From Candidatus Zixiibacteriota bacterium (GTDB lineage Bacteria > Zixibacteria > MSB-5A5 > DG-27), in assembly GCA_030605835.1 (NCBI GenBank), contig JAUWHO010000051.1:1-50155 (forward strand): 50,155 bases of DNA, written 5' to 3'. The position numbers and the translations under genes were made by a program. Within the stretch, counting starts at the first letter, position 1; every line of letters begins with the position of its first letter. Below, piece by piece: positions 1-50,155 of the stretch. The notes beneath the pieces were generated by a model. That model was given only the letters and a program-made list of their open reading frames with translations. It was not told where the DNA came from and did not search any database.

Positions 1-393
1 AGTGTTGTTCAGTACGACCGTCCGTTTTCCGCTTTGTCGATCGACCCAGACGAAGGCTTGCAGACTGCGGCCTCGTTTGTCCACTAAAAGATGGTCGGTA
101 CCCACCCCCTCGGATTCGAGCTCCTTTCTGATCAGCTGCCCCTCGTGATCGTTTCCGATCTTGCCGATTAGAGCCGTCTTTCCTCCAAAACGTGCTATGG
201 CCACCAGGGCAGTGGGCACCGGTCCACCGCCCTGGATCTTAAAGTCCACTAAGTCGACCTTCTGGTTGAGTTTTGGGTAGGTGGAAACCACCCCTAAATA
301 GTCCAGCGGACAGATTCCCAGCCCCAGGCAATCGTAAACTCTATTCCGGTTTCGCTGAACTGTTTGCCTTCGGAGGGAAAGTGACCTGGCCAT
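1..393 (-). CDS. PfkB-family carbohydrate/nucleoside kinase, N-terminal part (runs off the left edge)
   Basis: The 131 visible codons are the N-terminal part of a ribokinase/PfkB-type kinase, a cytoplasmic enzyme that phosphorylates a sugar or nucleoside with ATP. The glycine-rich segment GGGPVPTALVAIARFG is at residues 55-70 and the family signature GKIGNDHEG follows at about 77-85. The C-terminal ATP and anion-hole part lies beyond the window, so the substrate cannot be named. The ATG at 393 overlaps the 3' end of the upstream yigZ by 53 nt. Family similarity only starts near residue 20 (YDCLGLGICPLD), so a shorter version with a non-ATG start is possible. It is the last visible gene of the coaX-yigZ-kinase run. 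Confidence 0.85.
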   Translation of the reverse strand, partial: MARSLSLRRQTVQRNRNRVYDCLGLGICPLDYLGVVSTYPKLNQKVDLVDFKIQGGGPVPTALVAIARFGGKTALIGKIGNDHEGQLIRKELESEGVGTDHLLVDKRGRSLQAFVWVDRQSGKRTVVLNNT

Positions 394-1036
394 TGGTGGC
401 GTCTAAAAGCTTCTCTCTGAGCGTTCTTGCCCGGCTGGCACGTAACTCTACCTTCATGGAGGGGATCTCCCCGAACAGGTTCTCAAGGATTCTCGCCTTG
501 GCCAGGCTCACGGAGCGGTGAACTACGGAGGTGAACTCGAACGGATAGGAAAAAGACAGAGTCGTGTTGATATACCGGATCTGAGTATTCCGATAGTCCA
601 GAACCGACAGAGCGCTCTGCCGGTAAGCTCGGGCCAGCCCTCCAGTTCCCAACTCCACTCCCCCGAAGTATCGGCTCACCGCCACCACCACGTTGGTCAA
701 CCGCCTCTGCTCGATCACCTCGAAGATGGGACGACCTGCAGTTCCCGACGGTTCCCCGGCATCGGAGTAACGATACTTCTGACGCTTTCCCACTCCTACC
801 TTGTAAGCGAAACAGTGATGGCGAGCGTCGTGGAACTCCTTGGAGACCTTCTCGATGAAATCCTTGGCCTTCCCCTCGCTGTCCACCGACAGGGTGGAGG
901 CGATGAAGCGTGAATTCTTCACAGCCACCTCCATCCTCTTGAAATCCCTGACGGTGCGATATTCGTCGGAGGCGGTGGTCCCTCTCTCGAACCTCCCCAC
1001 GCTGCGGAGGCTGTTTCTAACGATTTGCCCGCGCAT
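341..1036 (-). CDS. yigZ: YigZ/IMPACT family protein
   Basis: A 231-residue member of the IMPACT/YigZ family (UPF0029). The N-terminal domain carries the diagnostic blocks DARHHCFAY, SDAGEPSGTAGRPI and VVVAVSRYFGGVELGTGGLARAY between about residues 70 and 140. A small C-terminal ferredoxin-like domain (DUF1949 type) follows. Family members act in the cytoplasm and are linked to translation and stress control, but the bacterial role is poorly defined. The ATG at 1036 has GAGG seven bases upstream and lies 20 nt inside the end of coaX, which suggests translational coupling. The first 30 residues are longer than usual for the family; Met35 is an alternative start. Confidence 0.93.
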   Translation of the reverse strand: MRGQIVRNSLRSVGRFERGTTASDEYRTVRDFKRMEVAVKNSRFIASTLSVDSEGKAKDFIEKVSKEFHDARHHCFAYKVGVGKRQKYRYSDAGEPSGTAGRPIFEVIEQRRLTNVVVAVSRYFGGVELGTGGLARAYRQSALSVLDYRNTQIRYINTTLSFSYPFEFTSVVHRSVSLAKARILENLFGEIPSMKVELRASRARTLREKLLDATNGQVTFPPKANSSAKPE

Positions 1037-1787
1037 GGATAATCCTCAACCCCTCTAAAGTTAAGGTCAGATTTACCTCTTCTATGATCGACGTCAGTTT
1101 GGCCACCAGCGGAGAAAATCCTCCGGTGGCTATCACCTTGACGTTGTCTGCGCCGAGTTCTCTTTTCATTCTGTTTATGATCCCCTCCACCTGACCCACA
1201 GTTCCATAAATGATCCCGGACTTCAGGCTATCGGTAGTGTTTCTCCCCACCACCTTGCCGGGAGGTTCCAGCCGCACCTTGAAGAGCTGGGCGGCCCTCT
1301 TGAAAAGATCCGCAGAGGAGGTCTCCACCCCGGGCGCAATGGCACCCCCCACATATTCTCCGGAGCCGGAAATATAGTCGAAGGTGGTGGCGGTCCCGAA
1401 GTCGACCACGATCACCGGGCCACCGTATAGTTGGTGGGCAGCGACGGCGTCCGCCAGGCGATCCGCGCCCACCTGTTCAGGGTTGTCGTAAACGATCTTA
1501 ATTCCCAAATCTAGCGAGCTCGATACCGTCAGAGCTTCCACCGAGAAGAACTTGCGGCTCATCTCCTCGTATGCCTGCGTCAAAGACGGAACCACCGAAG
1601 AGAGGCAGACGCCATCTATCCCCCCCGGGGGGATGTCGATACTCTCCAGAAGCCGCTGGGTCGAAATCCCGCATTCGTCACAGGTCAACTTCTCGTTGGA
1701 GGCGATCCGAAAGAATTCGAGCAGCTTCTCCCCGGAGAAGACCCCCACTACCGTATTGGTGTTGCCTACGTCAATGGCTAAAAGCAT
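1017..1787 (-). CDS. coaX: Type III pantothenate kinase
   Basis: A 256-residue CoaX enzyme, which phosphorylates pantothenate in the first step of coenzyme A synthesis. It is an ASKHA-fold kinase of the cytoplasm. Residues 1-17 hold the phosphate-1 motif (MLLAIDVGNTNTVVGVF), the GADRLADAVAA block lies at about 107-117, and the phosphate-2 motif VVDFGTATTFD follows at about 127-137. The length is normal for the family. The ATG at 1787 has AGGAAG just upstream. It is the first gene of the coaX-yigZ-PfkB run, with a plausible promoter at 1934-1961. CoaX and the next gene upstream, birA, are often neighbours in bacteria. Confidence 0.96.
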   Translation of the reverse strand: MLLAIDVGNTNTVVGVFSGEKLLEFFRIASNEKLTCDECGISTQRLLESIDIPPGGIDGVCLSSVVPSLTQAYEEMSRKFFSVEALTVSSSLDLGIKIVYDNPEQVGADRLADAVAAHQLYGGPVIVVDFGTATTFDYISGSGEYVGGAIAPGVETSSADLFKRAAQLFKVRLEPPGKVVGRNTTDSLKSGIIYGTVGQVEGIINRMKRELGADNVKVIATGGFSPLVAKLTSIIEEVNLTLTLEGLRIIHARANR

Positions 1788-1933
1788 CGCTCTTCCTGAA
1801 ACCGACAGAAGCTTCGTAAACTGGTCTGGATCCCTCTATCCTGGCTATCTGGTCGAAGGAAAGATATGACCCTTCACGGAGCATTACTAGAAACCTCTAA
1901 GCAGGCCCACCCCCCTTCTGAGGGGCTCTGCCA

Positions 1934-1961
1934 AATAAAGCCTAGCTTTCCCGGTAGTCAA
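1934..1961 (-). promoter_or_regulatory. Candidate sigma-70 promoter of coaX
   Basis: Read on the minus strand, TTGACT (1961-1956) and TTTATT (1939-1934) are separated by 16 bases, about 150 nt upstream of the coaX ATG. Five of six and four of six bases match the consensus boxes. The C-rich hairpin at about 1910-1926 (CCCCCT, TCTG, AGGGGC) would lie in the leader. Confidence 0.45.
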
Positions 1962-2043
1962 CCTTCTCTCTAATTTTATAACTCACTCGCTTGCGAAAAG
2001 TTTCAAAGTATTGCGATCTCAGCAAGCCTCGGAAAGCTCGGCG

Positions 2044-3039
2044 CTAGAAAGAGTTCTCGAAGTGGGTGATTTCCCCACCAGGCAGGAATAACCGTCTTCT
2101 TCCCTTTTTCAGTATCAGGGAACCCTCCTCGTCAATATCCTCGGCAATCCCACTTAGCAGTTTATCTCCACATCGGATTTTCACGGATCTACCTAAAACC
2201 GCGGAGCATTCCCGGTAATGGTTCCTGAAAGGAGCCAGCCCCGAGTTTGAGAATCGCAAATAATCCCTCTCAAACTCCAGCAAAAACCGCTTCAAGACTC
2301 CAAGCCGAGAGACCTCCTCCCCAAGCTCGATTGCCAGAGAGGTGGCAGTCTTTCTGAGGTCTTTGGGGAAATCCTCCCTCTGGTTATTGACGTTCATCCC
2401 CACGCCGACGATGACGGAATCGACTCCATTGCCTCTCGTGACCAGCTCCGTTAATATACCACAGACCTTCTTTCGATTTATCAGAACGTCGTTGGGCCAC
2501 TTGGTGAAAACTTGAATCCCAAAAAGCTCCCTTAAGGAATCGATTACCGCTAAAGCGGCGCAGATCGAGAGGGCCGGGGCCTTCGCAGGGAGGATAGGGG
2601 GCCGGAGGATTAGGGTGAAATATAGTCCGCATTTCGGAGGCGAGTGCCACAACCTCCCGAGACGACCTCGACCCTTAGTTTGCTCCTCGGCAACGATTAG
2701 AGTCCCTTCCGGAGCGCCTGAATCCGCTAATTGCTTGGCGACATCGTTAGTGGAACCGAGAGTTCTGTAACTGACTATCCTCTTGGCGAAAAGCTTCGTT
2801 TTCAGTCCCTCTCGAATTTCCGAGGCAATCATCAAATCTGGAGCGGTTCTGTATCTATATCCCAAGCGGCGGTCGCTTTCGATCTGGTATCCGAACTGCC
2901 TTAGTTGCGAGATAGTCTGATAGACGCTCTCCCGTTTGAGGCCCAGGCTTTCGGCCAGGAAGCGGCCGGAGACATACTCGCCCGGTGATTGCCTCAACAG
3001 AGTTAGAATCTCATCTTGATGCTCTGAAACCTCTGACAA
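2044..3039 (-). CDS. birA: Bifunctional biotin-[acetyl-CoA-carboxylase] ligase / biotin repressor
   Basis: A 331-residue BirA with an N-terminal winged-helix DNA-binding domain (about residues 1-65, including LGLKRESVYQTISQLRQFGY) fused to a biotin-protein ligase. Ligase motifs are GSTNDVAKQL, the biotinyl-AMP loop GRGRLGRLWHSPP and KWPNDVLINRKKVCGILTE. A small SH3-like C-terminal domain follows (about 280-331). The enzyme makes biotinyl-AMP, transfers biotin to carboxylase carrier proteins, and can repress transcription through the helix-turn-helix. No biotin operon genes are in this window. A strong promoter lies at 3137-3165, leaving a leader of about 90 nt. Confidence 0.95.
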   Translation of the reverse strand: MSEVSEHQDEILTLLRQSPGEYVSGRFLAESLGLKRESVYQTISQLRQFGYQIESDRRLGYRYRTAPDLMIASEIREGLKTKLFAKRIVSYRTLGSTNDVAKQLADSGAPEGTLIVAEEQTKGRGRLGRLWHSPPKCGLYFTLILRPPILPAKAPALSICAALAVIDSLRELFGIQVFTKWPNDVLINRKKVCGILTELVTRGNGVDSVIVGVGMNVNNQREDFPKDLRKTATSLAIELGEEVSRLGVLKRFLLEFERDYLRFSNSGLAPFRNHYRECSAVLGRSVKIRCGDKLLSGIAEDIDEEGSLILKKGRRRLFLPGGEITHFENSF

Positions 3040-3095
3040 CGAAGACCTCTGAAAACCTCAGGGATTGTTCGGTCTGTTAGAATAAAAAGTTATGT

Positions 3096-3124
3096 TGACT
3101 TTTAAAAGCCCAATCAGTATGAGC
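3096..3124 (+). promoter_or_regulatory. Candidate promoter of the plus-strand glycosyltransferase
   Basis: TTGACT (3096-3101) and TATGAG (3119-3124) are separated by 17 bases on the plus strand, about 210 nt before the TTG start at 3342. The -10 box is weak (four of six). It sits back to back with the birA promoter in the 302-nt divergent spacer 3040-3341. The rest of the spacer holds a small hairpin (CCTCTC-AA-GAGAGG near 3210) and nothing else I recognise. Confidence 0.4.
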
Positions 3125-3136
3125 AAAAGTGCAGAG

Positions 3137-3165
3137 AGTATAAGCAAACGATTCCGTTTTGTCAA
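3137..3165 (-). promoter_or_regulatory. Strong sigma-70 promoter of birA
   Basis: On the minus strand TTGACA (3165-3160) and TATACT (3142-3137) are separated by exactly 17 bases. Six of six and five of six bases match the consensus. The expected transcription start is near 3130, about 90 nt before the birA ATG. Confidence 0.8.
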
Positions 3166-3341
3166 ACCTTTTCGCACAGAAATGTGAGTGAGTGTCAATC
3201 CAGGCCTCTCAAGAGAGGTCCTCAACTACCGACTGCTCAACACCGAGGTCCTCTTGCACTCCTCCCCTTTAATCTCTTGCCCTCGGGAAGCTTTTTTCTA
3301 TCTTAGCGCAGTGAAACGATAGAGTTTCAGAGAGGCTGAAA

Positions 3342-4460
3342 TTGGTCCTGCTCTGGTTTTTTCTCGTCATATCTCTTGTATATTTCCTCATCGCCTTGGT
3401 TTTGGCTCTGGCAAGGAGCAAGTTCCCACCCCAGAACCCCGACTACCTCCCTTTCGTATCGGTGGTCATATCTGCCCGCAACGAAGGCAGCACAATTGGA
3501 CCGTGCCTCGATTCACTCTTCGCACAGGACTACCCCGAAGACCTTTTTGAAGTGATAACGGTCGATGACCGCTCCTCCGACAATACCCCGGAGGTTTTGG
3601 AGTCTTGCCGGAGAAAATATCCCCGGCTGAAAGTGATAACGATACGAAAGGAGCCCGAGGCGCTAACCGGCAAGCAAGTCGCCATGGACGTCGGGATAAA
3701 TCAAGCTCGGGGGGAGACCATAATGACCACCGACGGGGATTGTCTGCTTCCGCCCGGCTGGATCTCGGGGACCGTCAGATATTTCTCGCCGGAGGTCGGG
3801 ATGGTGGCTGGCTTCTCTCACTGTGGCTTTGGCTCCCTCTTTCCCGGGATCCAGTCCTGTGATCATATCTTTCTCGAAGGCATAGCTTCTGGATTCGTGA
3901 CTTTCGGAAATCCCCAGAGTTGTATCGGGAACAATCTCTCCTTTCGCAAAGACCTCTATCAGAACTTGGGAGGTTTTGAGAAGATCGGCTTCACCGTCAC
4001 CGAGGACACCGCCCTGATGCATGGAATCTTCGCCCAGACCGGATCGGAAATCCTCTTCCCTCAAAACCACAGAACCCTGGTAGTGTGTGAAGCTGCGAAG
4101 AATTTGGGAGATTTCTTCCGTCAACGAAAAAGGTGGCTTCTGGGCGGGATCAAGACCAGTATGCTTACTTCCGCGATGACGATAATCGCATTTCTGAGGA
4201 ACCTCCTTTTCGTCCTTTCACCGCTTTTCTTGCTCTTTGAAACCTCCCTCACGCCACTCATAGGGGCTTGGATACTCACTTTCGTATCCGATTTCCTGGT
4301 TTTATTCAAGCACCGAGCTCTCTTGGGAACCGGTAAGCTTCTCACTTACTATCTCCCCTTTCAACTCTTTTATCCATTCTATACAAGCGTTCTGGGATTG
4401 AGCGTGATCTTCGGCTCGAAGAAGGTGCACTGGAAGGAAAGAGAATACTCTCCCCGCTGA
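3342..4460 (+). CDS. Membrane-anchored family 2 glycosyltransferase
   Basis: A 372-residue GT-A fold transferase. One N-terminal membrane helix (about residues 3-22) is followed by a cytoplasmic catalytic domain with VSVVISARNEGSTIG, the nucleotide-sugar motif VDDRSSDNT, the DxD-like TTDGDCLLP, the acceptor motif VTEDTALM and the QRKRWLLGG (QxxRW) motif. Three or four C-terminal membrane helices follow (about 285-360). The QxxRW motif is typical of processive or lipid-acceptor GT2 enzymes; the acceptor here is unknown. The start is a TTG with GAGAGG upstream, chosen because it leads directly into the first membrane helix. The gene converges on batE and has no plus-strand partner. Confidence 0.88.
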   Translation: MVLLWFFLVISLVYFLIALVLALARSKFPPQNPDYLPFVSVVISARNEGSTIGPCLDSLFAQDYPEDLFEVITVDDRSSDNTPEVLESCRRKYPRLKVITIRKEPEALTGKQVAMDVGINQARGETIMTTDGDCLLPPGWISGTVRYFSPEVGMVAGFSHCGFGSLFPGIQSCDHIFLEGIASGFVTFGNPQSCIGNNLSFRKDLYQNLGGFEKIGFTVTEDTALMHGIFAQTGSEILFPQNHRTLVVCEAAKNLGDFFRQRKRWLLGGIKTSMLTSAMTIIAFLRNLLFVLSPLFLLFETSLTPLIGAWILTFVSDFLVLFKHRALLGTGKLLTYYLPFQLFYPFYTSVLGLSVIFGSKKVHWKEREYSPR

Positions 4461-4536
4461 AACCGTTAATTGCCCGGTGTTGATTGAAGTGCAGAAGGCA
4501 GTTTCCCGCGTCGGGATCAGGAGATGGATAGATGTG

Positions 4537-5289
4537 TCAGATTACCTCCACCACTTCGCTTTTCACCCAGCCTTTCACTCCGTTGTCCAGGGTGATTCGG
4601 CAATATGCCTCCCGTCTCTCATCGATGGAGAACTCTAACCCCTCGTGGCCAGTGAACTGTAAGGTGAAATCCTCCCCGGGACCGCTGTATATCTTGGCTT
4701 CTGGAGAAGTGAGAACGCCGCGAGTTTCAGTCTCCTGATTGTAGATTCTGGCGGCAGTGGGAATGCTTATGATCAAGAGCAGGCAGACAAGTATTGTTGC
4801 CAGAGTGACAAAAACTCGGGTCCTGTGGCGGCTCAGAAAATGAAGCCCCCAGAGGCAGAGAGTCCCCCACAAAAGAATGGTCCAGATCCAGAAGGCTTCC
4901 TCGGCGTTGAAAGCCGAGAGGATTCCCCGGAATAAAGAGGCGAAGAAATTCACCTGGGGATACTCCAGTCGGTCGATTGTGAACTGTTTGGCGAAGGCCA
5001 AGTTGGTCTTGGTCTCCTCATCCCGGGGATTGAGTTTTAAAGCTCTCCGATAGGATGCTATCGCCCTACCCACCTCCCCCCCCTTGAAATAGGCATTACC
5101 CAGATTGTAGTAAATCTCGACGCCTTCAAATCCGGTGTTTAGAATTGCCCCATAATCCTCAACGGCACCCTTGTAATCAGCACGGTCATATTTCACATTT
5201 GCAGAGGTGAAGAGGGAATCAGCCACCCGAAGACCTTGCCCCCACGCTACTGCGTTGAGCAGAAATAATAGGAAGAGCAACTTCCTCAT
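4537..5289 (-). CDS. batE: BatE: TPR plus SH3-domain aerotolerance protein
   Basis: A 250-residue protein with a signal peptide (residues 1-18, ending WGQG). A TPR region follows at about 22-105 (YYNLGNAYFKGGEVGRAIAS is a clear repeat). Two membrane helices lie near 130-180, with a bacterial SH3-like domain at the C-terminus (SGPGEDFTLQFTGHEGLEF ... GVKGWV). This order is that of BatE in Bacteroidota-type Bat operons. Its ATG overlaps the batD stop by one base (position 5289), so it is the last gene of the operon. The Bat proteins act at the envelope; their exact role is unsettled despite the aerotolerance name. Confidence 0.85.
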   Translation of the reverse strand: MRKLLFLLFLLNAVAWGQGLRVADSLFTSANVKYDRADYKGAVEDYGAILNTGFEGVEIYYNLGNAYFKGGEVGRAIASYRRALKLNPRDEETKTNLAFAKQFTIDRLEYPQVNFFASLFRGILSAFNAEEAFWIWTILLWGTLCLWGLHFLSRHRTRVFVTLATILVCLLLIISIPTAARIYNQETETRGVLTSPEAKIYSGPGEDFTLQFTGHEGLEFSIDERREAYCRITLDNGVKGWVKSEVVEVI

Positions 5290-7097
5290 CAGCCCTTCAA
5301 GACCCCCTCTAAGTTGTCGATCAGCTTCTGAGCTCTCCGCAGGAACTCCTGTCTCTGTGAGGGATCATCAGAGGTAGGGGCGAAGCGCGCGAAGTCACAA
5401 TCCTGAAGCAGGGACTTGACCTCCTGAATCATTTCAGAAGATGCTCCGCTACTTCTCATCCTCTGCTCGACCATCTGAAACGTCAAACCTGCAGCCGGGA
5501 GGTTGAATTTGTCCCCCAGATAACCGTTCAAAGCGTTTGTCACCTCCGCGTAGAAATCGGAAGGCTTCTCAGCGGATAGAAGTCTCCGGGCAGCCTTAAA
5601 TCTTTTGGCACTGACCCTCTTCGCTCTCCTTTCGCGGGCGTAAACGATATCAGCGTTCAATCTCTCCTTACGATTAGAATAAATCCAGCAGAAGGCCAGA
5701 AAACCGAGCGGGAGAAGTTGCAGAAGTAAGAACCAAACCTGCCGGTAAAGTGCCCCCCGCTGTGAAGGGGGAGACAACTTGGTCTTGAGATACAGAAGGT
5801 CTTTGATGCCAGCCCCAATCTCGGAGTAGCTCACCCCCGGAACCTCGGCCACCAGAGGTTGAGTGGAGGGGAGAGAGGTGATAACAAATGGCCTGGTTGC
5901 AACGGTTTCGTAGGCCCTGGTCTCCGGGTTGAAGAAGGTATATTTTATCGCCGGAAAGCTGAACTTGCCCGGAGACTTCGGAATGAACACCTCCTCGAAG
6001 ATTTTGCTCCCGGAGATTCTGTCGCTGCGGTTGTTGACGTTCTCGGAGCTTCCGGAGCTGTAATGTCGGAAGTCGGGCAGCTCTGGAAATCCGGGAGGTC
6101 CGATGGTCTTTATGTTGCCAACTCCGGAAACCTTGATTCTCATTGTGATCGGCTGATTGGCCTCCACCGTGGTGGTGTCGGCGGAAAGGGAAATCTTGAA
6201 GGAGCCGACTGCACCGGCGAAGTTCGGCAACTCACCGATCTCCGGAAGCGCCAGAATCTTCATCAACAGTAGGTCACTTTTCAATCTGATCTCTCTACCG
6301 CGGGCAAACCCGAAGAAATCGTCATCGAAGATGCTGAAGGGGTCGCGTCTCCGCCTGCGCCCTTCGACCGCAACCTTAAGCTCGAATGGTTCAACAGTGA
6401 ATTCCCCGGAGGCAGTGGCGAAGAGGGCCTTCTTGATTTCGTGGACCAGGTAACGTTTGCCCTCGATCACCTGATAATACTGTTTCCGAGGGGATAGCTC
6501 CTCCACCCAGAAGCCGGTGTAAGAGGGGGAGGTAAGTTGAGGCTGATCTAAAAGCCTGACGGAGGTGTAGAACTTGAGATTTAAGGTTATCTGTTCCCCG
6601 ACGAAAGCCTCCTTCTTGTCTAATTTGGATTGGAGGAAAAGCTCGCCTCCACCGGCGAGGGCTTCTCCCTTTATCTCCCCTCCAGAGGGGATCTTTCTCG
6701 TCAAAGCCCGGCCCGCTTTCACCACGATCTTTATCGGTTGGGTCTGATAGGTCTGCCCCTGGTATTTCAGAGTAACGGCTCCGATGTAGAACTGCCCCTC
6801 CTTCTTGGGAACCATGGTGTAGTTGTAGATCACCGAGGAGGAGACCTTTCCATTCACGAAGCTGAAACTTGTAGAGCGTCCCGAAGAGTAAACCTCGAAG
6901 TCCTCGATCAAGGGCAGCTCCGGATCGGGCAGATTACGCTTTCCGGAGACCTCGATTGTCAAGGTGATCTGATCCTCTATAGTGACCTCGGTCTTGTCGA
7001 CGTAAGCCCGGAAAGACAAGTCCTGAGCAAGAACACCGCTGGCGCAAACAAAAGCAGTAAGAAGACAGACCAGTGAGAAGTTAAACCCTTTCCCCAT
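5289..7097 (-). CDS. batD: BatD aerotolerance protein
   Basis: A 602-residue exported membrane protein. A signal peptide (1-24, ending SGVLAQD) is followed by tandem beta-sandwich domains (about 28-140, 150-250 and 295-405, each starting with a phrase such as VDKTEVTIEDQITLTIEVSG). A membrane helix lies at about 455-475 (VWFLLLQLLPLGFLAFCWIY). A cytoplasmic helical C-terminal domain follows with FYAEVTNALNGYL and LLQDCDFARFAP. BatD normally works with the VWA proteins BatA and BatB and the MoxR ATPase. It is 4 nt downstream of batC. The same sandwich-helix-helical plan recurs in two other genes of this cluster (10138-11124 and 14078-14983). Confidence 0.9.
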   Translation of the reverse strand: MGKGFNFSLVCLLTAFVCASGVLAQDLSFRAYVDKTEVTIEDQITLTIEVSGKRNLPDPELPLIEDFEVYSSGRSTSFSFVNGKVSSSVIYNYTMVPKKEGQFYIGAVTLKYQGQTYQTQPIKIVVKAGRALTRKIPSGGEIKGEALAGGGELFLQSKLDKKEAFVGEQITLNLKFYTSVRLLDQPQLTSPSYTGFWVEELSPRKQYYQVIEGKRYLVHEIKKALFATASGEFTVEPFELKVAVEGRRRRRDPFSIFDDDFFGFARGREIRLKSDLLLMKILALPEIGELPNFAGAVGSFKISLSADTTTVEANQPITMRIKVSGVGNIKTIGPPGFPELPDFRHYSSGSSENVNNRSDRISGSKIFEEVFIPKSPGKFSFPAIKYTFFNPETRAYETVATRPFVITSLPSTQPLVAEVPGVSYSEIGAGIKDLLYLKTKLSPPSQRGALYRQVWFLLLQLLPLGFLAFCWIYSNRKERLNADIVYARERRAKRVSAKRFKAARRLLSAEKPSDFYAEVTNALNGYLGDKFNLPAAGLTFQMVEQRMRSSGASSEMIQEVKSLLQDCDFARFAPTSDDPSQRQEFLRRAQKLIDNLEGVLKG

Positions 7098-7101
7098 TTT
7101 C

Positions 7102-7842
7102 CTACCAGTCTTTCAACACCCTTCTGGAAGCGCCAGTGAATCTGCGTTGCTCTTTTTGAAGTTCTTTTTCGTCATCTTTCAGGGCGTTTAGGATCCTTTC
7201 GGCCTCCTCCCTGCTCATCCCCTCCTTTGGTTCCGGTTGCATTTGTGGCTGTTGTTGTCTCGCAGAATCGATTTGAGCTTGCTGTTCCTCTTGCTCTTGC
7301 TGCTGCTCTTGAGATTGATCCTGTTCGGTTTGCTCTTTCTGTCCCTGCTGTTTCTCTCCCTCCTTGTCCTGTCCTTCTTGTTGCCTCTGCTGATCCATCA
7401 TCTCTTTTAATTTTTTACGCACGAACTCCAGGTTGTATTTGGCCTCCATATCATCGGGAGTGAGATCCAGGCATTTCTCGTATGATTGAATCGCCTCCGC
7501 CAACTTCCCTGCACGATAGAGCGAGTTCCCCTGGTTATAATAGGTTTGAGCCTCCAGTTTCGGATCCTCGGTGTAGAAGGCCTTATTGTATTTCTCGATT
7601 GCCTCTTCGTATCTTTCCTGTTGATAGAGAGTGTTGGCCATATTGTAATGAAGTTTCGGCTCCTCCGGCTTTTCGATTTCCGCATCCTGATAATGCCTCA
7701 TAGCCGACTCATAGTCAGCCTTCCCAAACGACTTGTTTCCGGCTTTGACAGCGCCGGAGAAATCATCAGCCCAGGCGGAACCAACCCCAAGGAGTGCAGA
7801 ACTCAAAAGCAGAATCGGAACTAATCCTCGTAGAAATTTCAT
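7102..7842 (-). CDS. batC: BatC: TPR protein with Gln/Glu-rich tail
   Basis: A 246-residue exported TPR protein. A signal peptide (1-25, ending GSAWAD) is followed by three TPR units between about residues 28 and 145 (for example YYNQGNSLYRAGKLAEAIQS). An extremely Gln/Glu-rich low-complexity stretch covers about 150-205, and a short charged helix ends in RRVLKDW. This is the usual BatC architecture. It lies between batB (10 nt) and batD (4 nt). Tail length varies between species and the tail is probably disordered. Confidence 0.88.
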   Translation of the reverse strand: MKFLRGLVPILLLSSALLGVGSAWADDFSGAVKAGNKSFGKADYESAMRHYQDAEIEKPEEPKLHYNMANTLYQQERYEEAIEKYNKAFYTEDPKLEAQTYYNQGNSLYRAGKLAEAIQSYEKCLDLTPDDMEAKYNLEFVRKKLKEMMDQQRQQEGQDKEGEKQQGQKEQTEQDQSQEQQQEQEEQQAQIDSARQQQPQMQPEPKEGMSREEAERILNALKDDEKELQKEQRRFTGASRRVLKDW

Positions 7843-7852
7843 AACATCTAGG

Positions 7853-8887
7853 CTAGCTTAGTTCGGCTTCAATCGAGTTCGTTTTACGCATCCTCTTCCT
7901 ATCGGTAATAAAAGCCTCCAGGGCGAAACATACGACCGCCAGGAAAAGCGGATACTGAAAACGGTCTTCGTACTGAGTCATGAGGCGGCTGGCCAGCTCC
8001 TTTTTCTCCATTCCGGAGACCTCCTCGTAGATCTTATCCAGCTCCATCTCCCCGTAAGTCGCGCGGTAATACTTCCCCCGAGTTGTAAGAGCAATCTTCT
8101 GCAGGGCGACCTCGTCTAACTTGCTCAAGACCACGGAGCCTGAGCGGTCTTTCTTAAAACCTCGCATTTGATCCTCTCTGCCTCTCAAAGGAATCGGCTC
8201 TCCGGCGGGCGAGCCGACGCCGATGGTGTAAATCTTGATGCCCTCCCTGGCGGCAGCTTCTGCGGCAGACTCCAAATCCCCCTCGTGGTCTTCACCGTCG
8301 GTGATGAGAATCAACACCTTGTATTTCCTCTCCTTCTGATTGAAAGCTTTGACAGAGGTGTTTATGGCGTTGGCGATGGCGGTTCCCGGGATCGGGATCG
8401 ACCTTTCATCCATTATCTCTAAGAACATCTTGGCGGCACCGTAATCCAGAGTCAAGGGACACTGGACGAATGCCTCCCCGGCGAAAACCACCAACCCAAC
8501 GCGGTCGCCCTCCAGTTTATCCAGAAGTGAGCGGATCTCCTGCTTGGCCTTCTCCAGGCGGTTCGGCTTGATGTCCTCTGTCAACATCGAAAAGGAGGTG
8601 TCCAGGGCAATCACCAAATCCAGGCCTTGCCTTTTCATCATCATCAACCTTGTACCGAGTTGAGGACGAGCAGCGGAGATTACGAGAAGGAAAATCCCGA
8701 CGAAGAGCAAAGCCACCTTCAATCTCCTCTTTCTGGTGCTGACCGAGCCGGACAGCTTCGCAATCAAATCCAGGCTCCCGAAAACCTCCTTGGCTCTCTT
8801 TCTGCGATATGAGGCCCAGAGAAAAAGGAGCCACAAAACCGGCAGGATGAAAAGTCCATAGAGATATATGGGTTGAGCGAATCTCAC
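7853..8887 (-). CDS. batB: BatB: VWA-domain aerotolerance membrane protein
   Basis: A 344-residue protein with two N-terminal membrane helices (about 5-25 and 57-75), a von Willebrand factor A domain (about 88-285) and a C-terminal helix (about 312-330). The metal-ion-dependent adhesion site starts with DTSFS at residues 96-100 and continues with the TxxD-type ILITDGEDHEGD. It is one nucleotide from the end of batA and is its paralogue. BatA and BatB are thought to form envelope complexes served by the MoxR ATPase. Confidence 0.93.
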   Translation of the reverse strand: MRFAQPIYLYGLFILPVLWLLFLWASYRRKRAKEVFGSLDLIAKLSGSVSTRKRRLKVALLFVGIFLLVISAARPQLGTRLMMMKRQGLDLVIALDTSFSMLTEDIKPNRLEKAKQEIRSLLDKLEGDRVGLVVFAGEAFVQCPLTLDYGAAKMFLEIMDERSIPIPGTAIANAINTSVKAFNQKERKYKVLILITDGEDHEGDLESAAEAAAREGIKIYTIGVGSPAGEPIPLRGREDQMRGFKKDRSGSVVLSKLDEVALQKIALTTRGKYYRATYGEMELDKIYEEVSGMEKKELASRLMTQYEDRFQYPLFLAVVCFALEAFITDRKRMRKTNSIEAELS

Positions 8888-8888
8888 C

Positions 8889-9881
8889 TTAAGGAATCCT
8901 ACGAAACTTGCTGTTTGCCAGTATAAGCTCCAGACAGAGGAAAAGGAAACCGTAGAGCGCGAAATAGCCGAAAAGCTCGCTGAACTGCATATACTCCTTC
9001 ACCTTGATTTCGGTCTTCTCTAAGGCGCTTATCTCCTCGTAAATTCTCTTGAGACCTTCGGTGTCCTTGGCCCGGAAGTATCTCCCCTCAGTTGTGGAAG
9101 CGATCTTCCTTAAGCTCTCCTCGTCCAGTTGCACTTGCAGAGGGACATACCTCCGCCCGAAGAGGGGGTCATCGACCGGATAGAGAGCCACCCCGGGCTT
9201 GCCGGCGCCAATGGCGTAGATCTTGATGTCAAAAGTCCTCGCCAACTGTGCCGCGGTTAAGGGATCGATCTCCCCAGCATTGTTCACGCCGTCGGTCAGA
9301 AGGATAATCACCTTGCTCTTGGCATTGGAATCCTTCAGGCGATTGACGGCGTTTGCAATTGACAGCCCGATAGCGGTGCCGTCCTCGATCATCCCGAAAT
9401 CGACCTGCTCCAAGAAGCTCAATAAAACTCCATAATCGAGGGTCAGAGGACACTGGGTGAAGCTCTGCCTGGAGAAAACCACCAGCCCGATGCGATCGGA
9501 GGTGCGGTCGGCGATGAAATCCCGGATCACTCCTTTGGCGGCATAGAGGCGATTATGGGGCTTGAAATCCTCCGCCCGCATGCTCCCCGAAATATCTAAG
9601 ACCAACATGATGTCGACTCCCTCAGTCTCCACATCGATGCTCTTTCTGCCGGACTGAGGCCTTGCTAAAGCGAGAATCAGAAGGGATAATCCTAAAGCCC
9701 GCAGAGCTGCCAGAATGTGTCTCAGCTTCAGAGTAGTGGAGGGCCTGAGTCTCCTGACAAGATTCAGGTCCGAATATCTGATGCTTGCCCCCTGACCCTT
9801 GGTTTTCCTGAAATACCAGAAAAGGTAAAGGGGCACCAAGAGAAGTAACACCAAGAAAATTGGACTCGCGAATTTGAACAT
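8889..9881 (-). CDS. batA: BatA: VWA-domain aerotolerance membrane protein
   Basis: A 330-residue protein with two N-terminal membrane helices (about 5-23 and 57-74), a VWA domain with an intact MIDAS (DISGS at 96-100; LLTDGVNNAGEID near 190) and a C-terminal membrane helix (about 305-322). It is the first of the five canonical bat genes. A 256-nt gap filled with hairpin repeats separates it from the upstream part of the cluster, unlike the near-zero spacings elsewhere. I see no strong Shine-Dalgarno just before its ATG. Confidence 0.93.
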   Translation of the reverse strand: MFKFASPIFLVLLLLVPLYLFWYFRKTKGQGASIRYSDLNLVRRLRPSTTLKLRHILAALRALGLSLLILALARPQSGRKSIDVETEGVDIMLVLDISGSMRAEDFKPHNRLYAAKGVIRDFIADRTSDRIGLVVFSRQSFTQCPLTLDYGVLLSFLEQVDFGMIEDGTAIGLSIANAVNRLKDSNAKSKVIILLTDGVNNAGEIDPLTAAQLARTFDIKIYAIGAGKPGVALYPVDDPLFGRRYVPLQVQLDEESLRKIASTTEGRYFRAKDTEGLKRIYEEISALEKTEIKVKEYMQFSELFGYFALYGFLFLCLELILANSKFRRIP

Positions 9882-9922
9882 CTACGTCGTGCTTCTTAGC
9901 GACCGTATTGCGGAACTGTAAC

Positions 9923-10136
9923 GGAAGGCTTTAGCCTTCCACTTCCTGGAAACCTGAAGGTATCCGCTACACGCTTGTTGTCTTCATCTCCTCTGTTTTC
10001 ACTGCGCCTTCCTGTGGTGTCAGGAATTTCTTCCTGACACTTTTCCGTCGGGTGGAAACACCCGACGGCACCGAACGGCGGTGATAAATTCACCTCCCTA
10101 CGGGTTTAGATGGGTTTTGGAAACCTGAAGGTTTCC
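9923..10136. repeat. Cluster of intergenic hairpin repeats inside the Bat operon
   Basis: Five inverted repeats lie in the 256-nt gap: GGAAGGCT/AGCCTTCC (9923-9940), an imperfect GGAAACCT/AGGTATCC (9948-9965), GTGTCAGGAA/TTCCTGACAC (10017-10040), CCGTCGGGTG/CACCCGACGG (10045-10068) and GGAAACCT/AGGTTTCC (10119-10136). The last abuts the stop codon of the next gene upstream. Related hairpins recur in other intergenic gaps of the window. No ORF is present. Confidence 0.85.
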
Positions 10137-10137
10137 G

Positions 10138-11124
10138 CTACAATGCTGTTGTTTCCGCCTCCTCCACTCGCACTGCCGTCTCTTCGACCGCTTCGGTCGG
10201 AATCGTCTCCTCCACAATATACTTGGCGGAGGCGAAATCGTTCTCGATCTCTTCACTTGAGGGAATGTATTTCGCGAATTTCACCAAATCGGCGGACTCT
10301 AAGAATTTCGTGGCCCTGTTGTAGAGCCAGCTATCAAAACGGGCTTTCCTCATATTCTGCTTGATTTCGTAAGTGGTCATATCGACGGCGGCGATTTGGA
10401 AACGACGCTCAACATAGCGTTTCACGATCTCGGAAAGCCTGAGGTAATAGAACTTCACCTGCCCGGTCTCGAGCAAATCGGATGATTCCAACTCTGACAG
10501 AGCCGATAGAGCCTCCTCCCAGGGAGGAATCGGAGGCTCAGCTTCCTCCTCCTTTGGTTTAGGATGCAGTTTTCTGTAACGCCAATACCATATACCACCA
10601 CCAAGCAGAAGTAGAACTGCAACTATGATAATATAGGGTAAGTAGCTTGCGGGAACGCTCGCCTGCGGTTTGAGTCCCCTTATGTCGGTGGTGTCTTCAG
10701 CAGTTGCAATTACGGATTCCACCATAATCGTCAAGGGCTCAGATTTGATTGAATGCTCGACGCTGTCTGGAGTCAAATATCCAATCTCCAGAGGCGGAAT
10801 GACGTATTCGCCGGTGGTGAAGGTGGTGATAACGTATTCGCTCTTGTTCACCATCTGTCCCTGCTTATTCTTCTTCTCAGGATAGGTTTTGTAGTCCTTG
10901 ACCTCGAAGGCTCCCAAATTCGCTCCCAGGTTGAGAGGCAGAAGATTAATGGAGGAGTCGTAGATTATCTCCAGGGTGTAAAGAACCCGGTCGCCGATAG
11001 TGATGGTCGATTTATCCACCGACGAGTTCACCCGGATTAACTCCTCTTCCGCGGACAAGAGAGCTACCGTTCCACCCAGAACGATTAAGATTAGAATGAA
11101 CAGATTCTTCCTATTGAGAATCAT
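10138..11124 (-). CDS. BatD-like / DUF4381-like membrane protein of the Bat cluster
   Basis: A 328-residue protein. A signal sequence (about 5-25) is followed by one beta-sandwich domain (about 28-140, RVNSSVDKSTITIGDRVLYTLEI). A membrane helix lies at about 160-182 (YLPYIIIVAVLLLLGGGIWY). A cytoplasmic helical domain follows with FYYLRLSEIVKRYVERRF and FLESADLVKFAKY. This is a shortened BatD plan, and the helical part resembles DUF4381-type proteins that sit beside MoxR and DUF58 genes. The ATG overlaps the stop of the upstream TPR-SurA_N gene (11121-11124). The stop codon TAG lies within TGTAGCGGAAACC, a phrase found in other hairpin repeats here, so the 3' end may have been shaped by a repeat insertion. 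Confidence 0.75.
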   Translation of the reverse strand: MILNRKNLFILILIVLGGTVALLSAEEELIRVNSSVDKSTITIGDRVLYTLEIIYDSSINLLPLNLGANLGAFEVKDYKTYPEKKNKQGQMVNKSEYVITTFTTGEYVIPPLEIGYLTPDSVEHSIKSEPLTIMVESVIATAEDTTDIRGLKPQASVPASYLPYIIIVAVLLLLGGGIWYWRYRKLHPKPKEEEAEPPIPPWEEALSALSELESSDLLETGQVKFYYLRLSEIVKRYVERRFQIAAVDMTTYEIKQNMRKARFDSWLYNRATKFLESADLVKFAKYIPSSEEIENDFASAKYIVEETIPTEAVEETAVRVEEAETTAL

Positions 11125-12041
11125 AACTGATCTTCGAAAATCTCAACCTTCTCTGCTTTCATCAATCTGGCGATCAATTTGTCGAACTCCTCCTGCGACC
11201 GCTCCTGCTGAAGCTTGAGTCTGGCTAGCTCCTTGACTTCGCCGAAAGACTTATCTTCGAACTCGTCTTCGTGCGCCCGATAATACAACTCAGCATCACT
11301 ATCGCTGACCTCTATCTTGGAATAAACCTCCTCCTGAAAGATCTTCTGAACCAGAAGCTGTTTTTTCACATCCTCCAGACCTTTCAGAACTTCCGGGTCT
11401 TTGTCGTAACCCTTCCTCAGAGCGGAATCATAGAGCAGCTCCGCTCCTACATACTGTTTCAGAAACTCCAGTCTTCTTTCTCTAGTATTTGTCTCCTTCT
11501 GGGCGAAATCCGGCAGCCGGCTGATCTCTTCTTCTAACTCGCTGAGGGTGACCTCTCTTTTTCCAATTCTCGCCACCACCTTGCCACCCGGTGTTCCTGG
11601 TTTCTCACTAGTGGAAGTCTCCCTTTCCAATTCTCTTTGGGCATCGAAGGAGCGCCCCAGTCTCTCGTAGCACTCGACCAACTTCAGGCTCAACTCTCTC
11701 TCCAGATGTTCCTCCGGTTTCAAGAGCTTCACCTTGAGAAATCGGGCGGCGGCGTTCTCATACTCACTGAGCCTCTCCATATAGATCTTACCGACCAGGT
11801 AATTGAGGTTGGCGCTCTTCTTTTCAGAGAGCTTGCCGGTTTCCAAAATTCTGTCGTATTCGGCGATCGCCTGGGAGTAGAGCCTATTGTCAGCGAGAGC
11901 ATGAGCATACTCCTGCATTTTGTCAATATCAGCTTCCGCCTCCCCTCTGGACAGAGACCTAACGATCAGAAATGCCTGAGCTGCAAGGATCAGAAGCAAT
12001 AGAATCCACAGTATCGGTGAGTAAGTCTTGCTATCTTTCAT
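11121..12041 (-). CDS. TPR plus SurA_N-like exported chaperone without PPIase domain
   Basis: A 306-residue protein with one N-terminal membrane anchor (about 8-27). A TPR-like helical segment follows (about 40-120, YAHALADNRLYSQAIAEYDR). After a short Pro/Gly linker comes a segment like the N-terminal chaperone domain of SurA/parvulin proteins (about 150-300, VVARIGKREVTLSELEEEIS ... GYDKDPEV ... SDSDAELYYRAHEDEFE). The rotamase domain that normally interrupts this region is absent, so it is predicted to bind unfolded polypeptide but not isomerise proline. It sits between the DUF58 gene (3-nt gap) and the BatD-like gene (4-nt overlap). I do not know this protein as a standard Bat component. 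Confidence 0.75.
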   Translation of the reverse strand: MKDSKTYSPILWILLLLILAAQAFLIVRSLSRGEAEADIDKMQEYAHALADNRLYSQAIAEYDRILETGKLSEKKSANLNYLVGKIYMERLSEYENAAARFLKVKLLKPEEHLERELSLKLVECYERLGRSFDAQRELERETSTSEKPGTPGGKVVARIGKREVTLSELEEEISRLPDFAQKETNTRERRLEFLKQYVGAELLYDSALRKGYDKDPEVLKGLEDVKKQLLVQKIFQEEVYSKIEVSDSDAELYYRAHEDEFEDKSFGEVKELARLKLQQERSQEEFDKLIARLMKAEKVEIFEDQL

Positions 12042-12044
12042 CTT

Positions 12045-12935
12045 CTAACGGAGACGTTTCGCCCGCATCCGGAAAAACCTCACCAAAGGTTCAACGTAGG
12101 ATTCGGAGGTGAGAATATCTATATGGTCGATGTTTATGGAGCGAAAGAGACGATTTCTCTCGGCCTCCTCCTGAGCGTTGTAGTCGCAAAAATACTCTCT
12201 CACCCGCAAATCGTTAGTATCAATTAACATTTGCTCTCCGGTCTCGGAATCCTCTAACTCGATTAAACCGATCTTGGGAAGCTCCACCTCTCTCGGGTCG
12301 GTGATCTTTATGGCGACGATGTCGTGCCTGCGGTTCGCCATCTTCAACGAGCGTTCAAAACCCTTGTTCAAAAAATCTGAGATCAGAAAGACCACCGCCC
12401 TTTTAGTCAACACCTGGGAGAGGAAAGTGAGAGCCTGATCGATATCAGTGCCTCGACCTTGAGGCTTAAAATAGAGCATCTCCCGTATCAGACGAAGGAC
12501 GTGTTGTTGTCCCTTCTTGGGGGGGACGAATTTCTCCACCTGGTCGGTGAAGAGAATGAGCCCCACCTTGTCGTTGTTCTTTATTGCTGAGAAAGCTAAG
12601 AGAGCGCCGATTTCGGCGGCGATTTCCTCCTTCAGGCTTCTGGTGGTGCCGAACATTCCGGAACGGGAAAGGTCCACCAACAGAACCACCGTCAACTCCC
12701 TCTCCTCCCTGAACTTCTTAATAAAGGGATAACCGTATCGAGCGGTCACATTCCAGTCGATGTTCCTGACATCATCTCCGGGCTGATATTCCCGCACCTC
12801 GATGAATTCCATCCCCTGCCCCTTAAAGGTAGAGTGGTATTGACCGGAGAAGACGTCGTTGACCAGTCGGTTGGTGGATATCTCAATCCGCCGAATCTTC
12901 TTTATCAGTTCCTTTGGTATCATTCCCGAATTCAA
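12045..12935 (-). CDS. DUF58 domain protein (VWA-like, MoxR partner)
   Basis: A 296-residue soluble DUF58 protein. The DUF58 signature block YQPGDDVRNIDWNVTARYG lies at about residues 50-68. It is followed by a VWA-like fold whose MIDAS-like motif is VDLSRSG (about 88-94) and a LISDFLNKGFE segment near 170. DUF58 proteins are regularly encoded beside MoxR ATPases and Bat VWA proteins and probably link the two. The next gene starts 3 nt downstream, while moxR upstream is separated by a hairpin and a heptamer array. Confidence 0.9.
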   Translation of the reverse strand: MNSGMIPKELIKKIRRIEISTNRLVNDVFSGQYHSTFKGQGMEFIEVREYQPGDDVRNIDWNVTARYGYPFIKKFREERELTVVLLVDLSRSGMFGTTRSLKEEIAAEIGALLAFSAIKNNDKVGLILFTDQVEKFVPPKKGQQHVLRLIREMLYFKPQGRGTDIDQALTFLSQVLTKRAVVFLISDFLNKGFERSLKMANRRHDIVAIKITDPREVELPKIGLIELEDSETGEQMLIDTNDLRVREYFCDYNAQEEAERNRLFRSINIDHIDILTSESYVEPLVRFFRMRAKRLR

Positions 12936-12940
12936 ACTGT

Positions 12941-12966
12941 GGTGTCAAATGCCTACATTTGACACC
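12941..12966. repeat. Perfect 10-bp hairpin between the DUF58 and moxR genes
   Basis: GGTGTCAAAT and ATTTGACACC form a perfect 10-bp stem around the loop GCCTAC. The hairpin sits 6 nt upstream of the DUF58 ATG, so it could affect translation of that gene in the mRNA. No T-run follows it. Confidence 0.8.
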
Positions 12967-12991
12967 CAGAGTAACCTTACCGCACAGCAGG

Positions 12992-13026
12992 ACTGCGAAC
13001 TGTGAACAGTGAACCGTTAACTGGTC
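12992..13026. repeat. Degenerate heptamer array at the moxR 3' end
   Basis: Five 7-bp units lie in register (for example ACTGTGA, ACAGTGA). The last unit overlaps the moxR stop codon at 13025-13027. On the opposite strand the units read as TCACTGT-like, matching the arrays at 15.2, 31.8, 40.2 and 45.1 kb. Confidence 0.75.
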
Positions 13027-14011
13027 ACGGTACTTCAATATGATCGAAAACCTGCTTCACAATATGTTCGGAGGTGACCTCCTCTGCCTCGGCCTCGTAC
13101 GTGACGATTATCCTGTGCCTTAAGACATCCATCCCGATTGACTTCACATCCTCCGGGGTGACATAACCTCGACCCCTTAAGAATGCGTGCGCCTTGCCCG
13201 CCAGATTGAGATAGATGGTGGCTCTGGGGGAGGCTCCGTAAGCAATCAAATCTTTCAGCTGCAGGCCGTACTCATCCGGATTTCGAGTCGCCATGACGAT
13301 GTTGACAATATACTCCTTGACCTTCTGGTCGATGTAAACCTCGTGAACCACCTTGCGGGCTTTGAGGATGTCCTCCGGGGAGATCACCCTGTTAGCCTCG
13401 TAAGTCTTCCCTATCGTCATCCTATTCTGAATCTCCATTTCCTCTTCCTTGTCAGGATAGGTGACGGAGAGTTTTAACATGAAGCGATCAATCTGAGCTT
13501 CAGGGAGTGGATAAGTTCCCTCCTGCTCGATCGGAGTCTGAGTCGCCAAAACTAAAAAGGGTTGATCCAGCTTAAAAGTGTTCTCTCCGATGGTGACCTG
13601 CCTCTCCTGCATCGCCTCCAAAAGGGCACTCTGGACTTTCGCCGGAGCTCTGTTTATCTCGTCCGCCAAGATTATGTTTGCGAAGATCGGCCCCTTCTTG
13701 GTGGTGAAGCCTCCGTCTTGTGGATTGTAAATCAAGGTCCCGATCAAATCCGCCGGCAGCAGATCCGGCGTGAATTGAATCCGCTGGAACTTGGTCTGAA
13801 TCGCATCCGAGAGAGTTTTGACCGAGAGCGTCTTGGCCAGGCCCGGCACCCCCTCGATCAAGATATGCCCATCCGCTAACAGCCCTACAAGCAGCCGTTC
13901 GACCAGGTAATTCTGGCCGACGATCACCTTGCCGATCTCGTCAGTCAACTGCTTAATGAAAACCGACTCTTTTTCTACTTTTTCCTGAATGACCTTTATG
14001 TCCTGATGCAT
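13025..14011 (-). CDS. moxR: MoxR-family AAA+ ATPase
   Basis: A 328-residue AAA+ ATPase of the MoxR family. Walker A is GVPGLAKT (residues 54-61), Walker B is ILADEINRAP (about 114-123), sensor-1 is near LATQTPIEQEGTYPLPEAQIDRF, and the C-terminal lid ends at VFDHIEVP. MoxR proteins act as chaperone-like partners that mature or insert metal into VWA proteins, here presumably BatA, BatB and DUF58. It is the second gene of the Bat transcription unit, 66 nt from the preceding BatD-like gene. Its stop lies at the edge of a heptamer array. Confidence 0.93.
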   Translation of the reverse strand: MHQDIKVIQEKVEKESVFIKQLTDEIGKVIVGQNYLVERLLVGLLADGHILIEGVPGLAKTLSVKTLSDAIQTKFQRIQFTPDLLPADLIGTLIYNPQDGGFTTKKGPIFANIILADEINRAPAKVQSALLEAMQERQVTIGENTFKLDQPFLVLATQTPIEQEGTYPLPEAQIDRFMLKLSVTYPDKEEEMEIQNRMTIGKTYEANRVISPEDILKARKVVHEVYIDQKVKEYIVNIVMATRNPDEYGLQLKDLIAYGASPRATIYLNLAGKAHAFLRGRGYVTPEDVKSIGMDVLRHRIIVTYEAEAEEVTSEHIVKQVFDHIEVP

Positions 14012-14077
14012 TCACGCCTCCGAAATCAAGCCATGTTCTTCAAACGACTCACAGTTAAATGTATTTTTTACTATCCA

Positions 14078-14983
14078 TCAACCCTCTGGTTCCAGAACTT
14101 CTCTCAAGAGGGACAGAATCTCTTTTTTCTCCTCCCGCGATGATTCCTTGAAGCCAAAGCGGACCTCATCACACGCCAGAAGAACTTCTTTCAACCTACC
14201 GGATGTCTCCTGTGCCAACTCTCTCTGTTCGAGTTTTGCTATGACATCGGCAGTGGTCGAGGCCTTTCCGGACAGTTCATATTTTTCCTGGAGATAATCC
14301 AGGGTGATCGACCTGACCCTGCCGTAGAACTCCTCGGAGAGGAGATTCCCCAGTCCGCTCTCGATTTCACTGAGTTCTTTCAAGAGCCGTTCTTCCAATG
14401 TCGGAGGAGGAACCTCCGCAGCAGAAACCGCGGCGCTTTCACGTTTGATCACAGCAAAACGATATATCAGAAAAACGATAATTCCGGCAGCGATGGCAAT
14501 TGCTAATATCAATGGCAGCAGACCAAGGTTGAGTCTCCTTGACGAAGTCAGAGGAGTTATTTCTAACTGGATTGGTTGCGTCTCCAAGAAGGAACTCTCT
14601 CCCGTCTCAGTGTGCCTGTAATTTACCTGAACTCTACCGATGGTAGCCACTCCCTGAGATTCTCCTCTCAGCGCAAATTCATATTTTCGAAGGGTGACCT
14701 GTTTCCCTTCATCAAGCTTGGTCTCCACAGAGGAGCTACTGGAGACTATTCTCAGGTTGTCCACGCTGGGGGGAGACAGAGGTTCAATCTCGAAAGCATC
14801 CTGAGATCCAAGCCACTTAAGCGTGACCGTTAGCGTGGTTGTCTCGTTTTGAGGGAATTGCTCCCGCTCCAGAGAGGCACTGAGTTCTATCTTTGCCTCC
14901 TGAAACGTTTCTTCATCTTCAGAGGTAGCTCTCCCGCTCGCCGCCAATAGCAAGAAGACCACCCAAAGCTGTAGCAGTAGCAT
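14078..14983 (-). CDS. BatD-like membrane protein, first gene of the Bat cluster
   Basis: A 301-residue exported protein. A signal peptide (about 1-20, MLLLQLWVVFLLLAASG) precedes one beta-sandwich domain (about 30-150, ELSASLEREQFPQNETTTLT). A membrane helix follows (about 156-178), then a cytoplasmic helical domain with FYGRVRSITLDYLQEKY and LLACDEVRFGF. The last domain matches those of batD and the gene at 10138-11124. The start is set by the promoter at 15015-15043, whose expected transcript begins near 15008. The ATG at 14983 has GAAGG ten bases upstream and leads straight into the signal peptide. An in-frame ATG at 15004 would be almost leaderless, and anything upstream of it would not be transcribed. 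Confidence 0.75.
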   Translation of the reverse strand: MLLLQLWVVFLLLAASGRATSEDEETFQEAKIELSASLEREQFPQNETTTLTVTLKWLGSQDAFEIEPLSPPSVDNLRIVSSSSSVETKLDEGKQVTLRKYEFALRGESQGVATIGRVQVNYRHTETGESSFLETQPIQLEITPLTSSRRLNLGLLPLILAIAIAAGIIVFLIYRFAVIKRESAAVSAAEVPPPTLEERLLKELSEIESGLGNLLSEEFYGRVRSITLDYLQEKYELSGKASTTADVIAKLEQRELAQETSGRLKEVLLACDEVRFGFKESSREEKKEILSLLREVLEPEG

Positions 14984-15014
14984 CCTTTTCAAACCTTCAG
15001 CCATTTGTGAGATG

Positions 15015-15043
15015 ATTATAAACCCGCTGGCTTTCTTTGTCAA
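15015..15043 (-). promoter_or_regulatory. Consensus sigma-70 promoter of the Bat cluster
   Basis: On the minus strand, perfect TTGACA (15043-15038) and perfect TATAAT (15020-15015) are separated by exactly 17 bases. The predicted transcription start is near 15008. It is the best promoter in the window and suggests strong basal transcription of the roughly 10.5-kb Bat operon. Confidence 0.88.
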
Positions 15044-15156
15044 CCTCAGCAGGACGGTGCAGGGGGAGGAGAGATGGAACACGGTCGGTTTCTCATGCTG
15101 GAGCAGATCCATACGGATCCGCATCGGAGGTTGTACCCCTGCCCCCATTTAAGGTT

Positions 15157-15274
15157 CGGTCAGGACCGAAGTCCCCGCCTCGGGCGGCGGACGTGTCCTG
15201 ACCGCAAACACTATCAGTTTACTGTCTACTGTTTGCTATTTACTACTCACCACCAACCACTCACCACTCATCTC
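15157..15274. repeat. Hairpin plus nine-unit degenerate heptamer array in the 15.0-15.35 kb spacer
   Basis: CGGTCAGGAC (15157-15166) pairs with GTCCTGACCG (15195-15204), enclosing a smaller GC-rich inverted repeat. It is followed at 15212-15274 by nine 7-bp units in perfect register (for example TTACTGT, CTACTGT, TCACCAC). The spacer separates the divergent Bat cluster and the SDR gene. The remaining 15275-15351 holds only the SDR ribosome-binding site. Confidence 0.85.
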
Positions 15275-15351
15275 CCTCTTGCGACAGACGGAGCAACTCT
15301 TTATTTTGAAGCTCAAATTGGAGAGCGAGAAATCAACTCTGCGGAGGTGTG

Positions 15352-16284
15352 ATGGCGAAAGCGATAGTGACCGGCGGCGCCGGATTCATCGGCTCGAATC
15401 TGGTGGACGCTTTGATTAAAGAGGGACATCAGGTGACAATAATCGACGATCTTTCCACCGGAAGAAAGGAAAACCTCAATCCCCGGGCGAAATTCCACCA
15501 GGTGGACATCCGTTCGGTCGTGGTGGACAAAATCTTCGAGGAGCAGAAGCCGGACTATCTCTTTCACCTGGCGGCACAGATGAACGTGAGAGCCTCGGTC
15601 GAAGATCCCAAATTCGATGCCGACGTCAACATCCGTGGGGGCATAAATCTCCTTCAGTCTGCGAAGAAGCATAACGTCAAAAAGGTGATTTTCTCCTCCA
15701 CCGGCGGAGCCATCTACGGAGAACAGGACTACTCCCCCGCCGATGAAGAGCACCCCGCCAGACCGGTTTCGCCATACGGAGTGAGCAAGCTCTCCTTTGA
15801 GAAGTACCTGCACTATTTTCAAGTCGAATATGGTCTCGAATATGTCTCCTTGAGATACGCCAACGTCTATGGCCCCCGGCAGTCTCATCTAGGAGAGGCC
15901 GGCGTGGTGGCGATTTTCTACGACCGTCTTCTCGCCGGCAAGGACGCTATAATCAACGGCGATGGCAAGCAGACCCGGGATTACGTCTATGTTGATGATG
16001 TCGTCAGGGTCAATCTCCGGGCGATGGACTACGACAGGTCGGATGTCTTCAACATCGGCACCGGCGTGGAGACCGACGTCAACGCCATCTTTGAGATGGT
16101 GAGGCAGCAATCAGGCTCCACGCAGGAGGAGAAGCACGGTCCTGCCATGCCGGGTGAACAGAAACGGAGCGTTATTACCTTCGAGAAGGCCCAGAAAAAT
16201 CTGGGGTGGGAGCCGAAGGTGACGCTGAAGGAGGGGTTGAAGTTGACCGGTGAATACTTCAAAAAAACCCACGGGAAAGCTTAG
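15352..16284 (+). CDS. Extended SDR NAD-dependent epimerase/dehydratase (GalE-like)
   Basis: A 310-residue extended short-chain dehydrogenase/reductase. The NAD-binding motif TGGAGFIGSN is at about residues 6-15, followed by IIDDLSTG and LFHLAAQMNVR. The catalytic Ser-Thr region is FSSTGGAIYGE and the active-site YGVSK is near residue 143. The UDP-sugar-binding block SLRYANVYGPRQ follows. It probably epimerises the C4 hydroxyl of a UDP-sugar for envelope polysaccharide, but the exact sugar is not resolvable. The ATG at 15352 has GGAGGT five bases upstream, better than the adjacent GTG at 15349. It lies 14 nt before the next gene. Confidence 0.9.
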   Translation: MAKAIVTGGAGFIGSNLVDALIKEGHQVTIIDDLSTGRKENLNPRAKFHQVDIRSVVVDKIFEEQKPDYLFHLAAQMNVRASVEDPKFDADVNIRGGINLLQSAKKHNVKKVIFSSTGGAIYGEQDYSPADEEHPARPVSPYGVSKLSFEKYLHYFQVEYGLEYVSLRYANVYGPRQSHLGEAGVVAIFYDRLLAGKDAIINGDGKQTRDYVYVDDVVRVNLRAMDYDRSDVFNIGTGVETDVNAIFEMVRQQSGSTQEEKHGPAMPGEQKRSVITFEKAQKNLGWEPKVTLKEGLKLTGEYFKKTHGKA

Positions 16285-16298
16285 CCGGCAGGTGAGAG

Positions 16299-17072
16299 AT
16301 GAACGAACTTGTAGTAATAGGCTGCTCCTCCGGGATGCCCTCCGGAGTGAAATCCAACTCCGCCTTTCTGTTCAGAACTGAATGGGGTGTTTTCCTCGTG
16401 GATTGTGGGGAGGGAACCTCGGCCTCCATGAGGCGACTCCGGATAGATTTTGATCGACTGCAGACGGTCTTCATAACTCACGCTCACCCCGATCACTGTG
16501 CCGGTCTGCCCATTCTCATCCAGATGATGTTCCTGGCAAAACGCAAGAACCCACTTGACATTTACCTCCCCAGGGAACTGATAGCTCCGATAAGAGTCTT
16601 CATGGACGGAACTTACATCTTCAAGGAGAAGATGGGATTCAAGTTCAACTTCATTCCTCTAAAACCCAATCCCGCATTCAGAAAAGGGAATTTCTCGCTC
16701 TCCATTTACCCCAGCAGGCATCTTTATAACTACACCAGGCTAATTAAGAAACATGGGTACAAAAACAGGATGGAGGCGTACATCTTCAGCCTCAATCTCA
16801 AGGGTAAGAAAATCGTCTATTCCGGAGACTTGGCCAACTTCCAGGACGTCGAGAGTCTGATTGATGACGCCGATCTGCTCATCATTGAGGGGATGCACAT
16901 CGATTTAAAGAGTCTCTGGAAAGGAGTCGTCCAGAAGAGAGTAAAGAGGGTGATGTTAACTCACCTGCCGGACCTGCCCCCCTCAAGGCTTGAGAGAATC
17001 AAATCCCAGGCAGAAAGACATGGAGTTAAAAAGCTGATTCTGGCCGAAGACGGTCTCAGAATCAGAATCTGA
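16299..17072 (+). CDS. MBL-fold metallo-hydrolase (RNase Z-like subgroup)
   Basis: A 257-residue metallo-beta-lactamase-fold hydrolase. The metal motif HAHPDHCAG (HxHxDH) lies at about residues 61-69. A downstream histidine is in YPSRHLYNY, the bridging aspartate in YSGDLAN and the last histidine in LTHLPDLPP. The overall pattern resembles RNase Z/PhnP-type phosphodiesterases, but the RNase Z exosite arm is not evident, so the substrate is open. It starts 14 nt after the SDR gene and is probably co-transcribed. The ribosome-binding site GGTGAGAG lies before the ATG. Confidence 0.85.
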   Translation: MNELVVIGCSSGMPSGVKSNSAFLFRTEWGVFLVDCGEGTSASMRRLRIDFDRLQTVFITHAHPDHCAGLPILIQMMFLAKRKNPLDIYLPRELIAPIRVFMDGTYIFKEKMGFKFNFIPLKPNPAFRKGNFSLSIYPSRHLYNYTRLIKKHGYKNRMEAYIFSLNLKGKKIVYSGDLANFQDVESLIDDADLLIIEGMHIDLKSLWKGVVQKRVKRVMLTHLPDLPPSRLERIKSQAERHGVKKLILAEDGLRIRI

Positions 17073-17076
17073 AAGC

Positions 17077-17179
17077 GTGAGTTGTTAGTGGTGAGTAGGT
17101 CGCGCCGAAATGCATAGGTCGGGCATTCTTGCCCGACAGGCTCTGTGAAGTAAAGGGGCGGGAGTGCAACTCCCGCCCC
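17077..17179. repeat. Short heptamer array and two hairpins between convergent genes
   Basis: Three 7-bp units (GTGAGTT type, 17077-17097) begin 5 nt after the MBL stop. GTCGGGC/GCCCGAC with loop ATTCTT spans 17118-17137. GGGGCGGGAGT/ACTCCCGCCCC spans 17155-17179. The second hairpin could serve as a bidirectional terminator for the converging MBL and beta-helix genes, although no T-run follows it. Confidence 0.75.
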
Positions 17180-17207
17180 AGCAACAGCAAGCCCTTGGGA
17201 ACAGACT

Positions 17208-18971
17208 CTATTTCAACAGGTTCATCTTCTTTGTAGAAACGAAATCCCCCGCCTGCAGCTTGTAGAAATAAACTCCGCTGGAGTAGTCGGAAGCATCCCA
17301 GATAACCTCATGTTCGCCAGCCCGCTGAAATCCCTCAAACAGGGTGCTGACCACTCGTCCGCTGATGTCATAGACCTTCAGGGTGACATTGCCTGCTTCC
17401 GCAAGGCTGTAACTGATCTTCGTGGTAGCGTTAAAGGGATTTGGATAGCAGCGGGAGAGAGCGAAAACTTGGGGGCTTTCTGCCGTGCTGTTTCCGAGAC
17501 TCAGCAAGTCGATTCCGCTCATCACAGCCGATTCAGTCTTCCAATCTGCTACGTCCCCAGACCAGAATCCCATACCCGACGGTCGCGGCACAATCACGAA
17601 GGGTTCGCAGTCCTGGTCGTAAACGTGACCTTGGAAGTCTCGAGCCTCTGCGCAGAGCGAGTAATCATCGTAGGGAGCGCCACCAGGGACTATGTGAGTG
17701 ATATAGCCGCTCAGGAACCCATGGGGAGGGATCCGGAGAGTCACAGGGCCTATGAGCGGATACATCCAGGTGTATCGAACCGCGTAAGCTGCGAAGCGAA
17801 ATCTCACAAACTGATCGGTGTAATTGGTGCAGCTCACGGTGTAACCGAACTCCGCACCACGGTAGGTGGTGTCAGTATCCAGAATGACCTCAAGTTGCAG
17901 AACCCCGCAGCCGACTCCGTATGCTCCGATGTCCTCTCCGTTCTGCCCGGCGCCGACACAACAGGAGGAGGCGTTCAGGGTGAAATCCAGATTCTCGGGG
18001 TCACAGAATTCGGGGTCGCAGGAGAGATCGTTGGGACCCGGGCTGCAGTTATAATAGCCGTTCTGCCACAGATCGTTGTAATCGATGTCGGGAGAGGCGT
18101 TGCCTTCAACCCCGATGCCGTAGTCACCGTTTCCCGCAATTATATTGTTGACGATGACCGGAGAACCGCTCGACATACAGTAAATCCCACCGGTCTCTCC
18201 GTACCCTGTAACGTTGTCAACTACGGTGTTGTTGACAATGTGAGGAGTTCCGCCCTGACAGGAGATACCGCCGCCGTGACCGAAATCGACAGTGTCTGCT
18301 CTAATCAGATTGTAACGAATTAAGACATCGGAATCTTCGCAGTGGATGCCCGCTCCGTAAGCCACACCGTAACCGCTCATCGTCATATGTCCGATGATGC
18401 GGTTGTGTTCTACTACCGTGCCGGAGGAGTTTTTCAGATAAATGCCGCCCCCATAGTAGGCACCGACGTTCCGCCTAATGAGGTTGTGCTTAATGGCCGG
18501 AGCGGAGTCTTCACAATAGATCCCGCCGCCGAGACCATACCAGTCGATGTAGTTCCGACATATTCTATTGTGGGAGATCAAGGGTTGAGCTCTGTTGGTG
18601 CATTTTATCCCTCCACCACTCCACGCAAAACCGTCCGTGATGGTGAATCCAGTGAGTTGAGCTTCCTCTTCCTCTCCAGAGGAGAAGGTCACCACCGTCC
18701 CGGAGCTGTCACCATCGATAACGGTGTTCTGGATGGTCGTGGTGTCCCCATCGAAGATGAAATTGCTCCCCACCAGAATCTCCTTGCCGAGAAAGTCAAT
18801 TCTCTCGTGATAGACCCCGGTATCGACCAGAACGGTATCGCCGTCCAAAGCCAGGTCTATGCCTCCCTGAATGGTGCCCACTTGCCGGGGAACGTGGATG
18901 ATAGTTGCGGAGCAAACCGAGAAAACCCCCCAGAGGACGAGAATCAGAAAGGCAGACAGATACTTGTTCAT
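17208..18971 (-). CDS. Secreted right-handed beta-helix protein with type IX-like C-terminal tail
   Basis: A 587-residue exported protein. A signal peptide (1-22, ending SVCSA) precedes a pectate-lyase-like beta-helix (about 25-335) built of repeats with GGGI(Y/K/S)C and H/EHN.I phrases. An Ig-like module follows (about 350-470, TTYRGAEFGYTVSCTNYTD). The C-terminal FlgD-like tail (about 505-587) has YPNPFNATTKISYSL, VIWDASDYSSGVYFYKL and TKKMNLLK. The tail suggests secretion by a type IX-like pathway or cell-surface sorting. Beta-helices usually bind or cleave polysaccharide, but no catalytic residues are evident. The ATG has AGGAGG five bases upstream, and a promoter lies at 19034-19061. Confidence 0.88.
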   Translation of the reverse strand: MNKYLSAFLILVLWGVFSVCSATIIHVPRQVGTIQGGIDLALDGDTVLVDTGVYHERIDFLGKEILVGSNFIFDGDTTTIQNTVIDGDSSGTVVTFSSGEEEEAQLTGFTITDGFAWSGGGIKCTNRAQPLISHNRICRNYIDWYGLGGGIYCEDSAPAIKHNLIRRNVGAYYGGGIYLKNSSGTVVEHNRIIGHMTMSGYGVAYGAGIHCEDSDVLIRYNLIRADTVDFGHGGGISCQGGTPHIVNNTVVDNVTGYGETGGIYCMSSGSPVIVNNIIAGNGDYGIGVEGNASPDIDYNDLWQNGYYNCSPGPNDLSCDPEFCDPENLDFTLNASSCCVGAGQNGEDIGAYGVGCGVLQLEVILDTDTTYRGAEFGYTVSCTNYTDQFVRFRFAAYAVRYTWMYPLIGPVTLRIPPHGFLSGYITHIVPGGAPYDDYSLCAEARDFQGHVYDQDCEPFVIVPRPSGMGFWSGDVADWKTESAVMSGIDLLSLGNSTAESPQVFALSRCYPNPFNATTKISYSLAEAGNVTLKVYDISGRVVSTLFEGFQRAGEHEVIWDASDYSSGVYFYKLQAGDFVSTKKMNLLK

Positions 18972-19033
18972 AAATACCTCCTGAGAATTTGAGTGAAATT
19001 TCTACTATAAAATAGCTCTAAGTCTCCTTAGGA

Positions 19034-19061
19034 AATAAAACTAATGAACTAGGAAAGTCAA
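19034..19061 (-). promoter_or_regulatory. Candidate promoter of the beta-helix gene
   Basis: On the minus strand TTGACT (19061-19056) and TTTATT (19039-19034) are separated by 16 bases. The leader is about 55 nt. The same box pair and spacing occur at the coaX promoter. Confidence 0.5.
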
Positions 19062-19101
19062 GGGAATTCCGCCCATGGCCTGAGCCAGAGCGATAAGTGA
19101 A

Positions 19102-19239
19102 GGGGCGGGAGTATAACTCCCACCCCAGCTGTGCGGTATTCTGCGCCACTGCACCTCTTACTGCTGGGGCAGGGGTTCAACCCCTGCCCCCATTGTATCC
19201 GCTTAATCGGTTTAATCTGCTGTGAAGGTGCTGTGAATC
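19102..19239. repeat. Composite intergenic repeat, copy 1
   Basis: About 140 bp comprising a hairpin (GGGGCGGGAGT with ACTCCCACCCC), a 42-bp link starting CAGCTGTGCGGTATTC and ending GCTG, a second hairpin (GGCAGGGGTT with AACCCCTGCC), and a unique tail running to the SBBP gene stop. A near-identical copy lies at 20968-21105 and a shorter one at 23388-23494, each just downstream of a minus-strand secreted-protein gene. Confidence 0.88.
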
Positions 19240-20868
19240 CTACCTGAGAAGCGTCATCCTCTTAGTCTCAGTGAAATTCCCGCTGGTGAAACTGTAGAAA
19301 TAGATCCCGCTTGCCTGCTGGGAGGCATCCCAGATGACCTGATACTCTCCCGCTTCCCGATAATCGTCAACCAGAGTGTGAATCAACTGACCGCCGATAT
19401 TGTAGATGGTCAACTCAACCTCTCCGGGCACTGCCAGAGTGTAACTGATCTGTGTGCTGGCATTGAAGGGATTAGGCTGGCATGTCAGCCTGAAGCCAGT
19501 TGGAAGGGCGTTACCTGAGGTCCCCGTCTCAACTGCCGTCGGCTGGCTATACTTGATGGTTCCGTAATCCTCATTGGCTTCGTAGACCCGGCCCGTGACG
19601 TAGACGTTGGCCTCCGCATCCACTGCCAGATCGTGAGCTTCGTCATGCAAGTCTCCGGATCCGTTGTAGCGAGCCACCCACTCCTCGTTGCCGTCGGGGT
19701 CATACTTCACGGTGGCGTAATCGTTGCCAGTGCCCGAGCCTTCACTCTGGCCGGTGACATAGACGTTGCCCGCGCCATCCGCAGCCAGAGCCTCGCCACG
19801 ATCCACGCCATTCCCCGGTCCGTTGTAGCGAGCTACCCAGAGCTCATTCCCGTCCGGGTCATACTTGATGGTGGCGAAGTCGTAGCCAGTGCCAGAGCCT
19901 TCACTATAGCCGGTGACACAGACGTTGCCCTGGGTATCCAGAGCCACGGCTCCCGCTCCGTCAGAGCCACTTCCCGGGCCGTTGTAGCGCCGCACCCAGA
20001 GCGTATCGCCGTCCGGGTCATACTTGATGGTGGCGAAGTCCTGGCCAGTGCCAGAACCTTCACTGAAGCCACTCACATAGACGTTGCCGGAGCCGTCCAC
20101 CGCCACGGCAGCACCTGCGTCGGCGCCATTCCCCGGTCCGTTGTAGCGAGCCACCCAAAGCTCGTGGCCGTAACGGTCATACTTTATAGTGGTACAATCC
20201 CCAGGCCGCCCCAGATCGGAGACGCCAGTGACATAGACGTTGCCGGCGGCATCCAGGGCCAGAGCCCAGCCATAATCAACGCCGTTCCCCGGTCCGTTGT
20301 AGCGAGCCACCCACTGCTCATTGCCGTTAGCGTCATACCCTATGGTGGCGTAATCCTCGTGGGTGCCTGAACCTTCGCTATAACCGGTGACGTAGACGTT
20401 GCCGGCGCCATCCGCAGCCAGAGCCCGGCCATAATCAGTGCCGTTTGCCGGTCCGTTGTACCGAGTCGCCCACACCTCGTTGCCGCTGGGGTTATACTTC
20501 ACGGTGGCGTAATCTCTGCCGGTGGCTGAGCCTTCGCTATAACCGGTGACGTAGACGTTGCCGGCGCCATCCAGGGCCAGAGCCGTAGCATAATCACCGT
20601 CGTCTGCCGGTCCGTTGTAGCGAGCCACCCAGACTGAATCGCCGTTAGGATCATACTTCACGGTGGCGTAATCCTTGTCGGTGCCTATACCGGAACTAGT
20701 GCCGGTGACATAGACGTTGCCGGCGGCATCCACAGCCAGAGCCCGGGCATAATCAGGGCCGTTTCCCGGTCCGTTGTAGAGGGCGACCCACTCCTCAACT
20801 ACTTGCCCCGATGCCACGCTGGTGGCAAGCAGCAGAAAGAGGGGTAAGAACCATTTCGTGAAGGACAT
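19240..20868 (-). CDS. Secreted eight-repeat SBBP beta-propeller protein with type IX-like tail (1)
   Basis: A 542-residue exported protein. After a signal peptide (1-21, ending ASGQ) come eight SBBP repeats of about 52 residues (about 24-450), each with a WVARYNGPGNG-like start, ALA(V/A)D.AGNVYVTG and DYAT(V/I)KYDP.G. Eight such units probably close a beta-propeller. The C-terminal FlgD/type IX-like tail (about 460-542) has QPNPFNASTQISYTL, VIWDASQQASGIYFY and TKRMTLLR. The function is probably surface binding or adhesion; no catalytic motif is visible. The ATG at 20868 has a perfect AGGAGG seven bases upstream. It is a paralogue of the next gene, with similar leader and trailer DNA. Confidence 0.9.
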   Translation of the reverse strand: MSFTKWFLPLFLLLATSVASGQVVEEWVALYNGPGNGPDYARALAVDAAGNVYVTGTSSGIGTDKDYATVKYDPNGDSVWVARYNGPADDGDYATALALDGAGNVYVTGYSEGSATGRDYATVKYNPSGNEVWATRYNGPANGTDYGRALAADGAGNVYVTGYSEGSGTHEDYATIGYDANGNEQWVARYNGPGNGVDYGWALALDAAGNVYVTGVSDLGRPGDCTTIKYDRYGHELWVARYNGPGNGADAGAAVAVDGSGNVYVSGFSEGSGTGQDFATIKYDPDGDTLWVRRYNGPGSGSDGAGAVALDTQGNVCVTGYSEGSGTGYDFATIKYDPDGNELWVARYNGPGNGVDRGEALAADGAGNVYVTGQSEGSGTGNDYATVKYDPDGNEEWVARYNGSGDLHDEAHDLAVDAEANVYVTGRVYEANEDYGTIKYSQPTAVETGTSGNALPTGFRLTCQPNPFNASTQISYTLAVPGEVELTIYNIGGQLIHTLVDDYREAGEYQVIWDASQQASGIYFYSFTSGNFTETKRMTLLR

Positions 20869-20932
20869 TTGAGACCTCCTTTGGTTTGAAGGTGAACGGT
20901 CAAAGTCTCTTATGAAGTTAGCATCCATAGCA

Positions 20933-20960
20933 AATATAGCCTTCCAGCGATCTTTGTCAA
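20933..20960 (-). promoter_or_regulatory. Strong promoter of SBBP gene 1
   Basis: On the minus strand TTGACA (20960-20955) and TATATT (20938-20933) are separated by 16 bases. The transcript would start near 20926 and carry a leader of about 58 nt. The same -35, -10 and spacing occur before SBBP gene 2. Confidence 0.75.
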
Positions 20961-20967
20961 GCGAAAA

Positions 20968-21105
20968 GGGGCGGGAGTGCAACTCCCACCCCAGCTGTGC
21001 GGTATTCGGCGCCACTGCACCTCTTACTGCTGGGGCAGGGGTTGAACCCCTGCCCCCATTGTATCCGCTTAATCGGTTTGATCTGCTGTGAAGGTGCTGT
21101 GAATC
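20968..21105. repeat. Composite intergenic repeat, copy 2
   Basis: Nearly identical to 19102-19239, including both hairpins, the link segment and the ATTGTATCCGCTTAATCGG tail. It lies between the stop of SBBP gene 2 and the promoter of SBBP gene 1. The shared tail and gene ends suggest that gene and flank were duplicated together. Confidence 0.88.
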
Positions 21106-23106
21106 CTACCTCAGCAGCGTCATCCTCTTAGTCTCGCTGAATTCGCCGCTGCTCAAACTGTAGAAATAGATCCCGCTTGCCTGTTCGGAAGCATCCCAGA
21201 TGACCTGATACTCCCCAGACTGTTGATGACCGTCAACCACAGTCTCCACCAACTGCCCGCCCAGATTGTGGATGGTCAGCTTCACGTTCCCCGCCTCCGC
21301 TAAGCTGTAACTGAATTGAGTGCTGGCATTGAACGGGTTGGGATAGTTACTGTGGAGTTCTGTCATCGTCGGAAGCACGACCTCCGGCCGGTCCGTCTCC
21401 ACCAGCTCCCACTCAGTGTTTGCTCCTGTCTTCCAGGGAGAACACTCGATGACGTCCACGTTCATGCAGCAGGTATAAGGATTACCGCCGTACTCGTGCT
21501 CCACCGAGATGCTGTACTCACCGGGCTGGACGGAGTTGGGAACCCTGAAATAGTAGTAGTAGGTGGTAACGCCGGTCGGAATGGTTCTATTGCGCGCGAT
21601 TGCGATGAGCTGATTGGCGGGATCACAGTCGTAGCCGGAGTAACCGGAAAAGGCCGCGCTGATATTCACAGGCGAGCCGCTCTCGTTGGTATAGGTAACG
21701 CTGAACATGACGTCTCGTCCCCGGCAGACGGGCCACGGGGAGACGTCACAGCTCATCCACATATCCGGCTGACTGTACTTTATGGTGGTGTAATCAAAGT
21801 TCCAATTGATATCCCCACTCATCCCGGTGACATACACGTTGCCAGAGGCATCCAGAGCCAGATCCGCGGCGTTATTGTAATACCCCAATGGTCCGGTGTA
21901 GCGCATCGCCCAGACCGAATCGCCGCTGGAATTATATTTCACGGTGGCGTAATCGGTCAATTCTCCAGAGTAGTCGCTGCAGCTCGTGCCGGTGACGTAG
22001 ACATTGCCGGAATCATCCACCGCCAGAGCAGTGGCACCATCGTCCCAGTTTCCGGGCCCGTTATACCGCGCCACCCAGAGCTCGTTGCCCTCGGGATCGT
22101 ATTTTATGGTGGCGTAGTCGTCGTAAGTCCCAGAGCCGCTGCTCCGACCGGTGACATAGACGTTGCCGGAGGCATCCACGACGAGAGCTCTAGCATAGTC
22201 GTTAGATCCGGCAGGCCCGTCGTAGCGAGCCACCCAGAGCTGGTTGCCGTCGGAGTCATACTTGACAGTAGCGTAATCGTACCGGTAACTGGGCTCCACA
22301 CTCCCGCCGGTGACGTAGACGTTACCGGACCGATCCACGGCCAGAGCATAGGCTTTATCCTCGTGGTTCCCCGTGCCGTTGTAGCGCCGCACCCAGACAG
22401 TATCGCCGTTGGAGTCATACTTTATGGTGGTGTAATCGGGGTAATAGACATCCCTGGCCTCGCCGGTGACATAGACGTTGCCGGACTCATCCACCGCCAG
22501 AGCATGGGCAAAATCGTCGTAGTTGTATGCTCCACCGTAGAGCCGCACCCACAACGTATCGCCGTTCGGGTCATACTTTATGGTGGCGTAATCCATGTGA
22601 TGGCCGAGGACTCCCGCATAGCCTGTAACGTAAACGTTGCCCGAAGGGTCCACCGCCACAGCGTTGGCTTGGTCCCACCAGTCCTGCGGTCCATTGTAGC
22701 GAGCCGCCCAGAGCTCGTTGCCGTCGGCGTCATACTTCACGGTGGCGTAGTCGGGGTAACCGCTGGACACAAAGCTCTCGCCGGTGACGTAGACGTTGCC
22801 GGACATGTCCACCGCCAGAGCGTTAGCCTGGTCAGTATAACTTCCCGGTCCGGTGTAGCGGCGCACCCAGAGGGTATCGCCGTTGGGAGCATACTTTACG
22901 GTGGCGTAATCCCCGCGGGTGCCTGAGCCATAGCTCTCGCCGGTGACGTAGATGTTACCGTCGGCATCCACTGCCAGGGCAGTGGCTTCATCGGTATCGT
23001 TCCCCGGGCCGTCGTAGCGGGCCACCCACACCTCGTGCACCTTCGCCGATGCCACGCTGGTGGCAAGCACCAGGAAAACGACCAGAAAGGTTTTAATGAA
23101 GGACAT
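21106..23106 (-). CDS. Secreted eight-repeat SBBP beta-propeller protein with Ig-like module and type IX-like tail (2)
   Basis: A 666-residue paralogue of the neighbouring SBBP protein. A signal peptide (1-20, ending SVASA) precedes eight SBBP repeats (about 25-430; for example ALAVD.SGNVYVTGES and DYATVKYD.DGN). These are more diverged from one another than in the sister protein. A Cys-containing Ig-like module of about 110 residues (RGRDVMFSVTYTNESGSPVN) is inserted before the tail and resembles that of the beta-helix protein. The C-terminal tail has YPNPFNASTQFSYSL and TKRMTLLR. The start has AGGAGG seven bases upstream in a context identical to that of the sister gene. The promoter lies at 23304-23331 with a long leader. 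Confidence 0.9.
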   Translation of the reverse strand: MSFIKTFLVVFLVLATSVASAKVHEVWVARYDGPGNDTDEATALAVDADGNIYVTGESYGSGTRGDYATVKYAPNGDTLWVRRYTGPGSYTDQANALAVDMSGNVYVTGESFVSSGYPDYATVKYDADGNELWAARYNGPQDWWDQANAVAVDPSGNVYVTGYAGVLGHHMDYATIKYDPNGDTLWVRLYGGAYNYDDFAHALAVDESGNVYVTGEARDVYYPDYTTIKYDSNGDTVWVRRYNGTGNHEDKAYALAVDRSGNVYVTGGSVEPSYRYDYATVKYDSDGNQLWVARYDGPAGSNDYARALVVDASGNVYVTGRSSGSGTYDDYATIKYDPEGNELWVARYNGPGNWDDGATALAVDDSGNVYVTGTSCSDYSGELTDYATVKYNSSGDSVWAMRYTGPLGYYNNAADLALDASGNVYVTGMSGDINWNFDYTTIKYSQPDMWMSCDVSPWPVCRGRDVMFSVTYTNESGSPVNISAAFSGYSGYDCDPANQLIAIARNRTIPTGVTTYYYYFRVPNSVQPGEYSISVEHEYGGNPYTCCMNVDVIECSPWKTGANTEWELVETDRPEVVLPTMTELHSNYPNPFNASTQFSYSLAEAGNVKLTIHNLGGQLVETVVDGHQQSGEYQVIWDASEQASGIYFYSLSSGEFSETKRMTLLR

Positions 23107-23303
23107 TTGAGACCTCCTTTGGTTTGAAGGTTAAAGGTTGAAACTAAATTTTGGAATATCCATGGTCAGAGATTCTCTCTCGACAGGGAGTTGAGGGGTC
23201 TGAAGGGGAGTTCTCGGCATTTTTCGGTCACCCTGAGAGAAGCTTGTCAGAAGATATCGAGTCGACAGTCCGATAACGCTCGCATGCGTTATTTTTCACA
23301 AAC

Positions 23304-23331
23304 AATATAACCTTTTTTCGGTGTTTGTCAA
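23304..23331 (-). promoter_or_regulatory. Strong promoter and long leader of SBBP gene 2
   Basis: On the minus strand TTGACA (23331-23326) and TATATT (23309-23304) are separated by 16 bases. The leader of about 190 nt begins with a hairpin ATAACGC/GCGTTAT (23273-23292). Apart from this and the ribosome-binding site I see no recognised riboswitch in 23107-23300. Confidence 0.72.
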
Positions 23332-23387
23332 TTGGTTTCCCGGCCCCCAAGCCTTGCCCACTCCAGCTTGAAAGCGAGAGAAAGAAA

Positions 23388-23494
23388 GGGCCGGGAGTGC
23401 AACTCCCACCCCAGCATTTAGGGACCCCAGCGGTGCGGTATTCTGTGCCACTGCACCTCTTACCGCTGGGGCAGGGGTTGAACCCCTGCCCCGA
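23388..23494. repeat. Composite intergenic repeat, copy 3 (shorter)
   Basis: It has the two hairpins and the GTGCGGTATTC ... CACTGCACCTCTTAC link of copies 1 and 2. It carries an extra 16-nt insertion after CCCCAGC and lacks the unique tail. It lies 9 nt after the stop of the VCBS gene. Confidence 0.82.
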
Positions 23495-23502
23495 CTAGCA
23501 AA

Positions 23503-25023
23503 CTAAAATGCTATCTCATTCGCCCACAGGACACAAATGTTCCCCTTCATCTCCGGCTTTCCCTCGAAGGTAGCGATGACCTCTCCCCGACCGTCGCCAT
23601 CTAAGTCCTTCACTTTGAAATAGGTAGGGGACTCAAATTTCATCTCCCGAACCGAGTCCTTGTCGAAGATCTTGGAGGCGTCACCGTGGAAAACCTTCAG
23701 CTTGCCGCCAGGGATGACCACCAGGTCTTTCAGGCCGTCACCGTCGATATCGCCGTCGAAGTCGCCGACGGTCTGCAAGGATATGTTGCGACCGCGCAGA
23801 TCCAATTTGGAGCTCAAGCCGTAGCTAAAATCGGGCTTGCGGGGGAAATTGCCGCTTTCGTCCTGAAGGTAAACCTGATATTCGAAATTCATCCTCTTCA
23901 GAAGCAACATCTTAATCAACGACATCACGCCGATGTCCACGGAGGGGACTATGATATCCTTTCTGCCATCACCGTTGAAGTCTCGAACGACACCGCTGGA
24001 GGCGGAGCCCTCGATGACCACCTCGAAATCCGGCGATGTCGGGAATCTACCTCCCTGGCGTCCTTTGAATATCTTTATGGTGCTGACGTAACTGGTAACA
24101 CTTCCGGCAACCTTGGTGCCCACCAGGTCAAGCTTACCATCAGAATCGAGGTCTTCCACCAGCACAAAAACATAAATGTCCTGTCTCTCCTTCTCTTCTG
24201 GAGTGCGCAACTCCAAGTAGAGCTCGTGATCGGGATCGGGATTGAAGTGACCTTTCTCGTCTGCGAGGAAGATATCGATATAATCTCGCTGAATTGAGAA
24301 CAGATCCTCTCTCCCATCGCCGTTGAAATCTCTGAAATCATGTTCCGGTAGGGAGAACCACCCATGTACGGCGCTTCTTGTCGGCCGCTCCCCGGCATCT
24401 GTCTCCACCAGCGAGAAATATTGACTAACGTTTACCACCGAAGTCGGTTCAAATCCCCCTCTGCGACCTCTCTCTAGAATTGCAAGCTTCTGCGGCTGGG
24501 GAACCAGGATGCGAAGCACCTCTTCTTTCTCATCGCTCTGGACGAAATCCCACACTAATATCTGGTTATTTTCGGGAAGACTGAAAATGGTGGGCAACGC
24601 TTTCAGAAGTTCGATCTCGGAGGTGGGACCGGTCTCACCAAATTTAAGAAAGTGGACTCCCTCGGTGCCGAGAAAGATTAAGTCCAGGTAATCATCCCTG
24701 TTGACCTTCCCGAAATCAACCATCAAAACCTCAGGTGGCAGCAGGACGGTGCGATCAGGTGCTGCAGAGAATCCCCTCTCCCCGTGGTTGAGGAAGAATC
24801 CAAGCAGGCGTCGACTTTCCGGAGGCACCCCCTCACAGTAGAATATCACCAGGTCGGTCAACCCATCGTTGTTGAAATCCTCCATGATGCGACCACACAC
24901 TCTCCCCTCCACCTGCAAGTCCTGCCTTTTGAAAAGTTCCTCACCATAAGTCGCGCCAGCTGATACCAGCAGAAAGACGATGATCAGAGCTGTTGACAGT
25001 AAGAGATTCTTTCTCGACGACAT
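23503..25023 (-). CDS. Exported FG-GAP/VCBS repeat protein
   Basis: A 506-residue exported protein with a signal peptide (1-27, ending GATYG). At least six calcium-loop-like FG-GAP/VCBS motifs follow (DFNNDGLTDLVIF, DFNGDGREDLFS, DLDSDGKLDLVG, DFNGDGRKDIIVP, DGDGLKDLVVIP, DLDGDGRGEVIATF). The repeats are expected to form an integrin-alpha-like beta-propeller that binds calcium at the surface. No type IX-like tail is present. The ATG at 25023 has AAGGAG seven bases upstream and is preferred over the in-frame GTG at 25032, which would abut that ribosome-binding site. It follows thiL by 12 nt and is probably co-transcribed with it. Confidence 0.87.
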   Translation of the reverse strand: MSSRKNLLLSTALIIVFLLVSAGATYGEELFKRQDLQVEGRVCGRIMEDFNNDGLTDLVIFYCEGVPPESRRLLGFFLNHGERGFSAAPDRTVLLPPEVLMVDFGKVNRDDYLDLIFLGTEGVHFLKFGETGPTSEIELLKALPTIFSLPENNQILVWDFVQSDEKEEVLRILVPQPQKLAILERGRRGGFEPTSVVNVSQYFSLVETDAGERPTRSAVHGWFSLPEHDFRDFNGDGREDLFSIQRDYIDIFLADEKGHFNPDPDHELYLELRTPEEKERQDIYVFVLVEDLDSDGKLDLVGTKVAGSVTSYVSTIKIFKGRQGGRFPTSPDFEVVIEGSASSGVVRDFNGDGRKDIIVPSVDIGVMSLIKMLLLKRMNFEYQVYLQDESGNFPRKPDFSYGLSSKLDLRGRNISLQTVGDFDGDIDGDGLKDLVVIPGGKLKVFHGDASKIFDKDSVREMKFESPTYFKVKDLDGDGRGEVIATFEGKPEMKGNICVLWANEIAF

Positions 25024-25035
25024 TTTTTCCACTCC

Positions 25036-26046
25036 TTAAAAATGCGCATAACCTTTCGGAGCCAGTTGGTTTCTCCGGTAAGAGGCATCCACGAGCAATA
25101 TCCCCATCTTCTCGGGCAAGATCTTCCCTATGATTGATACCGGGAAATCCAGCCTTTTGTTCTGAATTTTTTTCAGCTCTCTCTGGGGGATGGTAAAGAG
25201 GAGTTCGTAATCTTCCCCACCGAACAACGCCAGTTTCAGGGGCGACAAACCCAGCTTCTCTGCCGCTTTTCTGGTGGAGGCGGCAATCGGGAGTGATGTC
25301 TCGAATATCTCGGCGCCGACCCCGCTCTCCTCTTTGATGCGATGAATATCGGAGGCCAAGCCGTCAGACAGGTCAATCATTGAGGAGATGGCAAAATTGT
25401 CAATCAGAGCCTTTGACTCCTCCAAACGGGCTCTCGGCCTCAAGTGAGAACTGTATGGAGCTTTTCGGGAAAGAGTGTTGAGTTCCTTCAAACCTATTTT
25501 CTTTCGACGTCTGAGAAGCCTCATTCCGGCCTCGGAGCCTCCCAGGTCTCCAGTTACCGCCAGGATGTCGCCCGGTTTGGCGCCGGAACGCAACTTCAGA
25601 TCTCTCTTTTTGACCTTTCCGACCAGAGCCAGAGAAAGAAAAAGTCGGTTAGGAGATTTGACGATGTCGCCTCCGATGATGGGGCAATCATAGGACTTGG
25701 AGGCAGCTTTGGCTCCTCGGTAAATATCTTCCACCTGCTCCACCTTGGCGTTTCCGGGAAGTCCCAGGGTGATTATCGCTCCCTGAGGAGTGCCACCCAT
25801 GGCGGCAACATCGGAGATGTTTGCCACCATCCCCTTCCAGCCGACGAAATAGAAGGGGAAATATCTGAGATCGAAATGAATCCCCTGGACTAAAGCATCG
25901 GTGGTGAAAAGGAGATATTCCTTCGAGTTCGATTCGAGGACGGCGCAGTCGTCCCCAATTCCCCTAACCACCGACCCCGGGGATCTGCCGACCAGTTTTC
26001 TGAGCTTCTCAATCAGCCCGAACTCGCCCAGCTCTTTCACCAACAT
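25036..26046 (-). CDS. thiL: Thiamine-monophosphate kinase
   Basis: A 336-residue ThiL, which phosphorylates thiamine monophosphate to thiamine diphosphate with ATP in the cytoplasm. N-terminal ELGEFGLIEKL is followed by GIGDDCAVLE (metal and ATP binding), the strand-loop VANISDVAAMGGTPQGAI, IIGGDIV and MIDLSDGLASDIHRI, and C-terminal LFGGEDYELLFT. The length is normal. The ATG at 26046 follows AAGGA by about ten bases and matches the usual ThiL N-terminus; upstream in-frame starts add 19 unlike residues. The downstream VCBS gene has no evident link to thiamine. Confidence 0.95.
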   Translation of the reverse strand: MLVKELGEFGLIEKLRKLVGRSPGSVVRGIGDDCAVLESNSKEYLLFTTDALVQGIHFDLRYFPFYFVGWKGMVANISDVAAMGGTPQGAIITLGLPGNAKVEQVEDIYRGAKAASKSYDCPIIGGDIVKSPNRLFLSLALVGKVKKRDLKLRSGAKPGDILAVTGDLGGSEAGMRLLRRRKKIGLKELNTLSRKAPYSSHLRPRARLEESKALIDNFAISSMIDLSDGLASDIHRIKEESGVGAEIFETSLPIAASTRKAAEKLGLSPLKLALFGGEDYELLFTIPQRELKKIQNKRLDFPVSIIGKILPEKMGILLVDASYRRNQLAPKGYAHF

Positions 26047-26258
26047 CTGACAGCTATTCCTTCCTTTAGGTTGCAAAATAGATTCCCTGCTGCCTAAAAG
26101 CAATCGGAAAAGGAACAGTCACACCGGAGGGGATTTACTTGGCAGCAGATATAACAAGGTTATGTCGGCCTCCCAACCAGCTACGCATGATTTCTCTGCA
26201 GCCTATACGGCCTCGGAAAATGAATTTTCACCGGCAGAGAGAAGATGGTCCACTATTG

Positions 26259-26810
26259 TCAGCTTTCGGCTTTTATCCTCTCGAAGAGATCTAAAACGGA
26301 GAAGTAAGAGAGCCATCTTTTCATGTATCTCAAATCTAGATTGCCTCTTTGAATTTGGTAGACGCCTGAAGCGCCGAGATAATGCTTCTCCGAGGAGGAA
26401 TCTTTGTATCGCTTCAGCCTGATGATCATTAGACCCTCGGCGGTGGTGATGAACATCATCTCATCGAAGATCTTCCTTTTCTTCCTTCTTTGGAAGCGAG
26501 TGGCATCGTACTTGTCTCTCCCCTTGAGCCCGAAGTCGACCTTGAGGCCAGCGGCGTGATGTAGGGCGTTGAACATAGTCCAGTGCTGCAACGCCTCCAA
26601 TATTCCCCCGGCGGCTATATAGAAACCACTTTGAAAGGAGCTGACGATTCCTTCGACCATAGAGGCCTGGAGTTCCACCAGTAAGTCCACATCGTGGGTT
26701 AACCTGGGCCTCCCATAATAGTTCACCGCTATCGCTCCAGTTATCATGTAAGGAATTCGGAGTCCTTGCAGCCTGCTGACAACAGTTTTGAGAACCTCCT
26801 CCTGGGTCAT
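26259..26810 (-). CDS. Nucleotidyltransferase-fold protein (AbiEii/MNT-like)
   Basis: A 183-residue nucleotidyltransferase-fold protein. The core motif is TGAIAVNYYGRPRLTHDVDLLV (about residues 22-43), with the two metal-binding aspartates in DVDL and a third acidic strand in LKVDFGLKG (about 90-98). Proteins of this type are found in AbiEii-like toxin and housekeeping NTase groups. Here it overlaps a 63-residue helical partner by 4 nt (ATGA) and lies downstream of a palindrome (27051-27075), an organisation like a toxin-antitoxin pair. The acceptor (tRNA, protein or small molecule) is unknown. Confidence 0.78.
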   Translation of the reverse strand: MTQEEVLKTVVSRLQGLRIPYMITGAIAVNYYGRPRLTHDVDLLVELQASMVEGIVSSFQSGFYIAAGGILEALQHWTMFNALHHAAGLKVDFGLKGRDKYDATRFQRRKKRKIFDEMMFITTAEGLMIIRLKRYKDSSSEKHYLGASGVYQIQRGNLDLRYMKRWLSYFSVLDLFERIKAES

Positions 26811-26998
26811 CTGCCTACTCGATCCCTTATCTTCGCTTTCAAATCCTCCCCCGAAACCCCGGGGTATTCCTCTTCGATCGCGGATTTCATGATCTGGTAA
26901 GCCATCTCATACAGCTCCGCCCCGATCTTCACCCTCCGGTTGGGGGACATCCTTCTCAGGATGTCCAGATACTTCGCTTCAGCTTCTTGCGGTCTCAT
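26807..26998 (-). CDS. Small helical partner of the nucleotidyltransferase
   Basis: A 63-residue, charged, all-helical protein (ILRRMSPNRRVKIGAELYEM ... IEEEYPGVSGEDLKAKIRDR). From memory, small proteins with an MSP..R...A.EL.E ... P..S.E....+..+R pattern commonly precede NTase genes in diverse bacteria; they are uncharacterised. It overlaps the NTase by 4 nt. The ATG at 26998 is preferred to a GTG at 27025, which has no ribosome-binding site. A role as antitoxin or adaptor is inference from the gene arrangement. Confidence 0.65.
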   Translation of the reverse strand: MRPQEAEAKYLDILRRMSPNRRVKIGAELYEMAYQIMKSAIEEEYPGVSGEDLKAKIRDRVGR

Positions 26999-27050
26999 TT
27001 TTCCAGCAATTGACGGGTCCCTCACCTAACATAACTGCTCGGTGCAACTT

Positions 27051-27075
27051 TTGAGATTCAACAGTTGATTCTCAA
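27051..27075. promoter_or_regulatory. 25-bp near-perfect palindrome, candidate operator
   Basis: TTGAGAT-TCAAC-A-GTTGA-TTCTCAA is a 25-bp dyad with eleven of twelve pairs matching around a central A. It lies 26-53 nt upstream of the possible starts of the small helical protein. A similar half-site (ATTCAACTGT) follows at 27091-27100. Size, symmetry and position fit a dimeric repressor site autoregulating the two-gene module. Confidence 0.6.
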
Positions 27076-27201
27076 GTTATGAGGTTCAGCATTCAACTGT
27101 CAATATTCCTTGGGAAGTTTCGGAAAAGTCATAGTCCTAAAATGTGAATGAACACGGGACATAACGCAAGCACACAGTTCCCAACCTAGCTTTGGGTTCA
27201 T

Positions 27202-28128
27202 CTACATTCTTGCCATCTGACTGCTTTCCGATTGCAGAACAAACCCTACGGCAAGTACTTTCAATTCTTCTCTGCTTGTTCCCTCAAATTCTTTGTCTAA
27301 GTGGTCGTAGATTTTTTCAACCTCCTCTGCATCCGCCTCCAGGGTAACGCTTTCACTTATCAGGGTTAGCTTGAATTTCTCAAATAGGCCCCGGTAATAC
27401 CCTATTCTTTTTCTGTTGGGCGCTCCGATATTGCAACCCATTAAGTTCCATAACCATTGAGGTGGGGTTAGGAAGAACAGCTCTGATTTACCCCTGAATC
27501 TGTTGTGGCATCTCAGGTCGACTCCATGGTACATGTAACCACCGGGTTTAAGCAGAAGAACAAGATTTCGGAACGTCTCTTCGAGATTATATACATGCTC
27601 CAACACTGCGTTAGAAAGAATGATGTCTGCTATCTCTCTGCCAAGGATCTCCAGACTTCTTTCAACTTCGGTCCCAAAAATATATTCAATTTTATCAGAC
27701 CAAAACCTATAGCCATCTTTGGTAAGGAGAATGGCTTCAGAGGCCTTTTCTCTCTCTTTTGGAGCCATTCGCTCAATCAGCTCTCTGTACACGGCCCGGA
27801 CCTTAGTTTCATTTCTGTGGCAACGGAATCTATCCAAGCATATTACTTTTTGTGCCCCCAGGCTTAAGAGTTTTAGAGCAACACCCAAATTGTCGCCTGG
27901 ACCTACTTCGAGGATAGTCTTATTCGAGATTTCGATTCCATGCCCTGACAGCTTAGATGTATATGTTCCCGTCACGCTTTCAATATGCTCAATGCTTTCG
28001 GGGACGTCTTTGTCTTCTATGCTCGTTCCGGAGAAATTGACAAACGGCAGCAAATTATTGTGGATCAAGTATATCATTCCTTCCATGACAGGGTTTTTCC
28101 TGACAACGGTCTTCATTTTCTCAAACAT
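27202..28128 (-). CDS. Class I SAM-dependent methyltransferase
   Basis: A 308-residue Rossmann-fold methyltransferase. The SAM-binding motif I is EVGPGDNLGVALKLLSLG (about residues 74-91), the acidic motif II ICLDRF follows, and motif IV/V is DIILSNAVLEHVYN with LLLKPGGYMYHGVD. Residues 1-70 form an N-terminal extension. The LKPGG and EHV phrases are typical of methyltransferases acting on sugars, lipids or small metabolites; no substrate can be named. It stands alone, is divergent from the M14-like gene, and is separated from the NTase module by about 180 nt. Confidence 0.85.
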   Translation of the reverse strand: MFEKMKTVVRKNPVMEGMIYLIHNNLLPFVNFSGTSIEDKDVPESIEHIESVTGTYTSKLSGHGIEISNKTILEVGPGDNLGVALKLLSLGAQKVICLDRFRCHRNETKVRAVYRELIERMAPKEREKASEAILLTKDGYRFWSDKIEYIFGTEVERSLEILGREIADIILSNAVLEHVYNLEETFRNLVLLLKPGGYMYHGVDLRCHNRFRGKSELFFLTPPQWLWNLMGCNIGAPNRKRIGYYRGLFEKFKLTLISESVTLEADAEEVEKIYDHLDKEFEGTSREELKVLAVGFVLQSESSQMARM

Positions 28129-28443
28129 TATAATAATCTCACATAATTAGGTGATAGCGTGATTTCGTGAGAGAAGCTCATACCTCAACTTCCCGTCTTG
28201 TCGTTTACTGAAGGGAAGTTCCCTCACCCATTGCCCTGTTTATTTTCATTTGAAGATATTTGAAACGAAGCTCCATTGCAAGTCAATTGGTTTCAATTTC
28301 AAAGCCCACCTGCTTCTCTGCCCAAAGGCAGACCCTACCAAATGCTGGGGAGCCACAGGGTTGGAAACCCGATTGATAGGATTATCTTCTCATCAGCTAA
28401 CTCCCCCACTGCCAACCACATTTCTAATTGCACTCTAAATGAT
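28129..28443. other. Intergenic stretch with no gene recognised
   Basis: AT-richer spacer between divergent genes. It contains GGGTT-GGA-AACCC-type hairpin potential near 28365 and a few phrases loosely like a GEMM riboswitch, which I rejected. No supported ORF and none of the hairpin or heptamer repeats found elsewhere. Confidence 0.5.
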
Positions 28444-28473
28444 TTGACATTCGGCTTCATGATTATTCATATT
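28444..28473 (+). promoter_or_regulatory. Candidate promoter of the M14-like C-terminal gene
   Basis: TTGACA (28444-28449, perfect) and CATATT (28468-28473, four of six) are separated by 18 bases. They lie 35 nt before the ATG at 28508. Confidence 0.45.
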
Positions 28474-28507
28474 GGGTTTTCAAGCTGATCAATTTGGAGA
28501 GAGTTCC

Positions 28508-28951
28508 ATGGAAAGAGGAGAGACTTGCAGTTTGGCCACCAGGTCCTCGTTAGGGCATTGGCTTTTGGTGTCCCTCATTATCAGCGTCTGCTCAATCTCC
28601 ATTATCACAGCTGTGCCTATTGCTCGCGCCGTCGTTTCAGCCGGAGGTGAAGAAAACGCAGACTCGATGCTTCAGCTTTACCCGGAGCCTTTCTTTCCGG
28701 AGGGAACCTACGACAGCTCCATTCCTGATCCGGAGAGCTTCCTCCGCCTGAGCGGACTTCTCTGGCCGGAAGCTCGAAAACGGTGGAAAGAGACCGCGTA
28801 TCTCACCCCAGAGGGGTTGGGAAAGGGACAGATAATCCTCTTCGCTGGCGAGCCCCACTTCAGAGCCTACTTCAACGGCTCCGGGAGGCTCTTGATAAAC
28901 GCCATCCTGCTCGGTCCCGGTTTCGGCGCCAGACCAAACCACGACAGATAG
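28508..28951 (+). CDS. Orphan C-terminal module of M14-type zinc carboxypeptidases (possible remnant)
   Basis: A 147-residue protein with an N-terminal hydrophobic segment (about 15-45), then LYPEPFFPEGTYDSSIPDP, LRLSGLLWPEA and a C-terminal block (LGKGQIILFAGEPHFRAYF, GRLLINAILLGPGFG). As I recall it, this pattern is the extreme C-terminus of long bacterial M14 peptidases, where it reads like GRGRVI.FADDPNFRAYW.GTNRLFLNA. The catalytic domain with its HxxE zinc site is absent and not found upstream. It is either a decayed gene that acquired a membrane anchor or a small stand-alone envelope protein. The ATG has GGAGAG upstream. Upstream in-frame start codons lack a ribosome-binding site. Confidence 0.55.
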   Translation: MERGETCSLATRSSLGHWLLVSLIISVCSISIITAVPIARAVVSAGGEENADSMLQLYPEPFFPEGTYDSSIPDPESFLRLSGLLWPEARKRWKETAYLTPEGLGKGQIILFAGEPHFRAYFNGSGRLLINAILLGPGFGARPNHDR

Positions 28952-29113
28952 ACAAGGATTGAATAGTAGAACCTGGTAACTTTGCTCTTGCCAAAACCGA
29001 GGAATGTGTTACTTTCGGTTAGCGGTGAGGGAATACTGTTATCTGTGCGGCAGAATCTGAAGTTGGATGAGACGCAACTTTGACAAATCCCTCCGCTCTC
29101 AGAGAGGTCTTCA

Positions 29114-29551
29114 ATGGATCCTGAACTTCTAAGCGAAGCCCGGATTTGGTTCAGACAGGCAGAATCCAACTACAAGTTCTTATCGGTTGCCAGAAAGTCG
29201 GAAAGCTACGATCTGGTCTGTTTCCTCTCTCAGCAGGTAGCCGAAGAGGCTCTGAAGGCTTATCTTTTCTGCCAGGGAAAAGAGGAGACCTCCACCCACG
29301 TCATAACAGAGCTGTGTCAAATCGCCTCCAAATATGATGAGGGATTCCTGCAGTTGAAAAACGAAATTGAAACCCTCAATTATTTCAATATCGTTGTCAA
29401 CCACTCAAATCCGGTCGAATGTGCCATCCCCGGCACCCTCTTCGGTCAGGCGGATGCGGAGAAGGCCATCGCCACCGCCAAAGAGGTGCTGGATTTCGTG
29501 AGGGATAAGCTCCCTTTCAATCCAGCGGACACTCCGGTTGCCGATAACTGA
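29114..29551 (+). CDS. HEPN-domain protein 1 (diverged)
   Basis: A 145-residue HEPN-fold helical protein. The family pattern W.+QAESN, DLVCFLSQQVAEEALKAYLF and a histidine-led helix THVITELCQIA are clear. It is a paralogue of the gene at 29877-30296 (about half the residues match by eye). The EARYPN phrase conserved near the C-terminus of HEPN2 is replaced by VVNHSNP. HEPN proteins are often paired with MNT nucleotidyltransferases, one partner being a ribonuclease-like toxin. The MNT gene follows after 18 nt. The loss of the RYP phrase suggests this copy is diverging in function. Confidence 0.82.
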   Translation: MDPELLSEARIWFRQAESNYKFLSVARKSESYDLVCFLSQQVAEEALKAYLFCQGKEETSTHVITELCQIASKYDEGFLQLKNEIETLNYFNIVVNHSNPVECAIPGTLFGQADAEKAIATAKEVLDFVRDKLPFNPADTPVADN

Positions 29552-29569
29552 GAGAAACTGCTAACCTAA

Positions 29570-29887
29570 ATGAGGGTAGACAAACAGAAACTGTTGCAGG
29601 AGCTGGACAGGATAGTGGAACAGCTCAAGGGGATGGGGGCAAAGCGACTCATCTTGTTCGGGTCTTTAGCAAGGGACACCGCCAGACTGAAAAGCGACAT
29701 TGATATTGTTGCTCTCTTCGATGATGAGAGCAACTTCAAAGATAGGACCAAAGCTGTCTACTCTCGACTCGATGCTAAAGAGGGGGTAGACATTCTAGCT
29801 TATAACTTCGAGGAATTTGAGAGGATGAAGAACAGACCCTTCTTCAAACATCTCCTCTCCTACGGAAAGGTCATATATGAATCCTGA
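29570..29887 (+). CDS. MNT-type minimal nucleotidyltransferase
   Basis: A 105-residue minimal nucleotidyltransferase with the signature GSLARDTARLKSDIDIVALF (about residues 28-47) and a third acidic position in GVDILAY (about 77-83). MNT partners of HEPN proteins act as antitoxins, in characterised cases by modifying the HEPN protein with AMP. It sits between two HEPN genes and overlaps the second by 11 nt, so expression is probably coupled. The length is typical. Confidence 0.9.
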   Translation: MRVDKQKLLQELDRIVEQLKGMGAKRLILFGSLARDTARLKSDIDIVALFDDESNFKDRTKAVYSRLDAKEGVDILAYNFEEFERMKNRPFFKHLLSYGKVIYES

Positions 29888-30296
29888 ACTCCTAAAAGAA
29901 GCCAGAAGGTGGCTGAAGCAGGCAGAATCTGATTGCAGCTTTCTGCCCGTCGCCAAAGAATCTGGGAAGTATGATGTAACTTGTTTTCTGTCTCAACAGG
30001 CAGCGGAGAAGGCCCTGAAGGCTTACCTCTTTGCTCAAGGAGAGGAGGCAGTCTTCACTCACGCCATATTCAAGCTCTGTGAAATTGCGGCTCAATACGA
30101 TCAATCCTTCTCCCCACTCAGAGACAAAATAAAACTGCTGGACTATTTCTACGTTGAGGCTCGCTATCCCAACGCAATTGAGGATGTCATCCCCGCCGAT
30201 TTCTTCAATGAAAAAGATGCCCAAGAGGCTATATCGCTGGCCAATGAGACGCTCGATTTCGTTCGAGAGAAACTTTCATCAGTTTTGGGAGAATAG
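29877..30296 (+). CDS. HEPN-domain protein 2
   Basis: A 139-residue HEPN-domain protein, with W.KQAESD, CFLSQQAAEKALKAYLFAQG, the helix THAIFKLCEIA and the YVEARYPNAIEDVIP segment that is conserved in the family but lost in HEPN1. It overlaps the MNT gene by 11 nt and ends 3 nt before the TTG start of apgM. This makes a HEPN-MNT-HEPN cassette apparently read into a glycolytic gene. Whether it acts as a toxin is inference from the family. Confidence 0.9.
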   Translation: MNPELLKEARRWLKQAESDCSFLPVAKESGKYDVTCFLSQQAAEKALKAYLFAQGEEAVFTHAIFKLCEIAAQYDQSFSPLRDKIKLLDYFYVEARYPNAIEDVIPADFFNEKDAQEAISLANETLDFVREKLSSVLGE

Positions 30297-30299
30297 TCC

Positions 30300-31523
30300 T
30301 TGAAACGGAAAGTCGTCCTTCTAGTTTGTGATGGGCTCGGCGATAGACCCATCCCCGAACTTGATTTCAAGACCCCGCTGGAAGCGGCCAAAACTCCCAA
30401 TCTCGATTACGTTGCCAAGAAGGGCATTTGTGGCCTAATGTATACCCTCGGTCCGGGGCTCAGGCCCGGCAGTGACACCTCGCACCTTAACATCCTGGGC
30501 TACGATTACCACAAATATTACTCTGGAAGAGGCACCATTGAGGTCGCCGGATTGGGAATGAAATTAGAGGAAGGGGACGTCGCTCTGCGTGGAAACCTCG
30601 GCACCGTCGACGAGAACCTGATAATCATCGATAGGCGCGCGGGACGGATTCGGGACGTCTCCGAATTCGTCAAAGTTCTCGATAATCTGGAGATAGATGG
30701 GGTCAAGTTCTTAGTGAAACCAGGAACTGCCCATCGGGCCGGCATTATTATGCGAGGCGAGGGCTTGAGCAACAAGATCACCGATGCCGACCCCCACGAA
30801 ACCGGAGAGAAGGTCCACACCGTTGAAGCTTTGGATGACTCCCGAGAGGCAAGACGGACCGCCGAGGTGTTAAACAAGTATCTGGAAAATTGTCATCAGA
30901 TTCTGCTTCAACATCCCGAGAACAAAAGACGTCAGAAGGAAAAAAAACTTCCCGCGAACTACCTCTTGGTGAGAGGCGCTGGATTCTACAAGTTGGTGCC
31001 CCCGTTTTCTGAGAGATTCGGCCTTAGGGCGTGTTGCATTGCCGGAGGTGGATTATATAAGGGGATCGGGGCTTATCTGGGAATGAAAATCCTCAAGGTC
31101 GAGGGAGCAACTGCCCTTCCGGACACCAACATCGATAACAAGTTTGATAGTGTAAAAGAGCATTTAGATGAATTCGACTTCTTCTTCGTCCACGTAAAGG
31201 CCGCCGATTCTCTGGGAGAGGATGGAAACTACCTCGGGAAAAAGGAGTTCATCGAGCGGATTGACCAATCGTTGGAGAGACTGCTTTCTTTGGAGGACAT
31301 TCTACTGGTCGTCACCGCGGACCATTCCACTCCTTGCTCCTTGAAGAAGCACTCCGCCGACCCGGTCCCCATCTGCTTTTATGGATTAGACGTCCGCACC
31401 GACAGCGTCTCAGAATTCGGGGAGAGGGCTTGTGCTTCCGGCGGATTGGGCAGGATGTTGGGGCTGGAGATCATGCCTGAAATCACCAACATCCTGGGCT
31501 TGTCCGATCTCGTCGGCGCTTAA
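30300..31523 (+). CDS. apgM: Archaeal-type cofactor-independent phosphoglycerate mutase
   Basis: A 407-residue phosphoglycerate mutase of the archaeal (aPGAM) class, interconverting 3- and 2-phosphoglycerate in glycolysis and gluconeogenesis. It belongs to the alkaline-phosphatase superfamily: metal-binding CDGLGDRP at residues 10-17, nucleophile serine in GSDTSHLNILGYD (57-69), GRGTIEVAGLG, and the C-terminal metal site FVHVKAADSLGEDGN with VVTADHSTPC. The start is a TTG (30300) directly after the HEPN2 stop, with GGGAGAA upstream. It is chosen because it gives the exact family N-terminus. Co-transcription with the HEPN-MNT cassette seems likely. Confidence 0.95.
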   Translation: MKRKVVLLVCDGLGDRPIPELDFKTPLEAAKTPNLDYVAKKGICGLMYTLGPGLRPGSDTSHLNILGYDYHKYYSGRGTIEVAGLGMKLEEGDVALRGNLGTVDENLIIIDRRAGRIRDVSEFVKVLDNLEIDGVKFLVKPGTAHRAGIIMRGEGLSNKITDADPHETGEKVHTVEALDDSREARRTAEVLNKYLENCHQILLQHPENKRRQKEKKLPANYLLVRGAGFYKLVPPFSERFGLRACCIAGGGLYKGIGAYLGMKILKVEGATALPDTNIDNKFDSVKEHLDEFDFFFVHVKAADSLGEDGNYLGKKEFIERIDQSLERLLSLEDILLVVTADHSTPCSLKKHSADPVPICFYGLDVRTDSVSEFGERACASGGLGRMLGLEIMPEITNILGLSDLVGA

Positions 31524-31540
31524 CTGAAAAACTCTCCCCC

Positions 31541-31578
31541 CTTGCCTACCGCTGGGCTCGAAAGCCCAGCCTATTCAG
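31541..31578. repeat. CTGGGCT hairpin repeat after apgM
   Basis: TTGCCTACC, then GCTGGGCT and AGCCCAGC around the loop CGAA, then CTATTCAGAG. The same outer stem recurs at 32071-32128 and 35242-35297, where the loop is replaced by about 35 bases holding two extra hairpins. Confidence 0.8.
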
Positions 31579-31595
31579 AGTATAACAACAACGGA

Positions 31596-31745
31596 GAATA
31601 GCCGGGGCATTCCTGCCCCGGAACCCGCTGTTGGTCACGGATGCCCTCATCCGTGACCTGGGTGGGGGTTCAACCCCCACCCTAGCTTGCCTGTGGACAC
31701 CCTTTTAGTTGCGTCAGGACCGGAGCGCAGCGTGTCCTGACGCCT
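31596..31745. repeat. 150-bp composite direct repeat, copy 1
   Basis: Four hairpins in series: CCGGGGC/GCCCCGG, GTCACGGATG/CATCCGTGAC, GGTGGGGGTT/AACCCCCACC and GCGTCAGGA/TCCTGACGC. It begins GAATAGCC. Copy 2 at 31870-32020 shares the order and almost all bases. Confidence 0.9.
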
Positions 31746-31801
31746 ATTGCTATTGGGACTCACTCGCCGCCGCGGGTTCCGGTCCCGACAGAACCGGTGA
31801 T

Positions 31802-31864
31802 CTCCTATTCCCTGTTTCCTGTTTCCCGTTTCCTGTTTCCCGTCAGCTGTCCCCTGCTTCCTAA
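31802..31864. repeat. Nine-unit degenerate heptamer array
   Basis: Nine 7-bp units in register (TTCCTGT and TTCCCGT alternate in the middle). The array lies between the two 150-bp direct repeats. It is the most regular array in the window. Confidence 0.9.
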
Positions 31865-31869
31865 ATGAA

Positions 31870-32020
31870 GAATAGCCGGGGCATTCCTGCCCCGGAACGC
31901 GCCTCTTGGTCACGATGCCCTCATCCGTGACCTGGGTGGGGGTTCAACCCCCACCCTAGCTTGCCTGTGGGCGCCCTTTTAGTTGCGTCAGGAACCGGAG
32001 CGCAGCGTGTCCTGACGCCT
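31870..32020. repeat. 150-bp composite direct repeat, copy 2
   Basis: Same four hairpins in the same order and orientation as 31596-31745. Small changes are seen (for example one base missing from the GTCACGGATG arm and an extra A in CAGGAACCGG). A recent duplication or gene-conversion event is likely. Confidence 0.9.
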
Positions 32021-32040
32021 AGGGACAGTTGTTCGACCAG

Positions 32041-32265
32041 TATGGGGAGTTGCACTCCTGCCCCCTTGCCTACCGCTGGGCTAGTCAGCCAGAGGCTGAT
32101 CCGCCCATGGCGGAAAAACCCAGTCTATTCCACGAGAGAGAACCCCCAAAGAATAGCCGGGGCATTCCTGCCCCGGAGCGAGCTTGGTTCCGAGAGAACT
32201 GCAAGAATTGTGTCAAGGTTGGGACAACCTTGGCTACATCGATTGGGGCGGATAATTCTCGCCCC
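32041..32265. repeat. Mosaic of further hairpin repeats upstream of the heptamer array
   Basis: Includes a GGGGAGTTGCACTCCTGCCCCC hairpin-like segment near 32044, a CTGGGCT outer stem enclosing CAGCC/GGCTG and CCGCC/GGCGG (32071-32128), and a CCGGGGC/GCCCCGG copy (32156-32176). CAAGGTTG/CAACCTTG (32214-32232) and GGGGCG/CGCCCC (32245-32265) follow. No ORF is supported. Confidence 0.8.
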
Positions 32266-32283
32266 CTACGGTTTTGTATCTTT

Positions 32284-32311
32284 CCTGCCTACTACCTACT
32301 ACCTACTTTCT
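32284..32311. repeat. Heptamer array overlapping the 3' end of the nucleotidyltransferase gene
   Basis: Four 7-bp units (two exact ACTACCT) that supply the stop codon and the last two to four codons of the minus-strand gene ending at 32299. Confidence 0.8.
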
Positions 32312-33036
32312 TTATTGACGCCGTGTTCTTTTACGAAAACGTTGGTTTCAAGGAGGGCGTCGATCGATTCCCCGGCATCCGCCCAATGCCCTTCGAGGAT
32401 ACTGTAAGTGAGCTCTTCCCTTTCCAGGTAGAGGTTATTCACATCGGTTATCTCCAGATCCCCCCGAGCTGAAAGGCTCAAGCCTTTGACGAGCTCAAAG
32501 ACCCGATTGTCGTACATATAGACCCCGATGACCGCCAGATCGGATTTCGGCTCTTTCGGTTTTTCCACGATGCGGACAATCCGGCTGTCCTCTATCTCAG
32601 CGATTCCGTATTCGCGCGGGTTTTTGACCCTCTTGAGCAGGATTCGGGCGCCTCTCTCTTGCTTCCCGAAGGCCTCCACTGCGGATTTGATTCCCTTCTC
32701 GATGATGTTATCGCCGAGGATGATGACCATTCTGGAGATGCCAACGAAATTTTCACAAAGCCCCACCGCCTCCGCTATTCCCCCCTCCCTCTCCTGATAA
32801 GTGTAGTTTAAGTGTCTGAGCCCGAACTGGGAACCGTTTCCCAGAAGTTGCAGGAAATCGCCGGCCTTGTTGCCGCCGGTGACCAGCATTATATCGTCGA
32901 TGCCGGCATTCACCAGGGTTTGAATGGGGTAATAGATCATCGGCTTGTCGTAGACCGGCAAGAGGTGTTTGTTTGTGATTTTCGTGAGAGGATGAAGCCT
33001 CGTCCCCAGGCCTCCGGCTAAGACTATTCCTTTCAT
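32299..33036 (-). CDS. Glucose-1-phosphate thymidylyltransferase-like sugar nucleotidyltransferase
   Basis: A 245-residue RmlA-like enzyme that joins a sugar-1-phosphate to an NTP, typically dTDP-glucose synthesis for surface polysaccharide. The N-terminal nucleotide-binding loop GGLGTRLHPLT is at residues 8-18, followed by KHLLPVYDKPMIYYPI, the metal-site region VIILGDNII, EYGIAEI, IVEKPKEPKSDLAV and GHWADAGESID. It is shorter than classic RmlA (about 290), lacking the C-terminal helices. The last residues (GVNKESR) come from a heptamer array at the stop, so the C-terminus may have been altered. It follows rplY by 65 nt. The ATG has GGAG upstream. Confidence 0.9.
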   Translation of the reverse strand: MKGIVLAGGLGTRLHPLTKITNKHLLPVYDKPMIYYPIQTLVNAGIDDIMLVTGGNKAGDFLQLLGNGSQFGLRHLNYTYQEREGGIAEAVGLCENFVGISRMVIILGDNIIEKGIKSAVEAFGKQERGARILLKRVKNPREYGIAEIEDSRIVRIVEKPKEPKSDLAVIGVYMYDNRVFELVKGLSLSARGDLEITDVNNLYLEREELTYSILEGHWADAGESIDALLETNVFVKEHGVNKESR

Positions 33037-33101
33037 ACGAGCTCCAATTGAGAGGTGGGAAGAAGACGACCTCGAACGCGACTGCGATCAAGATTCGTTG
33101 G

Positions 33102-33803
33102 TTACTTTTTCTTCTCTTCTTTAGCCTTGGTCTCTTCCTCCTTTGGAGGCGGTTTCTCCTCTTCCTCCTCCTCCTCCCTCTTTTCAGCGAGCACCTCCGG
33201 CTCCTCTTCGGCTTCCACCACCGGTTCCTCCTCCTTATGAACCGTCGGAGGAATGACGGTGACTACGGTTCTCTGCGGCTCGGTGAGAATCTCCACCTCG
33301 CCTAAGGTAAGATCCCTGACGTGGATGGAATCCCCGATTGCCAGTTCGGTGATGTCCAAATCGATCGCCTCCGGAATGTCAGCGGGGAGGCAGGACACCT
33401 CCACCTCCCGGAGGATATGCTGCAAGATCCCTCCCTGGTTCTTGACGCCGGTGGAGGTTCCCGAAACGTGCACCGGGACTTGAAATTTGATCTTCTCGGT
33501 CATGGAGATGTGTAGAAAGTCAACGTGCAATATCCGGCCGCTCACCGGGTCGAGTTGCACCTCCTTGACCACCGCCTTCTTCAGCGATGGCTTGGCTCCT
33601 GCGACTTCTAAATCGATGATGACGTTCTCCCCCTCCTGGGTTGAAAGGAAGCGATGGATCGCCTTGGCGTCCAATTCCAAAGACAGCGAGGTCTCTTTTA
33701 CTCCATAAACGACCGCAGGCACCAGACCCATTCTGCGAAGTTTATGGGCATAACCTTTTCCGGTGCCCTCCCGGAGTTTGGCTTCAAGTTTTACTGCTTT
33801 CAT
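33102..33803 (-). CDS. rplY: 50S ribosomal protein L25 / general stress protein Ctc with acidic tail
   Basis: A 233-residue L25/CTC-type protein that binds 5S rRNA in the large ribosomal subunit. The N-terminal L25 domain is at about residues 4-95 (KLREGTGKGYAHKLRRMGLVPAVVYG ...). The C-terminal TL5-type beta domain is at about 100-185 (LREVEVSCLPADIPEAIDLDIT). The last 45 residues are a Glu/Lys/Pro low-complexity tail, more extended than usual. It lies 42 nt after prs in the order tRNA-Gln, prs, rplY, which is common in bacteria (often followed by pth, absent here). Confidence 0.94.
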   Translation of the reverse strand: MKAVKLEAKLREGTGKGYAHKLRRMGLVPAVVYGVKETSLSLELDAKAIHRFLSTQEGENVIIDLEVAGAKPSLKKAVVKEVQLDPVSGRILHVDFLHISMTEKIKFQVPVHVSGTSTGVKNQGGILQHILREVEVSCLPADIPEAIDLDITELAIGDSIHVRDLTLGEVEILTEPQRTVVTVIPPTVHKEEEPVVEAEEEPEVLAEKREEEEEEEKPPPKEEETKAKEEKKK

Positions 33804-33845
33804 ATTTCCACTCCTGTTTGAGATCTAAGATTAATCTCTCCTCCC

Positions 33846-34793
33846 CTAAATATCAAAGAGGATCGAGATCGACTCCCCCTCGTGGATGCGACTGATCGCT
33901 TCTCCGAATATGCCCGCAGAGGAGACATACTTAATCTTGTCGGAATGAGGATGGCTTTGAGGGTCGACGGTATCGGTAACGATAAGCTCCTTTATGGGAG
34001 ATTTCTCAATTAGGTCGACGGCCTCTCCGGAGAGGAGCGCATGGGTACAGCAGGCATAAATCTCTAAGGCTCCTTTCTTCCTCAGTTCTGTCGCGGCTTC
34101 TGTCAAGGTGCCTCCGGTGTCGATGATGTCATCCCTGATAATGACGTTTTTTCCCTCAACCTCCCCAATAATGTTCAGCACTTCCGCCTTGTTTGCTTCC
34201 GGCCGCCGTTTGTCGATTATGACCAGGGGAGTTTCTAAGTTCTTGGCGAAAGCTCTGGCCATCTTGATGGAGCCAACATCGGGGCTAACCACCACCGCCT
34301 TGGGGATCTTGAATTTGGAGAAATACTCATTAAAGATCCGAGAGGAGAAGAGGTGGTCGGAGGGTATGTCGAAAAACCCCTGCACCTGGGGTGCGTGCAA
34401 ATCCATATTGACCACCCGGTCGGCTCCGGAGGCCGTTATCAGATTAGCCACCAGCTTGGCGGAGATTGGAACCCGGGGTTGATCTTTGCGGTCCTGGCGG
34501 GCATAACCGTAGTAAGGTATGACCGCGGTTATCCATTTGGCGGAAGCCCGGCGGCAGGCGTCCATCATTAAAAGCAGTTCCATCAGGTTCTCCGCTGGAG
34601 AATTCGTCGATTGGATGATGAAGACGTCCTTGCTCCGGATGTTCTCATTGATCTTTATAGAAATCTCCCCATCGGAGAAACGTTTTGTGTCACAGCCACA
34701 CAGAGGGATCTTCAAGTACTCTGAGATCTTCTGAGCCAGAGGTCGGTTGGCAGAGCCAGTGAGAAGCTTTATCTCATCTTTCAGCTGGGGCAT
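33846..34793 (-). CDS. prs: Ribose-phosphate pyrophosphokinase
   Basis: A 315-residue PRPP synthetase, transferring pyrophosphate from ATP to ribose 5-phosphate for nucleotide, histidine and tryptophan synthesis. Family motifs are KRFSDGEISIKINENIRSKD, ATP-binding YYGYARQDRK, VNMDLHAPQVQGFFDIP, VVSPDVGS and the PRPP loop RDDIIDTGGTL. Full length for a class I bacterial enzyme. It lies 138 nt downstream of tRNA-Gln and 42 nt before rplY, so a joint transcript from the promoter at 35033-35060 is plausible. Confidence 0.97.
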   Translation of the reverse strand: MPQLKDEIKLLTGSANRPLAQKISEYLKIPLCGCDTKRFSDGEISIKINENIRSKDVFIIQSTNSPAENLMELLLMMDACRRASAKWITAVIPYYGYARQDRKDQPRVPISAKLVANLITASGADRVVNMDLHAPQVQGFFDIPSDHLFSSRIFNEYFSKFKIPKAVVVSPDVGSIKMARAFAKNLETPLVIIDKRRPEANKAEVLNIIGEVEGKNVIIRDDIIDTGGTLTEAATELRKKGALEIYACCTHALLSGEAVDLIEKSPIKELIVTDTVDPQSHPHSDKIKYVSSAGIFGEAISRIHEGESISILFDI

Positions 34794-34931
34794 AGCTAAC
34801 CCTCTCCTTCGTCAAAACTCAAGCGGGGTCAATCCATCTTTAAAATTCAAAATCAATCCCTAAGGATTGATCCTTCAAGAAATAGCGGATTCTGGCAATA
34901 TCCTTCTGTAAAAGGCCTAACCTTTGTCCAG

Positions 34932-35003
34932 CTGGGGCGCCAGGATTCGAACCTGGGAATGCGAGCTCCAAAGGCTCGTGTCTTGCCACTTGACGACGCC
35001 CCA
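34932..35003 (-). tRNA. tRNA-Gln (anticodon UUG)
   Basis: 72 nt on the minus strand. The acceptor stem TGGGGCG pairs with CGCCCCA and the discriminator base is G. The anticodon stem CGAGC/GCTCG encloses the loop CTTTGGA, giving anticodon TTG. The T arm is CCAGG-TTCGAAT-CCTGG. The 3' CCA is not encoded and must be added enzymatically. Confidence 0.97.
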
Positions 35004-35032
35004 GAACCACGAAATAACCTTAACCAGGCTGT

Positions 35033-35060
35033 AAAATACTACCCGCCCAAGCGAAGTCAA
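35033..35060 (-). promoter_or_regulatory. Candidate promoter of the tRNA-Gln, prs, rplY unit
   Basis: On the minus strand TTGACT (35060-35055) and TATTTT (35038-35033) are separated by 16 bases. The expected start is about 20 nt before the tRNA. Confidence 0.55.
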
Positions 35061-35074
35061 GCAAAAAAGTGACA

Positions 35075-35423
35075 CCCAGTGGTGGAGGCCACTGGGCTAC
35101 CCCGATGGGAATAAAAATATATTTTGACCAACACCCCCACGAATAGCCGGGGCATTCCTGCCCCGAAGCGGACTAACAACCCGTGGCCCAGGTTGTCTCA
35201 ACCTGGGGTTTCATCGGCCTTCAGGTTTCCAATAAGTTTATCGCTGGGCTAGCCAGCCAGAGGCTGATCCGCCTACGGCGGAAAAGCCCAGCCTATTCAG
35301 AGAGGAACGACATCGAATAATAGCCGGGGCATTCCTGCCCCGAAGCTTGATGTCGGGTTGAGACAACTCGACCTAAAGGTTGATGCGTGGCTTTTTGGGT
35401 ATCGGACGTGGGCGTCCGATACC
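35075..35423. repeat. Hairpin-repeat mosaic between tRNA-Gln and the deacetylase gene
   Basis: In order: CCCAGTGG/CCACTGGG (35075-35096), GAATAG + CCGGGGC/GCCCCG (35147-35166), CCCAGGTTG/CAACCTGGG (35188-35208), the CTGGGCT outer stem with two nested hairpins (35242-35297), a second GAATAG-type copy lacking one base pair (35323-35342), GTCGGGTTG/CAACTCGAC (35352-35372) and GGTATCGGACG/CGTCCGATACC (35398-35423). The rest of 35424-35536 holds no gene or recognised site. Confidence 0.85.
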
Positions 35424-35536
35424 AACGAAGTGATATTGTAGCGGAAACTGCTGACACCATCGTGTGAGACACCGACAATCCATTTGACAAACAGTGTCGG
35501 AGCATTTATAATCTTACCGTTCAGCTTGCAGAGAAC

Positions 35537-36499
<963 letters not shown>

Positions 36500-36515
36500 G
36501 CTAATCCCTCTCAAC

Positions 36516-38378
36516 ATGTCCAAATTGAAACCGCAGTTAAGACCGGGCCTCTTTTTGCCCGGCATAATTTTATCCTTTCTTGCAGGGTCTGCTCTCTCAG
36601 AAGAAGCTCTGAGAGTGGCCTCCTATGACATCGAGGTCCAGCTCCAGCTGGCGGAGAAATCCCTGTCCGCAAGGGAGCATATCCGTTATACGAACCACAG
36701 CGATTATCTCATCGACACTCTCTATTTCAGCCTCTACCCCAACGCCTTTCGTGACGAAAACAGTCTTTTCCTCAGAGGGTATGAGAAACTGAGAAAGAGG
36801 TGTAAGAGGGAGAACAACTGGGCCAGCCTCGACATCAAACGGATTGTTTTGGGAAGTGACCAACTCGATCTGTCGTCGCAGTTGATGCCTCTGTCCGAAC
36901 ATGATATGACGGTGGTGAAATTACCACTGGCACAATCTCTCCGACCCAGGGAAAGTCCAGACATTCATATCGAATTCGATGTCAAGCTCCCGGAGGTCAT
37001 CGACCGTCTTGGATACAGGGGTGACAATTTCATCATCGCCCAATGGTTTCCGAAATTAGGGGTTTTCGAGGGAGGAAGGTGGAAATGCTATCCGTATCAG
37101 CAGAACACCGAACCTTTCGCCGACTTCGGCGATTATCGAGTCAAGATCACCCTGCCTGAGAATTTCGTCGCCGCCGCCTGCGGCTACCTGCAATCCGAAA
37201 GAGACAACGGCGACGGCACCAGGACCTTAGGCTACTACGCTCCCAGCGTGCACGATTTCGCCTGGGCCGCTGACCCGAGCTACGAAATCTTCACCGATAC
37301 GGTCGATCAGATCGAGATTGAGCTATATCTAAAGCCAGACCACACAAACAAGGCTGGTAGAATTCTATCCGCCGCCAAAGAAGCACTTTCCTATTGCAGT
37401 GGCAGATTCGGACGCTACCCCTACAATAAGTTGACCATTGTCGACACCGAGATCGCCGGCAACGGGATGGAACTGCCGACGATGATAACCATAGGCGTCA
37501 GGTATTTCCCTTTCTGCTGGAACCGTTTCGAGCAGGCGGTGGTGGTTCACGAGGTCGTCCATCAGTGGTTTTACGGGATGCTGGCAAGCAATCAGGCCGA
37601 AGAGGCTTGGCTGGATGAGGGCCTGACTACGTTTGTGACCGCGAAGATTTTGGAGCAGATGTTCGGGGAGGGAAATTTTGTTGATTTCTGCGGGCTCCAA
37701 TTTGGCGCCTACCAGATGGATCGTCTGACCTATCTGTGGGAGCCGAGCACCGACCCCATATATCAGCCCGGATGGGAATTCGACAGTGAGTTGAGCTATT
37801 TCGCCAGCACCTACAGTAAAGCTTCTCTGGCGCTGAAGACCCTGGAAGGGCATTTGGGCTCGGAGGTGATGGATTCAGTTCTGGTCATCTACTCCCGGAA
37901 GTTCAGATTTCGACATCCGACCACCTTCGACTTCATCAGCATCGCTGAGGAGGTCAGCGATGAGGATCTATCTTGGTTTTTCGCGCCGGTCCTTTTCGGC
38001 ACCGAGGTCTGTGACTACGCCGTCTCCGAAATCAATAGTGAGAAGCGAGAAGAAAACGAACAACTCGTTTACGACCACAGGATCAAACTGAGACGCCTGG
38101 GGGAGATGATTCTCCCGGTGGAGGTGAAGATCGTTTTTGCCGACGGGCAGGAGATTTTCAAGCAGTGGGACGGTAGCGCGGGACACCACGAAATCGAGCT
38201 GCAAAGCTCCTCCCCCATTGAGGTAGTTGTAATCGACCCCGACAGGAAGAATCACCTGGATGTAAACTTTAACAATAACAGCAAAACCTCTCTGCCCCAG
38301 GCCGACGCCGTCTTTAAGCTCCAGACCCGGATTTTCTTCTGCATCGAGAGCCTGCTCCAATGGGTAACTGCCTTTTAG
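36516..38378 (+). CDS. Exported M1-family metallopeptidase
   Basis: A 620-residue exported gluzincin. A signal peptide (about 10-28, ending AGSALS) precedes an N-terminal beta domain (about 35-245). The thermolysin-like catalytic domain has HEVVHQW at residues 345-351 and the third zinc ligand E368 in WLDEGLTTF (HEXXH-18-E). The GxMEN-type exopeptidase motif appears as GNGMEL, so aminopeptidase specificity may be altered. The C-terminal part is a beta domain (about 505-595). It lies 16 nt after the deacetylase gene. The C-terminus ends in an aromatic-rich stretch and carries no type IX-like tail. Confidence 0.92.
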   Translation: MSKLKPQLRPGLFLPGIILSFLAGSALSEEALRVASYDIEVQLQLAEKSLSAREHIRYTNHSDYLIDTLYFSLYPNAFRDENSLFLRGYEKLRKRCKRENNWASLDIKRIVLGSDQLDLSSQLMPLSEHDMTVVKLPLAQSLRPRESPDIHIEFDVKLPEVIDRLGYRGDNFIIAQWFPKLGVFEGGRWKCYPYQQNTEPFADFGDYRVKITLPENFVAAACGYLQSERDNGDGTRTLGYYAPSVHDFAWAADPSYEIFTDTVDQIEIELYLKPDHTNKAGRILSAAKEALSYCSGRFGRYPYNKLTIVDTEIAGNGMELPTMITIGVRYFPFCWNRFEQAVVVHEVVHQWFYGMLASNQAEEAWLDEGLTTFVTAKILEQMFGEGNFVDFCGLQFGAYQMDRLTYLWEPSTDPIYQPGWEFDSELSYFASTYSKASLALKTLEGHLGSEVMDSVLVIYSRKFRFRHPTTFDFISIAEEVSDEDLSWFFAPVLFGTEVCDYAVSEINSEKREENEQLVYDHRIKLRRLGEMILPVEVKIVFADGQEIFKQWDGSAGHHEIELQSSSPIEVVVIDPDRKNHLDVNFNNNSKTSLPQADAVFKLQTRIFFCIESLLQWVTAF

Positions 38379-38385
38379 TCAACCG

Positions 38386-39321
38386 ATGAAAACAATCGAT
38401 CACTTCCTCAAAGGATTGAAAAACAGTCTGGCCTCCTGGCGATTGGGAATCGTTCTTTTCGTTTTCAAGTTCATCTGCGCCCTCTTCTTGGTGATTCCCT
38501 TAAACGCGCTTCTCTCCGAGAGTTTCGAGCACAATCTTTACGCCAGCAGTTTCCTGACTCGCCTGGATCTGACTCTGATCATAGATTTCATACAGTCAAA
38601 CATCCAGGGGTTGAAGGTCTATCTGGTGTTCTTCCTGTTGACCTTAGTCGCCGCAGTTCTTTTGAACATTTTTCTTTCCGGAGCGATTTTCCGCCTCCTG
38701 TGTGATGGTTTTCGGAGAGGATACTACAGTTTCACTATCGGGCACTTCTTCCGTCTGAGCGGGCGATACCTTTTTCGGCTCTCGCGCCTGTTTCTATATT
38801 CACTGCTTTTCTACATTGTGGTGATAGCGTTTCACCTCGTATTCGCAGAGCTCTCCAAGGCGATCTTCGGAGGCTTCTCCGCCTCCTTCAGATTTGCCTG
38901 GATTTTCGTCCGTCTCGCTATCACTGGCTTTTTAGCGATGTTGGTGGTGATGACTTTCGATTATGCTAAAATCCACGTGGTCTCGGTGAGACACATCAAA
39001 GTGAAAATGACCATAAAGGAGGCAATGATATTCGTCGGCAAAAACTTCGGCGGGGCAGTTCTCTTGTATCTCTTATTGATCTTGGGCCTCGCTGCCACTG
39101 TAGCGATATTCTGGGGACTGGATCGGGGGCTGGGTCTCCTGGGAACCTCCACCATTGTCCTTATACTAACATTCCTTCTGCAGCAGACCTTGAGCGTTGT
39201 CCGTTCCTTCTACCGATTGTTGATTTTCTCCTCTCAGATCTCGTTTTTCGATGATAACAAAAAGGTCCTGCCGAGATTTCAGGAGGAGCAGGAGGAAGAA
39301 GAGTCAGCGGAATCGACATAG
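38386..39321 (+). CDS. Polytopic membrane protein of unknown function
   Basis: A 311-residue integral membrane protein with about six hydrophobic segments (roughly residues 20-42, 80-105, 140-165, 175-200, 225-250 and 255-280) and an acidic C-terminus (EEQEEEESAEST). I do not recognise the family. It lies 7 nt after the M1 gene and 14 nt before the creatininase gene, so it is probably part of the same operon; a transport or membrane-scaffold role is possible but unproven. Confidence 0.75.
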   Translation: MKTIDHFLKGLKNSLASWRLGIVLFVFKFICALFLVIPLNALLSESFEHNLYASSFLTRLDLTLIIDFIQSNIQGLKVYLVFFLLTLVAAVLLNIFLSGAIFRLLCDGFRRGYYSFTIGHFFRLSGRYLFRLSRLFLYSLLFYIVVIAFHLVFAELSKAIFGGFSASFRFAWIFVRLAITGFLAMLVVMTFDYAKIHVVSVRHIKVKMTIKEAMIFVGKNFGGAVLLYLLLILGLAATVAIFWGLDRGLGLLGTSTIVLILTFLLQQTLSVVRSFYRLLIFSSQISFFDDNKKVLPRFQEEQEEEESAEST

Positions 39322-39335
39322 AGAAAGGGTAAGAT

Positions 39336-40073
39336 ATGCCTATATACTGGGACCGATTGAATTGGCAAGAATATAGAGAGTTAGTTCCCAAAAAGATCGA
39401 TACCGTCATCTTGCCGGTGGGGACAATTGAGGCTCACGGGGCCACCAATCTGGCCACCGATGTCGTCATCCCCTTAAAGATCGCCGAAGAGATAGCGGAT
39501 GCGGTGCAGGCCATGATTGCTCCGCCGGTTTACTACGGCGTCACCCGGACGCTCTATCCGTATCCTGGCTCTTTGACGGTGAAGCCGGAGACCTTCGAGG
39601 CTTACCTGACCGAGCTTCTCCACTCCATGGCGGAGCAAGGGATGAAAAAGATCGTGGTCTTGAACGGTCACGGTGGTAATAACGATGAGTTGAAAAACGC
39701 CGCCTTCTCCACCGGGAGGAAGTTTAAGACCAAGGTGGCGGTGATTCACTGGTGGATGATGGATCCAGATCTGGTCAAACAGATTTACAAGACCGAGGGG
39801 GGACATGCCGCCGTGGATGAGACCGCCATGGTGTTGGCCGCAGACGAAACCCTGGTGAAAAAGGAGTTGTATGACGAGAAGATGTCGTATCGGTATCAGG
39901 ATGGTATTTATGTTTATCCAATCCCGGGCACAATAATCATCAATAAAGACGGCACCGGCGGACCGGACTTCGACCCCGAGAAGGCGAAGATCTACCTGGA
40001 CAAAGTCTGCGAGAAGATAAGAGACTTCCTGCTCGATGTCTTCGATATGTGGGAAAAAGGGGGCAAGGGTTAG
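39336..40073 (+). CDS. Creatininase-family amidohydrolase
   Basis: A 245-residue creatininase-superfamily metal hydrolase. Conserved blocks are LPVGTIEAHGATNLATD (metal site), the NGHGGNNDEL turn and GGHAAVDETAM. The family includes creatininase, enzymes of riboflavin/F420 synthesis (ArfB-like) and mycofactocin-associated peptidases; none is indicated by the surroundings. It is the last gene of the deacetylase, M1, membrane-protein and amidohydrolase set. AAAGGG lies before the ATG. Confidence 0.9.
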   Translation: MPIYWDRLNWQEYRELVPKKIDTVILPVGTIEAHGATNLATDVVIPLKIAEEIADAVQAMIAPPVYYGVTRTLYPYPGSLTVKPETFEAYLTELLHSMAEQGMKKIVVLNGHGGNNDELKNAAFSTGRKFKTKVAVIHWWMMDPDLVKQIYKTEGGHAAVDETAMVLAADETLVKKELYDEKMSYRYQDGIYVYPIPGTIIINKDGTGGPDFDPEKAKIYLDKVCEKIRDFLLDVFDMWEKGGKG

Positions 40074-40117
40074 TCCGCTCCGGGGCTCGTATGAGACGCC
40101 CCGTCCGATACCCAAAA

Positions 40118-40390
40118 GGTCACGGATGAGGGCATCCATGACCAACACGCTCTGGGGCTATCTACTACCTACTGTCTACTGTTTCCTGTTTGCTGAAGAA
40201 AATCACATTGGTGCTGTCGGGAGTTTCCTCCCGACAGTTGTTCGTCAGGTGATAACACCTGACGGCACCGGATCCCAGTGGCAGAGGCCACTGGGCTACC
40301 CCCCCGCACGGTGAATAGTCAATAGCAAATGGTAAATAGTCCCCTGCACCCCTATTCCCTATCTCTCATCTCCTGTCCCCTGTCCCCCGA
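40118..40390. repeat. Hairpins and two heptamer arrays between convergent genes
   Basis: GGTCACGGATG/CATCCATGACC (40118-40143), then a five-unit heptamer array (CTACCTA, CTGTCTA type; 40158-40192). CTGTCGGGAG/CTCCCGACAG (40214-40237), CGTCAGGTG/CACCTGACG (40243-40264) and CCCAGTGGC/GCCACTGGG (40274-40295) follow. The last is an eleven-unit heptamer array with one 8-bp slip (40313-40390) that ends 5 nt before the sugar-transferase stop. Confidence 0.87.
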
Positions 40391-40395
40391 AAGGA

Positions 40396-41319
40396 TCACA
40401 TTCCTTTGCCGGTGAGCATCACCACCACCGTTTTTGCGAGGATCTTGAGGTCGAACCAGAGGCTCCAGTTCCTGATGTAGGTGACGTCGAATTTCACCTT
40501 GGAGTCGACATCATCGAGGTTAGCATCGTAGCCCTGCGAGACCTGTGCTAGGCCGGTAATGCCCGGCTTGGTCTGGAGTCTCTTGGAGTAAGAGTCGATC
40601 TCCTTAGCCAGTTTGGTAACAAAGCAAGGTCTCTCCGGACGCGGCCCCACCAGGCTCATATCCCCCTTGAGGACATTGAAGAGTTGCGGCAGCTCATCCA
40701 GCCGGGTCAGGCGGAGGATTTTCCCGACCTTGGTTATGCGGGGGTCATTCTTCGTGGCCCAGATGGGCCCGCAGAATCTTTCAGCGTCCTCCCGCATGGT
40801 GCGGAATTTGTAGATGGTGAAGGGATGACCGTGTGAATCTTCTCTCCGCCGATCGCCGTTCCGTTTCTCAATGGAGAGTACGAAGTTGTATCTTCGCCGG
40901 GCCGCTTTTCTGTTGTTTCTTCCCACCCGCAGTTGCTTGAATATCCCCGGACCCGGGGATTCCAGCTTTATCAAGATCGGCACCATCAGGAAAATCGGCA
41001 GAGCTAAGATCAGGCCGACAATCGCTCCGGCTATGTCGAAAGTCCTCTTCACTGCCAGAGCCATGAGCGTTCCAGAAGTGAGCGATTTGGCTTTGATCCA
41101 GTGAGAAAGCCTCGCCGCGGTTACGTAAGCCATGGTCGAGAGAAGAAAGAGCGGCGAGAAGAGAATCTCCCGACAGAGATACTCATAACCGTTTTCGGGA
41201 GAGGAAACTTTTGGGGGAGTGGACTCGACCGCCTTGCGATCGGGCTGTTTGTCGAGGACCGCGCCCTTGGTTGCGGTCAAGCGCGTAGCCCGGTGTCTGG
41301 AAGTTACCCTCGTCGCCAT
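40396..41319 (-). CDS. Bacterial sugar transferase (undecaprenyl-phosphate sugar phosphotransferase type)
   Basis: A 307-residue polyprenyl-phosphate sugar-1-phosphate transferase that starts repeat-unit assembly at the inner membrane. The catalytic domain (about 105-307) has a re-entrant membrane helix ([20 protein letters not shown]), [49 protein letters not shown] and LVGPRPERP. The usual four or five N-terminal membrane helices are missing, replaced by a short charged segment and one hydrophobic stretch (about 62-80). The ATG at 41319 has AGAGGA six bases upstream, preferred over an in-frame TTG at 41358. It is the last gene of the exopolysaccharide set. Confidence 0.92.
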
Positions 41320-41610
41320 GGAATTCCTCTCGCTTCTTAAATCCGCATTCCCCTCCAATCCGCAGTCGCAAAAACTCTGCCGACGACCGGATTTCGCCCG
41401 ACGCCTGAAGGGGAGCGGAAATAGACGACAAGGGGCAGAAAACAGAGCGTTTATGCCCGCCCGGTTGTGGCTTCAAGATGGCACTATCAAAGCCTCTGCA
41501 CCGCGCTACACAACTATGCAGAGAGATGCTTGTTTGGGTGTATGAATGTTGAACTGCGAAGGTCTCTCTTTTAGGGCGAGGCTAACCCCCGGAAGAGATC
41601 GCAAGCAGGC
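41320..41610. other. Spacer between BY-kinase and sugar-transferase genes
   Basis: About 290 nt with no supported gene and none of the repeats seen elsewhere. It is long for an intra-operon gap, so the sugar transferase may have its own promoter, which I could not identify with confidence. Confidence 0.4.
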
Positions 41611-42375
41611 TTAGCGGGACGACAGTTCTAACGGTGAGGCTTTTTGCGGCGTTGGTTCGCGATAGTGATAATGATAATAGGAGTAATTGTAGTAGTATGG
41701 TAGAACCTGACGAGCATTGTTCAGGACCACCCCTAAAATTTGTGTGCCTGCCTCCTTCAAGAGATCGGTGGCTCTCTTGACCACTTCCCGGGGAGTCTCT
41801 CCGGCTTTCACCACCAACAAAACCCTCTCCAACTCGGAGGCCAGGCTGAGCACATCCGAAACCGGGATCACGGGAGGGGTATCGACGATCAAATAGGAGA
41901 AGCGGGACCTCAAGCTACGGAAGAGTCCCCGGAGCTTCGCCGGTTCCAACAATTGCCAGACAAATTCCCTCCCACTCCCGGAGGTGATGACCTTCAAGTT
42001 GGGCTGAAAAGAGTTCTTGAGAGCCGACTCTAAATCGATTTCCCCGCTCAGAAGCTCTTTGAAGCCACCATCCCGTTTCAGTCCGAAGAGGCTATGGACT
42101 ATCGGTCGCCGCAGGTCGGCGTCGACCAAAAGCACCTCCTCCTCGGTGTTCTCGACCGCAGCTAAAGCTAAAAGCGCGGCAACGGTGCTCTTCCCCTCCC
42201 CCACGGTGGCGCTGGTAACCAGGACCTCTTTAGAGGAGGGCTGATGCCGCAGATTGTTCAGATTGAAAAACAGTCTTCGAGACTCGACCGCGGCCGCGGT
42301 CTCCCCCCTGGCGAGCTCCTTTATCCAGAGCCTCCGGCCTTTAGCTTTGGCCTCTTTTCGCTTCTTCTCCGTCAT
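41611..42375 (-). CDS. BY-kinase (CpsD/CapB-type tyrosine autokinase)
   Basis: A 254-residue cytoplasmic bacterial tyrosine kinase. The Walker A motif SATVGEGKST is near residue 57, Walker A' VLLVDADLRRP is near 85 and Walker B LIVDTPPVIPVSD is near 160. The C-terminal tyrosine cluster has eight Tyr within about 14 residues (YYYNYSYYHYHY). Such kinases control exopolysaccharide chain length through cycles of autophosphorylation, activated by the membrane chain-length partner. Here the partner is encoded immediately upstream with a 4-nt overlap. The split kinase/co-polymerase arrangement is of the Gram-positive type, but with an outer-membrane export gene nearby. Confidence 0.93.
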   Translation of the reverse strand: MTEKKRKEAKAKGRRLWIKELARGETAAAVESRRLFFNLNNLRHQPSSKEVLVTSATVGEGKSTVAALLALAAVENTEEEVLLVDADLRRPIVHSLFGLKRDGGFKELLSGEIDLESALKNSFQPNLKVITSGSGREFVWQLLEPAKLRGLFRSLRSRFSYLIVDTPPVIPVSDVLSLASELERVLLVVKAGETPREVVKRATDLLKEAGTQILGVVLNNARQVLPYYYNYSYYHYHYREPTPQKASPLELSSR

Positions 42376-43976
42376 AGCACAAAGGAGAGACGGCCGCTCC
42401 CCGCCAAATACGCCAATCCGATCAAGAGTGCGGTCACGATCAGGATAGCGATATAAATCCAGGCCTTCTTTTTGGGGGCTCTCCAGCCAGCCAGCTCTAT
42501 GAGCGGGATGGTCCCCACCACCTTCAAGCCCAGATAGCCTTCGACCTCCTCTACCTTCTTGAAGGAGTGGTCGGAGAGCTCCGCCACGATGACACTTCCA
42601 AATCCGAGCGCCAATCCCAGAAGGGCGGCACTTACTAAGAGCTTTCTCCGGTCGGGACTTATGGGAGCCACCGGGATTCTTGCAGGTTCAATCACCTTGA
42701 ATTTCGCTTCAGCCTCGGCCTGGGTGGCGGCCTGACTTATCTGGACGCCGGTGTACTGAGAGCTGAACAGCTCGTACACCCTGCGGTTCTCCTCCACCTT
42801 CCTCTGCAATCGCTCCAGGGTCTGCTGATTCTTGGGGGTGAGAGTGAGCCGGCGGTTCAGTTTCTCTAGAGAGGACTCCAAAACTTCCAGCTTCTGCTGG
42901 TCGAAATCCTCCTTCAGTCTGAGAAAGGTGAGCTCCTCCAGAGTGTTTTTGACTGCGGAACTTTTGCTTTCGAACTGAGAGGCCACCTGCTTGGTGATCT
43001 CTCTTTCGATTCTATCCAGGAGGGAGTGCACCTCCTGATTTACCGCGACCACCTTGGCGTCCAACCAGTTGTATCTGGTCAAACCCATCTTTAGTTGATT
43101 GTTGGTGGAAGAGAGCTGTCTCTTCAGCTCCTGCAGATGGGGGCTGAAGGACAATTCCAGATGTGCGTTCCCCGAGGAAAACAACCGTCCCTCCAGGGTG
43201 TTGATTTGAGATTTGAGGTTCTCCAGCTCCATCTTGACCAGATCGAGGGCGTTGTTCATGGAATTGATGTTGATTGCTAAAGCGGGGTCGGCTCCAGCCG
43301 ATTCCCGCAGCAGCTTCTCCTGAAACCGTCGCAGCTCCGCCTCCGCCTCCCAGAGACGCTTACGATAGATCGCCAGCTGTTCATCGGAAAACTCTAAGGC
43401 TCCCCTGATGCCCAGGAGTTGGTTGGCCAAGCTCTCTTCGATGAAAATCTCTGCTAAGGTTTTCGCCCGGCTGGCGGCCTCGGAGGGGTTGTGGGCCCGG
43501 GCGCTGATCTCCACCAGATTCTCTCCCCTAAAATTCACCGAGAAAGAACCCTTGAGCTTCTCCACCTGCAGGTTCAAGACCAACTCCTGCATCTCCAGGT
43601 CCGGGAACTCCCCCTTTATTTCGTATGCGGTCCTCACTACGCTCTCATCCGGAGGAATCTTCAAGATGGTTATCAGCCGCTTCAGGTAGCCACTGGATAG
43701 GATTTGATTCTTCAGAACCTTGAGGTGTTCTTCCACCTTATATGGTGAGACCCTCTCCTCCTGACCCGGGATCAGACTCGAGAAGGAGCGGGAGAGAAGC
43801 TTGGAGGAGCCGATCAGTATCAGGGTGGAGGATTCATAAGTTGGCTTGATCAGAAAACTTCCCCCCCAGGCCAGAAGAGGGATCAAAAGTAGCGGAACAA
43901 TCCAGAGCATCTTCCGGCGAAGGATGATCCCCAGATATTCCCTCAGATCGATATTTTTGGTGGGCGCCTCTTGCAA
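42372..43976 (-). CDS. Polysaccharide co-polymerase / chain-length determinant (Wzz-GNVR type)
   Basis: A 534-residue inner-membrane protein. A short N-terminal cytoplasmic part leads into a membrane helix (about 24-42, LWIVPLLLIPLLAWGGSFLI). A large periplasmic domain with long coiled coils follows (about 190-420, including AIYRKRLWEAEAELRRFQEK). The GNVR-like region near 440 leads to a second helix (about 470-488) and a third near the C-terminus (about 508-530). It sets polymer length and activates the BY-kinase. The start is a TTG 3 nt after the export gene, as no ATG precedes the first helix. Confidence 0.9.
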   Translation of the reverse strand: MQEAPTKNIDLREYLGIILRRKMLWIVPLLLIPLLAWGGSFLIKPTYESSTLILIGSSKLLSRSFSSLIPGQEERVSPYKVEEHLKVLKNQILSSGYLKRLITILKIPPDESVVRTAYEIKGEFPDLEMQELVLNLQVEKLKGSFSVNFRGENLVEISARAHNPSEAASRAKTLAEIFIEESLANQLLGIRGALEFSDEQLAIYRKRLWEAEAELRRFQEKLLRESAGADPALAININSMNNALDLVKMELENLKSQINTLEGRLFSSGNAHLELSFSPHLQELKRQLSSTNNQLKMGLTRYNWLDAKVVAVNQEVHSLLDRIEREITKQVASQFESKSSAVKNTLEELTFLRLKEDFDQQKLEVLESSLEKLNRRLTLTPKNQQTLERLQRKVEENRRVYELFSSQYTGVQISQAATQAEAEAKFKVIEPARIPVAPISPDRRKLLVSAALLGLALGFGSVIVAELSDHSFKKVEEVEGYLGLKVVGTIPLIELAGWRAPKKKAWIYIAILIVTALLIGLAYLAGSGRLSFVL

Positions 43977-43979
43977 GTC

Positions 43980-44945
43980 TTAGTTTCTCTCCCGGAAAAG
44001 TCTGATACTGATATAAGTCGTAATCGCCACCGAGATGATGGGAAGGGTTTGCTTTATGAAGGAAAGGACCCTTTTGCCAGTGGCCTTCCCACCCCCTTTG
44101 AGCGGCACCATGATCGTCTCCCGGGCGTGGATTTCGACCTCGCCGGGGGTACCCTGCCGGGAGTATTTATCGAGATCGTAGGTGAGAACCGTGGAGTTGC
44201 CTTCTCCGGGGGAGATCACCCTCACCTTGCTCAAATCCGCAACCGGAGTTGGACCTCCCGCCAGAATTATGGCCTTCAGGAGGTCGGTGTTGCCGCCGAG
44301 CTCATAAAGCCCCGGATTCTTCACCTGACCGTAAACGTAGAAAACCTCTGCTCCCTTGAGGAGGCTGGAGGTCGGGGCCCTCCCCGCGGAGATCTCGGCA
44401 CTCCTGGGAACGTCCACGGTGTCTCCGGGGCGGAGCCTGGGGATCTCCTCCAGCTTTCCGCGGCTCAGTATGGTAGCCAAATCCAGTTGTCGTATCTCGC
44501 CGCCGCGCGCATCCCCGGGGATCAGGACGACTCGACTCATGTCCCCCTCCGCAGTTATCCCCCCGGCTTTGAGGATCGCCTCCCAGAGGGTCGGCATCGA
44601 TTCGAAGCCGTATGCTCCGGGGGAGAGAACCTGTCCTAAGACATAGACCACGCGACTGTTGTATTGGGTAACCAGAACCGTCGCCTGACTTATTTTCGGA
44701 TTGTAGAAGGAGATTCTCTCGACTATCTCTGATGAGAGCTCCGTGGGGGTGAGTCCTTCGGCGTGGAGCTCCCCCACGATCGGCAGGGATACATTCCCCA
44801 ACTTATCGACCCTGACGACGGTGTTCAGTTCCGGCTCCTGCCAGAAGTTCACCTGCAGCACATCCTCATACCCGATGCGATACGGCTCCTGGCCCCAGGC
44901 GATCACCGACCAAAAGAGAAAGAGAAGCAGAAATACCTTTTTCAT
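43980..44945 (-). CDS. Polysaccharide biosynthesis/export protein with SLBB domains (Wza-like)
   Basis: A 321-residue exported protein. A signal peptide (1-19, ending AWGQ) precedes a Poly_export domain (about 20-110, RIGYEDVLQVNFWQEPELNT). Two SLBB domains follow (about 115-200, VYVLGQVLSPGAYGF; about 212-290, FYVYGQVKNPGLYEL), with a C-terminal hydrophobic helix (about 295-315). It probably forms the outer part of the export channel. No lipobox cysteine is present, unlike Wza. The ATG at 44945 has GGAAGG six bases upstream, whereas the ATG at 44951 abuts the ribosome-binding site. First gene of the exopolysaccharide operon. Confidence 0.9.
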   Translation of the reverse strand: MKKVFLLLFLFWSVIAWGQEPYRIGYEDVLQVNFWQEPELNTVVRVDKLGNVSLPIVGELHAEGLTPTELSSEIVERISFYNPKISQATVLVTQYNSRVVYVLGQVLSPGAYGFESMPTLWEAILKAGGITAEGDMSRVVLIPGDARGGEIRQLDLATILSRGKLEEIPRLRPGDTVDVPRSAEISAGRAPTSSLLKGAEVFYVYGQVKNPGLYELGGNTDLLKAIILAGGPTPVADLSKVRVISPGEGNSTVLTYDLDKYSRQGTPGEVEIHARETIMVPLKGGGKATGKRVLSFIKQTLPIISVAITTYISIRLFRERN

Positions 44946-45075
44946 GACCATCCTTCCATTCTCACCATTAAAACCTCCCGTCGGGGGATTTCCTCAGAGA
45001 CATCCGGTCTGAAGCAATCATTTAGTAAATCGGCATTTGAGCCAGTTTTCTTATCGGGGATGGGTGGCAGGAAAC

Positions 45076-45131
45076 CCTACCTACTACCTACTGACTACTA
45101 ACGGCTCACCACTAACCTCTAATCAGTAACC
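45076..45131. repeat. Eight-unit heptamer array overlapping the GGDEF gene stop
   Basis: Eight 7-bp units in register (CCTACCT, ACTACCT, ACTAACC type). The array supplies the stop codon and the last few codons of the GGDEF gene (stop at 45119-45121). Confidence 0.85.
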
Positions 45132-46882
45132 ACCATTTGCGGGGTGAAGAGGTAGGCGAGGTTGCGACCTTTCTTTTTGGCTTCCAAGAGGGCCATGTCG
45201 GCGCAATAGACGAGGCGGTCGACGGTGTCGGCATCTTCGGGGAAGACCGCGGCTCCGACGCTGGCGGTAATCCTCGGCGAATCGCTGAGACTTTGAATTC
45301 TGAATCTGTAGTCTGCTATTTCCTCTCTCAACCTTTCGATGAACCTCTCCACCTTCTCCCGGTCAGTATCCGGCATGATGACGCAGAACTCCTCCCCTCC
45401 GTAGCGACACACCACATCGATCGAACGAACGATCCCTTTGGTGTATTGAGAAAGCTGGCGCAGGATTTCATCTCCGATCTGATGTCCGTAACGGTCGTTG
45501 TAGGATTTGAACTCGTCTAAGTCGAATATCACCAACGAGAGCTTGCGAAGATACCTTCTGGCCCTGGTGAGCTCTTCGGACAAACGCTTGTAGAAAAAGC
45601 GGTAGTTGTATAGTCCCGTCATGCTGTCGGTGTAAGAGAGTTGCTCGATCAAACGAAACTGCCTCAAATTCTGCAACGCCACCGAGGCCATATTGCTCAA
45701 GATCGAGAGAACCTCCAGATCACCGTGATGGTAATCTCTGCCGTCTAGCTTCGGACCACACAGCACCAGACCGTAGAGTTGACTGCCGAAGTAGATCCCG
45801 CAGGTGGCCTTGAAATCGAGCTCTATGAGTCTCAGGATATAAGTCTCCTCGGGCTTGATGCTGGTTAGGGCCGGCAGTGAGATCGGCTCTCGATGCTCCT
45901 GGAGATAACCGTATAAGGGACTCTCAGGTGTTAAGATCGGAAGTGCCGAGGAGGAGAACTCGAAGCCTCCACCGCGCAGGACTGAGAGGGCCTCCCCGAC
46001 CTCGGGGCTACACTCACAGAAGCCGATGAAATGCGCCCCCAGGAGTTCCCTTACCACCTCCAGAAGAGATTCTGCCAATTCCCTTTCGTCGTGAACGGCG
46101 AAGAGGCGATTGGAGCTCTTAAACAGGGAGTTGAGTTCGAAGATCTTTTGCTGCAGCCGGTGGGTGAGCTCCCCCTTCTGGATTTCGACCCGACGATAGT
46201 CCTCCTTCAGCCTCGAGGTCTCGCCGCGAGAATCCTCCAAGAGGAAGGCCAGAGTCAAAGCCTGACAGAGCCACTCTGCCAGCTTAGAGGCCCTTTGGCT
46301 CAAACCTCTCTGCGGCAGGGAGCTAGCAATGAAGCCGTAGCTTTTCCCTTGGGCCTCCAGAGGGACAAGCAGCAGGTCTAACGCTTTTTCTTTCCGGTCC
46401 CCGGCAGTCAACTTCGCAGTCGAGATTTCAAGAACCGCCTCAGAGCCAGGAAGCGGCTCTGCCTCTTTCTTCATCTGAGTATAAGTGGTGCTCGAAATCT
46501 CTCTCTGAAACCGGATCGGTTTGCCCAGAGAGACGAAAAGCTGAAATCTCTCAGAACTCCCGGAGAAGAGGTAGAGAGACAGTGAATCTGCCCGGAAGAG
46601 AGCTTGTAGCTTTTCTGCTGAGTCAAAAGCGAGCTCTTTTAGGTCTGTATCTTTGGAGACAAGTCGAGCCAGATCGAAATCACCTATCAAGGCGAGAAGA
46701 TCAAACTCCTCTTCACGAACCTGGGGTTCTCTCCGCTTGAGACCTGGTGAGGTTGCCAGAAGCGCGAAAAAACCGAAAGTGATTGCGCTCCCCATAAGCC
46801 ATAGCTCTGACAGTTGTGCCGAGCAATTGAAAACTAACGATGGCAGCAGACCGAAGAGGCTATCTATTAAGGGTTGATACAT
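45119..46882 (-). CDS. Diguanylate cyclase with N-terminal anchor and GAF-like domains
   Basis: A 587-residue protein with one N-terminal membrane helix (about 26-47). Two GAF-like sensor regions (about 70-215 and 250-405) are separated by a coiled-coil segment (SRLKEDYRRVEIQKGELTHRL). The C-terminal GGDEF domain (about 415-580) has an active RYGGEEF motif, DLDEFKSYNDRYGH for metal and substrate, and the product-inhibition I-site RSID five residues before GGEEF. It should make cyclic di-GMP. It lies 58 nt after the STAS gene and beside the exopolysaccharide operon. The last residues are encoded by a heptamer array. Confidence 0.92.
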   Translation of the reverse strand: MYQPLIDSLFGLLPSLVFNCSAQLSELWLMGSAITFGFFALLATSPGLKRREPQVREEEFDLLALIGDFDLARLVSKDTDLKELAFDSAEKLQALFRADSLSLYLFSGSSERFQLFVSLGKPIRFQREISSTTYTQMKKEAEPLPGSEAVLEISTAKLTAGDRKEKALDLLLVPLEAQGKSYGFIASSLPQRGLSQRASKLAEWLCQALTLAFLLEDSRGETSRLKEDYRRVEIQKGELTHRLQQKIFELNSLFKSSNRLFAVHDERELAESLLEVVRELLGAHFIGFCECSPEVGEALSVLRGGGFEFSSSALPILTPESPLYGYLQEHREPISLPALTSIKPEETYILRLIELDFKATCGIYFGSQLYGLVLCGPKLDGRDYHHGDLEVLSILSNMASVALQNLRQFRLIEQLSYTDSMTGLYNYRFFYKRLSEELTRARRYLRKLSLVIFDLDEFKSYNDRYGHQIGDEILRQLSQYTKGIVRSIDVVCRYGGEEFCVIMPDTDREKVERFIERLREEIADYRFRIQSLSDSPRITASVGAAVFPEDADTVDRLVYCADMALLEAKKKGRNLAYLFTPQMVVTD

Positions 46883-46940
46883 CTCAATCAGACCGAAAGC
46901 TCACTTGGGAGCGGATTCCCTCCACGAGATACTTGCGTTT

Positions 46941-47342
46941 CTAAAAGGATGAGTGCACCTCGCTTCTGTGACGACCTCGCTGGAGGGGTATATGCAGTTG
47001 TCCACAGGCGCTCCCAATGTCTGCGCAGGTCTTGAGAATTCCCCCCAACTCCAAGAGCTGGAAGGTCTCGTGGACGTTCGGATTCAGCCCCACCAGGATG
47101 ATGTCACCCTGATTCAATCTCACTTCCCTGATGTTGGCAATCAAGGTGCCCCAGCCGGCGGAGGAGATGTAATCGACCGCCTGGAGGTCGACGACGATAT
47201 CGTAAATCTGCCTGGAGAGCAAATCGTCGATTGTGCTCTCCAACTTCGGAGCGGTCAGAGTATCGATCACCCCCCAGACTTTCACCAGAACCGCATTTTC
47301 CTCCGACCCCAGAGGCGCGACGATAATTTTCATCTCTTTCAT
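46941..47342 (-). CDS. STAS-domain protein (anti-sigma-factor antagonist type)
   Basis: A 133-residue STAS protein. The central strand-turn DLQAVDYISSAGWGTLIANI carries the serine that partner-switch kinases phosphorylate, and VKVWGVIDTLTAPKLESTID precedes it. A 25-residue basic C-terminal extension lacks similarity to the fold. The ATG at 47342 has GAGGA nine bases upstream; an open stretch of 41 codons further upstream is non-conserved in appearance. No anti-sigma kinase or phosphatase is visible nearby. The following gene is the diguanylate cyclase, so a joint signalling role is possible. Confidence 0.87.
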   Translation of the reverse strand: MKEMKIIVAPLGSEENAVLVKVWGVIDTLTAPKLESTIDDLLSRQIYDIVVDLQAVDYISSAGWGTLIANIREVRLNQGDIILVGLNPNVHETFQLLELGGILKTCADIGSACGQLHIPLQRGRHRSEVHSSF

Positions 47343-47707
47343 TTGTGAGTCTTCCTCCAGGAAAGCCGCAGCCCCGCTCGATTCAACCGGGAAGAGCCTC
47401 GACCATAGCCTCGCACTGTCAGGCGGGTCTGAACACAACTCAGGACAAATCCCTTCGCCTTTCAAACTACGTTTTCGGCAGAAAGTCTGTGGTCTTGACG
47501 AACTGCAGACTTTTGAGCATTCCTGTTCAATAATGAACGGCGACTGAATCTGAGAAAGAAGCAGACTGAGAGGTCTTTAACAGTAAAGGTAGCGACCTCA
47601 GCGTGGCGGCAAGATTGGTGAGACGGCGCCGGAGTGGAGAATCTGGCTATCGCTTCAGAAGATCATAGATTCAGAGAATCCGCTGTAAGCTCCTCGACGG
47701 TAAATCC
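47343..47707. other. Upstream region of the STAS gene
   Basis: Contains a 14-bp perfect palindrome GTTCA-ATAA-TGAAC (47524-47537) and otherwise nothing I can assign. No clear -35/-10 pair was found by eye and no repeats of the families seen elsewhere. Confidence 0.4.
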
Positions 47708-49477
47708 TCAATCCGAGCGTCGGTAAAACCTCAAATCGAATTTCAGATAGACTCCCTCGGTCTCCCATCGAGAGCGGACCTCCACTGTATCAGGAAAGAA
47801 CACCTCCGGCTCCGAAAAAACGAAAGGCTCCAGACAACCCAGATCCCTGCGGCGATTATCGTTTGAATCCAGGTAAGCGCTGACCAGATAACTGCCGGGG
47901 AAAAGCCTTTCGTTCTTATACTCTCCGGGAGCAGGCAGATGCGAGGTGTAGCTTTTCCCTCCTCTTTCGAGATGGTGGAAACTTATGACCACCGGTGAAG
48001 AGAAGCTCTTCGGAGAAAGCAGGACTTCCCCGGACATGGTTCCGAAAGTGTCCGGGTTCACGGTGTGAAAGCGGTAATCAAAAGAGGTGTCGGCCAAGGG
48101 ATTGCCGCTTACGTCCCAGCAGGAATCCAACTGAAGCCTGAGCAGATAGACGGTATTGGGGAGGAGCAGACTGTCCGGTTTGAACAGAAAGCTGATCGGG
48201 GATGACCACGATGTTTGACCCTCCACCGCGGTCAAGAGAGTGTCGGTCAAAGAAAAAGAGCTGTTGACCGAGGCGGTATCCATCGGCTCGCTGAACTCAA
48301 TGACGATAATGGTGTCCAGGGATACCGCGACAGACTTATCGGATGGAGAAACCGTATGAATCGCGGGGCCAACGGTATCAGCTATCTCCGGGACCGAAAA
48401 GAGACAGAAGTTGGCGCTGTCATCTAAGGGGACGCAGCCGGAAGTGAAGAGGTTTCTAGCCTCTAAACGATATTGCGCTTTCGCTACTAAGTCCTCAAGC
48501 AAAATGAAGACCGATTTGGTCTTTTCCCTGTATGAGTAAAGAGACACCATCGTCGGGGGTGAAAGAGCAGTATCCAGGGGATTTATCAGAAAGCTCTCCG
48601 GATCGAGCAGACCCTCCTTGAGAATCTCCTTTTCGAACTCGACCTCTAAAACCCTCCCCTGGAGAAGTTGGCATCCCAGAAGAACCGGCTTCAGAGTGTC
48701 CCGTTTGGTGGCGGTGATCACCAGGCCGACCACCTCTTCACCGGGGAAGCTGATGACCACGTCCCCGGCGGCGATTCCCAGAGGCTCCACCCCAGGATCC
48801 CACAAGAGATCTCGATTTTTGTCGGTGGTGGCAAAGAGGCGATAAGAGCCCAGACCGAGATATGAGAATTTGAAGCTCCCGTCCTCAGCCGTCTGAGTGA
48901 CGTAATCCGGCGACACCCTGATGGGGTTGGGCAGACTGTCTCCCTCCGCCTGAGGCGGGTTCGACTCTGTCGGAAAAAGATAAGCCCACAGAGAGAGCCC
49001 CGATCGTCTCTTTCCCTCCAGGTCGGCAACACCGGAGATGCTTCCGGTGTCAATTGAATCCCCGGTGGAGAAAGCGAAGGTGATCGAGGCCGCCAGGGGA
49101 TTTCGGCGCAGGTCGCAGGCACCGGTGCCAATTGTCACAACGTAGGTTCTGTTCCCTAAGAGTGGTTCTTCGGGCTCGACAATCAGAGTTCGCCCCTTCC
49201 ACTTCAACTTCGGCGGTTCTCTGAACGAGGGGGAGATGAACAAAGCCTCGCTGGTCTTCTTCTGCTCCATATGCTCGTCGAACGTGATTTTGATTCTCGT
49301 GTCCCGGGGCACATTGGTGGAGCCGGACTTGGGATCAAGTTTGAGGACCACCGGAGGGATTTTGTCTTGAGGCCCCCCTGGCGGCGGCAAACGCTTGGCA
49401 CAGGTAACTGAAATCACCAGAAAGAGAAGCAGGGAGATTCCTCCTATCGCTTTCAATATCTTTGGGGGCGGGGACAT
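47708..49477 (-). CDS. Exported Ig-like (Big_5) domain protein, likely lipoprotein
   Basis: A 589-residue envelope protein. A signal sequence ends at Cys26 (ISVTC) and is followed by AKRLPPPGGPQDKIPPVV. This resembles the start of a Bacteroidota-type Ig-like lipoprotein family, although Thr at -1 is non-canonical for a lipobox. The first Ig-like domain (about 38-135) has FDEHMEQKKTSEALFISP, and a second Big_5 domain lies near 375-475 (IVIEFSEPMDTASVNSSFSL). A carboxypeptidase-regulatory-like segment (SGVADLEGKRRSGLSLWAYL ... DGSFKFSYLGLGSYRLFATT) lies between them. The role is probably structural or in envelope biogenesis. It is 24 nt after the aminopeptidase gene. Confidence 0.85.
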   Translation of the reverse strand: MSPPPKILKAIGGISLLLFLVISVTCAKRLPPPGGPQDKIPPVVLKLDPKSGSTNVPRDTRIKITFDEHMEQKKTSEALFISPSFREPPKLKWKGRTLIVEPEEPLLGNRTYVVTIGTGACDLRRNPLAASITFAFSTGDSIDTGSISGVADLEGKRRSGLSLWAYLFPTESNPPQAEGDSLPNPIRVSPDYVTQTAEDGSFKFSYLGLGSYRLFATTDKNRDLLWDPGVEPLGIAAGDVVISFPGEEVVGLVITATKRDTLKPVLLGCQLLQGRVLEVEFEKEILKEGLLDPESFLINPLDTALSPPTMVSLYSYREKTKSVFILLEDLVAKAQYRLEARNLFTSGCVPLDDSANFCLFSVPEIADTVGPAIHTVSPSDKSVAVSLDTIIVIEFSEPMDTASVNSSFSLTDTLLTAVEGQTSWSSPISFLFKPDSLLLPNTVYLLRLQLDSCWDVSGNPLADTSFDYRFHTVNPDTFGTMSGEVLLSPKSFSSPVVISFHHLERGGKSYTSHLPAPGEYKNERLFPGSYLVSAYLDSNDNRRRDLGCLEPFVFSEPEVFFPDTVEVRSRWETEGVYLKFDLRFYRRSD

Positions 49478-49501
49478 CGCTCTCCAAGACCAGCAGAGCT
49501 T

Positions 49502-50155
49502 TCAGACTCTGAATCTCCCGTGTTTCATTATGACCTGGTCATCCACGTAGAGAGTTGGTTTCATCATCATCCCGTCCAGATGTGAGGGCACCTCGATTTT
49601 CCCTCCCATGGATTTGCTGTCGCCCAGGGCGATATGAATGGTGCCCATCACCTTCTCATCTTCGAGGACCGAGCCGCACAATTTGGCTTTGTCGTTGGTG
49701 CCGATCCCGAGCTCCGCGAAGTTATACGCTTCTTCATCCTTGACCGAGCGCAGAAGAGACCTCAATTTCTTTGCCTCGTTGCCGCCGGAAATCTTGGCCG
49801 CATACCCCTTCTCAAAAACGATTGTGATTGGCTTCTCTAAGATTCCAACTCCACTCATAGCCCCGTCGATCACCGCCACTCCCTCGGTTTTGCCCTCTAA
49901 AGGAGCAATATAAGCCTCGCCGGCGGGAAGGTTGCAGAATTCCCCCGGTCTGTCTAAGATGCCGGTATCGGCTTTGCACTTCCTTCCGCTGATGGGCATT
50001 GTCAAATCGGTTCCGGAGGGAGTAGTCACTCTGGCAGTTTTTCCTCTTGAGATCATCTCCGCCAGTTTCCGACTTCGCCGGGCGATTCTTTTGTAATCAG
50101 CGTTGAGCGCCCGTATGAATGTTTGTTTCCAGATGTCGGGCAGGGTTGCAATCCT
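49502..50155 (-). CDS. Aminopeptidase of the thermophilic metalloprotease (M29-like) type, C-terminal part
   Basis: 217 visible codons; the frame stays open to the right edge, so the N-terminus lies outside. The visible part has LPDIWKQTFIRALNADYKRI, a DLTMPISGRKCKADTG segment, the glutamate in LPAGEAYIAPLEG, and ELGIGTNDKAKLCGSVLEDEKVMGTIHIALGDSKSMGG with HLDGMMM near the end. These fit leucyl aminopeptidases of the M29-like group, whose metals bind Glu, His and Asp in these segments. It probably trims peptides in the cytoplasm. It lies upstream of the Ig-like gene with a 24-nt gap. Confidence 0.85.
   Translation of the reverse strand, partial: RIATLPDIWKQTFIRALNADYKRIARRSRKLAEMISRGKTARVTTPSGTDLTMPISGRKCKADTGILDRPGEFCNLPAGEAYIAPLEGKTEGVAVIDGAMSGVGILEKPITIVFEKGYAAKISGGNEAKKLRSLLRSVKDEEAYNFAELGIGTNDKAKLCGSVLEDEKVMGTIHIALGDSKSMGGKIEVPSHLDGMMMKPTLYVDDQVIMKHGRFRV

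Follow-up and report, generated by a model that had tools for sequence, protein, structure and literature searches.

A divergent MenAT1-like gene pair, probably with a disabled nucleotidyltransferase, in a Zixibacteria genome

The gene pair and its upstream dyad

The window (the whole stretch of DNA that was analysed, 50,155 nucleotides) belongs to a draft genome of the candidate phylum Zixibacteria, whose sister species is represented by MAG DG_27 (G001). All sequences compared here come from assembled genomes, mostly draft. Two adjacent genes lie on the reverse strand. P0001 extends from an ATG at 26998 to a TGA at 26807 (26807..26998) and encodes a 63-aa MenA1-like putative antitoxin. P0002 (26259..26810) encodes a 183-aa nucleotidyltransferase (NTase) of the MenT1/AbiEii type. 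The two genes share 4 nt in an ATGA stop/start overlap on the same strand (26807..26810), which suggests translational coupling. An upstream GTG at 27025 would lengthen P0001 to 72 aa; ATG 26998 was taken as the start because the homologues begin at that position. A reading of this DNA from sequence only had described a 63-residue helical protein overlapping an NTase by 4 nt, and both ORFs and the ATGA were confirmed.

An imperfect dyad of 25 bp, TTGAGATTCAACAGTTGATTCTCAA, is found at 27051..27075; it lies 53 bp ahead of the ATG and has a central base flanked by 12 pairs, 11 of which match. An isolated copy of one of its halves, ATTCAACTGT, identical at 9 of 10 positions, lies 15 bases further out (27091..27100); neither feature is assigned a strand. 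Both had been noted in the sequence-only reading and both are real. A weak promoter-like element, TTGACA-16-CATAAC, was placed by eye just upstream of the dyad on the reverse strand (27077..27105, approximate coordinates); it falls below the rule of the promoter scanner and was not reported by it. When the 150-bp upstream stretch was shuffled with a Markov model, an equally good dyad arose in 0.7% of cases, and TTGAGATTCAACAGTTGATTCTCAA occurs only once in its genome. Dyads are common in the window, however, with 91 overlapping matches at a score of 8 or more against an expectation of 11–18; many of these resemble terminators or are repeat palindromes.

The proposal that this dyad is an operator through which the pair regulates itself is not supported by comparison with homologous pairs. 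The dyad is not conserved outside the genus: no dyad better than chance was found upstream of the pairs in G109, G110, G085 and G121, and the hairpin upstream of the G116 pair is unrelated. A phylum-wide scan allowing 3 mismatches recovered the site only here and in the sister species; other genomes gave two poor matches, and the G001 copy has lost one further pair. The leader, intergenic region and methyltransferase gene are 94–98% identical to those of G001, against 85–88% for the module itself and 85% for the next flank, which suggests a recent exchange of a methyltransferase-bearing segment with that species. Since the dyad sits within the exchanged tract, its survival in G001 says little; its retention there was discarded as a sign of selection, the leader-to-methyltransferase tract being highly similar as a whole. 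An RNA hairpin was also considered and rejected: the dyad folds, but the G001 change breaks an A–T pair and is uncompensated on the sense strand. In the characterized system, neither MenA1 nor MenT1 nor both together affect the menAT1 promoter (PMC11375011). Autoregulation is unsupported because the dyad is unconserved, the G001 copy says little and the menAT1 promoter is not autoregulated. A conserved operator was rejected on the absence of the dyad upstream of homologues beyond the genus, and by sequence comparison and analogy the dyad is probably not the operator of P0001/P0002.

Several other features of the window were recorded. A perfect 25-bp palindrome, GGGGCAGGGGTTSAACCCCTGCCCC, occurs at 19166–19190, 21032–21056 and 23468–23492; with up to two mismatches it has 13 sites in this genome, 3 in G001 and 8 in G110, and none in G002 or G109. 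It is possibly an intergenic repeat or a terminator-like element. The region of about 26950–28744 is some 96–97% identical to the sister species amid DNA of about 85% identity. At 28472–28951, joined N- and C-terminal parts look like the remnant of an M14-type carboxypeptidase, from which about 2.4 kb have been lost; the missing part is present in G001 within one 916-aa ORF (L071 2043–4793). Genes for a HEPN protein, an MNT-type NTase and a second HEPN protein follow consecutively at 29114–30296. The MNT and second HEPN genes are absent from G001, and the first HEPN gene may be an orphan.

The two proteins and their relation to known systems

P0002 alone matches PDB 8an4 weakly (E 0.012), but the signal is clear once homologues are included: the best PDB matches of the NTase profile are 8an4, 8an5 and 8rr5 (E 3.8e-7 for 8an4), which correspond, respectively, to MenT1, MenA1:MenT1 and phosphorylated MenT1 (PMC10435456, PMC11375011). 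In the HMMER alignment, MenT1 residues K137 and D152 (136 and 151 in PDB-chain numbering, offset by one) fall on the invariant NTase columns K131 and D146; the second stretch of the alignment, which carries these columns, is ungapped but not significant by itself. P0002 retains T38, D40 and D42, with the T38-x-D-x-D motif intact. It has arginine in place of lysine at 131 and of tryptophan at 134, and glycine in place of aspartate at 126 and 146. These four columns are invariant in seven distant homologues, and all four residues are kept in the nearest full-length relative, from G109. The MenT1 catalytic set (T39, D41, K137 and D152) is therefore incomplete in P0002, T38 and D40 being present and R131 and G146 altered.

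In MenT1, the substitutions D41A, K137A and D152A each abolish toxicity (PMC10435456) and activity on total RNA (PMC11375011). The D152A variant retains autophosphorylation. Judging by its residues, P0002 is most likely catalytically disabled, although some residual activity is possible, as the change from lysine to arginine is conservative and MenT1 D152A still autophosphorylates. The live toxin implied by the sequence-only reading is not supported, given these losses. A single-sequence structure prediction for P0002 was unusable (pLDDT 39). P0002 had no Pfam match to AbiEii (PF08843) at E≤1 and none in PADLOC, and the AbiEii assignment was rejected; weak AbiEii Pfam matches were found in 5 of the 11 NTase homologues, P0002 not among them.

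P0001 is predicted to form three helices (residues 3–16, 19–44 and 50–61), and its AF2 single-sequence model has a pLDDT of 87. On its own it matches PF18993, the Rv0078B-related antitoxin family, weakly (E=0.017–0.024; 15.5 bits, cut-off 27.1). Four of seven small-protein homologues match PF18993 at E≤0.1, the best at 4.6e-6 and all below the gathering score, and the G001 copy reaches 25.6 bits against the cut-off of 27.1. Searching the PDB with the small-protein alignment did not retrieve the MenA1 chain, and the P0001 model had no match among PDB folds with Foldseek. Pfam searches gave no DNA-binding domain in P0001 and did not support a HEPN identity. Matches to designed repeats (kinesin light chain/TPR) were dismissed as a repeat artefact in which no single stretch passes. 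Small proteins of this kind had been called uncharacterized; the family is in fact close to the MenA1 antitoxins, for which structure and mechanism are published.

The pair resembles MenAT1 (Rv0078B–Rv0078A) of Mycobacterium tuberculosis in several respects. A short helical antitoxin, of 63 aa here and 68 aa there, is encoded upstream of a DUF1814-type NTase of about 190 aa with a T-x-D-x-D motif (PMC10435456, PMC11375011), MenT1 is the top solved-structure match of the NTase profile, and the Pfam family approached by the small protein is the Rv0078B-related one. It differs in that the equivalents of K137 and D152 are replaced, the P0001 match lies below the curated cut-off, and a dyad stands upstream; MenAT1 itself has no transcriptional autoregulation. 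The AbiE and MenAT3-4 systems (COG5340-DUF1814, type IV/VII) likewise have a DUF1814/AbiEii-like NTase in a bicistronic arrangement with the antitoxin first. In those systems, however, the antitoxin is a long DNA-binding protein of the winged-helix type, and the 63-aa P0001 has no such domain. AbiEi is described in PMC7319586 as autoregulating at inverted repeats.

Distribution and probable decay within the phylum

The small family was detected in 14 of 133 genomes from the phylum, and the NTase family, including some distant members, in 18. The small gene comes first in seven pairs (G000, G001, G109, G110, G116, G085 and G121), with coupled or near-coupled junctions, and the ATGA arrangement or a similar overlap is also present in G001, G109, G110, G085 and G121. 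Pair neighbours vary by genome (thiL/methyltransferase, an aminopeptidase, tRNA-Pro and others), as would be expected of a mobile two-gene unit, which these pairs appear to be. The earlier view of a toxin–antitoxin (TA)-like module, in which an NTase is joined by a small helical protein, is upheld; the module recurs as homologous pairs at different sites. In a sister clade, the order is reversed, with a related small ORF downstream of the NTase in G104 and G002; ORFs similar to it are also present in G105 and G050. The scan of genome contigs matched only the sister contig, and viral contigs gave no homologue. Plasmids of cyanobacteria and Herpetosiphon yielded six homologues at 24–28% identity, and no MenA1-like neighbour was listed for either of the two that were inspected. 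A second two-gene arrangement, in which a different short ORF (of the LTLEEAEKVDITYWKSKTSEERLDAL... type) precedes a more distant NTase, was seen at L014, L016 and L018.

Lesions in the NTase were found in several relatives. The first metal-binding aspartate is lost in G001 (D41 to G) and in G110 (D41 to N, with a C-terminal frameshift in addition), and the G050 gene has an internal TGA. Contig C243 of G105 carries an intact antitoxin-like gene with a truncated remnant of the NTase behind it. In G106, the antitoxin is intact, and the frame of gmk (guanylate kinase) begins at what was the NTase start codon. To judge from these sequences, toxin loss with antitoxin retention is a repeated pattern in the phylum. 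Solitary MenA1-like genes also lie near DUF370/gmk-like genes in G105, G104 and G106 (L040, L041 and L042, respectively), and that of G106 adjoins a yicC-like gene.

Compared with G001, an excess of synonymous change was found in the small gene (p=0.005) and in the NTase (p=0.0009), the latter test spanning the first 76 codons. The losses in P0002 lie in the C-terminal half, which has no counterpart in the G001 sequence. This excess may reflect selection that predates inactivation or a retained role of a non-catalytic protein. The substitution pattern points to P0002 being maintained, at present or until recently.

Interpretation of the locus

We consider the locus to be, more likely than not, a divergent MenAT1-like TA module in erosion, with the toxin probably disabled, the antitoxin retained and the dyad probably no operator. 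The sequences themselves show the gene pair, its overlap, the homology, the residue losses and the poor conservation of the dyad, and from these the biochemical roles, the loss of activity and the direction of decay are inferred. It is placed near MenAT1 because the NTase profile best matches MenT1 and the small family lies near PF18993, but full membership is withheld, since the catalytic set is incomplete and the antitoxin falls below the curated cut-off. The PF18993 scores below gathering and the missing PDB match to the MenA1 chain, by sequence or by fold, count against the MenAT1-like assignment, and the purifying selection over the first 76 NTase codons counts against a disabled toxin. 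In the proposed mechanism, P0001 would be the antitoxin, expected to neutralize the toxin by docking on the face that bears the active site, and the gene overlap suggests that its synthesis precedes and keeps pace with that of the NTase. Like MenT1, the ancestral enzyme would have extended tRNA 3' ends with nucleotides. With active-site residues lost and the antitoxin frame intact, the present pair would be eroding or attenuated and would not regulate itself.

Neutral decay of both genes, leaving relics with no present function, would explain the substitutions at several invariant NTase columns and the NTase lesions in relatives, and the adjacent M14 peptidase is itself a deletion remnant. We regard it as rather unlikely, as both frames are open, the overlap is intact and both genes show the synonymous excess against G001. 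Retention of a dead pseudo-toxin with its antitoxin is unlikely as well; such a protein might tune the antitoxin, acting as its sink or partner, or might protect against an incoming active MenT1-like toxin. This idea draws on the recurrence in the phylum of disarming with antitoxin retention, including the lone antitoxins near gmk.

Quite unlikely, in our view, is an active TA system with a live NTase toxin and a promoter repressed through binding of the dyad by the small protein, either alone or in the complex. A dyad this good would rarely arise by chance within 150 bp; it occurs nowhere else in its genome and is close to a promoter-like element and a second half-site. Against this stand the four relatives without the dyad, the further pair lost in G001, the recent exchange that accounts for the G001 flank, the menAT1 promoter that MenA1, MenT1 or both leave unrepressed, the lack of a recognizable DNA-binding domain in P0001 and the lost catalytic residues of P0002. 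It is highly improbable that the NTase is instead an antitoxin-like or regulatory transferase, similar to MntA, with an altered substrate that tolerates R131 and G146. In HEPN–MNT modules, which are also two-gene units with an NTase-fold protein, the MNT protein is the antitoxin; such genes lie nearby at 29114–30296, and T38-x-D-x-D is intact in P0002. However, those modules have another NTase family and another partner. The small protein here is not a HEPN protein, family and gene order fit MenA1–MenT1 with the small protein as antitoxin, and so do the antitoxin-only remnants elsewhere.

The probably eroding MenAT1-like module carries a family studied in M. tuberculosis, with 21 menA1 genes listed in PMC10435456, into the candidate phylum Zixibacteria, where both gene orders occur. 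The case also warns against labelling a lone palindrome an operator. Versions found in nature range from intact through catalytically altered and frameshifted to toxin-less, and this series could reveal how systems of the kind become disarmed.
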